Source of the DNA: Siphonodentalium dalli | Lineage: Eukaryota > Mollusca > Scaphopoda > Gadilida > Siphonodentaliidae | Direction of reading: 5' to 3' | DNA: 64,000 nt | Assembly (NCBI GenBank): GCA_032622095.1 | Contig: CP136067.1 | Location: 135,225,990 to 135,289,989, forward strand | In this document: piece by piece, positions 1 to 64,000 of the stretch | Layout of the letters: every line of letters starts with the position of its first letter | How positions within the stretch are numbered: the stretch's first letter is position 1 | Translations under genes and position numbers: made by a program | Notes under the pieces: generated by a model | Seen by the model: the letters and a program-made list of their open reading frames with translations, nothing else | Databases searched by the model: none | What the model was told of the DNA's origin: nothing

Positions 1-732
1 GTCGTCTGCTCGGGTTAGGGTCTTCTTGCGTCCTCATCAGTTGGGCGTGTCTGCTTGTTGTCTGCTCGGTTGAGTTCCGGTTGAGTTCGTCTTCCTGTCG
101 TCTGCTTCGCTTCTTCGTCGGCACATTGGGGTAGCGTCGTTAGAAATACAAGATTGTAATGTTTACCTTGTATTCCTATCCATGTTCCCGACTGGAGATC
201 CTAGCTGTCTTCTTAGCGCCACGAGAGTCGTTGGTCACATCTTGTAGCTCGTTGGGAACTGTGTATCGTGTCTCGGTTTGCCCGTGTCTAAATACAATGA
301 GGGGATTATGCTGGCTCGATGCGCATTTCATGGTGCATCAACAGGGGCGTTCCTGGGTTAATCGAGCAGCGTCGTTTTCCTATATATATGCGTTCCTTAG
401 ACTGCTCTTCTCGTCCAGCGCGCTGCATTAGGTTTCAATAGTCTTCTCTAGCAAGGCATCTGGTCTCGCTAATCCCGAAATTGTTCCGTTTACTCCCCCA
501 ATTCTTCTTCTCTATATGTATCACGCTATAGGTATGTATACGTGCCCACTAATCTGCTTTTGGTGTCCAGTATTTCGCAATCACGATTTAGTCAACAGAG
601 GCGCTGATATGTGTGGTAAATCGAGCAGCCCCCGCGAACCAGAGATTGTCTGTTTTCCCGGGTTGAGGGTTGTGTCCTTGGGGTTATCTTGGTACCCGGT
701 GCTATATGCACCATTGTGTTGGGTAAAAGTGT
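1..732. other. No supported gene; weak 5' repeats
   Basis: Bases 1-120 contain imperfect repeats of a GTCGTCTGCT-like word (near 1, 57 and 98). Open frames of 90 and 78 codons occur at 159-431 and 516-752, but they carry no recognisable domain, signal or splice pattern and are treated as chance. Nothing else is seen. Confidence 0.4.
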
Positions 733-869
733 ATGGATGCAAGTTGGCATGACATTTTAGAATTAAATGTATTGATTAAGAAATTTGCTTGCATGCATGT
801 GTTCAATAACCTATTGGTCTGACATTCTGTGAGCATGGAACGCAAAAAATGTCAGACCAACTTGCATCT
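733..869. mobile_element. Small foldback element with terminal inverted repeats
   Basis: The ends read GATGCAAGTTGG at the left and its inverse CCAACTTGCATC at the right, and each continues into a TGACATTT-like word. A further inverted pair, TTGGTCTGACATT (814-826) with AATGTCAGACCAA (848-860), lies inside. No clear target-site duplication was found. It resembles a MITE of about 137 bp. There is no coding content. Confidence 0.5.
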
Positions 870-1283
870 ACCTCCAATAGAAAGCAACAAAAACAACACC
901 CTATCCTTATATTTAATTTCGCACTCAACTGGTTGATTAATAGAACATTTTATAGCCGATTTTTAACGGTATTCTGGTAGCTGTTTGGGACATTGGTTCT
1001 ATACAATATTAAAACAAGGTGGGGGCATGTCCGTGACGTCACGTGGCGTGATTTCAACCAACCAATGTCCCCCATTCATCTTAAGAGTGTGAATTTTAAA
1101 AACCCTTTCTATACTAAAGCATCATCACTCCTCGCGCCGGATCTGTGCGTTGCGGTGGGTCTGTGTATAGCGTTACAGTTAATGCGGTTAGAATTTTCGA
1201 CAATTGCTACATACTTTCCCTGGATATAGTGTTTGGGTAGTAACTTGTCGGTTTTATTCACTGAAATAAGAGCAAAATATATC
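870..1283. other. No gene seen
   Basis: The stretch is AT-rich and non-repetitive. A 78-codon open frame at 993-1229 has no recognisable features. Confidence 0.4.
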
Positions 1284-1661
1284 TTTAAATGACGTGAAGC
1301 ACTCTAGTATAGCTTGATCAGATCGAAATGGGGAATAGATAATCTTGCTCAAAGTAGTTATATTTACAGATATTATATCCACTTTGACAACACACACACG
1401 GTAATTCCTGTATATTAACTAATTGCATGCAGTGACTCTCGATGGCGAAATCATTATCGTTAGTTTATCGCCGATAGTTGCGTACCGAATCAGAAGAAAT
1501 ATTTACAAGTGAGCGTAGCTCAGAAGATGTTTTCTGTGGAGTAGTACGGTCGATTTGCTTGAGATTTTCGGCCACGTTAGCAGAATGCTACATTACTCCA
1601 GTTGACTTGGTGCCTGAATACTAACTTATCAGTTTCACGCAACCGAAGAAGTCCATAAGCT
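1284..1661 (+). repeat. Dispersed repeat R1, copy 1
   Basis: It is closely similar to 15090-15450 (same strand) and to the reverse complement of 26082-26440. Shared landmarks are an AATCTTGCTCAAAGT word, a region of ATTTACA, a GGTCGATTT...TTGAGATT stretch and a terminal AGTCCATAA. It is about 0.37 kb with no open frame and is probably a non-autonomous element. Exact termini cannot be fixed by eye. Confidence 0.65.
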
Positions 1662-2331
1662 CTCTTTAAAATCAAATCATGAAAAAATATAATGGTCTAA
1701 ACAGACAAGAGACTTTAAGTTAAATCACTAACGTGGCGGTAAGCTGAGTATTATAGCTACCTCCAGTCTTAGCCAGAGATGTTTATCTCGTTACGGCGCT
1801 CGTAATACCAAAGTCGTGGAAGATAAATTATCTACTGAAATGAATTATAACAGAATGTAACATTTCTTCGCGTGCCTCACGTGACCTTGGTGGTATATTG
1901 CACCATTCATGCTCTCACTCGCTCCCCCTGACTATACTGATGATGTCCTGAGCAGCTGTTGTGAACAATGGCGCAGCATTCAGGTTGAATGGAATAACAA
2001 ACTGATACCTGACAGAACTGATACAGGAATCAGGGAGCTAAATGTGTTCTAGAGTCGGGGAGCGAGTACACCGTGGAATTCTAAAGGTGAAGGTAACTGA
2101 AGAATGACCTTCACCTGATACATGCGACACGTTATTAAAGGATGACATCGCGTTTATTTGATTTGTACATAATATCTAAATAATTTAAACTGGTGAATGA
2201 ATGGGGGAATGGATTTTTGTGAGCCAGAAATTTATTTAATTAGCTGCTGTAGTTCTGGGTTTTTCCAGATCAAATTTGGTTGTGAGATAGCCCTGTCGTA
2301 GACTTGGGGATTTATTTTAAAAAGTAAACAC
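1662..2331. other. No gene seen; short hairpin at 2085-2117
   Basis: GGTGAAGGT pairs with ACCTTCACC across a short loop. The remainder is unique AT-rich DNA without a supported open frame. Confidence 0.35.
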
Positions 2332-2673
2332 ATGACATATGATTTTTCTTGCATTTTCGTGATAAACTGGTGTCAATCTAGCTGGGTAAACATCACTGGT
2401 ATGGCCTGCAGGCTTCAATTCAGTGAATTTGGCCGAAACGTTAACACTGTCGCCTATGGGAAACCATTTAGTTCAGTGATTCCTACAAACTCTACCTGCA
2501 TGCATGGAGCCGCGTGCCGCCCAACAAGCGAACGTGGTTTGTTACCATGTACATGCGCAGAGACGTTGATAAATTTACAGCTCTGTCAGCTGGTTTTATG
2601 TATACCTCGCAGGTTATTAACATTGTGGTGTGATGATACGTTTAGTTTATATGATTGTGACGAGATTGCATAG
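2332..2673 (+). other. Open frame with cysteine-rich segment, possible exon relic
   Basis: This 113-codon frame is richer in G+C than its surroundings. It contains a cysteine cluster whose order (C-x5-C-x10-C-x-C-x9-C) is near the second half of an EGF-like domain. It is preceded by a GKPF/SS segment that loosely resembles the start of a discoidin-type domain. A potential acceptor (CTGCAG) lies near 2402-2410. The aromatic and glycine positions of a true EGF domain are missing. No neighbouring exon was found, so this may be coincidence or an old exon fragment. Confidence 0.15.
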
Positions 2674-2844
2674 CTTCTGAATCAATCTGCGATGAGAAGT
2701 CACTTAACAGCATTACGGCAAAAAAGGATATTGGTGTCTAAACACATAAGAAAGTAGGTCAACCTGATATTTTCGAGGATATCTCCAGATGTGGTATCAA
2801 AATGCGATGAAACTTTGGGAAGATAATCACTTATATGCATGTGA

Positions 2845-3235
2845 CCATGATGATGATGATGACTATCATGATGATAATGATGACTATGATGATGATGATG
2901 ATGATGATAATGATGACGATGTTGGCGATGATGAGGATAAAGATGACATCGACGACAATGATGACGACTGACGACGACGATAACAACGTCGACGATGCTG
3001 ATGATAAGGATGATGACTGTGACGATGGGATAATGATGACGATTGATGATGACAGAGATTGATAAAGAGGGCGACAAAAATGTCGACGATGGTGATGATA
3101 CGGGTGATGATGATGATGATGGTAACGATGATGATGACGACGACGACTACGACGATGATGACAATGATGTTGATGATGATGGTGTTGGTGATGACGGTGA
3201 TGATGACGACGATGCTGATGATGATGACGATGTAC
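2845..3235. repeat. Imperfect GAT trinucleotide microsatellite
   Basis: About 390 bp is built almost entirely of GAT/GAC triplets, with GTT, GGT and GCT interruptions. It leaves all frames open for long stretches and would encode Asp-rich, Met-rich or Ile/His-rich low-complexity peptides. The several apparent open frames on both strands here are artefacts of the repeat. Confidence 0.95.
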
Positions 3236-3857
3236 CACACCGTATCTCAAGAACCCGGGGAAACTTACTTACTTTGAGGTGTTTATATTAATCAGTTTGA
3301 CTAAGATATAATCACGAGTTTGATTATACCGGCATGTGTTAACGCTGAACATTTCTTTGCAGCTATTTTATGGGAAATATGTCGGTTTCAAAAATTAACG
3401 TTGAGACTTAAAACCACAAATTTCGGACATAAACCAGCTGCGTTGACCATGTTGTTACACGTATACGTATATACCAATATGCTTAGTGATTGCCCACATC
3501 ACTCCTATGTCAGATATTTAATTTGCATGGTTCTGGCAAGGTGAGTTATTCGACACAGTGGGGAATAAAAGTACAGGGATTCCTTGAATTCCGGCATATT
3601 CCGATGGGATTCCGGTAATAGTTCGGAACCTTTTGAGATTTGGGAAATAGACCGGAATTTCATAGCAATGTGTTTATCCCGATGAGAAATGAACGCGCTT
3701 ATATGCATAACGATCAAGTGACTCCTCTCGATTGGCAACTAGTTTGGCTAATACATAAGTAATAGTAAAATAAATCAAAGCGTTAATTTTAAATTTATAA
3801 ATCATACTGATATACACAGAGCAGTGATCATCTCATTTTTTATATTTGTCTATATGT
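3236..3857. other. No gene seen
   Basis: Unique AT-rich DNA. A word around 3650-3690 (CCGGAATTTCATAG...) recurs near 4290-4310, indicating a decayed local duplication. Confidence 0.35.
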
Positions 3858-4025
3858 CTTGTTTCCTTTTTAATTCCTTAAATTCTACCTTTACTTCTAC
3901 TTGTTTCCTTTTTAATTCCCTAAATTCTACCTTTACTTCTACTTGTTTCCTTTTTAATTCCCTAAATTCTACCTTTACTTCTACTTGTTTCCTTTTTAAT
4001 TCCCTAAATTCTACCTTTACTTCTA
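3858..4025 (+). repeat. 42-bp minisatellite, four units
   Basis: Units lie at 3858-3899, 3900-3941, 3942-3983 and 3984-4025. They are identical except for one substitution in unit 1. Because 42 is a multiple of three, the array stays open in a + frame (CFLFNSLNSTFTST repeated four times) and in a - frame. No promoter, splice or homology evidence makes it coding. Confidence 0.95.
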
Positions 4026-5440
4026 CATCCATTCCTCTGTTTCCCACTTCATATATTTTGTCTCCCACCTCTCGAGCTCTAGTTCTATCTTTCCACTACG
4101 CATATACATGTATACTGTTCTTTTCTGGGGAGATGGCTCCACTGGCGCTTGATGTCAAATCCTCTTCTCTCTCAGACTTACCATACCTACACATATATAT
4201 ATATGAACATCAACTTGTAAATTGTTGTATAAATCTGGGATACAAAAATAATAATGTTTACACCAAATGAACGAGCTAGATACCGGTCCGGAATTTCATA
4301 GGAATGTGTTTATCCAGGTGAGACATTAGTGGGCAATGAACGAGATCCCGGTCCGGAAATTTGTCCAGATGTATCCCAATATTTAAATTAACCGGGATTC
4401 AGGAATCCTTTGGGTCCAGAATACATCCAGTATAGTGATCTCGAAACGAGTATCGACTTAAAGGGAATATTTGGTTTGAACACATGATATAGGATGTCTG
4501 GCCGGATTTGTCATCTTTAGACGGCTATGGGTGGCACCAAACACATATGCAAGGGTTGCTATCATGGTTCTGGCCACAGCATCGATTTAGCAAAATAAAG
4601 TACCATATCTCACCCCATCCAGGCACGAAATCAGTCCAATTTTTAAATTTTGAATGCGACTATTTGGCAGGGTTCCTCATTTTGGAAGGCCATGGGAGTG
4701 GCACCGCACACATATGCAAGGGTTTCCGGTGAATATACTGCATGTGGTTTTGGCTACAGAGATGTACGAACGATTATCTGAGAATACGAAACTTGGAACC
4801 GGTAACGAAATGCACCGAGCAACAGCAAGTGTATTGCAGTTCTCTGCTCCGCCGAATATTAAGCTTTTCAACCTCTCACGGATAATGTACTTGTAATGTA
4901 TTTATGCTAACGATGATCGAACTAAAGACCACCAAAGCAGAAGTTGACTGTGTAGTGCGAAATAAACGGCTTCTACAACCCTTGGCTAATTGGATGTCGA
5001 AGCATAAGCACAAATGTATGTCCAGTAATTAACTATAATAGTAATCAGCATAGCGCCTATAATAATGATAAAAACGGATGGCAACTATCGGCACTAGAAT
5101 CTTAATTATGTTAGATCGTCTTTTTTTGGTGCATTTTTTATGTGTTTTCGTTCATCTCCTATACTGAGGCGAGTCTATAGTCACTAGCCAGGTTTAGTTA
5201 CATGTACGTGTGACGCGTAACGTAAGTTGTTGTAGCATTGCTATGTAATTGCGTCTGTAAAACCACCTGATATTTGTGGCCCGCGGTTAAGAGATCTGAG
5301 ATTGAAATACATCAAACCGTAGTACTACAGTCGAGCTAACGTAATAAAACTTCATGACATATTTACCTCTAGCGGTACGAAATCTATGAAAAACCTATCA
5401 ATATTTATCAAAAAGGCCCAGCGTGAGATAAACCACTCCT
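4026..5440. other. Non-coding, with a decayed tandem duplication at about 4520-4770
   Basis: The word ACACATATGCAAGGGTT occurs near 4540 and again near 4708, each within a similar context (GTGGCACC before it, TGG(C/T)..ACAG after it). This gives a degenerate duplication with a spacing of about 165 bp. No supported gene is present. Confidence 0.4.
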
Positions 5441-5550
5441 GGAACTTAACAACGTGTTATTGTCCCCCTCTTAACAACGTGAAACGTCATCACATGTTTA
5501 TAACAACTCCCCTCTTAACGTGAAACGTCATCACATGCTTATAGAAGCCG
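5441..5550 (+). repeat. Short direct repeat
   Basis: CCCCTCTTAAC followed by GTGAAACGTCATCACATG occurs twice, about 45-50 bp apart. No function is evident. Confidence 0.6.
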
Positions 5551-7642
5551 ATGTTAGTTTCACGTCACATTTGTTTATTTAAAGTATGTCTTATCAATGT
5601 TTTGAGTCATGTATAATAAATAGAATCTACCACTCGTCCCAGTTGATAGCGGAATTTACAAAACTCGTCCAGTAAATTAGGTCTAGACCTCGCCAAAAGC
5701 AATTCAGTTATTTGTTAACTAACTCGTTTAAACACCTTTGTGAACTTAATTGTTTAAATAAGTTTCAGAAGTGTAAATATGTGGCGGCTCTACTATGCTA
5801 GCTGCCGTAGACATGTCTGCATATCTGTTTATCGCTCCCTTTAACTGGGTTTCGCACCCCCACCCACCCCCCCCCGTTTACCCCCTCCCTTTCTTTCGGA
5901 AACGGAAACATGTAGAGGGAGGAACCGAAATCATGGAATTTTATATAAAGACGTGTTGGGATCGAATCTAACACGTCGTATAACTATATACATTTTGTTT
6001 TCAGTTTGCGGAGGGATTGTATACTCCTATTATCCGGCGATTGAGTCGGGTTTGTTAATTCTGGATATCAACAGGCTAGTCGATTTGGTACGTATATTGT
6101 TAAATTATATTAAAGATGATCTATCACTTCCGAAACACGCTTTATATATATATATATATAGTTTTCAGGGTATAACTAATAGATATGAGCCGAATACACC
6201 TGTCCGGAAAAGCTTCTATAAATTAATATTTATTTATATCGACATTTTCTTATATAATGCGATAATAATGTGGGCCTATTTTTTGAATTTGTATATAAAG
6301 TCATCCCGTATAGTACGCTCCGAAAGAACGCGAGCCGTAAAATGTCCTAATTTGATTGCATGTATATGATACCAGATATTAATTGATAGAAGCGTTTACA
6401 GACAGTGGTCTTCGATTCATATTTATAATTTTATAACCAGGAAACTATATAAATCTTGTTATAGGAAGAGATAGACCATCTTTAAAAAATACATGAATAC
6501 ATCAGCAGGCTAGATGTCTTTGTTTGTGAGCTTCCAACTGCATCCCCTTTAAAGATACGGGCGGCGTTGGCGGTGGGTATGCTGTTAAAATATTCACCTC
6601 CGTCAAAAACCGCCATTAACAGAAAGAATAGTAAAATATAGACATACTGTGTTCTTACACCAATCAGAAATATGGCATAAACAGAATGTTATTGTCAATT
6701 TCCCCCCTTTGTTATGTAAACAAAAGCAAAAAAACGTTACGTTACCTGGCTTTTGTTTAGATCCGGATATGGTAAACATAAAGAGCGTTATTGTTACTGT
6801 TTTCCTGATATGGAAATAATAAAGAGCGTTTATATCATTTGTGTATGATTAACCAATAGAATTGCGCTGTGTTATGTAAACAGAAGCACAACTTCTGTAA
6901 CATGAGCAGGCTCTTGTTTACGTACACCATCGTATACGTCTTGACGACAGTATACTATTTACACGCTGATTATGTTTGGCATATGAACAAAACTATATAT
7001 AATTTAATATTCCTTATGTTGATGGCGATTTGAACGAATATGAATATTTCTTCAACGAACGCCGCCCGTGCCTTTAAGACCAAAGATACCACCCAATTAT
7101 GTTCTGGGAACTAAAAATTTCCAACTGTTGGAAACGTCAAACCTATAATAGCCCCATGCATGGAAATTCTCAAACCGATGACCATTCCAGTCTAAAATTT
7201 TGACGGAAAGTACCGGGGTTGGAAAATTTAAATTTGGGATCAACGTCTACTGATGTTTGGTTTCAAATTGATGTTGGTTCAAGCATGATATGTTTAACTG
7301 TTGAGAATTTAAATCTAAGTTGGTGGGTGCGGCCGGTGTGGCGGTTAAATCTACCCACCGCCCTGTCACCACAACCATTTACGTCAGTATTAGTCACACA
7401 AAAAAAATTTGCTTTTAAAGGTACACGTTTGTAAATTGATACAAATTAACCATTTGCACGTCAAATACTCATTTACGAGTAGTTTCCTTATGAGATAATA
7501 AGAAAATAAGTTAAAAAAGCGACCATTTATATTATCTGTCGTCTGCTTATTTTTGTGCAAACCTCCTCCAGGTTTACACTATATGTGCCACAGCGACCAG
7601 AGCGCCGAATCCCTCAATAACACACACACCCACTACATTCAT
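5551..7642. other. No gene seen
   Basis: The stretch includes a C-rich run near 5858-5890 and several similar TATGTAAACA(A/G)AAGCA words near 6710-6890. A 138-codon open frame at 5953-6369 is Ile/Tyr-rich, AT-driven and lacks recognisable domains. Confidence 0.35.
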
Positions 7643-8043
7643 TTAACCCTTTACCCAACAGAAGGGCCCTGCGCCAATGCATTCTCTTATATATGCGAGT
7701 CGACCATAGGTCGCCTCGCATATATAAGAGAATGCATTGGCTTAACACATTAAAAATTATAAAATTGTTAAAGAATGTAAGAAAAAATGGTAAAAAGTGT
7801 TAAAAAAAGATTTTTTTTTAGGCCAATGCATTCTCTTATATATGCGAGGCGACCTATGGTCGACTCGCATATATAAGAGAATGCATTGGAACAGGGCATA
7901 ACTGTAACTATCACAATGTGGTCAAGGAGCCGGTTCCAATGATATCCATATTTGTATGGTTCTATTGAGACAGACCGAAGATATTTTAGGCTGTTGAAAC
8001 TTTATTTGGCCGGTTATGGCCGGTTTGTTGGGTAAAGGGTTAA
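7643..8043 (-). mobile_element. TTAA MITE family 1, copy 1 (double-hairpin)
   Basis: TTAA at 7643-7646 and 8040-8043 flanks terminal inverted repeats CCCTTTACCCAACA / TGTTGGGTAAAGGG. Two perfect hairpins lie inside (7674-7740 and 7823-7889), each with 26-bp arms and a 15-nt loop, and the second is the reverse complement of the first. TTAA target duplications with CCC ends are typical of piggyBac-type elements, so this is probably a piggyBac-mobilised MITE (inference). It lies in the opposite orientation to the three copies at 22.4, 35.7 and 36.8 kb. A related, unoccupied sequence is present near 47812-47890. Confidence 0.9.
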
Positions 8044-8330
8044 AAACAAAATGTATATAGCCTTTTGATGATTTATTCCCATAAACAAGCTGAAAGTATT
8101 CTTATTTATTTTCATAAAATCTGCCGAGAATTTGAGACCAGGCCATGCAGAAATGTAAGTCAGCCCAATGTTCGCTTGAGTTTCACCTGTGAATTGTCGA
8201 TCGATTTCCCTGTTCTGGTCACGTGATGCCACGGGCGATGTATTTCAACTGTGAGGGGGGAAATGACATTGTCGATTCTGTTTTTGTGTGATGTGTACTA
8301 TAAAAGACAAATTGCCACACATTAAGTGAC
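8044..8330 (+). repeat. Dispersed repeat R2, copy 1
   Basis: The segment with TTTTCATAAAATCTGCC and GTTCTGGTCACGTGATGCCA recurs at 53575-53667 plus 54233-54350, where a foldback element splits it. The upstream part (TTATTCCCATAAACAAG) also occurs near 47872-47890. It hosts MITE copy 1 on its left side. Confidence 0.75.
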
Positions 8331-8934
8331 CTGACTAGTTGATATGAACACAACTATGTTTTAAGAGTTATGGAATATTTATGTTTTTCTCCCACTGTCG
8401 ATAACCGACATTTAGTTTGTTGCGTGGAAAGAGAACGGCGATTTCGATAATATTTGCGACCACTAAACCAAGCACTCAGTAACGATCACGTGATCGACAT
8501 AAATAACTGGCTTCAATGCAATTCAGGGGTTCGTGTTACGGCCTTTGTTTTATTGGGATATAAAACGGATGACACTTGGCAGTTAGTTCACCAAACACTG
8601 AACAGGATTTAGAGTAACACAGACGGGCTATGTAAATATATAGTTGATTCTTGTATGGTACTCTGCATCTCAACCTCTTCATGCTATGTGGGGAATATGT
8701 TTGATCATGCCTTAGATAATGCTTCATTGTGTATTTCACCAATATTCCACGCTGTATTTAGAGCATTTGAAAAACACGCCAAATAAATGGTATCACTGGT
8801 GTGCCTATTTTAGAATCCTTTCATTGATCCCCAGATTCCAAGAATATGAAAATTCAAAAGAAATATGTCACTAATTTGTATTTTTAGTAAACTACATTCC
8901 TCTGAAGTATATAGTTTAATCTATAATAAAAGAG
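8331..8934. other. No gene seen
   Basis: Unique AT-rich DNA without a supported open frame. Confidence 0.35.
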
Positions 8935-9435
8935 TAGGATCTGTCTGTCCGTTTAGTGTGGTGAATCGGGGTACCCTGACGGAAGTTATAACGGCGTTCC
9001 TTTTTCAGAATTGTGATATAAAAATATTTTAATTAAAAACAAACAAACATGTTTGTTAATTTGTGCCAGGAGCTCAATCTAAAAAAAAAAGAAGATAAGA
9101 TAAGATAAGATAAGATAATTTTAATGCATGAAACACCAGTAACATAGGCTGTATGCATACAATGATTATATGATATATAACACAAATAGTATAAAACCTG
9201 AAATGTATATATGAATTATCACGAACTTTTATTTTGTAAAAATATTGTTCGCTTGTCGAAGTATTGACGGATCACGTTGCAGATCTTTCCACAGTTTCGG
9301 TTCTCGTTTGTCATAATTTTAATGAATTTATCGTTTTCATAAATGTAATAATTATTTTTTTTTTAAATCGAACTGTTTAAACGATCAAAATGTGCACGAA
9401 GCGCGCAAATAAGCGCCTCTGTCTAAAATCAATAA
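8935..9435 (+). repeat. Dispersed repeat R3, fragment left of the LINE
   Basis: The words GTAGGATCTGTCTGTC, GGGGTACCCTG and GTTATAACGGCG recur at 12000-12100, on the other side of the LINE, and in inverted form near 39085-39180. A later part (GATCAAAATGTGC.CGAAGCG, near 9383) also matches 12205-12230. A (GATAA) run of about five units is at 9093-9118. The LINE therefore appears to sit inside or between copies of this repeat. The TCTATAATAAAAG start is vaguely Helitron-like, but no terminal hairpin was confirmed. Confidence 0.6.
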
Positions 9436-9570
9436 CATAACATAACATTTTTATTGACATAATACACCCACGCGGGGCAGTTGTCATAATACAGATAATT
9501 TAAACACAAGTCAAGACAATTTCATATAAAATATATATATAACATGTATTTGTAACTCAACACTATATTC

Positions 9571-11664
9571 TCATTTATTTGCGGAAAACTGCCGAACCAT
9601 GTTACAGATCAGATTGCATATACTCGGGTGTTCAGCCTTCATGAGGAATATGAACTTTTCTATTTCATCAAAGTTTACGAAAATTGGTTGGTGAACTCCT
9701 ATTTCAGTGAAAAATCTCTTCCGCAAATGGTTATGTTTTTCACATCTCATTATAAAGTGTTCTTCCGTTTCAATTTCATTTGCTTCACATTTTTTACATA
9801 TGCGTTTCTCGTAAGGTATTTTTGGCTGAGCGTGTCGCCCAACCTCTACCTGCAACTTATGATTGCTTACTCTAAGCTTACTGAAACACGATCTCGTATA
9901 AAAATTAGTAATTTGGAGTAAGTATGGTTCAATTTCATCGAATATTTCGTTTTTGAACGTTAGAATATGAACGCATTTTAATTCTTCCCGGACTTTATTG
10001 AGATATTCCAGCGATAGGTTATTCTCTAAATCGCTTATTTTTGGCATGTGAAGTGCTTCTGCCAAAAACGGTGGAATTATATATTCCTCGCATATTTGGG
10101 CAGAATTCTGAAGTAACATATTCGGTTTTCTTTCAGACAGTTTAAGCATATATCTTACAGCATTCATTATCGCATCATGTGCTATCGGAAATCTGCCCAA
10201 TTCTGCTCTTGTCGCGTGATTAGACGCCATTCTATTTAAACCCAACACTGATTTACAAAATTTAACATGTGTAATTTCACATGGAATAGATTCGAGCTTG
10301 TTAATATTAATATGCGATGCCCATATTTCGCAACCATGTAAAACGATAGGTTTTATCAGCTTGTCAAATAGTTTACACCAAATGCTTACTGAGAAAATTT
10401 CATGTTTGCGCAAGGATGACATTAAACTATGCATTGTTTTTAACCCTTTGTTGTTAACATCTATCTGGGCTTTGCAAAATTTTCCATTCGCACAAAATTT
10501 AATACCAAGATAGGTATATTCCTTAACTGTTTCCAACGGAGTGTTGCTTAATTTAAAGGCAGTTAGTTTTTGTGTTGCTCGTTTCCTGAATATCAGGCAT
10601 TTAGTTTTCTGAAGATTCACTTCTACTTTGTTCCTTATGCTGTAATTCTCCAATTTATTCAAACATCTTTGCATACCTTCAGCAGTTTCAGATAGCATAA
10701 CCAGATCATCTGCAAATAGCATATGACTTAGAGATTTTTCGCCAACTTTAACCGGTTTGCACGAATCATCAAATTCGGCGCTAATGTCATCAATAAATAT
10801 TTTTAAAATTGTGGGAGAAATAATACATCCTTGTCTAACGCCAATATTTGAAATCATATGAGGCCCATAACCTTGGCTAGTTCGTACCGAATAAGCACTT
10901 GACGCATACATAGATTCAATAGTTTTCATAATATTGCCATTGATACCAACATGTTTCAATTTAGTAAACATTGTCTCTCGGTGGACAGTATCAAATGCCT
11001 TACGGAAGTCTACAAATACTGCATATAGAGGTTTTGCCTCTTTCAGGTACTTAGTAGTTAGCGATTTTAAAATGAACGCACTATCAATCGTGCTTCTATT
11101 TTTTCTAAATCCATATTGATTATCACTTATAATATCATTATCATCCAAAAATTTGGAAATTCGTGTATTGATTATTTTGTTAAATATTTTACTTATAGAA
11201 CTGCTCAAAGCTATAGCTCTATAATTGTTTGGATCGTGACGATCACCTTTTTTATAGATAGGTGTCAGTGTGGACTCGCTCCAACATGTATGATAATATG
11301 AAGAGTTCAGAACCAAATTAAATAACTTTGTTAAATCTTGTGCCATAATCGGTCCGACGGCTTTCAATAGTTCATTCCGCAGCCCGTCACTGCCTGGAGA
11401 TTTATTATTTTTCAAACTCTTCAGAACGCCTATTACTTCCAGGGTCGAAATTTCATCATTATTGAGATCGCAAATGATCTTAGGTTTGTCTGTTTTACAT
11501 ATAAAAGTATCTTTATCCCGATTAGCGCTATTGCAATATAAATCATTAAAGAATTTAACACTAATGTCTGGATCAAGATCGTCGTTATCTTTCCTACTAT
11601 CATCTCTCATTTTTTTTAATAAACTTCCTGTATTCACTCGGATCTGACGTTTCCATGTTTTCAA
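9571..11664 (-). CDS. LINE reverse transcriptase ORF
   Basis: This 697-codon frame encodes the polymerase of a non-LTR retrotransposon, which copies element RNA into DNA at the target site. Seen in the protein: NKSPGSDGL at about residue 87; AVFVDFRKAFDTV at 215-227, with the first catalytic Asp at 219; GVRQGCIISP at 275-284; and FADDLVML at 317-324, carrying the catalytic Asp pair. After the thumb comes a KSVLGLNR...ELGRFPI segment. A C-terminal CKKC...EEHF..RC cluster near residues 625-645 resembles the zinc knuckle of CR1/L2/Jockey-type elements. The clade assignment is tentative. The core is intact, but the frame is out of register with the upstream ORF because of an A8 run at about 11610-11617. 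The ATG at 11664 lies inside the overlap, so the true start is probably further upstream. The copy is probably dead because the endonuclease is absent. Confidence 0.9.
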   Translation of the reverse strand: MKTWKRQIRVNTGSLLKKMRDDSRKDNDDLDPDISVKFFNDLYCNSANRDKDTFICKTDKPKIICDLNNDEISTLEVIGVLKSLKNNKSPGSDGLRNELLKAVGPIMAQDLTKLFNLVLNSSYYHTCWSESTLTPIYKKGDRHDPNNYRAIALSSSISKIFNKIINTRISKFLDDNDIISDNQYGFRKNRSTIDSAFILKSLTTKYLKEAKPLYAVFVDFRKAFDTVHRETMFTKLKHVGINGNIMKTIESMYASSAYSVRTSQGYGPHMISNIGVRQGCIISPTILKIFIDDISAEFDDSCKPVKVGEKSLSHMLFADDLVMLSETAEGMQRCLNKLENYSIRNKVEVNLQKTKCLIFRKRATQKLTAFKLSNTPLETVKEYTYLGIKFCANGKFCKAQIDVNNKGLKTMHSLMSSLRKHEIFSVSIWCKLFDKLIKPIVLHGCEIWASHININKLESIPCEITHVKFCKSVLGLNRMASNHATRAELGRFPIAHDAIMNAVRYMLKLSERKPNMLLQNSAQICEEYIIPPFLAEALHMPKISDLENNLSLEYLNKVREELKCVHILTFKNEIFDEIEPYLLQITNFYTRSCFSKLRVSNHKLQVEVGRHAQPKIPYEKRICKKCEANEIETEEHFIMRCEKHNHLRKRFFTEIGVHQPIFVNFDEIEKFIFLMKAEHPSICNLICNMVRQFSANK

Positions 11665-11985
11665 GTTCTATTGCAAATTTGTGTCGGAATAATTTAGCTC
11701 TATATTTAGTTTCCCTTTTATATGCTTTTTTGGCTGCGCAAAATTTTTCAATTAAACTTTTGTTCAGCGGCTGCTCTCTCATTTCGCGCACAGCTTTTTG
11801 CATTATGCATTTTAGTGTTTTACACTTATCATTAAACCACCTACGTTTTTTATATTGCTTAATTTTACCATTCTTTACAGTTTTGGATGCCGACTTATTC
11901 AATCTTTTAAGAAGTTCCGTAAAGTCAGGCCCTCCGTCGGGGCCGTTGCTGAATAAAGGCTTCCAAAGCGAGCCTGTTTCAGCTC
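11600..11985 (-). pseudogene. LINE ORF upstream segment (endonuclease-RT linker), frameshifted
   Basis: The frame encodes a basic region with KKRRWFNDKCK and a KKAYKRETKYRAKL helix. This is typical of the linker that lies between endonuclease and reverse transcriptase in LINE ORF2. It ends at FIKK in a run of eight A residues (- strand). One fewer A would continue directly into the KKMRDD start of the reverse-transcriptase frame. That points to a single-base expansion, although a sequencing error or a frameshifting site cannot be excluded. The open frame extends to 12040, but its first 18 or so codons translate repeat R3 and are not LINE sequence. Confidence 0.75.
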
Positions 11986-12340
11986 CTCTATATATAGGAG
12001 TAGGATCAGTCTGTCTCCAAGATCCTTGGACCGATTTCAACCAAATTTGGTGTGTTGACTCGAGGTACCCTGGCGGGTGTTATAACGGCACTAGATTTGT
12101 TTTGTTTTTTATCATTTTGATTTAAAAAAAATTAAATTGTTTAGAGAGCCCAATCTCGAAAAAAAAATGAGGGCGCCGCTGACTATATAGACTCTGTCTA
12201 AGATCAAAATGTGCGTGAAGCGTACGCAGGGCGGCATGCCTCTAACGCACAAAGGGGCCGGCGCATGCCCCATTTGTGTAGGGGGCCGCAAATCCCTCCG
12301 ACGCCGAATAAAAGCTCCGGTCGTCGACCGAAATGAGTCT
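11986..12340 (+). repeat. Dispersed repeat R3, fragment right of the LINE
   Basis: It starts near GGAGTAGGATCAGTCTGTC and contains AAATTTGGTGTGTTGACTCGAGG and GTTATAACGGC, like the fragments at 8935 and 39085. It continues through a GC-richer part (GGCGCATGCCCCATTTG) to about 12340. No coding content. Confidence 0.6.
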
Positions 12341-12894
12341 GTTTCAGCTAATGTAGTACTCTAATTAACAATAAATATTCAAGATATCATTATAATGAAC
12401 GTTCTCCTTTCCTTGGTATGATTATATCTTCTAAGCACACTGGAGTCGAAGTTACAAACATAATCGCGAAGCGAAGTTTTTACCACCATTTCGCACTGAT
12501 CATTGGCGTGCATGCATGCAAGCAATGATGAAAATCTCTCTGTGTCTGTTAGATTCACGAAATCCAATCAAGTTCACGAACACCGCTAGGTATCACCCTG
12601 TCCTACTTCTGAGACTTTTTATTTGATTTATTGGGAAAATACACGATAATTTGGCTTTGATTTGGAAATGTTCCAAGGACTTATGTCGTTGTACGTTGTG
12701 ATGCGTTCGTCTCTGGCAAACATTACGGAGTTCTGGCATCATTCTCTCCATTGTTGTCGAAATAATGAAAGATTTTGTCACTTTGCTTCATGTACGCGCA
12801 TCATTATTATCACTCATGCACAACTCATATAACATCTATATCCAATCTACTATACGGCATGTCGTAATAATCTCCTCGATCAGAGCCGTTAAAT
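12341..12894. other. No gene seen
   Basis: Unique DNA. The 62-codon open frames on the - strand (12379-12567, 12593-12781) are unsupported. Confidence 0.35.
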
Positions 12895-15085
12895 TAACTC
12901 TTTGATTGCAGCCAATCCCGTTCTGAAAGCATACATTGTTTTGCTTCATTATCGTGAGGAATTTTTACATGTATGCATGAGCAGAAAATATTGCAAAGAA
13001 AATCCCCATGGATTCTAAGGTTGCTTGTTGAACTTATTATCTGTGCACGTCTAGAAATTGATGACTGCATGGGGATCTTGTAAATACCCACCCCGCGCGA
13101 CTATCCAATTATCATGGTTTAATACTCTAATGCCTGGCATGACGCTTATAAGAACGCTTATCCATGCATATTTCCGCGGTGTTTTGTGTACGTTAAGACG
13201 AATGGCGTGCGTGATCCGTATATATGTTATGGTACGTGTGTATCATTCTTTTTTGAACGATTTCTCGTGCGTCCGGTCCATTTCCAAGTTCTGACATCGT
13301 CCATTTAGCTATGTAGACATGCACGCTTACGATTGGTGCAAGATGTTTGGATTCATACGGGCATTCTGCAAGTAACTTGTTCTGCGAATGCAGCCGATAA
13401 ATCATCTCTTTGATTCGTGCCAATCCCATTCTAAAAGCATACATTGTATTGCTTCATTATCACGAGGGATGTTATAATATATGCGGGAAAATGTGCAAAG
13501 AAAATCCCCATGGATTTCCAAGGTTGTCTGTTGAACTTATTATCTGTGCACCTCTAAACAAATGGATGACTTGGGGATCTTGTAACTACCCACCCCGCGA
13601 CTATCCAATTATCATGGTTCAATACTCTAGGCATGACGATTAAGAACGCTTACCGATACATATTTCCGCGGTGTTTTGTGTATGTTAAGACGAATGGCGC
13701 ACGTGATCCGTATATATGTTATGGTACGTCTGTATCATCCTTTTTTGATCGATTTCTCGTGCGTCCGGTCCATTTCCAAGTTCTGATATCGTCCATTTAG
13801 CTATATATAGACATGCACGCTTACGATTGGTGCAAGAGGTTTGGATTCATACGGGCATTCTGCAAGTAACTTGTTCTGCGAATGCAGCCGATAAATCATC
13901 TCTTTGATTCGTGCCAATCCCGTTCTAAAAGCAAACATTGTATTGCTTCATTATCGCGAGGGATGTTATAATATATGCGGAAAATGTGCAAAGAAAATCC
14001 CCATGGATTTCCAAGGTTGTCTGTTGAACTTATTATCTGTGCACCCCTAAACAAATTGATGACTTGGGGATCTTGTAACTACCCACCCCGCGAGTATCCA
14101 TTTATCATGGTTCAATACTCTAGGCATGACAATTAAGAACGCTTACCCATGCATATTTCCGCGGTGTTTTGTGTATGTTAAGACGAATGGCGCGCGTGAT
14201 CCGTATATATGTTATGGTACGTGTGTGTATCATTCTTTTTTGAACGATTTCTCGTGCGTCCGGTCCATTTCCAAGTTCTGACATCGTCCATTTAGCTATA
14301 GACATGCACACTGACGATTGGTGCAAGAAGTTTGGATTCATATACGGCATTCTGCAAGTAACTTGTTCTGCGAATGCAGCCGATAAATTATCTTTGATTC
14401 CTGCCAATCCCGTTCTAAAAGAATACATTGTATTGCTTCATCATCGCGAGGGATGTTATAATATAAGCAGAACAAAATATGCAAAGAAAACCCAATGGAT
14501 TTCCAAGGTTGTCTGTGAACTTATTATCTGTGCACCCCTAAACAAATGGATGACTGAGGATTTTGTAACAGCCCGGTATACCCACCCGCGACTATCCAAT
14601 TATCGTGGTTTTATGTGTTCTATAGTGCCGGGTTTGACGCTTGAGATCACATACCCATGCATATTTCCGCGGTGTTTTGTGTATATGTTCAAACGAATGG
14701 CGTACGCGATACGTAAATATATATGTTATGGTAAACATCTATTCTTTTTGGATTTCTCGTGCGTCCGGTCCATTTCCAAGCTCTACCAGCGTCCTGCTGA
14801 TGACGGATGGAAGAGATTTATATTCACAGGGCATTCTGCATGTATAGCTTGTACTGCGAATGCACAGAAGACACTCTGTAGTCAGTGTAGTGACAATACT
14901 AATCTAATATATATGGTACATCTATTCTTTGTTTTATCTCATGCGTCCGGTCCATTTCCAAGCTACACCAGCGTCAATTAGCTATATATCCTTCTGATGG
15001 TGGATGCAAGATATTTGGATTCGTACGGGCATTCTAGCTTGTACTGCGTTTAATACTCTAATGCCGGGCATGACGCTTGCAAACG
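12895..15085 (+). repeat. Tandem array of about 0.5-kb units
   Basis: TCTTTGATT...GCCAATCCC begins successive units near 12898, 13406, 13901 and 14391, giving periods of about 508, 495 and 490 bp. Each unit contains AAAATCCCCATGGAT, CATATTTCCGCGGTGTTTTG, a GATCCGTATATATGTTATGGTA stretch and GTGCGTCCGGTCCATTTCCAAG. A degenerate partial continuation follows, with further CGTCCGGTCCATT words near 14943 and 15546. On the - strand units 1 and 3 share a peptide (AKWTMSELGNGPDAREIV), but the frames are short and unanchored, so it is treated as a satellite-like array rather than a gene family. Confidence 0.9.
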
Positions 15086-15089
15086 CTTA

Positions 15090-15455
15090 AAGTGCCGTGA
15101 AACACTCCGGTAGGGTGATACAATAGAAATGGAGAATAATCTTGCTCAAAGTCGTTATCATTATGAATGTTAATACAAATTTACAACACACACTGTCAGT
15201 CTTATATATTCTTAAATGCAATGAGTAGCGATGGCGAAATCGTTTGCGATAGTTTATCGGCCATTGTTGCGTCCCGAATCGAGATGTAAATATTTACAAT
15301 TGAGCGTTGTTCAGACGGTGTTTTCTATGGAGTTGTATGGTCGATTTCTTTGAGATTGTGGACGATGTTAGTACAATGCAACATTCCGGCAGTTGGCATA
15401 GCGCCTGACTACAAATTTATCAGTTTCGCGCACCCGAACAAGTCCATAATATGTC
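15090..15455 (+). repeat. Dispersed repeat R1, copy 2
   Basis: It matches 1284-1661 over its length (AATCTTGCTCAAAGTCG, TTGAGATTGTGGACGATGTTAG, AGTCCATAATATG). It lies directly after the 0.5-kb array and before a run of 13-14 G at about 15597-15611. Confidence 0.65.
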
Positions 15456-15732
15456 TTTAACATGCGTATTTCCGCGGTGTTGATGTGTGTATCCGTGATC
15501 CGTGTATATGTTACGGCACGTCTATTCTTTTTTGGATGATTTTTCGTGCGTCCGGTCCATTCGCCAGCTCTCCCAGCTAGAGCTATAGGTCCCATCGGGG
15601 GGGGGGGGGGGATAAACCCGACTTCACACGTCCAACGTTTGTCTCGTGGGTTCTTTTTTTTGGGAACTCAAATTAACATCAATATTTTCTTCTCATGTTT
15701 TCTTTGTGTAGATATAAATCCATCATTTTCAG

Positions 15733-15866
15733 GATACAAAGACTGGTGTACTGGAGGTAGATGTTACCATAACAACCGTGATATTGGGTGAGAGGGAGCA
15801 TGTTAATGACAACGAAACAGTTCCAGACCAGTCAGTTTTTGGTCTTAGTATTGAACTTACAAACGG
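15733..15866 (+). CDS. Channel gene exon A: extracellular beta-strands
   Basis: The acceptor is TCATTTTCAG and the donor GTGAGT. The exon reads in phase 0 and ends after two bases of a Gly codon. The following exon supplies the third base, so the junction is in frame. The peptide includes DTKTGVLEVDV, comparable to the D-x-K-x-x-x-L segment of the first strands, and VPDQSVF, which could correspond to the W-x-PD-x-x-x-[YF] region with the Trp replaced. The segment between them is about 20-25 residues shorter than in typical nicotinic subunits. Membership in the gene rests on phase, position and weak similarity, so it is less certain than the other exons. Confidence 0.6.
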
Positions 15867-18800
15867 GTGAGTATTGAGTCGGAATGGATAACTTTAAAAC
15901 TAAATAATAAATAAATAAAAATAAAATAAATCACCGCCAATTTTAACGCTGTGGGAAATTGAAAATAATGCATATGAGATAAGGAGCTCCAACCAGAGGC
16001 CTTTTGACGATGATGGTGCACATGGTGGTACTTACATTAATTGATAGATTTTACAATTTACGGCAATCTTTTGACAGTGGCAGGGGAGCATACTTATGTT
16101 ATTAGTTATATCCAACAGCACCTCTTCGTTACTCATGCATTTATTTCCGTAAATACGTCATAAGCAAAGACTTTTTTTTCGGAAATTTCAGAAGTATCTT
16201 TTTATCCTCGATTTAAACGGAAAAGGAAGTTATAAATAACGTGCACTGACATTAAACAACTAGGACTGTCCGCTTGCTATAACAAAACGGTCAAACTGTT
16301 AAACACATTGGATGGCTATGATCGGACATTTGTAAGATCACTAAAATTCACCAATAAGTCTGATGGTATACCATTTTGCAACAAGTAACGTACAATTGTT
16401 AGTTTCATATTCGCCGTGTCTTCAGGCGGCAATCCGATTGCGCGAAATGAGTCTGTTACTATAAATATAACAAGAATAATACATGTAGGCGACTAGGAAT
16501 CCAACTGGGGTACTATCGTCAAATAGTATAGCAGTGTGCAGCCAATCAGAACGCGAGAAAGTCACATAAGATAATATAGTTGAATAGCATGGTTCTACCT
16601 GGTCCGAAACTGCGACTTACATTACCCAAAAACTAACGCACTAACATGAACCCATCAGCAATCGCATCCTGGTCTTTGCGGTTAACGAGCCGAAACGTAA
16701 AGTGACATGCGCTTAGCACATACCTCTAATGAATACCTATAAAAATCGTCTCCTGGAATTTGCAGGTAACGAGCGGAAACGTAACGTTACACGCGCTTAG
16801 TGTGACATGGAGTCAGCAGTCTGCAACTGATCACGATCCTATCAAAATAGTTTGGCATCTTTTCAACTCATTGGGAGTAAATTAAAAAAAAAGGTTTAAA
16901 TTCTACTTTTGGCATACATAAAATCAGCTTTTTGGGGGTACGTTCTGAAACCCTTTTAAAAGTTCCATTATTGGTCGACCTCTGCACCCCCACGCCAGGA
17001 CTCAACTTCACCACACTAATTTTCTTTCTTAATGTCTCCTCTAATTTTTTTCGTTTGTTAACAAGAAAAAAAAGTGGCCGCAGAGTCTCCAGACAAGATG
17101 GTGTCCATCATGGCGGCCATTTTTTAAATATGCACAAGGTCTCTTTCATCGCCGTTATAGCAAAGATGATATCACATACGGTCTCGGTTTCCGTTCGATT
17201 CGTTATGCTAATATAAAACCCTTACGAATTAGCCAAAAATCCGACACCAAACTCCAATATGGCGGCCAAGATGGCCGCCGAAATTTGAAAAATAGCTTTT
17301 CTGACATTTCACCACCTTTCGTTTGTCTCTGTGGGAAATTATAGGCATCTTGGCGTGATTTTATACATTCATCGTATAGCAGACATAATGGGACCATAAT
17401 ATACATTCCTTGCTGGATACGTTTGTCCGATATCACGTTTTCCCAAATGCCGGTATAATCCGGTCATAGCCGAATCGACGCTAATAACGCGATGTCTGTT
17501 TCGAATCAATGAATGTTGTTGCTATCATAACAACCCCCATGCATATATATGTGCAGGAGATACTCGAGCTAGGATTCCTCTTATACCTGAGTTTAGGAAT
17601 ATTTACCCAAATCCAAGATGGCGGCCAAAATGGCCACCAGAAATAGAAAAATCTCCGAAAATCGCTGATTTTAATACCAGTGAGCGTTATTGCCACGACA
17701 ACTCCACACATGCTTACTATTGCGAGTGGGGAACACTGAGGCGAAGAACTGTCCTTATATCACATCCAAATAAAAGTCACCCAAATCCAAAATGGCGCCC
17801 ACAATGGCAGACAAATTTTGAAAACTCACCGAAATTTCCCCATGTTCACATCATTGGCATTATTGTCGAGACAATTCCACAAATGCTGACAATTGAGTTG
17901 GAAATACTGAGGTGAAGTAATTACCTTGCATCTCATGTAAGAAATTGTTTTCCAAATCGAAGATGGCGGCCAAAATGGCGACCGAAATTTGAAAACAAGC
18001 TTACATTCATTACTTTCTTACGATGGGCGTTATTGTTACGCGAATTCTACCTACAATTACATGTTTATATGGAATATTTATATGAAGTATTCATTTGAGT
18101 TTGGCAATTGATGCTCACAGTCAAGCTGGCGGCTAAACTGGCGGGCAGAAATTTAAAAGAATTCGATATTTTGACATACTGATTTCAACTTTTTGTCATA
18201 ATATCGATATGTATCGTCGAAACCATACACAAACCATCTATTTGTTCAACTTAAAACGTCTCAAAACGCATAACATAGCTCATATCCTTCTCGAAGGACA
18301 AAAGCCCACACTTAATAATCGCGATGTGGCATTTCGAAATCCATTCTCTACTTAGCGCCGATAATGGCGTAACCGTAGGTGCGTCGATTAGTCATATCAG
18401 AACAATTACCTGATAATAGATTCTGATTTACCACGTGCATACTTATCTGGACCAGCTTCCACTTCTTTGTCTGATAAATATAGGTCGCTCACACCGACAA
18501 AGTATTGAACACTTCCTGTGAGAAGGGTATCTCTCATCGTATTGTTTCAAACAATTCATTTTCCAGTGTCTAGCTTACGATTTTAAATATTTGCAAAATA
18601 TGGGATTTGTGCGTCATCTTGAACTAGAAAGTCATATGGTCGATGAGTATACAAGCTTACAGAATTCCATCCCTATGTATGTCTGTCTCATACCCCATGG
18701 GGCTAACCGCATGTACACCTGGTGAACTTCACAGTTAGCTAGTCACTTTTCAATATATGGTTCGCCAACTCACAAACTTAGCGAACGCAATAGCATACGT

Positions 18801-21800
18801 GGACAACTTCAGCAGTGTTTCGAAGGTTGCAAGCTATCTCATTGGACATTGGACAGATGCCTATCTGCTAAGGAGAAGACCATAATGTACGGACACGTCT
18901 TGACTTCTTCGCGGTGCTAGTCTGTGGACATGCGCCATGATAGTGGGAATGAAATGGGCCAAGTTATACACCACCCCTACACTAGGTGCATATTTCAGAT
19001 ATAGAGTGTCAAGCGTGTCGGTGTTTTTGGTGTGGTAAGATTTTATTCCTCATCCGTTTCGAAGCCGGTTTGAATCAACTTGACCGGACGTATAATGAAG
19101 GTATGCGTTGTTCTTATCCTCTCTCAGGGTTAGTGTCAGTAAGTGGGCGTATTATTAAAGAAAATGTCAGGAACTGTGGTGCATATTTGCTAAGGCGCAG
19201 AAGACCATAATGCATAATATACCCACACTATGATATGTCATACTCGCGCTGGGTGGTGGTTGGTATGGTTCAAGAAAAAAATGCCACCACAAGGGTGAAA
19301 TGTTCAACGCGAAGAACATCCAGAGGAATGGGTACACCAAGTGATTTCTTGGTAACATCACCATTCCGACCATTTCCCTCATGAGACATTAACAACTATA
19401 TTCTAAAGTTATATATATAAAGCTCTATGATCATAAAGGGCACGTTCGACCTTTGAAGGATTTCCCCATCGTTCACAACCAATGCCGTCGAGACTGTAAA
19501 TTGTTCTTTAAATGCAAAACAAATGTGAAATAAATGCAAAACAGTTCCTGACATTTTCTTGAATACTACCGCCCACACTCTGACACTAACCCTGACAGAG
19601 GATAAGAACAACGAATACCTTCATTCTATCAAGACATTATCCTTTAGCTCATCCGACTGTTCTGTGGGTGGCTAGCATAGTATTATCCAGACAAAATTAT
19701 ACGTCTGGTCAAGTTGATTCAGAACGGCTTCGAAACTGATGGAAGGTAATTACTTCACCTCAGTATTTCCAAAAGGGAATTTCAGTGATTTTTCAAAATC
19801 TGTGGGCGCAATTTTGGATTTGGGGGACTTTTATTTGGATATGTTATAGAGACAGTTCCTCGCCTCAGTGTTCCCGACTCACAATAGTAAGCATGTGTGG
19901 AATTGTGACAATAACGCTCACTTATGTTAAAATCAGCGATTTTCGGAGATTTTTCTATTTCTGGTGGCCATTTTGGCCGCCATCTTGGATTTGGGTGAAT
20001 ATTCCTCAACTCAGGTATAAGAGGAATCCTAGCTCGAGTATCTCCTGCACATATATATGCATGGGTGTTGTTATGATAGCAATAACATTCATTGATTCGA
20101 AACAGACATCGCGTTATTAGCGTCGATTCGGCTATGACCGGGTTATACCGGCATTTGGGAAAACGTGATATCGGACAAACATATCCAGCAAGGAATGTAT
20201 GTTATAGTCCCATTATGTTTGCTAATGACTCTGCCATACGGTGAATTTATAAAATCACGCCAAGATGCCTATAATTTCCCACAGAGACAAACGAAAAGTG
20301 GTGAAATGTCAGAAAAATATTTCGGCGGCCATATTGGATTTTGGTGTCGAATTTTGGGCTAATTTGTAAGGGTTTTATATTAGCATAACGAATCGAGCGG
20401 AAAACAAGACTGTATTTTGATATCATCTTTACTATAACGGCGATCAAAGAGACCTGATACATATACAAAAAATGGCCGCCATGATGGACGCCATCTTGTC
20501 TGGAGTCTCTGCGGCCACTTTTGTTTCTTGTTAACAACCGAAAAAATTTAGAGGAGACATTAAGAAAGAAAATTAGTGGGGTGAAGTTGAGTCCTGGGGG
20601 GGGGGGTTGCAGAGGTCGACCAATATTTCCTGGACTATTATCTGTTCTTTTGCTATTATAAATGGGACGATTTAAATTCGATGCATTTCTCAGTCTCAGT
20701 CTCCTGGTCTTCGCAGGTATGATGGTAACATGGAGATAGTTCTGCACCGAGAGAAACCCATACGCACGGATGTTGGAGAAATCACCACACAGAAAAGAAT
20801 ACGCCTGAGATCACTCTGCCTGTGTCAGCTCCAGGATTTCCCGTTTGACAGCCACAACTGTGCCCTTAACTTTAGCGTGTCAGAAACTTTTGGTGCCGAA
20901 TGGAATTTTACAGCACAGAAGCCTTCGTCAAGCGGGGTATCAGATCTGAGTCCATGGGCGCTTCATAACTTTTACATTTCCACGGTAACAAACGAAACGT
21001 TCTCTTATAACGTATCGGTGTCGAGGAAGCCAGGAATGCTGCATCAAACCATGGTTCTTCCCGCCGTATTATTAGCGTTTTCCATTCCATTCCTATTTCT
21101 TCTGCATCCAGAAAATAGGGACAGAATTGTGATATGTAAGTACACAGTTATGTTCTTAAGATGAGACCTTAAATTGGAATTAAGATTTCTTCTTTTGTGT
21201 TAGTATACCCAACGCTCTGTTTGGCAGTATAGGATTCTGTCAGAAATATTATAATATTTCGCAGTCAACCACAACCCGAGAAAGTCTTATCAGAAATGAT
21301 GTAATTAAGTAAAACATTGGTTCAATGAAAGGATATCAAACGTACTCATATTTTCTGACCATGCGCTTATATACATGAAAATACATGTACATGAACTTTT
21401 ATGCCAATATTCGACAATGGACCAATGACAAGATCAATCGAGCGATGTTTATAAATTATGGATATTTCGAATTCTCAAACCTCAATATTTGAGAAACAGC
21501 TCTCATCAGAAATTGAATGTCCGTTATCCACGAATTAGTTGTGTTACTATACTAACTGACTGAGACAACCATGTGTGACTAAATGGGAATTGTACACTAA
21601 ATCCGGCCATTTATAGGACCATCTCCTATTATACTCGACAGAATATATGCAATAAATGATTAGAGTTGAGCCAAGGATGAGTGCAAAATAGAAATGATGT
21701 AAACAACGTGTTAATTATAATGTAAATGAGTTATGGCTTCGAGCCATAACATAATTTTCATATTATAATTACGATGTTGTTTTACATCGTTCATGAATTA

Positions 21801-24800
21801 AATGACTGAATTTTGCACTCATCCATGGCTTAAATTCATTCATTTGTTGCATATAGTATGTTGAGTATAATAGGAGGTGGTCCAATAATTGGCACTATTT
21901 AGTGTACAGCCCCCCTTTAACGGACATAGCTCATTCGAGCTTCCAAATTTTGTCTACGTACTTTGGAAGCCGGTATAAAATAGGTTGACATATGCACGAA
22001 ACATTGATATACCGGCTTCACATGCTCTGAAAAATACTTCCGTGGTCACAGCCGTTTTCCAGCTGTTTTTCAATTTTTTCGCACAGAAGTGAAACAAACG
22101 ATCTTTATTTCTACCATATCGAACGCGCTTTTCTGTTCAATGTCATGCACATACCTGTTGTTTGTTTGCATGAGACCCAAAAACCGTGTTCAAATTTGCA
22201 TTTTTTTTTATGTTTTTGTAACTTCAATGCGTATTTCTGGGGCATATATTGCCCGTAGAAATTTAGGTTTCAAATTCAAGTTCAAGTATTTATCGACCTA
22301 TTTCGATACCGGGAAAATTCAAACACAAATATTATTTGGTGTAGTTTGGAGCGCAAACTGCCATGTGGCTTTAAAACTGAATTTAACCCTTTACCCAACA
22401 AACCGGCCAAAACCGGCCAAATAAAGCTTCAACAGCCTAAAATATATTCGGTCTGTCTCAATAGAACCATACAAATATGGATATCATTGGAACCGGCTCA
22501 TTGACCACATTGTGATAGTTACAGTTATGCCCTGTGCCAATGCATTCTCTTATATATGCGAGTCGACCATAGGTCGCCTCGCATATATAAGAGAATGCAT
22601 TGGCCTAAAAACAATCTTTTTTTAACACTTTTTACCATTTTTTCTTACATTCTTTAACAATTTTATAATTTTTAATGTTTTAAGCCAATGCATTCTCTTA
22701 TATATGCGAGGCGACCTATGGTCGACTCGCATATATAAGAGAATGCATTGGCACAGGGCCCTTCTGTTGGGTAAAGGGTTAATTGAGAAGGACTTTTGTT
22801 TTTAGATTAAAATTGTTACGTTGGTGCCGGTCCGTCAATGTAATCATGAACTGGTCAGGTTCTATACAATCTGCAACATAATTATGATAACGATGTTTGA
22901 TTGGTGGGAAGATTTTAGAAGTTAGAAAATACTACAGAGTTGTTATTTCTTGGGAATCTGGATACAGAATCTGGATTCAGATTATGGATTAGTCCCCGTA
23001 CGACTTGGTTCGGTAAACGAACAGACCAGAATCAGTAAACGAACAGACCGTAATCGTATTCTCGTGGTATCCAGATTCGGATTCGGATTCCGATTACGGA
23101 CTCAAACGTTCATAATGTAAACAAACCGAGATTTCGCCACCTCGGAGTTTAAGAACACAATAAAACATAAGAACCCGTCCCTTGTGTACAAATTATTGCA
23201 TAATATAAACGATCTATATCAAAGAATTTTAAATGCGGAGACAAATTTGTTTTATTGAGTGTAAACTGGGAGAATATTACTGAAATTAGCCAAATAATAA
23301 CTCTATTGATAGTAACGCTGGGCGAGCACTTCGGTTGATGGCGAACTTGAAGCAAAGCATTGCCAATTTCATTGTCACTTTCATCATATCATGTTCATTT
23401 CATAATTCCATCCATAAAATACCGTCCGAACGCATGTCGATTTCAAATTCTGCAGATACGTCACCATTGACCGAATTAACGCGAACCTGCATGGATATGC
23501 CTTCTGCTTTGTTCGTTAGTATATGTTCCTTCTTATTCAAGAAATAGTAGGATTATATTATATCGATGGATTATCAGATATGCGTATGTACTATCTAGTC
23601 TTATAGCAATTTCATATTTAAAATGTGTTGTTTCGTTAAATGCAGTCGTTTTGCATAATAGTCTCTGTATAGTGCAGAAACACAGGCATTTTTGGCCAAC
23701 ATTAGTTGGAAAATAAAGCTTTGCCCATGAAGATAATGTTGTGGTCTTGTGATCGCACGTGAACTCATCTCCCAATCGCAAAAACACAAATGTAAAGCTT
23801 ATTCTAGGATCTCAGGACTATATAGTACATATGTCAGTCAATTTATTGATTAAGTACCCACACGTACAAGTTCTAGTGACGTTGCTAGAGGTTTCCTCAA
23901 ATTTCCGACCAACTGCACCCCCCTTGAACCAAACATCAATTCCATTTTCACCCCCTTGGAAATATCCAACTTGACACACCCTAAGATTGGAAAATAGCCA
24001 ACTTTTACTGGTTGAATAAAATCAAACAATGAGAACAATTCCGACCTATATATGGTGTCAAATTAATGTCCGACTAATGTTGTGTCATAACTGCTGGAAA
24101 TGTACCAAAGTTTAGTTTAGACACATTTATTTTAAAATATTTGTCAAATTTAGATAACACGTGAAATATAACACATACATCTGTTTATACAGACAATGGG
24201 ATTGGATGACAAGTGCTGACTCACTTTATGGTACCCCCTCTCCCATATGTTATTACACTGACAAACTAAATAATTAGTAATGGCAAAGCAACATGACTAC
24301 AAAAACAAGTTGAACATATATACAGATAACCTGTTACCCCCTCCCCCGAGTTAGTCATAATTTAAGTTTGTATATGTTTTTATCTAAAATCGGGTTTGTT
24401 TGTTGCGTTTGCTGGCTTGTACGTATCCTTATTTGGAACAGTTAGTCAAAAATAATCCCGATTTGCCTCACGTATGAATGACTGTACAGCTAAGAAAATT
24501 GTACCAAAGTTCGGGGGGGGGGTCGTGACACCCTAACCAACCCCTGTCGCCACGCCCATGTACAACTACCGAGTTTCATGGGTTCTCCACAACGTCTTCG
24601 GAATTTGATTCAGGATACCTAGAGCTGTTAGAAATTCTTGCCCTCAACAATAAACACACTTTAACTTGAAAAAAAAGAAGATGCGATTAAGTCGGATTGG
24701 CAGCTAATTATGTTCCATGTATATACACATAGAAGCAACGCATGACTTTCACAACAAACATGAACTTTATAAATATAAGATACAAATGATACGTGTGTCA

Positions 24801-27800
24801 AATAAACGAGTCATGTTTGACGCTGGGAGAACATTAAACCTAGTATCGGAGACAAAGTGGATTTCAAAATCTGACCTAGAATCGGGAATTAGCCACGCCC
24901 CCGTAATCGGATTCGGATTCTGAATCCGGATTCTCACGAAATAACGACTCAGGGAAAACATGCTCGTGACATCTTTTGTAGCTATTGTCAGCGGTGATAT
25001 TGTAATTTTTCTCGTTCCAGATGTCATCATCATGGCGATTCTGACGTATTTGCTGTGTTACGTCCGATCCATCGTTGGTGACAACACGCCGGTGACACCT
25101 AATCTAGGTGAACATCTTACCTTACCGTACAGACAGATGGTGAGACATCAAGTATCGATCAATCGAATAAGGGTATAACAAAGAGGAATGTCGCATAAAG
25201 CTTACATGTATATATATATACATGTACAATGAAAATTTGGAGGCATGACACTCACTCAATATCGGTACCACAAATGTTCCACCATATTGACAACATTACT
25301 GGAAGATTAAGAGTTAGAACTTTTCAACTAGAAAATAGGTTGAGATGAATTAATTTCCCCACCAATAGTTAGTGATAGGTATGAGATTATAGACCGACCG
25401 AATATTGGATTTAGCATCCCAGTTTTCGGATGAAATTTTAAAATAAAAAAACTTGAGGTACAAGTCGAAACATTAAAACCTAGTGGTGCTTTTCCCGACA
25501 TTGGTCTTGTGCAAGGAGGTAGCAACTGACAAATCGGATCGAACCCCCATCGTGGAAACACAAGCCACGTCTTAAACGTCAAGACATAGTTCTGCCCATC
25601 GCTACACTAGGCAGGTCTGACTACTTCCATTGGTGACATCCACTTTTATGGATTTCCCGAACTTATCATATTAAAAAATTATACTCTATGACACGTGAAG
25701 ACTGTGTTGTATCCATCAAAGCCAAGGGACATTACTCTGCATTGCTGTTTGGCCACGTCCCTTCTTTGTTGTAAACTGGCTCCTGAGCTCCAAGTGAACT
25801 TTTGTCTGGCAACTGTACTGTTTATTATGACGATGTTTCTCAAATGTTATGTTATGGATGGTGTGTATCTCGGTAATGTGTCTATTATCTGATACCAAAT
25901 TGTACTTACACAATAACAACAAACACATTGCATAACTTTCAGTCTAAACAACGTATTGGGTTGTTCCCAAGGTATCTTTGAACAAGCCGCCAGGTTTGCA
26001 CAGGAAGTATTTCCGCTTTTCAGCCAGACTCAGTTACACGCACATGTACCATCTAGCTTTGACCTGGAGTTGGTTCGGATTAAAGACATATTATGGACTT
26101 GTTCGGGTTCGTGAAATTGATAAGTTAGTACTCAGGCGCATTGCCAACCTGTGAAATGTAGCATTCTACTAACATCGCCGAATATTTCTAAGAAATCAAC
26201 AATACCACTCTGTTGAACACATCGTCTGATGTACGCTCAATTGTAAATATTTACATGTAGAATCAACTATCGGCGATAATCTAACGCAAATTATTTCACC
26301 ATCGAGAGTCATTGCATTTAATTATTATATAAAAATGACGATACGTGTTGTCAATTTCTATTAATATTCGTACAAATAACTACCTTGAGCAAGAGTATTC
26401 TCCATTTCTATTTGATCACCCAACCGGAGTGTTTCACATCACTTTAATGTGTCTATAGTGTAAGGGATAATTCGGCCCATTAGAGAAGTGTCACAGGTGT
26501 TGTGATGAAAAAGAATATTGAATATTTTGTGGAAACTATGCACTGGGCAGTCTCAGATTCAGAGCTGACAAACAGTTTTTGTTATATTTTAGCACCTACA
26601 AGGAATATAGACTATCGCATACATTCAGGCTAAAACATGGATATTTTGTAGATAAACAAGTTGTTTTTTGGAGTTCCTGATAGACTCCCGTTTCCTTGTT
26701 CTATTAACTAGTTTACGTGTGTTTCAACATCTAGCGACTCGAGGATAAAGTTCGTTTATGGTTTACTACGTCGATTTACGCCCACGTTCTCGGCAAATAA
26801 AAGTATGCACACATTCTATTTCTAGTTATGTTGTCATAAACATAATATATGTTATTAATTGGTTGTTTCCATATTGGCCGCGTTATGAGGCCGAGGTCTG
26901 TCGTATTGACTTCCCTTCGTTGATACTATCGAGTTATACATCAAAATAAAGGAAAATTCATGGCCAATAAGACACAATGAAATATATTGTGACTGAGAGG
27001 AACGATTTTGAGAATCTATGACGAATATGATAGATGGTGTATTATCGGACTTGTGAACCTTGTCACTGTTATAATATTGGTATATCTGGTATTTAACCAC
27101 AGGGGCATGTGTACAGTATCCTACAAGAAAACCATAGTCAGAAATGGTAACGCCACCAAAATCATATTATTAGCCATAAATATAAATTATAATATAATTA
27201 TAATATAAAAATATTATTCATTAGCTAGCGCTAATATAGGCGCTAACTAATGAATAATATTATTTGATTGACTTGTTAAATAACATCTAATAAATATTCA
27301 TCTTATTCACAACTTTAAGGAGTCCTTCTGGCACACACGAGAATATTTATCGCCGTTTGATTTGCACCAAGTGAACTCGGCGCATATATAATTGATAGAA
27401 CAGACCTCTATTATGATGATCGTGTCGTTATTTGTTTAAGATGCGTATCAATTGACATATACGCACCGTTCCCTCATTAAAATCTACATATATCGCCCAT
27501 TTTAAGTGACCTCCGCGAATTCGGGGTCTTCCGCAAAGTGACCTCCACAAATCGGGATCTAATGCAAATCGTCGCACCCAATGCAATTTGTAAACAAATA
27601 CGATTGACATGCGTTTTAACGAGGTGAGCTTTAATTAAATGAAAGAAGCATTCTACATAAACTATTTGTCATGGACTCAGCCAGTGTGCCATATATATGT
27701 GTCAACTAAGGTCGCTTTGCGTGGTAAAAGTGAAAAGTGAAAGTGGAAAATCCTATTGAAAATGAAAGTAGCCTACAATATTGGGAATTTCGCGGCAGAT

Positions 27801-30800
27801 TGCAGTGAATCTATACTATTGGAAGTGAATGTACAATTCCTGGAATTCTATCAGATATCGCGACTCTGCTCGTTTTCGTGATCATAGGTTATATAGGGCC
27901 TATATGACCACGAAAACGAGTCGAGTCGCGATACATCCATCGGTACAAACACATTGTGTATACGATACAATTTTGACTTGATGACCAGAAAATAAATATG
28001 GCGGTTACTCCAAGTCTCCAACAGAACAGACATGCGCGCTCCAATTAAAATTACCCATAATTCACTTCACTACACCAGGGGTTCCCAATGGGTTATACAT
28101 TATTTTCAGGCTATCAGATTATTTATATTTTCAAGAACATATTATTACACCGGTGACTTTAAGTTTACAATTTCAGCCTGTCCTGACTCTATCGGTATGT
28201 TTGAGTTATATTTTCAAGAACATATTATTTACGGTGGCGTTAACTTTACAATTTCAGCATTTACGTGATTCTATCGGTACGATTGAGCAAGGTACAAAAA
28301 ACCTATTCTCTCACAATGTATTCGCTCACTGCTCCACAGATTATCAAAAACTGAAAAACAGCTTACACCACCTTGTGGCGTAATAATCGTATTAGTAACT
28401 CTACTGCCTCTGATAGCCGTGTGCCCTGTGCACAGGCACAGTCTATATGTTTAGTTATAGACGTTGTCTTGCTCTTTTCACTTGCAGTATCTTATTATGC
28501 AACCACCATAGTCATCGACGTCATATGTATGCTGTTATCTATAATCGTCACACAGATGTATAGCAGGAGCGGGAAAAGGGGGCGTGTTCCATCAATGCTT
28601 AGACCGGTAAGTCAGACTGAACGTGCTGGTGTGATACCAGCATGCAAGTATCGCACATTAAAGGTACTCCATCCGATCAGACGGTCCCCATATCATCAAA
28701 TTTTAACAACAACATCAACAACATTTCTTCAAAATACGCTTCAGTTATCAGAATCGATTAATTACAACAAAATAATGCAAACCGCTGTCAACTATAAATT
28801 TTCCCTTTACGTGATATCTATCAACATGTTGTTCAACGAAATATGGCCGTATTAGCACTTGAGTATCGCGACATTTGACCGTATTACACTTGATTTTTGA
28901 GTTATCCACCTTCATCCGGAATTTTGTCCGAGACCGTCGGTTTGACGATTTTTTTTCTGGGCCACAAATAAGTACACATTTCGAGAAATAACAAATATCA
29001 CATATCTATATCTGATCACACTGAGCTTTGATGGGTGGATTCATCGATGAACCAAATATTTCTAATCCCCGAAGCCAAAGAAATAGTAATTTGGGAGCGT
29101 GATTTCGGATTATTCACCTTTAAATAAAATAGAGTTGTCCCGTTGAAACAAGAAGCGTCGAATGAGTGTAGTTTACAAGAAAAAAAAGCACGTGTTCATA
29201 ACGAAATTGGATATATATTACTGTTATAAACTACAAAGAGACGCAAACCTACATGTATAAAGTGTTGATGATAAAAATCTTTAAAAGTCACAAGACTTTT
29301 ATTATTCTTTTTTAGGAGTAGAAAAAAATGTACCTGAAAAATCTGACTGAATTTATTTATTATAAGAGTCCGTCCAAAACCTTTGTTGTCTGATAACTTG
29401 AAGAATAATAGTCGACATAAGTTTATGAAACTTGGTTGTATGGGCTTCATGTTAGAAAGTCCCGGCCAAGTTCGAATTTTGGTCCACTTCGACCATTTCT
29501 GATGGAGTTATGCCCCCTTTCGACTTCCAATTAGCTAATTGTGTTGTTGCCAGAATGATAACTTGTGTATTATTTTGTGACGCATGTTTCTAGAATTACA
29601 GCGTTCTTGCTGTGTCGTATTTGCACATTCGAATGCATCACGTGGTCCAGCCGCATCCGGTTGATGTCACGTAACGTAAACGACGTTCGCCTCAGCCAGG
29701 AGACCAGAACTTTATTGACGGATTCTAGGACGGATGAATGTGTAATAAACACACAACACGAATGTTAATGGGTTTGTTGACATGGCACTTGCGCCATCGC
29801 ATTACAGAACTCGAGGCTATGCCTCTCGTTCTATTCTTCCGTGGTTACACTCGTGTCGTATTAACAAACCCATTAACTCTTTCGCCACCAAATTTATAGA
29901 GTCCAAATTGTCCAGGACACCGGGTTTGCAGCAGTTTATATGGAAATTCAGTGTCTCACATGTGGGGCATTCATACTAGTATTTATAGATGAGGTAGGTA
30001 TGGATACCCATATATTGTCATGACCAGTGACAACTGCCCATCAATTTGAGCTAACTGCCGATGGATGACGTCATATAATTGTGATTATATCACCATGGTA
30101 ACGCATACCATATGTACCAGGTGCGTAAATACATTTGAAATCAATATTTACTGTTACAGTTAACGTTATTTGCAATATTTCACCACACAAGTATATTGAC
30201 CAAACTCACATTCAAATAGTTAGCACTATATACATCACATGTCGTTGATTTAGCATATGTGGTGATTAAGAATGAAATTAGAAGGCGTACAATGAGCATA
30301 GTGATGAGAACAGACCAAGTGTATGCCCAAGAAGGCTTTATTTAACCGAGATAGACCCATTTTCCCGGATTTAAGCCCACGTGTATTCATCTGTAATAAT
30401 GCTAAGCAATTATGAATAACTTTCCAAACACAACTGGCAATGATCTCATTGCATGCCCAAAATGTGTATGCATGTCAATATCATGCTTACAACCGTGATG
30501 ATGCACTCGCAGCTATTATTGAAGTCGCAGTATTGCACGGCACGGTGAATTTCGTAACATTACGTCGAAAATAGGAGACACTAGACGGTTACCACAGAAA
30601 ACGTCGCTAGAAAGGGCAACAATCTTCTTTATTTCACAAACATGTGTTATCGCAATGTGTTTGTCATAAACAATAACACACGTAATCAATCGGTACATGT
30701 GTATCTGATATTAAAAATCCACACCTGGCATTGCTTCGTCAGCATTTTTGGGGGAAACCCAGGGAAACCCCACAATAGTAATTGTGACGTCATACATCTA

Positions 30801-33800
30801 CTGTATATATTTAGGTCGGGAACATCTCATTGTGGCTGTATTTGTCAGGTATACGTGTTCCACAGTAAATTAGTATTGATACAGAATATCACCAAATGAT
30901 ATCTAAGTCGCCAGTCAATAAAATCATTAGTATATATATCCCCGCAAACGTGATATTATTGCCTGTTATTCCCGAAAATTATTTTATGCCGGCTAAAGCG
31001 GGCAGCGGTGTTGAACGTAATTTACGTCGTGCCCGCTAAAGCGGGCTGCGGTGTTGAAAGAGTTAACATACTCGGGTCGGTCTGTGTGTATATAGACCGA
31101 ATTTCATGAAACGTCTTAATATGTGAATGTGCCCATCAAGTGAAAATTTAGGTCCGACCTAGCCATTTCTGATGGAGTTTTAAACCCCCTTTCGACTTAG
31201 AATATGGTTGCCCTGATGATAACTAGAGATGTAGCTATAAAATTTAGCACAGGCAAATATGGACCCAAAAAAAGTCCACCGGGGCGGGGGGGGGGGGGCG
31301 TGTGTGTGGCCAAGAGCCATTTAATTAAAATTACAATTACTAATGCGATCTTCATACTATTTTTCAGATGGGATGTACCAACTCAGTTTGTTTCCTGGAT
31401 AGTTTCCATGTAAGGTTATACCAGCCTATAGCCATTCACGTGAAGCCCAAGAAACATGATGATCATGATCCAGAGGCAGGACACACTGACCACCATCTTG
31501 CCCATTCCAACGAGATCGTTAAGGCAAGTACATATATAGAAAACGCACCATAGCTACGCGATCGTTAAGGTACGTACATACAGACAAAATCCACCATATC
31601 AATTAAATTAGTAAGGCAAGTATAGATACATATAAAACCCACCATAGCAACGAGGTCGATAAGACAAATACACCCGGATATAACTCACCACAGAAACGGG
31701 ATCTTTGTGGCAAGTGCACATGGATATAACTCACTATAACGCGCGGATAGAACCCACCATATGAACGAGATCGGCAAGCCAAGTACGCACGGTTAGATCT
31801 CACCATAACAGCGGGATTATTAATGCTAGTACATGTACACGAATAGAACCGCCATAGCAACGATATCGCTAAGGCGAGTACACAGTACACACGGATAGAA
31901 CACACCAATAGCCACCATATCAAGGGGGTAATCATTATTGAAAGTACACACGGAAATAACTGACCCTATAGCATCGATATTGAAAAGGGAAGTACACGTG
32001 GGTAGCAGCAACGAGATCGACAAGTCGAATACAAACGGATATAACCCACCATAGCAACTAGATCGTTAGGGAGATAACCTATTATGTGGAGGAGCGAGAT
32101 CAGCAAGATAAGTACACGCATAGAATATACCATTACATTGAGATCGTTAAAGGTACTCAATCCGATCAGACGCTCCTAAATTACTATTTCTTTGGCTTCA
32201 GGTGTAAACAATATTTGATTCGAGTTGAGGAACCCCACCCTTCAAAGCTCAGAGTGATCAGATATCTATTTTTGAAGTTTGTTATTTCTCGAGATCGGCA
32301 GTAATAAGTGGCCCACCAACACGTGGTGAAAAGGGCGGTCTTGCGGATGAAGATTGTAAACTCTAAAATCAAGTGGTTATTATTACCACTTGATTTTAGA
32401 GTCATCTTTCTATCAAATATTTGTGGCGCCATCAGTCGTATTCACCAGTGGGACTATTTTAAAAACCAGGTGGTTTATTTCGTAGCACCTCAACGCACAA
32501 TGTGTATGTGGTCTTCGATATATAGTGTTTGGAGTGTAACCCATTGGTTTGATTGTCCCATCGTAGCAATGAATATCAGATCGAGGACCACAGATACTCT
32601 GGCTATTGAGTCTCGCCCAGAATAAACCACGTGGTTTATAAAATGGACTAAGCTGGTGATTGTTACTGCTATTTTTCTGTTAGAAACTTACGAATTGCAG
32701 CTCGGCAGCTGTCAACGAAGATATGTTGAGCTCTATCCGCGCTACTGGGCGTCACAACGGTCCTAGGTTTCGGGTTAATCGTATTGCGACTGTAGAGTTA
32801 AACGCTGTTCAAGTTTCGCGCCTATTGGTGACCTTTGAGCAAGATTACTCGTGTTGTGACTGCTTCGCATCACCCATACTTGACAAGAAACGTATTTTAT
32901 TTGAAAATAATACAAAAGGAATGGGGGCACACGTTTTTTCAACTTATGAAGCCCATCTCCCAATACAGTCGATTTAGATACAAAATGTTTACAAGATGAC
33001 AGCTGAACATATTTACATGCATGATTTTATTATTTTATGGTGATTGGTGTAGTGCCTTCCAGAGCATATTGCTATATGGGTTATGGCTAATTTGGTAGCA
33101 ATAACATTTGGTGGGGTTTGTGTGATTTTTGTTCGTTTAACTAATGTTGGAGCAGGGTTTTATGCAAAGGGGTATTTTCTTCATATATATATGTTAGTCA
33201 AGTGTTAGTCAGCTACTCTGGAAGACAGTACATACGGTAGATCAATGTCATAGAGAACTGGTGATTGAGTGGGGGAGTAGGTCCATAAGCGGGGAGCCAG
33301 TTGATTACTAAACTGCGTAGTTCCTATATTTACCGGTGTACTTAGACAATTTGTAGTCCTTCCTTGTGAATGTATTTTGTTTTAAATTCAGTTATCGAAA
33401 CGCTTTGTTGCTACAATATATTGCTGAATTATATCGAACCGTTTCTTATTACTTTGGGACGAGATATATGGTATTCCGAAAAGAATTTCGTTAATATTGA
33501 GAATACTTTAAGGGAGTACTCGCTTCGGTGTCGATATATCTTGTCAGTATGCTAATCTTGATATGTACAGTAGAAAGCTGTGTTGTCCTGTGACCGAGGT
33601 AATAAATGATGTAAAGTGAATTGTAATTCGACCTTGCCTAAACCTACATACAAGGCTCGTCCTGATTGGTCAATATCCTGTGTTCCCATGGAAACACGAC
33701 TGTCGTTTTGAAATGTGAAATGTGAAATGTGAAATGCTGCCAACGCCTCAAACTTTCAGAAGTCAAGCAACACGGGCATTGGTTAATGTCATGCTATAGA

Positions 33801-34442
33801 CCGAAGCAAGAGACATATAATGACTACCTACTGTACTAGACTGAAGTTTATTGTGGTCGGATATGGTGTCATGTGAGGCGAAGTGAGATCAATATTAGGC
33901 GAGGCCGTAGATAGAACAAAAACAAGTCTTAACTGAATTTTTTTTGCCAAAAAGGCAATGAAAATGGGTTCAACAGTGACGTCATGTTTGACGTTACAGT
34001 TCTAAGAGAAGAACTGTTTGGTGAAAAATCATACCACGCAGAGCTAGAAACTGGGCTATTATATAGCAGGTTGAACGTATGCCATTACAGTTTCGACAAA
34101 AACATACAGTCGAATTACAGAAACTGATTGTATGACTCCGCTTCGCATCGTCCTATACAATCAGTTTCTTTGCGTTCAAATTCTACTATATATACACGCG
34201 GATGCGCAGTGCATTTATTTCTTAATTGAAACTTTAATTCGCTGTGTAAATTGCTCGTTTATTTATTATTGAATAAATCTCATCCGCAGGCTCTGAAGGA
34301 TCAGGACACTAAACACCAGGTGGCTGTCGCCGCAGATGACATGCGCGACGAATGGCGACAGTTCACTTTGCTCATCGATAGAATACTGTTTGTTGTATTC
34401 TTTTGCATCTTTGTTGTGTACACGTACTCTCTGCTTGGATGA
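15733..34442 (+). CDS. Cys-loop ligand-gated ion channel subunit, 3' six exons (5' incomplete)
   Basis: The six exons join to 1068 nt: 355 residues and a stop. The predicted product is a subunit of a pentameric neurotransmitter-gated channel of the plasma membrane, in the nicotinic-receptor-like superfamily. Counting from the first codon at 15733, the Cys-loop is C79-C93 with 13 residues between the cysteines and the FPFD core. M1 is about 157-174, M2 about 186-207, M3 about 216-236 and M4 about 331-352, preceded by a DEW...IDR MA-helix/M4 junction. N-glycosylation sequons lie at 27, 96, 108, 137 and 143. No vicinal Cys pair occurs between the Cys-loop and M1, so it is not alpha-like for acetylcholine. 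The extracellular part is short and lacks the usual WxDxxLxW motif. The signal peptide and first strands are not located. The ligand and ion selectivity cannot be told. All phases agree and there is no internal stop, so the gene looks functional. Confidence 0.85.
15875..16959. other. Intron sequence; local duplication at 16660-16810
   Basis: CCTGG(T/A)..TTTGC.GGTAACGAG with CGAAACGTAA and GCGCTTAG occurs near 16670 and again near 16752. The second copy contains TTTGCAGGTAACG. Its first part also resembles the true acceptor region at 20700-20720 (CTCCTGGTCTTCGCAGGT). No gene is present. Confidence 0.4.
16960..20625. mobile_element. Large asymmetric inverted repeat (foldback element) in an intron
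   Basis: Bases 16965-17940 match the reverse complement of 19740-20625, and 19050-19180 match the reverse complement of 19545-19735. The outer ends share TTGGTCGACCTCTGCA. The left arm keeps about 1.1 kb (17940-19050) that the right arm lacks, and the right arm has about 70 extra bases near 19630-19690. The central spacer is about 360 bp. The arms contain spaced AAGATGGCGGCCAAAATGGC words near 17259, 17617, 17787, 17960 and 18125. Open frames within it, including 166 codons on the - strand at 20247-20747, mirror each other and have no recognisable domain. The type is unknown, and no target duplication was identified. Confidence 0.8.
20717..21135 (+). CDS. Channel gene exon B: Cys-loop and M1
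   Basis: The acceptor is CTTCGCAG and the donor GTAAGT. The exon opens with YDGNMEIV, the counterpart of the DG.V strand that precedes the Cys-loop. The Cys-loop (C-x13-C with FPFD) follows, then a segment rich in sequons, a W-x-F pair and M1, MVLPAVLLAFSIPFLFLL, with its conserved Pro. It ends at the M1-M2 linker NRDRIVI with one base of a Tyr codon. Two extra cysteines flank the Cys-loop start (CLC), which is unusual. This is the most diagnostic exon of the gene. Confidence 0.9.
21136..21611. other. Intron sequence, nothing seen
   Basis: AT-rich intronic DNA between exon B and a palindrome. Confidence 0.4.
21612..21885. repeat. Long imperfect palindrome in an intron
   Basis: The arms are about 125 bp (GACCATCTCCTATTATACTC... 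against ...GAGTATAATAGGAGGTGGTC) around a perfect core GTTATGGCTTCGAGCCATAAC (21731-21751). The arms share GATGAGTGCAAAAT. It is probably a foldback MITE. There is no coding content. Confidence 0.8.
22383..22782 (+). mobile_element. TTAA MITE family 1, copy 2
   Basis: TTAA at 22383-22386 and 22779-22782 flanks CCCTTTACCCAACA terminal repeats. Hairpins of 67 nt lie at 22537-22603 and 22685-22751. Between them is a TTTTTACCATTTTTTCTTAC-like AT-rich spacer. The body contains two adjacent GGCCAAAACC words after the left end. Near-identical copies lie at 35.7 and 36.8 kb, and 7.6 kb is inverted. It lies in the intron after exon B. Confidence 0.92.
22783..25020. other. Intron sequence with decayed repeats
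   Basis: Near 22950-23100 and again near 24890-24940 there are clusters of GGATTC/GAATCC words (degenerate inverted repeats). A stretch around 23960-24080 resembles 48000-48060 (GAGAACAATTC..ACCTA). No exon with consistent splice sites and channel similarity was found here. Confidence 0.4.
25021..25107 (+). CDS. Channel gene exon C: M2 pore helix
   Basis: The acceptor TTCTCGTTCCAG is strong, and the donor is G|GTGAAC. The peptide VIIMAILTYLLCYVRSIVG followed by DNTPVTPNL is M2 plus the start of the M2-M3 loop, whose Pro aligns with the Pro at the outer end of M2. The Glu-Lys pair that usually opens M2 is absent, the 9' Leu is not evident, and an Arg sits in the outer half. The phase (one base in, one base out) fits both neighbours. 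The open frame running on to 25178 past the donor loses all similarity and is read as intron. Confidence 0.8.
25108..26081. other. Intron sequence; tRNA-like word at about 25530
   Basis: A perfect self-complementary stretch (ACATGTATATATATATACATGT) lies at about 25205-25226. The - strand around 25525-25540 carries GGTTCGATCC, a B-box-like word, but no tRNA fold was established. No gene is present. Confidence 0.35.
26082..26440 (-). repeat. Dispersed repeat R1, copy 3 (inverted)
   Basis: It is the reverse complement of the elements at 1284 and 15090. Landmarks are CATATTATGGACTTGTTCG at the left end, TAGCATTCTACTAACATCG, GAGCAAGAGTATTCTCC and GAGTGTTTCACATCACTTTAA at the right end. Confidence 0.65.
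27209..27262. repeat. Hairpin
   Basis: ATATTATTCATTAG pairs with CTAATGAATAATAT, with an inner TAGCGC/GCGCTA pairing and a short loop. AT-rich palindrome. Confidence 0.85.
27857..27932. repeat. Hairpin
   Basis: ATCGCGACTC...CTCGTTTTCGTG pairs with CACGAAAACGAG...GAGTCGCGAT around an AT-rich loop. The stem is about 30 bp with few mismatches. Confidence 0.9.
28488..28606 (+). CDS. Channel gene exon D: M3
   Basis: The acceptor CTTTTCACTTGCAG is strong, and the donor is GTAAGT. The first two bases complete a Val codon begun in exon C. The peptide SYYATTIVIDVICMLLSIIVTQMY is M3, followed by the basic segment SRSGKRGR that starts the cytoplasmic loop. The exon ends in phase 0. The M2-M3 loop is two to three residues shorter than in typical nicotinic subunits. 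The open frame continues beyond the donor into a MITE and is not coding there. Confidence 0.82.
28658..29123 (+). mobile_element. TTAA MITE family 2, copy 1
   Basis: TTAA at 28658-28661 and 29120-29123. The left terminal repeat is AGGTACTCCATCCGATCAGA and the right end is a decayed inverse (GGATTATTCACCT). The interior shares CGGTCCCCATA, (CAA)n-type sequence, TTGATTTTTGAGTTATCC and ACAAATATCACATATC-like words with the other copies. It lies only about 50 bp after the donor of exon D. Confidence 0.75.
29124..29764. other. Intron sequence; repeat shared with 31080-31220
   Basis: CATTTCTGATGGAGTT followed by CCCCTTTCGACTT occurs near 29495 and again near 31165, with similar flanks. No exon seen. 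Confidence 0.4.
29765..29876. mobile_element. Small TTAA-bounded foldback element
   Basis: TTAATGGGTTTGTT at the left pairs with AACAAACCCATTAA at the right. The right TTAA (29873-29876) is also the left TTAA of the next element, so two TTAA elements abut. About 112 bp, non-coding. Confidence 0.6.
29873..31066. mobile_element. TTAA element family 3, piggyBac-like, non-autonomous
   Basis: TTAA at 29873-29876 and 31063-31066 flanks inverted ends CTCTTTCGCCACC and GGTGTTGAAAGAG. Inside the right end are two GCCCGCTAAAGCGGGC-type hairpin words (about 30990-31050). Subterminal hairpins of this kind and TTAA targets are known for piggyBac relatives. No transposase frame is left in the 1.2 kb. Confidence 0.6.
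31067..31367. other. Intron sequence before exon E
   Basis: Contains the second copy of the CATTTCTGATGGAGTT repeat and a G-rich tract near 31280-31300 (eleven or more consecutive G). Otherwise nothing seen. Confidence 0.4.
31368..31523 (+). CDS. Channel gene exon E: cytoplasmic loop, GC donor
   Basis: The acceptor is CTATTTTTCAG. The exon reads in phase 0 at both ends. It encodes the M3-M4 cytoplasmic loop: VRLYQPIAIHVKPKK, then a His/Asp-rich stretch (KHDDHDPEAGHTDHH) and NEIVK. The donor is AAG|GCAAGT, the consensus of the rare GC-AG introns. The only nearby GT alternatives either break the phase or bring in a stop. The exon's last dozen bases are the first unit of the minisatellite that fills the following intron start. 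Confidence 0.78.
31510..32150 (+). repeat. Degenerate minisatellite starting at the exon E/intron boundary
   Basis: About 13 degenerate units of roughly 45-50 bp share ACGAGATCGTTAAGGCAAGTAC...GATAGAACCCACCATAGC. Unit 1 includes the last bases of exon E and its splice donor. Several later units keep donor-like words, for example TTAAG|GTACGT at 31566-31575 and GTAAGG at about 31610. The last unit is interrupted at its TTAA by MITE family 2 (32147). Confidence 0.85.
32147..32440 (-). mobile_element. TTAA MITE family 2, copy 2, truncated
   Basis: TTAA at 32147-32150 is followed by AGGTACTCAATCCGATCAGA, then the family's right half in inverted order (CTAAATTACTATTTCTTTGG). A perfect hairpin lies at 32360-32402 (ACTCTAAAATCAAGTGG against its inverse). 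The other terminal repeat is missing. Confidence 0.75.
32441..34289. other. Intron sequence, little structure
   Basis: Contains a short GTGAAAT repeat at 33714-33736 and a hairpin at 34119-34169 (AGAAACTGATTGTA against TACAATCAGTTTCT). No exon between E and F is needed by the phases, and none was recognised. Confidence 0.4.
34290..34442 (+). CDS. Channel gene exon F: MA helix, M4 and stop
   Basis: The acceptor is TCATCCGCAG. The phase-0 start matches the GC donor of exon E. The peptide begins ALKDQDTKHQVAVAADDM and continues DEWRQFTLLIDRILFVVFF. The order amphipathic helix, EW, IDR, hydrophobic M4 is a hallmark of Cys-loop receptors. The protein ends three residues after the M4 helix (SLLG) at TGA 34440-34442. 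No AATAAA signal is seen in the next kilobase. Confidence 0.9.
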   Translation, partial: ALKDQDTKHQVAVAADDMRDEWRQFTLLIDRILFVVFFCIFVVYTYSLLG

Positions 34443-34564
34443 CGTCATCGCTGCCTATAGTCTTGAGTTGGAAAGATTGCAGCCTTTGCAGTCCGGTGCA
34501 ACACAACCTTCAACCAAATGCGCAGACGTCACGAGTGAGGTGCGCCTCAGATGACAGGAGGGGA

Positions 34565-34839
34565 GCATGCATGGATACAAGCCTTGAAATAGCGTGTCTG
34601 TCATTTGCAGAATGAGGTCCACAGAGGGTGAATTTAGTGATGCTACCCGCATAGCGGGCTAGCATCACCAAATTCACCCTCTGGGAACCTCATTCGGCTG
34701 AGGTGTAAGCAGAATGGGGTCCCCACAGGGTGAATTTGGTGATGCTAGCCCGCTATGCGGGATAGCATCACTAAATTCACCCTCTGTGGACCTCATTCTG
34801 CAAATGACAGACACACTATTTCAAGGCATGCATGGATAC
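34565..34839. mobile_element. Double-hairpin palindrome flanked by 14-bp direct repeats
   Basis: GCATGCATGGATAC occurs in direct orientation at 34565-34578 and 34826-34839. Between them 34581-34827 forms one large palindrome (centre about 34704), and each half is itself a hairpin of GAGGGTGAATTTAGTGATGC and its inverse around a CCCGC.TAGCGGG core. It lies about 120 bp after the channel stop codon, so it may be in the 3' UTR. A decayed relative is at 48410-48510. Confidence 0.85.
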
Positions 34840-35257
34840 GTTTGGTGTTTGGTAATGAATAAGGGACGGTTCCAGCCAATTATCAAGTCGATGTGAAGGT
34901 GAAGGATTGGGAATGGATACGCGTGTCCGTGTGCTTCGAAGTACACGAGGTTAGAATCGCAAAGTTGAGAACAGTGGACCAGATCGAAGTAACATGAAAT
35001 GCATGTATGCGCCACGTACGAATATAATTGAACATATATGCCAAGAGATCATCCCCGGTTAAATCATCCTGCTACGATTTAAGTGATGGTTCCTGCTGAT
35101 TTAGCTATGATGACGGTGGGGGGAAATAATGCTGTTGAGAAATAGGTACAGTTTTTGTTGAAATTGTCATTTTAGAGGTCTTTGGCTAAACGGAACGATT
35201 CAAAGAAAAGCCATTACATGTACAAAACATTCAACAACATATATACTTTAAAATAAT
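34840..35257. other. No gene seen
   Basis: AT-rich downstream flank of the channel gene, without a recognisable polyadenylation signal. Confidence 0.35.
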
Positions 35258-35609
35258 TTAAACGTACTCAATCCGATCAGACGGTCCCCATACCATCAAG
35301 ATACAACAAGGACAACATTTCTTCAAAATACGCTTTTGTTATCAGAATTGATTTATTGCAACAAAATTACCACTTGATTTTAGAGTTATCCATATTCATT
35401 CGCAATTTTGTCCGAGAACTTCCGTTTGACCACGTGTTTCTGGGCCACATATTATCACACATCTCGATAAATAACAAACTTCAAAAATTGATATCTGATC
35501 ACTCCGAGCTTTGATGGGTGGGTTCCTCGAGTCAATTCAAATATTGTTTTACCCCCGAACACAAAGAAATAGTAATTTAGGAGGGTCTGATCGGATTGAG
35601 TACCTTTAC
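35258..35609 (+). mobile_element. TTAA MITE family 2, copy 3
   Basis: The left TTAA is at 35258-35261 and the right target is TTAC (35606-35609, one mutation). The terminal repeats are CGTACTCAATCCGATCAGAC and the inverse GTCTGATCGGATTGAGTACC. The interior carries the family words CGGTCCCCATACCATCAA and ACTTGATTTTAGAGTTATCC. It is about 0.35 kb, shorter than copy 4. Confidence 0.85.
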
Positions 35610-35704
35610 TAATGTCTGAGTTGGTTGTTACAAAGTCACAATAATCCAGATGGCTGTTTCGATCGTTTTTCGACAACAAGGGCAGCCATTATTTCCATTT
35701 AAAA

Positions 35705-36096
35705 CCCTTTACCCAACAAACCGGCCAAAACCGGCCAAATAAAGCTTCAACAGCCTAAAATATCTTCGGTCTGTCTCAATAGAACCATACAAATATGGAT
35801 ATCATTGGAACCGGCTCCTTGACCACATTGTGATAGTTACAGTTATGCCCTGTGCCAATGCATTCTCTTATATATGCGAGTCGACCATAGGTCGCCTCGC
35901 ATATATAAGAGAATGCATTGGCCTAAAAAAAATCTTTTCTTAACACTTTTTACCATTTTTTCTTACATTCTTTAACAATTTTATAATTTTTAATGTCTTA
36001 AGCCAATGCATTCTCTTATATATGCGAGGCGACCTATGGTCGACTCGCATATATAAGAGAATGCATTGGCACAGGGCCCTTCTGTTGGGTAAAGGG
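35705..36096 (+). mobile_element. TTAA MITE family 1, copy 3
   Basis: CCCTTTACCCAACA ends are present at both sides. The immediate flanks (AAAA left, TTAT right) are eroded TTAA sites. Perfect 67-nt hairpins lie at 35855-35921 and 36003-36069. It is nearly identical to the copies at 22.4 and 36.8 kb, so it is recent. Confidence 0.9.
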
Positions 36097-36224
36097 TTAT
36101 AATTTATAATCATGCTCTTAAATGTTTCACACAGACATGCACTAGCTTTTCGCTGGGATTTTCCAAGGATAAAAAAATAATAATTTGAGAAAAATAACGG
36201 CACGTTTTATTAAGAGCATCATAT

Positions 36225-36375
36225 TGCCCCGCCAACATCATAACTAAATCATTATGACCCACCAACACCATTGCAAATTAGCAGCAACAACCAACATCAT
36301 AACTAAATCAGTATGACCCACCAACATCATAACAAAATCAGGAGAACCCAGCAACACCATGGCAAATTAGCAGGA
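36225..36375 (+). repeat. Degenerate tandem repeat
   Basis: Units with ACCAACATCATAACTAAATCA.TATGACCC and CAACACCAT.GCAAATTAGCAG alternate about five times. Short local repeat. Confidence 0.7.
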
Positions 36376-36833
36376 CAACTTTACCGGGTGGAGATGTTCG
36401 AAATAACGAGGACAAGATAGACGCATTCCCCGTGCACCTTATGCACGAATAAACGATTATTTTCCGATATTCGGATTACGTTTGCTTGCGTGTGGAGTGA
36501 GAAGAATTGATTCCACTTGCTGGATAATCAGATGTTGTTAGTGTCCCACGTGTAATATGTACCTTTCCAGTGTATTGCGCGAAATCTCATATATTACAAC
36601 TGAATTTCGCATCCAAATCGATAACTTCTCATATCCTAATCCTATCCTGATTGAACATTAAACTCATCACCGATATTCGTTATATAGGAAACCCAATTTA
36701 CTTACAAACATGTTATATATAGTGTGTGATAAGTTTTGTGGTGCACCATAAACTGTGTTCATGTATTCGCTGGAGTCACCGTTGGTGATTTCTAGCTTAT
36801 TATTATTTCTGTCCTTATCACTGAAACATTACG
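36376..36833. other. No gene seen
   Basis: Unique AT-rich DNA. Confidence 0.3.
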
Positions 36834-37234
36834 TTAACCATTTACCCAACAAACCGGCCAAAAACGCGCAAATAAAGCTTCAACAGCCTAAAATATCTTC
36901 GGTCTGTCTCAATAGAACCATACAAATATGGATATCATTGGAACCGGCTCCTTGACCACATTGTGATAGTTACAGTTATGCCCTGTGCCAATGCATTCTC
37001 TTATATATGCGAGTCGACCATAGGTCGCCTCGCATATATAAGAGAATGCATTGGCCAAAAAAATATCCTTTTTTTAACACTTTTTACCATTTTTTCTTAC
37101 ATTCTTTAACAATATTATAATTTTTAATGTGTTAAACCAATGCATTCTCTTATATATGCGAGGCGACCTATGGTCGACTCGCATATATAAGAGAATGCAT
37201 TGGCACAGGGCCGTTCTGTTGGGTAAAGGGTTAA
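36834..37234 (+). mobile_element. TTAA MITE family 1, copy 4
   Basis: TTAA at 36834-36837 and 37231-37234. The left end has one substitution (CCATTTACCC) and the right end is GGGTAAAGGG. Hairpins lie at 36988-37054 and 37137-37203. It is inserted 0.74 kb from copy 3 in the same orientation. Confidence 0.92.
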
Positions 37235-37676
37235 CCATTTCTATACTAAATACTCATTGACGAATATTTCTCTCAGGAAATGTTTAGTTAAAGGCCCACT
37301 TAATTTTTGAATGCCCAGATGACATTGTCCCCATATTCGGTTGTAACTAGCAATCTGATTGGCTACAACTCCAAGTTTAAATCACCATGTCCCCCGTCAC
37401 CCTTGACAGCGGGGTATAAGAGAACGTGCGCCAAACATCGGGGGTATATGAGCACGTGAAACATCGGGGGTAGGCCTATATGAATGACCCTTGAACTGGC
37501 AGTTTCCACCAATCGTGACGTTGCTCTCGTACGCCGAATTTGACGTCACCTGACGCCGGGTCCTTAGGTCAGCTACTGAATTATTCTTATTGGTGTGAAT
37601 TAATCGGATTACCTATGAAAAACACACTTAAATTAAGGAGACATGGTTATTGTTGTGGGGACAAAATCGTTATCTC
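37235..37676. other. No gene; CATCGGGGGTA duplicated near 37435-37475
   Basis: AACATCGGGGGTA.(T/G) occurs twice about 33 bp apart. Nothing else is recognised. Confidence 0.35.
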
Positions 37677-37801
37677 CGGCAACATCGTGGGGTACATGGA
37701 GATTTAATACCTGGATGTCTCTTTTTGAACCCATCGGCTCCGCCTCGGGGTTCAAAATCGACATCCAGGTATTAAATCTCCATGTACCCCCGATGTTGCC
37801 G
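37677..37801. repeat. 125-bp hairpin
   Basis: The left arm CGGCAACATCG...GAGATTTAATACCTGGATGTC pairs almost perfectly with the right arm ...CGATGTTGCCG. The loop region is GAACCCATCGGCTCCGCCTC. Foldback MITE candidate. Confidence 0.9.
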
Positions 37802-38023
37802 AAGTTAACTAATATTATACACAACATATTCTATAGTATATGCCATTTGGAAGAGGAAACAAGCATGCATATATATATATTCCACCAGAATACGGAACAA
37901 ATGAGGTCTATGGACCTCCGTCAAGTAATAGATATTATCAAATTCACACCAAGACTTCCCCCGTAATTTACCACAGAATGAACCATAATTCACAACTCAT
38001 CAGTACAGACTATAGATCAAAGC

Positions 38024-38074
38024 ACATAACACACATCGGCACATAACACACATCGGCACATAACACACATCGGC
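38024..38074 (+). repeat. 17-bp tandem repeat, three units
   Basis: ACATAACACACATCGGC occurs three times head to tail without a mismatch. Confidence 0.95.
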
Positions 38075-38160
38075 ACCTTGACAAAAAAAACATGTTCATA
38101 GTTTATTCGACCGGATACGTTGATAATACAATGTTTCGGAGCTTCCTCGTTCAAATGATA

Positions 38161-38320
38161 TATAATACGGAATATGTTGTATATAATGTGATCTGTTGTA
38201 TATAATACGGAATATGTTGTATATAATGTGATCTGTTGTATATAATACGGAATATGTTGTATATAATGTGATCTGTTGTATATAATACGGAATATGTTGT
38301 ATATAATGTGATCTGTTGAT
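38161..38320 (+). repeat. 40-bp tandem repeat, four units
   Basis: The unit begins TATAATACGGAATATGTTGT and continues ATATAATGTGATCTGTTG. Four copies, essentially identical. Confidence 0.95.
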
Positions 38321-38491
38321 TCGATAATTAAGTTGAACTTATTATCTAAACATTTCCCAACAATGGATATGAATTTTTCTGGATTGTATTATCATTTCGT
38401 CTGGCTGTGGTCTGCTCATATATCCATAACATCCCTGCAGTGAATAATAGACCATTCCAATGTAGACAGTTAAAGAGCACTATTTCAATGA

Positions 38492-38953
38492 TTAAAGGTA
38501 CTCAATCCGATCAGACGGTCCCCATACCATCAATATACAACAACAACAACATTTCTCCAAAACTAGTTATCAGAATCGATTTATTGCAATAAAATAATGT
38601 TAACCATTGTAATATATGGTATCAAGTTTCCCAAAACTTGTTATTTATCAACAAAATATATTCAACAAAATATGGCCGTATTATCACTAAAGTATCACGA
38701 AATTTGACCGTATTACGACTTGATTTTAGAGTTATCCATTTCATCCGCAATTTTGTCTGAGACCCTACGTTTGACCACGTGTTTCTGGGCCACACACTAT
38801 TACACATCTCGATAAATAACAACTTCAAAAATCGATATCTGATAACTCTGAGCTTTGATGGGTGAGTTCCTCGACTCGAATCAAATATTTGTTATCCCCG
38901 AAGCCAGAAGAAATAGTAATTTAGGAGCGTCTGATCGGATTGAGTGCCATTAA
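38492..38953 (+). mobile_element. TTAA MITE family 2, copy 4
   Basis: TTAA at 38492-38495 and 38950-38953. Terminal repeats AGGTACTCAATCCGATCAGA and the inverse TCTGATCGGATTGAGTGCC. The interior contains CAACAACAAC, TTGATTTTAGAGTTATCC, a GACCACGTGTTTCTGGGCC stretch and the AATAGTAATTTAGGAGCG right part. About 460 bp and complete. Confidence 0.88.
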
Positions 38954-39084
38954 TTGCACAACATAATTATGTCTGATCCTAGAAACCAATTTATTCTGGT
39001 TTTCATTTTCATTATATCAGTGTGCTATTCCTATTATGAGCTATACAGATCCATGTAATTCTCAACAGACAATGTGTCCAATGG

Positions 39085-39190
39085 ATTCCGCTGAGATACC
39101 TCGAGTCACCACACCAAGTTTGGTTGAAATCGGTCAAATGGTCTAGGAGAAAAATCGCGAACAGACAGACATATCCTACTTTTAAATTAT
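39085..39190 (-). repeat. Dispersed repeat R3, inverted fragment
   Basis: ATACCTCGAGTCACCACACC, TTGAAATCGGTCAAATGG and GACAGACATATCCTAC are the inverse of words at 12000-12075. Other matching fragments flank the LINE. Confidence 0.6.
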
Positions 39191-40274
39191 ATTAAGGCTG
39201 GAGCCATTAATTAAATTACGAATTTCCATGTACAAGGCGTAATCAAAATTAATTGAGGGATAGTGGATTGGTAAGCGCATGACACTCATTATCGTGTAAA
39301 ACATTACAACTCAACCCACTCACTGACTATAGTGGCTATACAATAACTTAAATGAGTATATGGACTAGTATGCATATAATATAACTTTTATTTGATACAT
39401 TTACTTGAAAACTGTACACAAATTACTCGACAACCACAATTTGTATTTTCGCATTCCGACTAATTATTTTGCCATCCGTAACATTACTTCGTACTCAACA
39501 GACTTTCAAATAATGGGAAAATTGTTATCTTATTCCACGACTCGGAGACTATAGAAAACAACATCAACAGTTGAGTACAGTATCCCTTTCACACTGAAAG
39601 TATGCACGGATTTAAAAATTAGGGTGAACAAATAATGTTCATTGCAGAAAGCGACCGACTCAGTCGCTGATTGGAAGGAAATGGCAACTAATAGTTTGAT
39701 TGACAGCTGCGGAACGGTCCATTCTTTATCCGTCAATGAATCGAAGGGAATTGCACAAAAACACGTTACAGTCCTGGCGGCCCGGTGAATTTGTATGGGA
39801 AATTAGAATGTTTATAGACGCTAATGCTTGTATTCACCAACTGAGTTTATTTTATAAACCTGATAATTTATGACACACACTATCGTCCATATGATTGACC
39901 AAATTTATCATTTGCCATTTATCAATCGACACCGCATCACGAAATCGCGAACACTCACCGGATAAAATCCGCAAATACGGGAAGGGATTCAGACTAAATC
40001 TTTTGGTGGAATGATAGCTGAAGATATAGTTTGGCTGGTACATGTATAAATTTCCCGTCCCTATTTACAAGAATTTGGGCGTTCGTACATAAAAATTCTG
40101 CCCATTATTGAAATGAACGAATCATGTAGACTGCTATGTGCGAAGCCAATCAACATCTGTGACCAATATATGATATCCGTCAAATCCTCTTGATTGGATT
40201 AAACCGATCGACGACCAAAGATAGCTTCGCGTCGAGCCTCCCCCGATATAAACTACAAAACCGGACTATAGAGG
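39191..40274. other. No gene seen; tRNA-like word at about 39250
   Basis: GTGGATTGGTAAGCGC near 39252 resembles an A-box and may be a SINE relic. No B-box or open frame supports it. Confidence 0.3.
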
Positions 40275-40432
40275 ATACCTGCTGCGAGTGAATATACCAG
40301 AATTACCTCATGAGTGGCTACAGTGGAATATAACTATTCCCACGAGCGGCCTTGGCCGCGAGTGGGAATAGTTATATTCCAATGTAGCCACGAATGAGGT
40401 AATTCTGGTATTCACTCGAGAATCGCAGGTAT
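40275..40432. mobile_element. 158-bp foldback (AGAATACCT family)
   Basis: The ends ATACCTGC / GCAGGTAT are followed by GTGAATACCAGAATTACCTCAT-like arms and a stem GGAATATAACTATTCCCAC around a GCGGCCTTGGCCGC core. The outer motif order matches the hairpin at 59275-59397. Confidence 0.9.
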
Positions 40433-41017
40433 TCTGTTTATTATATGCTAAACAAATTAGCTATAGTCCCCGGTGACCACGCCAGAATGAAGAGAAACCA
40501 TTCAAGTTCGAAATATTCAGCAATTTGTGAACAATTACCTCGAACAAAACAATAGAATTGCTTATCTTCAATAAATGATTTGATTATTATTAAGCATAAT
40601 GAACAATTAACAACACAAAATGTTCGTTCCATTTGGAAATACCAAAATCCCAATTACTGATAATACTTCCGCTTCGCAGTTTGGAGTGGAAGTTGAAGCT
40701 GCAGGAACATGCTGGTCAAATATAGAGTCACTATTCTGAACACAAACTTGTGGGTCCTTATCATTATATTTACCTAATTTTTCCAGTAAAGAGTCCCAAA
40801 ACACATCGCCTTCTGGCTTCCATGTCTATTTCAAATCCGTCTTCCATATTTTACTTTACGAATGACGTCGCTAATGTAAACAGGCGTCTGTAATGCAGTT
40901 AAGGGGGAAATTCTATAATCTCACGCGCAAAAGTGCAAATAGTCCGTATCGCTTCAGGCGCATGAATATCAATTCAAAATTTAACGGAATTACAAGTGAT
41001 TCGCCCCGATTGGAGCT

Positions 41018-41085
41018 AGCGTTTAATATAAGTAAGCTAGCGTGTAATATACGGAAGCTAGCGTGTAATATAAGGATCTACAGTT
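41018..41085 (+). repeat. 22-bp tandem repeat, three units
   Basis: GCTAGCGTGTAATATA (first copy GCTAGCGTTTAATATA) recurs three times, separated by AG(T/G)AA or CGGAA. Confidence 0.85.
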
Positions 41086-41190
41086 GAATATAACGTTGGC
41101 GCACAGTTGGGAGCTCCATTAGCGAAATATAGCTTTTTACTCGGAACAAGAAATCAATAGAATTTGATAGGGAAGCATATAATAAATAGA

Positions 41191-41351
41191 TAGAACCGTA
41201 TGAGTGTCTGGATTTTAACGAAATTATCGCACGAGATTTGTTGGCGGAGCGATACCTCGAGTGCGGGACGCAGTCCCGCACGAGAGGTATTGCGTTCCGC
41301 CAACAAATCGAGTGCGATAATTCATCAAAATCCAGACACTCATGCGGTTCT
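41191..41351. repeat. 160-bp hairpin
   Basis: TAGAACCGTATGAGTGTCTG...ATTATCGCAC...TTTGTTGGCGGA pairs with its inverse around GTGCGGGACGCAGTCCCGCAC. Mismatches are few. Foldback MITE candidate. Confidence 0.92.
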
Positions 41352-41770
41352 ATTTTTATTACATATCTCCGTATCATAGTAAGTTGCCTCACAATCGTAC
41401 ATCTCCGGTACAGAAAATGTGAATTTAATTGAGTTTTAACACTGAATGAAATAGTTCCGTCGACAGATTGCACTAGTGCGATTCTGAGAATTATCACACG
41501 CCTGGAAACTCGTGCGATCATGCGAATTACGTTGATAGATATGTTATAAATATAATTATTACACTTCCATTGAAAACGCCGTTAATTAAAAATGGTAATG
41601 TCACTAGTGAATTATGTAATTTCTCGTGACGTCATTGACGTTACGTCGCTTACTTGTCTAGGCTGAATTTTCGATTATTGATCTTTCTCCACATCGGGTC
41701 TTTCATTCATTAATTCTGTGTGTTTTAATAATATTTGGCGAACCAAATTGATGCAGAAGTGTAATAAATA

Positions 41771-41905
41771 GAGTAATCAATTTGTTCCGAAAATTACGTT
41801 AAATAATTCCCTTGATGCTAAGGCGCACTCGTTTCTTACCAACATATCTCGCCTCTCGTGAATTATTTAACGTAATTATCGGAACCAATTGATTATTCTC
41901 TATAT
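41771..41905. repeat. 135-bp hairpin
   Basis: GAGTAATCAATTTGTTCCG and AATTACGTTAAATAATTC pair with GAATTATTTAACGTAATT and CGGAACCAATTGATTATTC. The loop is about 50 bp. Confidence 0.9.
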
Positions 41906-42896
41906 AAACTCGGTTGGTAAATACGAGCGCATGTCTGATGGTGATTGCTACGAGTTTAGTATTTGAAGTATCGAAGTTTGTCTTTAAAGTAATCACTCTG
42001 GGTTATTCAGATCGACGGTAGCCATGTCGACAGACTGAAGTGTGAAGGATCTAATCCTGATTAATCTGTCATATCTCGTCATAGAGACGGCTGTCTTCAT
42101 GTTCATTGTATCAATTACGTGTTATATATAAATATATCCCCATGCCAATCTGGTCTTATTTCATTATTTCATATTTTTCCGCTGCATATATTCCAATGTT
42201 TCGAAGTCCAAATGCTCTGAAGGTTCGTTATTTCGAATACACATTTAAATTAATACCACTAGAATCCATTGACACAAGATGCGTACTCTGAAATGTGATA
42301 CTGTTGTAGATCTGTGTTTTCTTGTTTTATGTAATGCCTTTCCGGTTCAGAGTTTGGAATGGAGTGCATCTGGAGAAGGCATATCGATCAGGTTACAAAC
42401 AGCTAATTATTTTCCATTGGCGACAGTGTTAACTATAAGTATCGCCGACCATGAGTTAAGCTATTTGAACATCAAGTGGTTAATTTTCCCTTAGAACGTC
42501 ATCCGATACACCAGTCTGTGACAACAAACGCGCCCTTTTCGATATAATCTTTCATTTCCACAATTACCCCATTTACTGCACAAAAAATCAGCAGCATAAA
42601 ATAATACACAGACAACTTCCGTAACATAGGAACCCTACCAGGCATTTCGTGGCTAAATTATCGCCATATGTACGTAGACTATGATTTTCAGTTCCGCTTA
42701 GTGAATTTTCCCTCAATGATAATCGACCAATCAGCAGCCAGATTTTTTTAAATGCTGACTCGAGTTTCCCCCAACACAAATTCCATACACACATGCAGGA
42801 AGCGTAACACTATATAATTAGTTGCTTTTTCCATCAAATGCGAAACGGATCTTTTAATCGTCGCTAAAGTTAGGTATTTTGAATCATAGAACATTG
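41906..42896. other. No gene seen
   Basis: Unique DNA. Short open frames on both strands lack recognisable features. A C17 run follows at 42900-42916. Confidence 0.35.
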
Positions 42897-43016
42897 GAAC
42901 CCCCCCCCCCCCCCCCTGTATCCGGCTTCCGGTATATTGTGGATACCACAAATGCGATGTAATAAAATATTTTACATATCGACACGTGGTCACTATATAT
43001 TGAGGGTTATTAGGGT

Positions 43017-43300
43017 CACAATCCTAACTTAACATTTTAATTCTAACTTAACATTTTAATTCTAACTTAACATTTTAATTCTATTTACATTCTATTTATA
43101 TTCTTTTTACATTCTATTTACATTCTATTTACATTCTATTTTAATTCTAACTTAACATTTTAATTCTCATATTTTAATTCTAACTTTACATCTTAATTCT
43201 AACTTGATATTTTAATTCTTACTTAATATTTTAATTCTTATATTTTAATTGTAACTCTAACTTTATATTTCAATTCTTACTTAATAGTTTTATTTTAATA
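43017..43300 (+). repeat. AT-rich minisatellite (TTCTAACTTAACATTTTAA)
   Basis: A unit of about 19-20 bp, TTCTAACTTAACATTTTAA, is repeated with variants. A block of TTCTATTTACA units lies in the middle, at about 43078-43140. Confidence 0.9.
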
Positions 43301-45780
43301 TTTTAAATCTACTACAAAAAGGTCTAATGTTGGAATTAAAATATTAGAATTAAAATGTTTAAATTGGAGTGAACATATAACGGACCTCAGAATTGAAACG
43401 CAAAAATGAAAACAGACATAAAACGGATACTGTAAGTTGGAATTGGACCCCAATAACACGCCTGCACTTCTATAACTTCTATCGAAAGACGTCGCCGCGA
43501 TCGGACGGCGGAAATTGCCGATCTCGCAAGCTTTCCCGGTGTTCTGCTTAATAAGTACGTCCTGCCAGATAAGTCAATATTTCTAATAATAGTAACGTGG
43601 ATGCATAGCCCCGCCCTCGGAGAAATATCGCTGCAATTACGACATGGTCGTTTGGCGTTGCCTAGTCAATAAATTTGTAGTGTATGACGTACTACGCACA
43701 CCATATCGAAAAAATGCTTCCGTGATCTGATTTTTGAAACGTTTTTACGCGAATAAAGGTTTAAAATCAACTCCCCGGGCAAATTTCTTCGTATTGGGGA
43801 CAGGGAATGTGTTTATACATATGGCATCGCTGTTGATAAGAATAAATTCACAGTTATGCAATGACCTACCCTAACTTATGATGTCGATTAATAAATATGG
43901 CCCATCGATTGCTAATTATGGCAAAATAATTAAATGCTTCTGAGAATTTAGCATTGAATGAGAAAACAAAGGTTATTACCCCCCCCCCATTGTTGATAAC
44001 TACTGTATTTTTGGCTATATTACATTCTTTGAATGGTCGTATAGGCTATAGGCTATATTAGCCTATATATAGCCTACCGTAATTATCACGATAACCCCTT
44101 CGGTGGCTACATGCATCACAATGAATGTGCATTGATACACAGGAAGAATCACAACCAGTTTTGAATACGTTACTAAAATGCTTTAACAAATTCGTAACAA
44201 TGGATTGGTCAAGTACGCTTGTATTAAAGATCCTCCAGAGTTTGATACCGCGCGCTCTGTACTCTATTATACTACAATCCACGGAAACATGCGAATTTCA
44301 CTGAATCAACCACAACATAATCACAAACTTTGAGTTGGTGGTTATATACTGATGCTGCTCGTAGTTATATATGAGAGCACACATATCAATATATAGTGTA
44401 CTATATTTGCATTCTTGGCAGCTATAGTGTAAACCATCGATCGAATCTCCAATAAAGAGCAACCGAGGCGACATCGTGCGAAAAAAAAGTCACTCAACCA
44501 TGTTCGGTAGCATGCCTACACCTATATATGTATGGATCCCATGCAAAATATCCCCTATTCATTTCGTTAACTCCGTGTTTGTGTGACTGTCTGCTGTGGC
44601 AGGTGGTTAAGCGTGCCTGTATATAGGCCTTCGCATCCACAAATCCCAGCCTATATTAGGAATTGATAAGTTGTATATACATCGTTGGGTGGATAAACTA
44701 TATACGTATATGTCTGAGGGATGAACCATTTATATCAGAATCGCGATAAAGGTTATACGGTGAGCAAACTTATATTTAAAACATATTTAGGCCCTATACA
44801 TGAACGTGTCTAGAATGTTTCCGTTTTGGTGCAAAAAACTTGGAATTTCTAAATGCACCACCTTTGATCGAACCAAAATAATTCTCAAAATTGAAGAAAA
44901 GCTATATAATTGCACAATGCTATGGCCACATATTGGAAATTTATAATCGCCTACTGCACACAAACCTATTAGTGTATTGGACTTCAAAGTTCAAACTGTT
45001 GATTTTTTTCACCAAAGTGGGAAGGGGAGACACCACGACCCCGTCCCGTGTCAACACGTCCGTGCATGCATATACATAACTGATATCGTCAATGCTACTG
45101 CATTTTCTCCCCCGCCGCATGCAGCACAAGTTACATGCATGGGGAGGGGGGGGGGGGGTCTGTGCTAAATGAATTACTGTATGTTCAACTCAATTGCAGA
45201 ACATTCTGCAAATAAAATATTGTTTGTATGAATTTATGCGTGGGAAAACGAAATACCATTTACGAAAGTAAGTTCTATATGCATTTCTACCCCGCCCCAT
45301 TTCCACAGAAGAATGCCCATTGCATCAATTTCGAGTAGTGGTTTGGACGACCCAAGTTCGTCAGTTCTATGTTCTTGTTGTTTTACCAAGAACTCAACGA
45401 ACTAACAATCGAGTATTCAATAAAAGAGAATTAAGTGCGAGTTTACACACTGTCGAATTATGGATTGCTCGATAATAAATTACTAACGCAAGCGCGATTG
45501 GCTTAAGGACTACATATACTCAAATTAAACAGCAGGAGGTAGTACCATGCCTCTTGGAAACTAGTGACACAAGATTATTTACTGCAGATGTCACTTCCTA
45601 AAGAAATGAACTGGAAAATATTTCATTTGACTATACTAAGTTATTATAAGTGAGCAATTACTGGTAGCGTGATAAAAAAAATCCCAGACAAAAGAATTTT
45701 GCTAATATAAAATATTATCACCTGAGCGCATATTTAGGCCTATGTCAGAGATAAGCACCTTGAAATTGGAGTTTTCTTTA
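43301..45780. other. No gene seen; tRNA-like word at about 44602
   Basis: GTGGTTAAGCGTGCC near 44603-44617 is A-box-like and may be the head of a tRNA-derived SINE. Homopolymer runs of C (about 43980) and G (about 45148-45158) occur. No coding support. Confidence 0.3.
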
Positions 45781-46460
45781 GTAAAATTATCTAACTCAAG
45801 TTAGAACTCTGACATATATTAATAAAAACTGTTTGTCTGTCTAGACGACCAAATGGCTGGACCATTGGTGCTAAAAAATGTACATATGGGTCAATTGACC
45901 CGGGGAGTGTCATGGGATTGCTGCCATTGACATCAGATGTCTTAAAATGACAATAATAATTAATTATACACCCAAAATGGTCGGAATTTTGTAATAAAGA
46001 TTGCTTCGCATGGGTCAATTGACACGAGATAGGTGTTGTTAACATCTGATTCAGACGACTTAAAGCGGCATAAACAATTCTAATTTAAAAAATGAATTAT
46101 ATACACAAAATGGTTAGACTCTGGTCGCTGGAAATTGGTATACAGGGGTAAATTGACCCGGGCAAACTTAAAGGGGAACTTATAGACTATATTATAGAGA
46201 TGAGCAATTCGTATCAGCTTAAACAATATGTAGTAAAAGTGGTACACATGGGATCCCATGACTAGGGGAATGTCATGGGATTGGCGCCTTGGACATCAGA
46301 TGACATAAAGGGATGTTTGTAAATTATGTTAACATAGCTTATCAATTAAAAACATTTATCATCTCAGAAAATATATGGGAAAATTGGTACAGAGATAAAT
46401 TGGGCGTGTCATGGGATAAGTGCCGTTGACCTCAGATGACTTAAAGAAGTACTAATAATT
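45781..46460 (+). repeat. Degenerate repeats of about 120-180 bp
   Basis: GTGTCATGGGATTG(C/G).GCC.TTGACATCAGATG...TTAAA occurs near 45906, 46270 and 46408. Weaker copies near 46020 and 46150 are marked by AATTGACCCGGG-type words. Internally repetitive non-coding element. Confidence 0.65.
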
Positions 46461-47811
46461 AGCAATAAAGAGCGTTTATTATCAACTTAAAAGTAGAGGT
46501 AAATTTATCCAGAGTTTCATGCAATATATATGTGATGCTTATCTCAGGTGACTAATAAATAGTTTAAATGACTGGAGGGGGCACTAATAATGTGTTCATT
46601 CTTTACCTGAGCAATGCCAGGTACCCTATCTAGTAATTGATACAGATATGATGGACTTATTTTTTGTATGGTGGAATGATTAGGTCCCGCGCTGACAGCA
46701 CCCCTCCTCTCGTGCAAGTTTCCTCACCAAGCAGGTACTCACTGTCTGATGGCTCTATTTTCATATTTTAAAATCACCTCCATATCACCTTATTGTGAAG
46801 TGCATCATTGATCTACCATTTAGTAAAGGTATCCCACAAATTTGTCATAAATGTACTTCAAATATATTACTGTATGCAGACATCTATCCAATTATTGGAG
46901 ATCCTAACACAGGCTTGTCTGTCAACACACAATTGATACAAACGCTTGCCATTCAAGGCACATATCTAAATTATTGTTCCTTCAATACATTGAAACTCCA
47001 CAAGTACAACAGGGCATCAGATGAATATTTAAACTAAACTGTTTAAAAAATGGAAAGATTCTTTGCAAACTTCAAGCTTCTGTTGGCCCATCAGAGGAGA
47101 TACTGTAGGGAATCTTTTTGACCAAACCACTTTGATTTGAAATGGAAGTGCGCGACTAAAATATTGTAATCTGTGGGTAACATCAGGTGTGGTTTCTTCA
47201 CTGCTTCAAGATTGCTGACTAATATTGATTTGAATTTATAGATATTGGGATGAAATATCTCCAAATATTGACAGTAGAATTCTTGTCTATAGGCTCTATA
47301 AAAACTGGTAATTTAGTAACACAGCTGGGGGATAATACAAATGGAAACACTTTAGAAATGACCTATTGAAAGATGCAATTGCCCACATGCCTGTAAATAT
47401 ATTCATTATTGACTGAATGTAATGCAGAACCGCATGCACTGTATCTGTAATTGATAAACATCTTGCAATGGTTATTTCATTTATAACACTGGTTATACAT
47501 TTTGGTATATCTTAAAAGGATAAGATATAAAAATGTCGTTTCATCTCATCGATAGAGTCAATATTATTTTCATCTCATGCATCCATGAAATGTTGGAAGG
47601 TCTTCTCCCCAACTGTTTTCAGAGGCCATATATCCAGGACAATGGAGAGAGAGAGAAAGAGAAATACTGTCAAAATTTTTATTCAAATTCGGGAAAAGTC
47701 CATAACAACAATATCTAATATGTGCTCTATAGTAGTACATACATGTATATATTAAAGTATGGAGCTTCAAAGATAACATGAGAGTTGCACAAAATATTGT
47801 ATTTAAGAAAT
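46461..47811. other. No gene recognised; 80-codon open frame at 46795-47037
   Basis: The frame at 46795 contains CHKC and otherwise unremarkable residues. Neither codon pattern nor splice sites support it. The rest is AT-rich. Confidence 0.25.
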
Positions 47812-47890
47812 GAATAACACACACACAAACCCACTGCATTCATTTCTTTATTTATATAGCTTTTTTTATTGTTTATTCCCATAAACAAGA
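47812..47890 (+). repeat. Dispersed repeat R2 fragment, unoccupied MITE site
   Basis: AATAACACACACACAAACCCACTGCATTCATTT is followed by TATATAGC and TTATTCCCATAAACAAG. This matches the sequences that flank MITE copy 1 (7612-7644 and 8043-8085) without the MITE. Confidence 0.6.
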
Positions 47891-48407
47891 CCAAAATCAC
47901 CAACCAAATAAAGTTAAAATTTGTGGCCAATTTGGTCCAACAGTTTAACCTGAAGTAGGAACATATTCCATTATGGACTGTTGGTTAAAAAACATACATG
48001 AGGGAAAAATAAACCAAACTATGAGAACAATTCTAACCTATTTTTTATGTGAACATCTAATCTACAACTAATGTTATACCAGGCATGAAATTTTCAACTG
48101 TTTAAATTTGGATCAAATAGGGGGTCAAAACTCCACCGCTCTACACTCCTTCCCTGTTGCCTCCAACATTGCCCCCACCCAGGCTTCCTAGAAATCAATA
48201 TTATTATACCAGTACCAAACAGGATAGAGAGCTAATCTCTTATCTCTGCCCCTATTAGAACAAATGTGAATCCCCATCTATGAGATCGATTCATCTAGTA
48301 ATATCAATATACCCCCACTATCCAATAGGGTATGATTTCACCTGGATAAGTGGTGGTTAACAAAATAATATTGGGACAGCCAAGTCTGTATTTAGAGTGT
48401 CTGACCT

Positions 48408-48512
48408 CTGCAGAATGAGGTCCACAAAAGGTGAATTTAATGAGTCATGACACTATTCCCCCAAGGTGGAATAGCACAACGTATTCACCCTCTGGGGATA
48501 TCATTTCCTAAC
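48408..48512. repeat. Decayed copy of the double-hairpin element
   Basis: GCAGAATGAGGTCCACAAA and AGGTGAATTTAATGA then TATTCACCCTCTGGGGATATCAT match one half of the element at 34565-34839, with many changes. Confidence 0.7.
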
Positions 48513-48899
48513 GAGAGGCCAATCACGACCGACAGATGTTTAACCCATACCTTGGCGATAGCGATTAGCTATAACTGATAATTGGTCTAAGATATGATCA
48601 CAGTAATACATATATCAGTACTTAAACTTAAAATCAAAAGCTCAAATAATTTGTCTTAAGGGGTAAAAGTATTTGGGGTGGGGGAGGAGTCTATTTAAAT
48701 CTCATAACTCTGTCCCTATTCACACAATGACCTCTCACTGTGAGATCCAATGGTTTAGCCATTAATAAATTTGACAGATAGGATAAACAATTATCCAGCC
48801 AGCAGATTGTTTGTCTTTACCTTCATACAACCACCCCTAGAGCTTTGTAACATATGTCACCACTTAATTAATAACAGATTTCGCTTGGAATGACATCTA

Positions 48900-48911
48900 T
48901 TAAAGGTACTC
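48900..48911 (+). mobile_element. Solitary end of TTAA MITE family 2
   Basis: TTAA followed by AGGTACTC is the left end of family 2. The remainder of the element is not present, so this may be a fragment or a chance match. Confidence 0.3.
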
Positions 48912-49139
48912 TCATATACTCTGGATATTGGATGTTCACATGGCAATTTATTGCTATCATTATATTACATGCAACTATTGCAATAAAATCTTCATATCTT
49001 CAAAAAAGATCATCACACCTAATTAATGGTATACAACTAAAACAAATTAGTGTCAATGAATTTTTTTTTTTTAATTAAATATTTTTTTATTATTTAATAT
49101 AAAAGTTTTTTAATATTTTTTGCGTGTTAAATTGAGCGA

Positions 49140-49545
49140 GGAAATTCAATCTATAAAAGGGTCATAACTCCTTTAAAATAAATCGGATCAAACCCAAATT
49201 CGAACTTGATCTGTATTTTGGGCTGACAATCTCACATACCAAATTTTTTTAGTTATGGCAGCATGTGTAAATTCTGAGTAAAAAAGGGCCATAACCAGCC
49301 CAAACTGTAAAAAAAAAAACTCGAATCAAACCCATATTCGAACTCGAACTGTATTTTGGGCTGAGAAACCTATATACAAAACTTGGTTCCGATCAAATAG
49401 AAAATGTTAGAGCTATCGCATTATGCCTAAAGTGTCTACGGACGGACAGACAGATGGATGTACAGATGGATAGATGAACAACGAGTGGTCAATCCGGACA
49501 TTGACACTATGTGTACCATACTATGGTATAGGTACACATAAAAAG
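49140..49545 (+). repeat. Internally repetitive element R4, copy 1
   Basis: GGGTCATAACTCC / GGGCCATAACC, AATCGGATCAAACCCA.ATTCGAACT and TCTGTATTTTGGGCTGA alternate in two or more units. They are followed by GACAGACAGATGG words, GAGTGGTCAATCCGGACA and a terminal hairpin GTGTACCATACTATGGTATAG (49509-49540). A longer copy is at 51815-52350. Confidence 0.75.
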
Positions 49546-50361
49546 TTTTATCTCATGCAGAGTACAAGAAAATGTATGAAAGTTCAAACCTGTTGTGCCT
49601 TTTTAATATTTCTATTCACATTTGTAATCAATTGAAATCAATGTCGAAAAAACTTTCCATTAATATATAAATAAAACAAACTAGACCTACAGTTATAAAA
49701 GTGTTTTGAATAATTATTTTGTTCTCATAGACTGAGATTAAATCATCTTAATTCCAACATCGTGTCTCTAAAACGTTCTTTAGAATCTCGTCCAGTTAAA
49801 CCTACTATCGATTGTATGACGTGGTAGGCTCCTGCGAATATTCGATATTCGATTCGAGATTCGATTCGAAAGTCAAATTCGATTCGAATTCGAGTCGAAA
49901 TTGCCAACTCGAAATTTTGAATATACTTTGACGGAAACGTAAGCTGTTTACGGACAAGTACACATGTCGATCTTAGCTGTTTTTGTGGCATTTAATTCCA
50001 GAAAATTATGTATATATACACCTAATAATTCTTATTCTACATCGCGGATGTTCGCATGCTATTAAATATAATTATATCCAGCAATTAGCCACTATAGGAC
50101 AACTAAATACGACGGGAATTATAGCTTTAAAATGGTAGCAAAAGCTCGGAGATTGCCGATGGACCGATGACGCGAGTAGTAGTGCTCAGTCTCATAACAA
50201 CCGATAGGGTTATCCATCGTCTATCCGTCTCAGATTCCTCGTTATGTAATATCGTTGAGACTGTAAACAACACGTGTTCCCGATGTTGAAAAGAGCATTT
50301 TGGCGGTGTTTTCTTTTGAAGTTGTCTTTCAGTTTCGGAGCTTTCGTTTACACTGGACAAA

Positions 50362-51025
50362 ATGTCGACAGTCATTCATGTTTATTTTAAAGGTACTCAA
50401 TCCGATCAAACTCCTCTCAATTACTATTTCAATGGCTTCGGGGGTCAAAAATATTTGATTCGAGTCGAGGAAGTCACCCATCAAAGCTCAGATTTGTTAG
50501 ATATCGATTTTAGAAATTTATTATTTTTCATTATCGGGAATACTTTCTGGCCCAGAACTCAGTCAAAATTGCGTTATTATTACCACTTGATTTTAGAGTT
50601 ATCCATCCTTGTCTGTTTGAATAGATTTTGGTGTACACATCCCGAGCAGATTACGGCAGTTGAAGGCAATTATTAGTACTCATCTCGAGTAAATAACAAA
50701 TTTCAAAAATTATTAGTACTCATCTCGAGCAAATAACAAATTTCAAAAATCAATATCTAATAACTATGAGCTTTGTTTGATGGGTTCCTCGACTCGAATC
50801 AAATATTTTTTACCCCCAAAGCCAAATAAATAGTAATATAAGACCCTCTGATCGGATTGTTGTTGTTGGAATCTGTTGAGATGGGGACCCTCTGTTCGGA
50901 TTGAGTACCTTTAAACATGATAAAGCTTCAGGCAGTGCAGGGACTTACACGTGTGATGAATGCAACATGGTGTATAAAACGCAAGCATCTGGGACAACTA
51001 CCCATCTATGGAATCATCTACCCTG
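50362..51025 (+). pseudogene. BED-type zinc finger of a hAT transposase, split by a MITE
   Basis: The BED finger is a DNA-binding domain found at the N-terminus of hAT transposases and derived ZBED proteins. The first part (ATG at 50362, context AAAATGT) reads MSTVIHVYFK. The second part, from 50909, reads FKHDKASGSAGTYTCDEC followed by NMVYKT.....TTHLWNHL. The pattern V..YF, C-x2-C, H-x3-H is that of a BED finger. Between them lies a 520-bp MITE with TTAA duplications. In the pre-insertion arrangement both parts share one frame. Downstream of the finger no catalytic domain follows, so this is the N-terminal remnant of a deleted element. Confidence 0.75.
50387..50914 (-). mobile_element. TTAA MITE family 2, copy 5, inside the BED finger
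   Basis: TTAA at 50387-50390 and 50911-50914 flanks AGGTACTCAATCCGATCA and the inverse GGATTGAGTACCT. It lies inverted relative to copies 1, 3 and 4 (the left side starts with the CTCAATTACTATTTCAATGG part). It contains a direct duplication at 50673-50750 (ATTAGTACTCATCTCGAG twice). Confidence 0.88.
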
Positions 51026-51814
51026 CGACTGTTGTTGCGTCTTCAAGTTTATAACAACTAGTGTTTCCGAATGCCGAATTGCAATTTTGCATGTACATGC
51101 AGACTATATAAATTTTGCGTGATTTTAGTTCCGATAATCCGTTTAGTGGTAATATATTAATTGTTGTGATGGCAGCATGGACGTTTTAATTTGTTTTTGT
51201 TTTTCTCGACAATTATAAATCGAAGTTAATAGTATCACAAACGACGGTTCATCGCCACATAAGTTGTGATGGAACTTCATGCATGTAGTTCATAGAACGT
51301 TTCACAAATCGTCTAATCGTTAACAAAACATGCCTAATTGAGAAGCAACACACATATATGATTCGATTCGATATTCGATTCTATATTCGATTCGATTTCG
51401 TGGATTCGATTCGATCAAAATATCCAATTCGCAGGACCCTATGACATGGTTTTAAAAAATTTGAAAACCAAAGTTGTCCTCCCATGCAACCAACAAATCT
51501 ACTAAACACAATCACATTATTAACCCCCAATAGTAATGCTATTAAACAATAAAACCAGATTATGCCTTTAAGATGAAATTTAAATAACCATGCATATAAA
51601 ATATAAAAGCATAAACATTCCATCTATGATATCTCATCATATGGCCAACACATCTGCTAGCAGTTAATTAACTCAATGCAAGAGAGAGTCATTGTCACTT
51701 TATACTATCTCTGTTGCTCAATGTGAGAAGACAACTTCATGGCATTGTAAACCTGATTTATTAGATTCTACCTGGACAGTGCAAACTGTGTATCTTTGAT
51801 ATATTTTAGAGATG

Positions 51815-52350
51815 AATAAAATAATCAAAGGGTCATAACGCCCGCCATTAAATAATATCGGATCAAACCCATATTCGAACTCGATCTGTATTTTGAGTTG
51901 AGAAACTCACATACAAAATTTGGTTTCTATCAGTTGGAATATGGTTGATTTATCGAAGCATGCATGAATTCTATGTCAAAGGGCCATAACTCCATTAAAA
52001 AATATCGGATCAAACCCATATTCGAACTAGATATGTATTTTGGGCTAAGAAACTCGCATACCAGATTTGGTGACGGTCAGATAAATTTTTTTGAGTTATG
52101 GCAGCATGCATGAATTCTAAGTCGAAAAAGGGCCATAACTCCATAAAAAAAAATCTGATCAAACCCATATTCGAACTTGATCTGTATTTGGTGCTGAGAA
52201 ATTCATATACAAAATTTGGTTCTGATCAGATAGAATATATTTCAGTTATCGCACCATGCGTAAAGTGTCTACAGACAGACGGACTAACGACGAGTGGTCA
52301 ATCCGGACAACGACACTATGTTTACCATACTATGGTATGGTTAAACATAA
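51815..52350 (+). repeat. Internally repetitive element R4, copy 2
   Basis: Three units share GGGCCATAACTCC, AATATCGGATCAAACCCATA and TTCGAACT.GATCTGTATTT. They are followed by ACAGACAGACGG, GAGTGGTCAATCCGGACAAC and the hairpin TTTACCATACTATGGTATGG. It is immediately followed by element R5. Confidence 0.8.
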
Positions 52351-52354
52351 TATA

Positions 52355-53030
52355 AGTGTCAATGACACTGTAGCTCAACTTAGGTAGGGGAATAATTTAA
52401 TGGTTGACAGTAAATGGAGGAATAGGAAAGGTGCCAATTGAAATGTCTAACCTAGCTGTGCCAAAGGATTTAGTCATGTAAAGAGTAAAATCCAAGATGG
52501 CTGCTGTCTGCCATGTTTTTTGGCCGAGCGAGCCCAAAATGACTCGTTCCCATCCACATGTCATTGTTAACATCCATGACAAATTTCATGAAGATCCGAC
52601 TAAAGCTACGACCTGCAGCCCGCGCCAAAGGATTTAGTCATGCGAAGAGTAAAATCCAAAATGGCTGCTGGCGGCCATGTTTTTTGACCGAACGACCCCA
52701 AAATCACTCGTTCCCATCTACAATGTCAATATGAACATCCATGACAAATTTCATGATGATCAGACGAACAGTACGATCTGTAGCCCGCGCCAATGGATTT
52801 AATTTTGAAATCCAAGATGGCCACCAGTGGCCATGTTTTTTGGCCGAATGACCCCAAAATGACTCGTTCCCATCTACATGTCAATGTCAACATTCATGAC
52901 AAATTTCATAAAGATCAGACCAAAGGTACGACCTGTAGCCCGCGCCAAAGGAAATTGTTGACAGACACACATACACACGGACGACAACTCATGGCAATAG
53001 CTCAAACTTACAAAGTAAGTTGAGCTAAAA
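52355..53030 (+). repeat. Element R5, copy 1 (GTTGAGCTA ends, AAGATGGC units)
   Basis: It starts with AGTGTCAATGACACTGTAGC then TCAACTTA and ends with TAAGTTGAGCTA, giving a terminal inverted TAGCTCAACTTA. About three units of roughly 170 bp contain AAATCCAAGATGGC, GGCCATGTTTTTTGGCCGA, AAAATGACTCGTTCCCAT and GACCTGTAGCCCGCGCCAA. GACAGACACACATACACACG precedes the right end. Confidence 0.8.
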
Positions 53031-53079
53031 ATGACCCTATTTGAACAAATCTGAACCCGGTCACCCAAGGCCCATCCAT

Positions 53080-53574
53080 ACTGAATATAATTTACTTTCA
53101 TTAAAGATTAAAGTTTCATAACTCTGCAGATGTTATAATGGTGTTACCATTTTCAAATTTTAAAACATGTTTAAAAAAAAAATTATGTTTGTTAAATTGA
53201 GCAAGGTGAAAATTCCAAAAAAACTGAATTAAAATTTTTTATTTATTTTTTAAGTTATATCACTGGCTCCGTCAACATTTGAACCAGTGACTTCATTTGA
53301 ACTAATCTTAATCACAGTCCCCCAAGGACCCTTTGTACCAAATATGAACCCATTCGCCCCAATGAAATTTGAGAAGTAGTCATTTTAAAAATTACTAAGG
53401 TGGAAAAGAGTTATGGTTCATTTGAAAAAACCTGAATGTGATTCACATAGGGAACATCCACACCAAATATGAACCCATTCTGTCTTACGGTTTTGGAGGA
53501 GAAGATGATTCTTGACGGACGGACGGACAAGGAGTGATGATTATAGCTCCACCGGAAACTTCGTTTCAGGTGAG
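53080..53574 (+). repeat. Related internally repetitive element
   Basis: Contains AAATTGAGCAAGGTGAAAATTCC, two AAATATGAACCCATTC words, GACGGACGGACGGACAAGG and CTCCACCGGAAACTTCG near the right end. Its tail arrangement resembles R4 and R5. No coding content. Confidence 0.55.
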
Positions 53575-54350
53575 CTGAAAAGCTGAAAGTATTTATTTTC
53601 ATAAAATCTGCCAAGTATTTTTAACCCACACAGAACCAAGTCAGTCCAATAATAGCTTGAGTTTCACTAGACCAAGTCTTCTCAGTCCACAACAGCTTGG
53701 GACATCTGTTGGGTTGATGCTGTTTTGGAAGAGTCCCCTCCCATTACTCTTCTATAACAAACTTTACATCCATAATTGTGTGTGGGAGTTATCTTGCTTA
53801 TGTCTTCAGATGAGGTCAAATGGATGCTTTGTGTATATGAACATAGATGGCAGCCTTTCCCAAGCACGATGATACAAAAGTATCAAACATACATAATTAT
53901 ATCAGAGGTCCATTAAATGTCAGAGCAACAAAATTGATAAGAAAACAAAGCTTTGTTTTCCAGAGAATTTTGATTTGTCTCGCTATCAGAAAATGTATTT
54001 AAACAATACATGAAACGATCATATCATCACTTTACCTTTTCTATCAAGATTATTCTGTCAGATTATTTATCACATTCAGGGGTTCATGTGAATGTCCGGG
54101 CTTCACATGTACATATAGTACATATTTTGAATGAAAGTCCATTATAGAAGAGTAACGGGAGGGGACTAAAACAGCATCATCCCAACCGATATCCGATGTT
54201 GTGGACCGAGAAGACTTGGTCTAGAGTATCAGCTGTGAATTATCAATCGATTTCAATGTTCTGGTCACGTGATGCCACGGGCGATGCAGTTGAACAATGA
54301 GGGGGAAAATGACATTGGAGATTTTGTTTTTGTAATGCGTACTATAAAAG
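53575..54350 (+). repeat. Dispersed repeat R2, copy 2, interrupted
   Basis: 53575-53667 and 54233-54350 together correspond to about 8090-8320 (TTTTCATAAAATCTGCC, CTTGAGTTTCAC, CTGTGAATT.TC.ATCGATTTC, GTTCTGGTCACGTGATGCCA). The interruption is the foldback element at 53668-54223. Confidence 0.8.
53668..54223. mobile_element. Foldback element with 9-bp duplications (Mutator-like)
   Basis: The inverted ends begin TAGACCAAGTCTTCTC and extend for about 90 bp each (53668-53760 and 54130-54223), including GTCCACAACA and CTCCC.TTACTCTTCTATA. Flanks GAGTTTCAC (53659-53667) and GAGTATCAG (54224-54232) are matching 9-bp duplications with two differences. Long inverted repeats with 9-bp duplications are typical of Mutator-like elements. 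The 556-bp interior has no transposase. Confidence 0.82.
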
Positions 54351-56128
54351 ACGAATGGAGCCCTCAAATTAATGTCCTCATAGTAGTGAACATCCCTACC
54401 AAATTTCATTGAGATCCAAGCTACTGTTCAAGTTATGATATGAAAAGACATCAGACGTACGTCCACACGTCTGACGGACGGCTAGACAGGTGCAAAACAG
54501 TATACCCCACTTTTTTTTAATAAAATATGTGTACACATATGAAAATAATGCATGAACATTATGTATCACGCAGCTTGAAATAATTATAGCTTCCACATCA
54601 GTAATCAAATAATATAATATGTTCTTACAGCGAATTGCCCATTGTCAATGTTTGTAACATTTGTCTTGCTTGTAAGCAAAATATAAATTTTATTTTGAGA
54701 AGTTTGAATTGGTTTTAGGAAAACGTCCGATATCCTAAAGTTCTTCATAGTTTCATAATTTTGGGAATCTGTGCCCCATTGCTTATATATTACAGCATCA
54801 AAGGGACGGAGTTTACAAAAATTGTGAAGTTACAAGTCGAGGCATGATAAAACTTATATATACTATGGCAAGTGACAATATCATATTAATATTAACACCT
54901 AACACTACCATACATTGTGACTATTTGCAATAGGTCCCCATTTGCAGAATTCCCCTAAAATGGCGAAAAAGAGAGATTTGAAGGGGAACAGTTGTGTATA
55001 TGTCAATTGAGACTGATTTTAAATGAATAACGACATGATAATAGTGGCTTGTTCTATCAATAATATCCGCCGATGTCACTGGTGCAGACCAATATGATGA
55101 TAAACATTCGCTATGGGCATACAGTGGCATATATGCCTACCTTACTCGTATTTGAATTTGGTGCAGTACTAATTTTTGCACACCCATCGATGTGCAAATT
55201 TAAAACTGAGCAAAAACTAGAAGGAATCCTGAGTTTACATCAAACCACATGGCAGACAGAATGGCTATGTTGATGTATTACACACATTACTAAATGTTAG
55301 ACTGAATGGACAAATATAGGTCTGCATGTATGCCAATAGTTTCATACAAGCAACAAACATCAACACAATTACCCATATGTGAAGTGACAAAACATGGTAA
55401 CATTGATGATGTTGAAATACATGTGATTGTTAAGAAGTACACATGATCCAGACTGATGGTGCGCGAAAGCACGACCTACAACCATGGAGTGACACCTTCC
55501 CTGACCAAATAGCCTGAATTAGTTATGTCAACACAACCTGCAGACAAGTAGCATATACACGGTTGTGGTTTTACTTCTTTCTAGTTCATTTCAATGATGT
55601 CTATAACTATTTCAGTGTCCGAATAATTATTTCGAGCATATAAATTTAACACACATCTTCACAACAAATTGATGACGCAGTTATGTTTTACACTATGTAA
55701 ATCTGTCTTGATGGTGTTTAAGATATACATGTATCTTCGGGAATGATTAAGCACTTATACTGTAATCAGATCCAAGATATTTACAAAAATATTTGTGTCC
55801 GTTTTAAATTCGCCCATTTAAAACTGAGCAAAAAAATAGTGCTGCACAAATTTAAATACAAGTAAGGTATACACAGCAAATGTTTATCAACCTTGGCACA
55901 TATTTTTGATAGAACAAGCCACTTTTATCGATTATTGTATCATTTTTCGTTTAAAATATGTCTCAATTGAGATATACATACACCCATTCCTCCCTTCAAA
56001 TCTTTTTTTTTCGCCCATTTATGGGACCTACGCAAATGGGGATATACTAATTTGGATAACCAAATCAGCTTTTTGTGAAATTCCATTGTTGTTGTACTGG
56101 ATGATATGGGGATTATGTATCTTTAATA
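54351..56128. other. No gene seen
   Basis: AT-rich DNA. TTAAAACTGAGCAAAAA words recur near 55200 and 55820, and the stretches around 54930-55000 and 55940-56040 are related in opposite orientation (TCAATTGAGA..ATA, GGGACCTACGCAAATGGGGA-like). This indicates a decayed inverted repeat. No coding support. Confidence 0.35.
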
Positions 56129-57141
56129 ATGAAAGTGTCAATGACACTGTAGCTCAACCTGGAGAGGTGATAATTCATACATTACAGCCAATGGAGATAC
56201 ATGTATAAGGAATGCGGAAAGTTGTTATTTTTAAGTAGCGTTCACCAGAGGTCAACCCGAAGCACCTTATGAAGTTTGGGATCAATGAGAAAAAAAATCA
56301 TGTTGTCAGTCAAGGGCATGAAAAGGTATTTAGTGATGCAAAGTGTAAAATCCAAGATGGCTGCCGGCAGTTCTTTGAATATTGTTCAAATTCAAGAGCT
56401 GCCATCCAGAATTGATCGTGAAATGCCTGTAAATTTTTTGAACATTTCTCCAATAAACGTCCGCTGCAGGGTGTACCGATGTATTAATTTGTGAAATCCA
56501 AGATGGCTGTATGTTTGTTTTTAACAAAATTTGGAAAAAATTTGATGGCTCCCATCTAGTGACAATGAGGGATGTGGCCTGTAGGGAATGGCGAAGGATT
56601 TAGTTATGCAAAGAATAAAATCCAAGATGGCCACTGGTGGCCATGTTTTTCAACTAAATTTAATGACTCTTTATCTAGTGGTTCATATGAAGTTTGGTGA
56701 CGAATGGATTATGGATGTGATCTCTAGCCTACTGTAGGGCGCCAAAGAATTTAGTCATGCAAAGAGTAAAATCTAAGATGGCTGCCAGCAGCTATGTTTT
56801 TCATAAAAATTCATTAAATTTTGATAGCCACCACCCAGAGGTGACCCTAAACATGGCTGTAAATTTTCAAAACATTTTTCCAATAAATACCAACTGAAAG
56901 GTGTGCCGATGAATTCAAATTTGAAATCCAAGATGGCTGTTTTAAACGAATTTCGGGAAACATTCATGGCTCCCATGTAGAGGTCACTCCAAAGATCCTT
57001 ATGAAGTTGGTGATGATCGGATGAGAGCTGTGACCTGTAGGGTGTGCTAAAGGAAATGGTTGACAGATGGACGGATACACGCTCAGACAAACGCCATCCC
57101 ATGGCAATAGCTTACATTTTACTTTGGCAAGTTGAGCTAAA
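56129..57141 (+). repeat. Element R5, copy 2
   Basis: It starts AGTGTCAATGACACTGTAGC then TCAACC and ends GCAAGTTGAGCTA, as in copy 1. It has about five degenerate units with AAATCCAAGATGGC, GGCCATGTTTTTCA and AAAGGATTTAGT(C/T)ATGCAAAG. It is longer and more divergent than copy 1. Confidence 0.75.
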
Positions 57142-58820
57142 AATTGCACCTAAACAAAATAGAGCAAAATATTTTATAACAGACATATGCACAAGACCGA
57201 CAGAACTGATTTCAATATCTCGCACCAAACCTTGCAAATCCTTTGCATTGAAGTGGAGTATAGGAGAAGGATGAATCATAAGTTTGTCTTTTACACAGCC
57301 TTAGGTGGTGTCTTCTCTTGAGAAAGTTTTGTTCTCATTTTTTTCTTTATACAGTATAGTGATATATGAACTATTCTTCGGTCTTCAGTGTGGTGACTGG
57401 TAATATGTATATTTATTACATGGTCCTACCCTTATTCCATTTTCATATCCCGTGATTTAGAGAGAAATATCTAGCTGCCTCTACAAATACTCACCCATCA
57501 TGACATCACCAGGTGACATGATAATCAATATTATATGCCCAGAATCTTGTTATTGGTATTGATCAGTCCTTCCCATGAGGAAAACACAGCGAGAGCATTT
57601 ATTTGCTCTCGCAATTCAGAAACGGGTGTAATTGCACGCATAATATAACTTTAATTTCGGATTTTCTCAAACAAAATGTCATTGTAGGATAGACCTATGT
57701 CCAGTTACACTTTTACATGTCCATAATTTAAGTGAGATGGAAAATGTACCTTCAAATAGTTCAATAATGAATCAACAATTACAGTGACCATCAACATTTT
57801 GACAAGATGTACGAGTGCAAATTTTACCAACCGTGAATTCTAAATTGCGAGTGCATACGGGTGCGAGAGCAATCGATCCCGTCTCGTGAGAAGAACTGTG
57901 GTATATTCATGAATAAAATAAATAGCACCATTCAAATGGATATTTAGCAGTGTTAACATACTAACGGATCAGTATCTTGGAGGTCAGTGTTAATATAGTC
58001 CCTGCAGCAGCCAAGATCTGGAAGCTGTCAGCAGATCACTTGAGAAGATGCGATAGTTGTATCGGTAAGCTTGTCCAAGGTGGGGATTAAGAATTGTCCT
58101 CCTGAAATATGAATTTAGATATACAATGTACTATAGCCTACATGTACACTAGCCACACAACACCGAATCTACAGGTGCTATTATTCAGGTAATAATGGAA
58201 TTAATTTATTGGCTTATTCAGTCTGTTAGCATCCCAAAAGCATCAAATGACCTACTATAAACTGACAAATGTTCAGCAAATTTAACTGTACATATATACT
58301 GTACATGTATGTACAATGTAGGTATACCTATCGATACATGTAGTTAACTTTGTAAGTTGTAGTTTACAAGTTAGCATCAGTCCGAAGGGATCATTGTCAT
58401 CTCATTTTGGTCTTGCCTGAAAAGGTGCTTTGGGTACCCAGCTTGACCTTCAGTCCTGTTAAAGATGCATTATCCCATTAAACACCCTTATTTCTGCATG
58501 AAGAATTGAAGACTTATACTGAGCCTGTGCCTCCATTTCTCTGATACAGTATATATAATCTATAGACTGATATTTCTGGATGGCCACACATACATGCAAG
58601 CTCAACCACCTGTCCCAGCAGAGGGTCACACAAACAAGGAGTCAACAAAATGTATAGTGGATGTTTGTATAGGCTCCATTTCAGTATACATGTAGCTGTA
58701 GGCATATCTACCCTGCATGGTTGAGTGATTATTTTTGCATGGTATCAATCTTTATTATATGCTTCCCCATTAAATAGTAGGAAATTGCCGTGGCGTAGAG
58801 TGTTATATCCATCGCCTGGA
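57142..58820. other. No gene seen; short hairpin at 57588-57612
   Basis: GCGAGAGCA pairs with TGCTCTCGC across a short loop, and GAGTGC...GGTGCGAGAGCAA recurs near 57850. No supported open frame. Confidence 0.35.
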
Positions 58821-58884
58821 CCGACTCGATGGATAACACTGACCGACTCGATGGATAACACTGACCGACTCGATGGATAACACA
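58821..58884 (+). repeat. 22-bp tandem repeat, three units
   Basis: The unit CCGACTCGATGGATAACACT plus GA is repeated three times. The last unit lacks the final two bases and has one change. Confidence 0.95.
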
Positions 58885-59274
58885 ATAGTATTACTTTTTC
58901 GGAGATTACTTCCGGTTTATAGCGGCGAATCACATTAAGTTTCAAAGCGTATCAATAACAGCCGGACTATTGTTGTAATTATTGATTTTCACGGTTCATA
59001 AACTGTTATTTAATTGTTATAATGTTAACTCATTTGTTTTAATATATTCTTATCACTAAATTATGTATACATTAATTTTCTCGCATCATTTCAGAATAAA
59101 ACAATGGGGACTATTTCTTATGGCGGCTATGCTCGATATTTGTCATTCGGTGGTGAGCAAATCAATTGATGGAATGTAAACAAAATGCAAATGTCGAAGC
59201 TTTCTAACAATTTGAAGTGAACTGTAGGACAAAATTAGCAGTTTTGGTGCGGTTTATAGCACATATAATAAAAA
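58885..59274. other. No gene seen
   Basis: Unique AT-rich DNA. Confidence 0.3.
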
Positions 59275-59397
59275 GAAAACCTACGGGTTTTGGTTGAATA
59301 CCCGGATTATCTCATTGCAGCCGCTCGTGGAAATTCTGTACTTCCTTGCACCCACTTATGAGATAATTCGGGTATTCAACCAAAACTCGTAGGTATT
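59275..59397. mobile_element. 123-bp foldback (AGAATACCT family)
   Basis: The stem ACCTACG.GTTTTGGTTGAATACCCG.ATTATCTCAT is of about 38 bp. The loop is about 40 bp. The motif order AATACCT, GAATACC, GAATTA.CTCAT (read inward) is shared with 40275-40432. Confidence 0.9.
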
Positions 59398-60962
59398 CTC
59401 TATTTATCTACCATTTCCTATGAAATTCCCTAATAAAATTAGCGATAACGAATTGGCGATAATAAATATCTGCACCGTTACTGTACGGTGGTTGCGATAC
59501 AAGGCACCCATGACGCTGTTGACTGGTTCAAGATTATGAATGAACTGACGTCACATCAATCGCATGAATAATCAAAGCGACATTGCAGCGTATATTCTTG
59601 CGAACTATAAACAAATACCAACATGCCTACCATAATGGGTATTATGGTATGACATATCACAATTCACAAAGTAGCTAATATGTATTTGTTGGGTATATAA
59701 AACATGCAGTGTAAGGGATTTTGTCCATTGAATTCAATTTGCGTCAAGAATATTCGAGTGAACTTGCAGATTAGGAGAATTTAGCAAAGCGAGCTACATG
59801 TAATCGCGTGACACAGATACCTTTGCAGGCTAGGAGAATTTCCTCAAGAAAGCTAATCGTCGTTTCCATGGCCACATAGTGACTCGGCGACCAAGTCGCT
59901 ATATGGCCTTGAGTAGATCTGGGAGTGGGACGAGCTGGCCCGTTTCCAACCAGCCAACACACCAAAATGTGGCAACAATATCAATGACCCCTGAATCTGA
60001 ATAATTTCAACGCATGGCCTTTTAGTTTTATGCATTTCAGCGTTTAATTGTATCGAGGAGGTCAGTTGTAATAACTTACTAAGTAACCTAATTTCGCGTC
60101 AATGACAATGAATTATATTGAATAGAATTAATTGAATGTTTTCACGCGGAAAACACTTAAATATTATAATATATAAATTATAATACAGACTATTACTGTA
60201 TTAGTATTACAGTAAATTATACTCACTTTGTGATCATCTTGTTTCAAGTTCGATCTGTATCTGTATGTTGGTCGGTGTAGGAGCCTTGATTTGGCTGTAG
60301 CCTGTAGGATCACCGTTGGACGACTTACGCTGTTAATGTTGTTGTTGATGTTAAATCACATGCGCTGGCCGTGTCCTCCATGCAGGTGGTTCCATTCAAT
60401 GATTGTTTTGACAAAGAATGAGTTTTTTACTGTTTGTCCTTATTGTTTCATAGGAAAGCTTCAACTAGTTATAAGAGGACGAAAGTCTTGTAAATATTCT
60501 TAGATCTATCTTCTATTCAGGTTGAAATGAAAATCAGTGAAATTTGCCCGCGTGAATTAGAGTTTGGCATCCGCAGGACACCTGATTCTCAAAGAACACA
60601 GAATCTTGAGTGACAGCAAAATAAAAATTTGGCAAAATGTATTATCCCCGACACGGAGTATGACCTTTACCTTTATGTACAGAGCCAATCAGAGCACGTC
60701 CATAGCACATGTGCCCACCGGGGCCTATGCTTAAGCCATTCTATTTTTAGATACTGAGTTATTTGGCAACGTACTTATTAAGCAGAACACCGGCGTCGCT
60801 ATCTTTGTCGTTGTGGTGTTTCGATACACATGTCATCATTGCACGTTTAGATGTTGAAATCAATTGGGAACAAGACATACAGGCGAGGATAGTGTAACAT
60901 TAATTGGTTAATTATCTATACTCCTATAATCTCCACGAAGTCTATACATTCTAACTATCTGG
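59398..60962. other. No gene seen
   Basis: Short open frames (64 to 70 codons) without domains. A small hairpin TTACTGTATTAGTATTACAGTAA is at about 60193-60215. Confidence 0.3.
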
Positions 60963-61360
60963 TTAAAGGTACTCAATCCGATTCGATGGTCCCCATATAA
61001 TCAGATTCCAACAACAACAACAACAACAAAAACATTTTTAGAAATGCCGCTTCATTTATCAGAATCGATTAATTGCCCAAAAATAATGCTAATTCACTGT
61101 CAACTATAGTATAAAATTGCCCGAAACGTGTTATTTATCAACATGTTGTTCGACGAAATTTTGCCTTATTACCAACACAAAGCCTCTTGATTTTAGAGTT
61201 ATTCATCTTCATCCGCATTTTGGTACGAGACCGTCGACTCGTGGACTTTATATTGGGCCACTTATAAGTCTCGATGGTCAAATAGATTTCAAAAATCGAT
61301 ATCTAATAACTCTGAACTTTGATAGGTGGTTCCTCGACTCGAATTAAATATTTTTGGTGG
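60963..61360 (+). mobile_element. TTAA MITE family 2, copy 6, right end lost
   Basis: TTAA at 60963-60966 is followed by AGGTACTCAATCCGATTCGA and the family interior (GGTCCCCATATAATCA, CAACAACAACAACAAC, CTTGATTTTAGAGTTATTC, TTCCTCGACTCGAATTAAAT). The right terminal repeat is absent. Confidence 0.8.
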
Positions 61361-62227
61361 ATTGATCTTTATTAATGCATTTATAAAATAAATTGGTAGT
61401 ATCATAACATTTATGTCTTGCCCTGTTATAGGTGAGCGGCCAGGACCCAAGAATGGTCGTATTTAAGGAGTTTAATATACCTATGGTACTTAAGCGATTT
61501 TTATATTTCATATAAAAGGTTAGATTATATGCCTCAAGATAGGCCCTGTCAAAAAAATTGAAAGTGGTGCGGTAACCATGGAAACGGTGACACGACTTTC
61601 GTGAAATTAGCAATGATTGTAGCCGCTATCACAATAAAATACAGTTCATGTTATACTGTTCCACTAGAATGAGGACCAAATGTGTGTTGTATTACGACAG
61701 GCTCATTTTCCAAACTACCCTGTGCATTCAAACTTCATTCGCTTCTCTTTTTGATGTTTTTCTGAAATTTTTCGTCATTTTGGTGTGATTTAAGTGATTT
61801 AAGTGTTTTGTTTATGGGGAAACTGGTGAAAATTGGAATGACATTCCTTTGTGAGAATGACAGTTTATCTATCAGAATGTAATGTTATTTGAATTCACAG
61901 AAATGACAGCATGGAATGTGTGGGAAGTTTTTTTAGGGATTATGGGCTAACGATGTAATGACGTTGGCAACGTAATGGTATCACGTGAGGGTTCAAACAC
62001 CTTGTTGAAACCGGATGGAGTATTAATTACATAGTGGAGCAGCAGAGACCAGAAAAGGGCCTTATTTTTTTTACTAGTTGAATCATGTCGCCAACCACCA
62101 AGACGTATTATATATCAAATTGTTCGCACGGATATGGGGAATATGAAAACTGAGTTAGCAGAAGCCTAAATCTGTGCGAACAGAGATTTTTTGGGAAAAC
62201 CACTTTTTTGTATATATATATATTTCT
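61361..62227. other. No gene seen
   Basis: Unique AT-rich DNA without a supported open frame. Confidence 0.3.
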
Positions 62228-62283
62228 GGAGGACGGTGCTCGTTGTGTGTCAAATGACATCGTCACTCAGGCACCGTTCTCCA
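62228..62283. repeat. Hairpin
   Basis: GGAGGACGGTGC pairs with GCACCGTTCTCC. An inner weak pairing surrounds CAAATGACATCGTCAC. Confidence 0.75.
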
Positions 62284-64000
62284 AACACCAGCTTATTTTA
62301 CCAGCTTCCCGTAACATCACCATCTTCATATTTATTAACAGCTGTTTACCAAGGAGTGTGGCTCCCGTGAGTTTCGTATCGCGTTGACAGATCCCCTGCG
62401 CACCAACATTGTTGACTGATATAATAAACTGGTATGTAATATTAATGTATGTACACTTGCGTCACAATAACTAGGTGCAACTGCATTCCATGTAAATACG
62501 ATATGCAGTTCATTGTAAAATTTCAGATGATATGCGTGAGAGCATCAACCGTTAATATAAATCATTGTTTGGTGAATAATGTATTCTGCCAAGAGACGCC
62601 AACACAACAATATGTGATATTTCGGCGTTAGTTTATTATTGAGATTGTTGTGTATATGTGGCTTTCATTTCAAGCAATGAATAAAGTCAGGGGATCAAAT
62701 TTGTCTCGGGTCACCGGTGGTGTCACCATTTTGAGGTATATGGGATTGGGTGTTCCATTATGGTGTCAGTTACGCCCTGACGTGTCGTATTTGGGTGCAA
62801 CACCATCTACAGATAAAACTGCGCAGTTGGTAGGATGGAGTGTTAGTGTGGGTTCGTTATGTAAAACATTTTCGGTCAGAAATCCAAAACGGCGCACATA
62901 CGTCCATGGACTGATCGAATAGGCGCGATACATATCACATAATTATTTAACATTACTGAAACTACATACTAGCGGACCCACCATATAAATTCGTCGTCAT
63001 GGACATGACGAAGTTATCCTGAATGGGGGGGGGGGTGCCCATGTAAGAAAATCCGATTGCATCACACTAGTCATCAATGGATTCACAATGTTCATCCCCT
63101 CTCGGATCCCCATATTTCATAAGTAATGAAATTATATGGATATTGTTTGCACCATGCATCCCTCGTTTCTTAACTTGGACCACAATTAATCCTCATGTTT
63201 CGACTAATCAGACCAAACCATATGAACTACAATACATTTTATTCTAACACACCCCTTTGGGTCGGAATTTTCCAGTTGGGACCCTAACAAGTATTTTGAG
63301 GTTTCCCATAACAAATCAAAATGTGGACTACAGTCTATTCGAAAGTTAAAAATTAAAAATTAATATAAAATTAAAAAAATTAAAAATTAAAAACAAATTC
63401 GACAAGTTTTAACTCTGAAATTTCCTACTGAAGGCTGCTGGAGGATCGGAATTTCCTACTATTAGTATGGTTGTTTACCAAATGGGAGGGGGGTACAAAC
63501 GCCATATCGCCACATCCATGTTTGTATGTATACATATACGATCTCGATTGTAGGTGTGTGTAAAACGGCGTTAGCGAAGTAGTGTGGTCGTTGAAGCAGT
63601 GAACCTATAACAAATTCATAATAAGCTATTTTAGGGTATTTCTTTCTGGCTGAATCTGGGGAACAACATATCCAAAATCCTCTGAAATCCGCTTTGTGGA
63701 ACATTTTCTAGAGATCATTGAAAAAAATGTCCAATTTATGGCTTTTTTGTAACATGTTCCATTTCTGATGGAATAGACACTTCCATGACATTTAAATTTA
63801 AGTTATAAATATGGCAGAAACATGTAACAAAAACATATTATTATAGTTGTCATGACTGACATGTCATTCCGTGTACCATTAGATTGTCACAATCCAAAGA
63901 GTCGGACATAAGGGAGACCGGAAGTGGTACATTTTGGCCAATTTTCGCCAAATTTCACCGAATCGTTTTCATTTATAAGAAAAGTAATGTGTTAAATGGT
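62284..64000. other. No gene recognised
   Basis: A 90-codon open frame at 62650-62922 is of moderate composition but shows no domain or splice signals. An A/T-only stretch of TTAAAAATTAAAAA repeats is at about 63345-63395, and a G-run is near 63026. Confidence 0.3.

Follow-up and report, generated by a model that had tools for sequence, protein, structure and literature searches.

Minisatellites that run across an exon-intron boundary have been described in lancelets under the name of mirages, in the globin genes BflGb6 and BflGb9 as well as in Adh3, TnC and PGBD5, and these arrays are reported neither to upset splicing nor to yield aberrant mRNAs (PMC3087553, PMC3902484). Another described case is the minisatellite of the human IFI6 (6-16) gene with its multiple donors (Turri et al. 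1995, cited by PMC4526556 and PMC2572611); according to one of the citing accounts, two downstream repeat units serve as donors (PMC4526556). GC-AG introns, for their part, are summarized as taking part preferentially in alternative 5' site events, with ING4 as an example of a gene in which the choice lies between a GC donor and a nearby GT donor (PMC7242645). Finally, the nAChR genes of molluscs are reported to be greatly expanded, and the one-intron genes of one cluster are split at novel positions in which the authors see probable gains (PMC6896357); intron gain in this family is therefore not in itself new.

The locus considered here lies in a window of 64,000 nucleotides (C7:135225990-135289989) taken from a genome of 2.23 Gb assembled in 9 contigs, where an array of 46-base units sits across the 3' edge of an exon of a receptor gene. 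This array is a further example of a boundary-spanning minisatellite, probably a harmless one, and, like the mirages, it carries splice signals in many of its units, not in all of them. The reading that we regard as probable is that its first copy, a GC donor, is the working donor and that the other copies are mostly decayed decoys. A 46-base segment comprising some 22 bases of exon E, the GC donor and the first part of the intron would have been tandemly duplicated to about 14 copies in the intron; all new copies would lie downstream of the original junction, so that the first copy would stay the donor, and the splicing of exon E to exon F would normally remove a GC-AG intron. The GT dinucleotide of unit 2 would have arisen later and would yield at most a minor isoform ending after ASTYIENAP, devoid of M4. 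We infer both that this donor is in use and that the duplication started at the exon edge.

The gene itself encodes a divergent Cys-loop receptor subunit, probably of the nicotinic type, and owes the nicotinic label to the relatives of its M4 region. Among solved chains, the ligand-binding domain (LBD) exon is nearest to the GABA-A receptor gamma-2 (E 1.1e-4) and then to an acetylcholine receptor (E 6.5e-4), and its identity to the other 34 matches is 23-33%. The peptide running from M3 through exons E and F scores 18.6 bits against the Pfam transmembrane family, under the cut-off of 28.1, and no M2 exon was identified, the two candidate pieces of the window being without a Pfam match. The 5' edge of exon E resembles the CAG/ATG acceptor (a slash marks the junction) of the last exon of a paralog (L003), and its 3' end reads AAC GAG ATC GTT AAG/GCAAGT, with the junction at 31523/31524. 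The intron that follows has the features of a GC-AG intron, that is, near-perfect flanks around its GC donor and an acceptor of the form CCGCAG/GCT. Against a profile built from 11 paralogs, exons E and F joined at 31523 reach 53.8 bits, exon F alone 49.8, a join at 31409 47.2 and a join in which exon E is seven residues shorter 49.1; exon E alone obtains no score and joining it to exon F adds just 4 bits, which makes exon E the weakest link of the gene model. The M4 exon (exon F) is intact. The features of the locus are collected in the table.

Table. Features of the receptor gene, its intron and the 46-base array, in window positions.
Feature	Start	End	Strand	Basis or details
Upstream exon of the receptor gene (Cys-loop, rest of ligand-binding domain, M1)	20717	21135	+	edges by eye; Pfam Neur_chan_LBD, E 1.4e-9
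Exon E (cytoplasmic M3-M4 loop)	31368	31523	+	acceptor CAG/ATG, donor AAG/GCAAGT, phase 0, 52 codons
GT donor-like site within exon E, outside the array	31410	31415	+	CAT/GTAAGG, phase 0, score 3.9
Whole minisatellite, ~14 degenerate 46-base units	31502	32150	+	aligned to the unit with wrap-around
Exonic part of the array	31502	31523	+	20/22 bases as in the unit consensus
GC donor of unit 1, proposed working donor	31524	31529	+	GCAAGT; sequence, donor matrix
In-frame TAG, met with any donor after 31523	31551	31553	+	frame reading
GT donor of unit 2	31570	31575	+	GTACGT, C-to-T from the GC consensus; sequence, consensus, donor matrix
Second perfect GC donor, unit 3	31616	31621	+	GCAAGT; donor matrix
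Intron between exons E and F	31524	34289	+	position unsplit in 8/8 nearest paralogs
Interspersed repeat inside the intron	32880	33504	+	39 other scored copies, 91-95% identical
Exon F (end of MA helix, M4, stop codon)	34290	34442	+	acceptor CCGCAG/GCT at 34290, phase 0

The sequence-only reading from which this work started had placed the junction 31523/31524 in the first unit of a tandem array, and the register of the exon with the unit consensus bears this out; the array is indeed present, its extent having been understated, since it spans 31502-32150 with about 14 units. Tandem Repeats Finder calls only 31510-31672 (period 46), an ungapped repeat search recovers 11 copies from 31499 to 32080, and the wrap-around alignment reveals insertions or deletions in several of the ~14 units. 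Provided that 31523 is the true donor, the array crosses the exon-intron boundary with 22 coding bases, of which 31510-31523 are identical to the unit consensus at 14 positions out of 14. Unit 1 (31510-31555) scores 60 against this consensus, where the 12 other units range from 16 to 68 and the highest value among 11450 background windows is 24. Confronted with a unit profile from which unit 1 was left out, the exonic part of that unit obtains 3.7 bits and is outscored by three chance matches elsewhere in the window (6.4, 4.9 and 4.1 bits); the exonic stretch alone is thus not distinctive and the case depends on its register and on its contiguity with the array. Within unit 1, mismatches to the consensus number 0/14 in the exonic part and 8/32 in the intronic part, a contrast that is weak when taken alone (P ~0.045 at the mean unit divergence). 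The intronic units diverge from the consensus by ~20%, and pairwise differences among the 14 unit rows average 33% (range 16-51%). That the array might vary in copy number between individuals, as had been proposed, is weakened by these figures: such a divergence argues against it, length variation being disfavoured among units so different.

A dispersed repeat as the source of the array was considered and rejected, there being no other match in the genome: the search of the 2.2 Gb with the whole array (a DNA search that skips very common words) returned no match elsewhere, a 27-mer allowing up to 3 mismatches gave 3 matches genome-wide, all inside the window array, and an 18-mer allowing up to 1 mismatch found the window array itself as its single match, each pattern representing one form of the unit. 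The array stops at roughly the point where an interspersed repeat sets in, its matches to other places beginning at ~32170. The copies of the repeat listed further down the intron come from 40 scored candidates out of 6293 found at first look. The intron also contains a near-perfect hairpin at 32360-32402, with 21-base arms and one base between them. Just 3' of the receptor gene stop, at 34607-34798, a 103-base element showing inverted symmetry within itself is present twice, and 12884-14569 of the window is taken up by a tandem array of 3.4 copies of a 493-base unit, with 90% matches.

Other receptor loci of this genome carry arrays of their own. On C3 (~250930943), locus L061 harbours at its positions 236-1517 an acceptor-side array of more than 1.1 kb placed before an nAChR M4 exon. 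There, the acceptor and the start of the exon recur in 25 further copies that agree with them at no fewer than 16 of 23 positions, where 0.05 are expected from 200 shuffles; CAG is kept at the acceptor in 13 of the 25, and on the exon part alone five copies agree at no fewer than 13 of 17. This acceptor-side array is the mirror of the donor-side array of the window. At L004 (1647-2055), L007 (1-1514) and L010 (1586-3096), in C7:204-205 Mb, the arrays start inside the last nAChR codons and the unit includes the stop codon; these arrays have a 59-base unit (6.9 copies) or a 34-base unit (~44 copies), the latter common to L007 and L010, which are not independent of each other. Minisatellites cover 5.6% of the window, 6.9% of the repeat loci, 11.7% of the nAChR loci and 29% of a 10-kb stretch (L051), or 4.1, 4.9, 9.6 and 28.6%, respectively, when at least 3 copies are required. 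Since stop codons, located by a simple motif rule, fall inside arrays in 3 cases out of 38 against a coverage of 5.6-29%, no enrichment of arrays at stop codons is claimed; in a genome so rich in repeats, overlaps with gene boundaries are expected without any special targeting.

The position of the intron was compared with that of paralogs from the same genome. The C-terminal peptide yields 25 genome matches, two of which are the window itself, and a generic peptide 34; once four weaker matches to the generic peptide are left out, 49 distinct other loci make up the set (L003-L014, L016-L026 and L052-L081 minus the repeats L060, L068, L069 and L080). As judged by eye, the frame is continuous across the site at which the window gene is split in the eight nearest paralogs (L003-L010, C7:204-207 Mb). 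Eighteen more distant loci (L011-L014, L016, L021, L023, L024, L026, L056, L062-L064, L070, L071, L074, L076 and L079) have an open frame of at least 75 residues before the conserved W, and six (L017-L020, L022 and L067) have very long frames. Eight C3 receptors (L052-L055, L057-L059 and L061) do contain an intron, whose position, taken from the Q of the CAG acceptor and checked on DNA for L061 only, is ~4 residues before this W, against 21 in the window gene; an ancestral intron at the window position was rejected on this ground. The remaining nine loci are unclassed (L025, L065, L066, L072, L073, L075, L077, L078 and L081). Because its position is absent from all 40 classed paralogs of this one genome, the intron of the window gene is best read as a gain, though the others may have lost it. 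Of the two marks of an intron gained by tandem duplication, absence from relatives holds in 8/8 C7 paralogs, and a duplicated segment at both ends of the intron was not found, no unit being present in exon F or close to the acceptor.

As for the donors, the second repeat unit does carry GTTAAG/GTACGT with the junction at 31569/31570, as the sequence-only reading had it, and its view that the array duplicates a splice donor is supported by the donor-like sites of several units. Donors scoring at least 5.1 occur in the units starting at 31510, 31556, 31602, 31696 and 31860, and in the remaining units no donor appears at the thresholds used. The consensus of the units at the donor is AAG/GCAAGT, which makes GC the older state within the array, the GT found in unit 2 being derived. 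Outside the dinucleotide, an approximate donor matrix gives 8.5 to AAG/GCAAGT and 5.1 to AAG/GTACGT, the GC donor being ideal except for its C and the unit 2 donor having a mismatch at +4. Computed pairing with the 5' end of U1 amounts to -5.6 kcal/mol for the GC copy and -6.1 kcal/mol for the GT copy, both weaker than the donor of the M3 exon (28606; score 6.4, -9.0 kcal/mol), while the other inferred donor of the gene, at 21135, scores 3.5 and pairs at -5.1 kcal/mol. The plus strand of the 64 kb holds two GC sites that score as high as unit 1, namely units 1 and 3 of the array, and 11 GT sites as high as the unit 2 copy. The latter is thus a credible donor, its computed values falling between those of the donors inferred elsewhere in the gene, and between GC and GT the sequence favours neither decisively. 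Selection against decoy donors was considered and set aside: the donor columns are no more diverged overall (83% consensus vs 80% in the other columns), and the low value at +1/+2 (67%, tied fifth lowest of 46) rests on too few units.

Splicing at the second copy adds 46 bases and runs into an in-frame TAG, two points of the earlier reading that the sequence confirms, the frame being AAG GCA AGT ACA TAT ATA GAA AAC GCA CCA TAG. This stop sits in unit 1, which supports the further claim that second-copy use would give a subunit without M4; for the same reason, any donor after 31523 would produce an identical protein end, and extra units would add no diversity of products. Among the donors at or after 31523, only the first one keeps M4, the loss of which would probably impair subunit assembly. 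A splice at the GT donor-like site of 31409 would shorten the loop by 38 codons, with M4 and the frame to exon F retained. In the classical form of junction-dependent NMD, the limit is 50-55 nt; the distance from the stop to the junction is 16 nt with unit 2 and 62 nt with unit 3. The expectation that second-copy transcripts would be unproductive is therefore weakened insofar as it meant decay: if exon F is the last exon, decay does not follow for 31569/34290, whose stop is 16 nt upstream and inside the classical limit.

The first-copy donor is favoured by its perfect flanks, by its being the sole donor at or after 31523 to keep M4 and by its giving the best join with respect to paralogs. One may nevertheless imagine a regulated switch, in which the GC donor in unit 1 would compete with the GT donor in unit 2 and their ratio would set the amount of M4-bearing subunit, while the truncated product would be a lost subunit or act as a dominant negative. 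The two donors are both plausible by score and U1 pairing, and the propensity of GC-AG introns for alternative 5' events, the GC/GT choice of ING4 and the downstream IFI6 units said to be donors all speak for it; set against these precedents, the mismatch of the unit 2 site at +4, the identical stop reached from any later donor, with no gain in products, and the lancelet arrays, which are reported not to yield aberrant mRNAs, lead us to hold such a switch as unlikely. A switch and variability in array length may both occur, the sequence offering mild reasons against either. It is also conceivable, and in our opinion rather improbable, that the gene model is wrong and 31523 unused, either because the donor at 31409 would be taken, leaving the array wholly intronic, or because unit 2 would be used constitutively at the expense of M4, or because the gene is decaying. 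GT donors generally outcompete GC donors, CAT/GTAAGG at 31409 is in phase 0, and a gene so divergent in its LBD exon, with no M2 exon identified, leaves room for such errors; yet AAG/GCAAGT is what a GC donor ideally looks like, exon F is intact, and the join at 31523 is the best one against paralogs, ahead of both the 31409 join and exon F alone.

The origin of the intron deserves the same weighing. One may suppose that a coding minisatellite expanded in the last exon and was then spliced out, in which case the intron would have inherited its donor and its first 630 bases from coding sequence; this scenario, compatible with a first-copy GC donor in use, fits with the lack of the intron in 8/8 nearest paralogs and with the route to new introns proposed in the lancelet work (PMC3087553 / PMC3902484). 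It would also account for exon bases 31454-31501, which score 20 against the unit, a value reached by 6 of 1261 background blocks (100 positions) and 16 of 1000 codon shuffles. In local alignment, however, the exon stretch before the array is ordinary: its score of 17 is matched at the paralog locus L012 (17) and surpassed at L013 (19), and results as good come from 228 of 2000 shuffles and from 106 of 1874 background windows; the strict register 31462-31509 scores 9, as do 191 of 5000 shuffles and 136 of 11450 windows; and the unit profile does not report 31454-31501, exon F and the surroundings of the acceptor being likewise free of units. The idea that exon E holds one more complete unit was set aside, the results on it being in conflict, and we give the birth of the intron from the array little credence. 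A bolder proposal, to which we would grant only a slim chance, is that this genome repeatedly grows minisatellites from exon edges, on the donor side in the window, on the acceptor side in L061 and over the stop codons of L004, L007 and L010, and that one of them created the GC-AG intron of the window gene from coding sequence, leaving graded decoy donors behind.

If the first copy is always used, as the preferred reading of a working GC donor followed by decoys would have it, the locus would offer a natural test of how a choice is made among near-identical donors; if later copies are used, the amount of a channel subunit would be set by the repeat. Taken with the acceptor-side array of L061, the locus suggests that boundary arrays of the lancelet type occur in another animal genome, and both provide cases for the study of how new introns and splice sites arise. 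With introns gained by tandem duplication (PMC4974935, PMC2812944), the intron shares a new position and a repeat at one intron end, and differs in that its acceptor side is without a repeat. In IFI6 as in the window, a minisatellite at the end of an exon supplies several donors; there, the citing accounts describe downstream units as used and as giving isoforms, whereas here the 46-base unit is not a multiple of three and brings a stop in its first copy. ING4, as summarized in the source cited, likewise sets a weak GC donor beside a GT donor, with a choice that was demonstrated, whereas in the window gene it is only possible. Within the terms and the literature searched, no such array was found in any receptor gene. 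Lancelet genomes are unlike this one of 2.2 Gb and 9 contigs in size. Compared with the lancelet mirages, the window array stands on the donor side, with a 46-base unit and a GC donor, and its units are more diverged than those of BflGb6, given as 81-100% identical; the likeness, as the lancelet accounts describe their arrays, extends to an array spanning the boundary, to splice signals in many units, to the presence of several such genes in one genome and to a proposed link with new introns.
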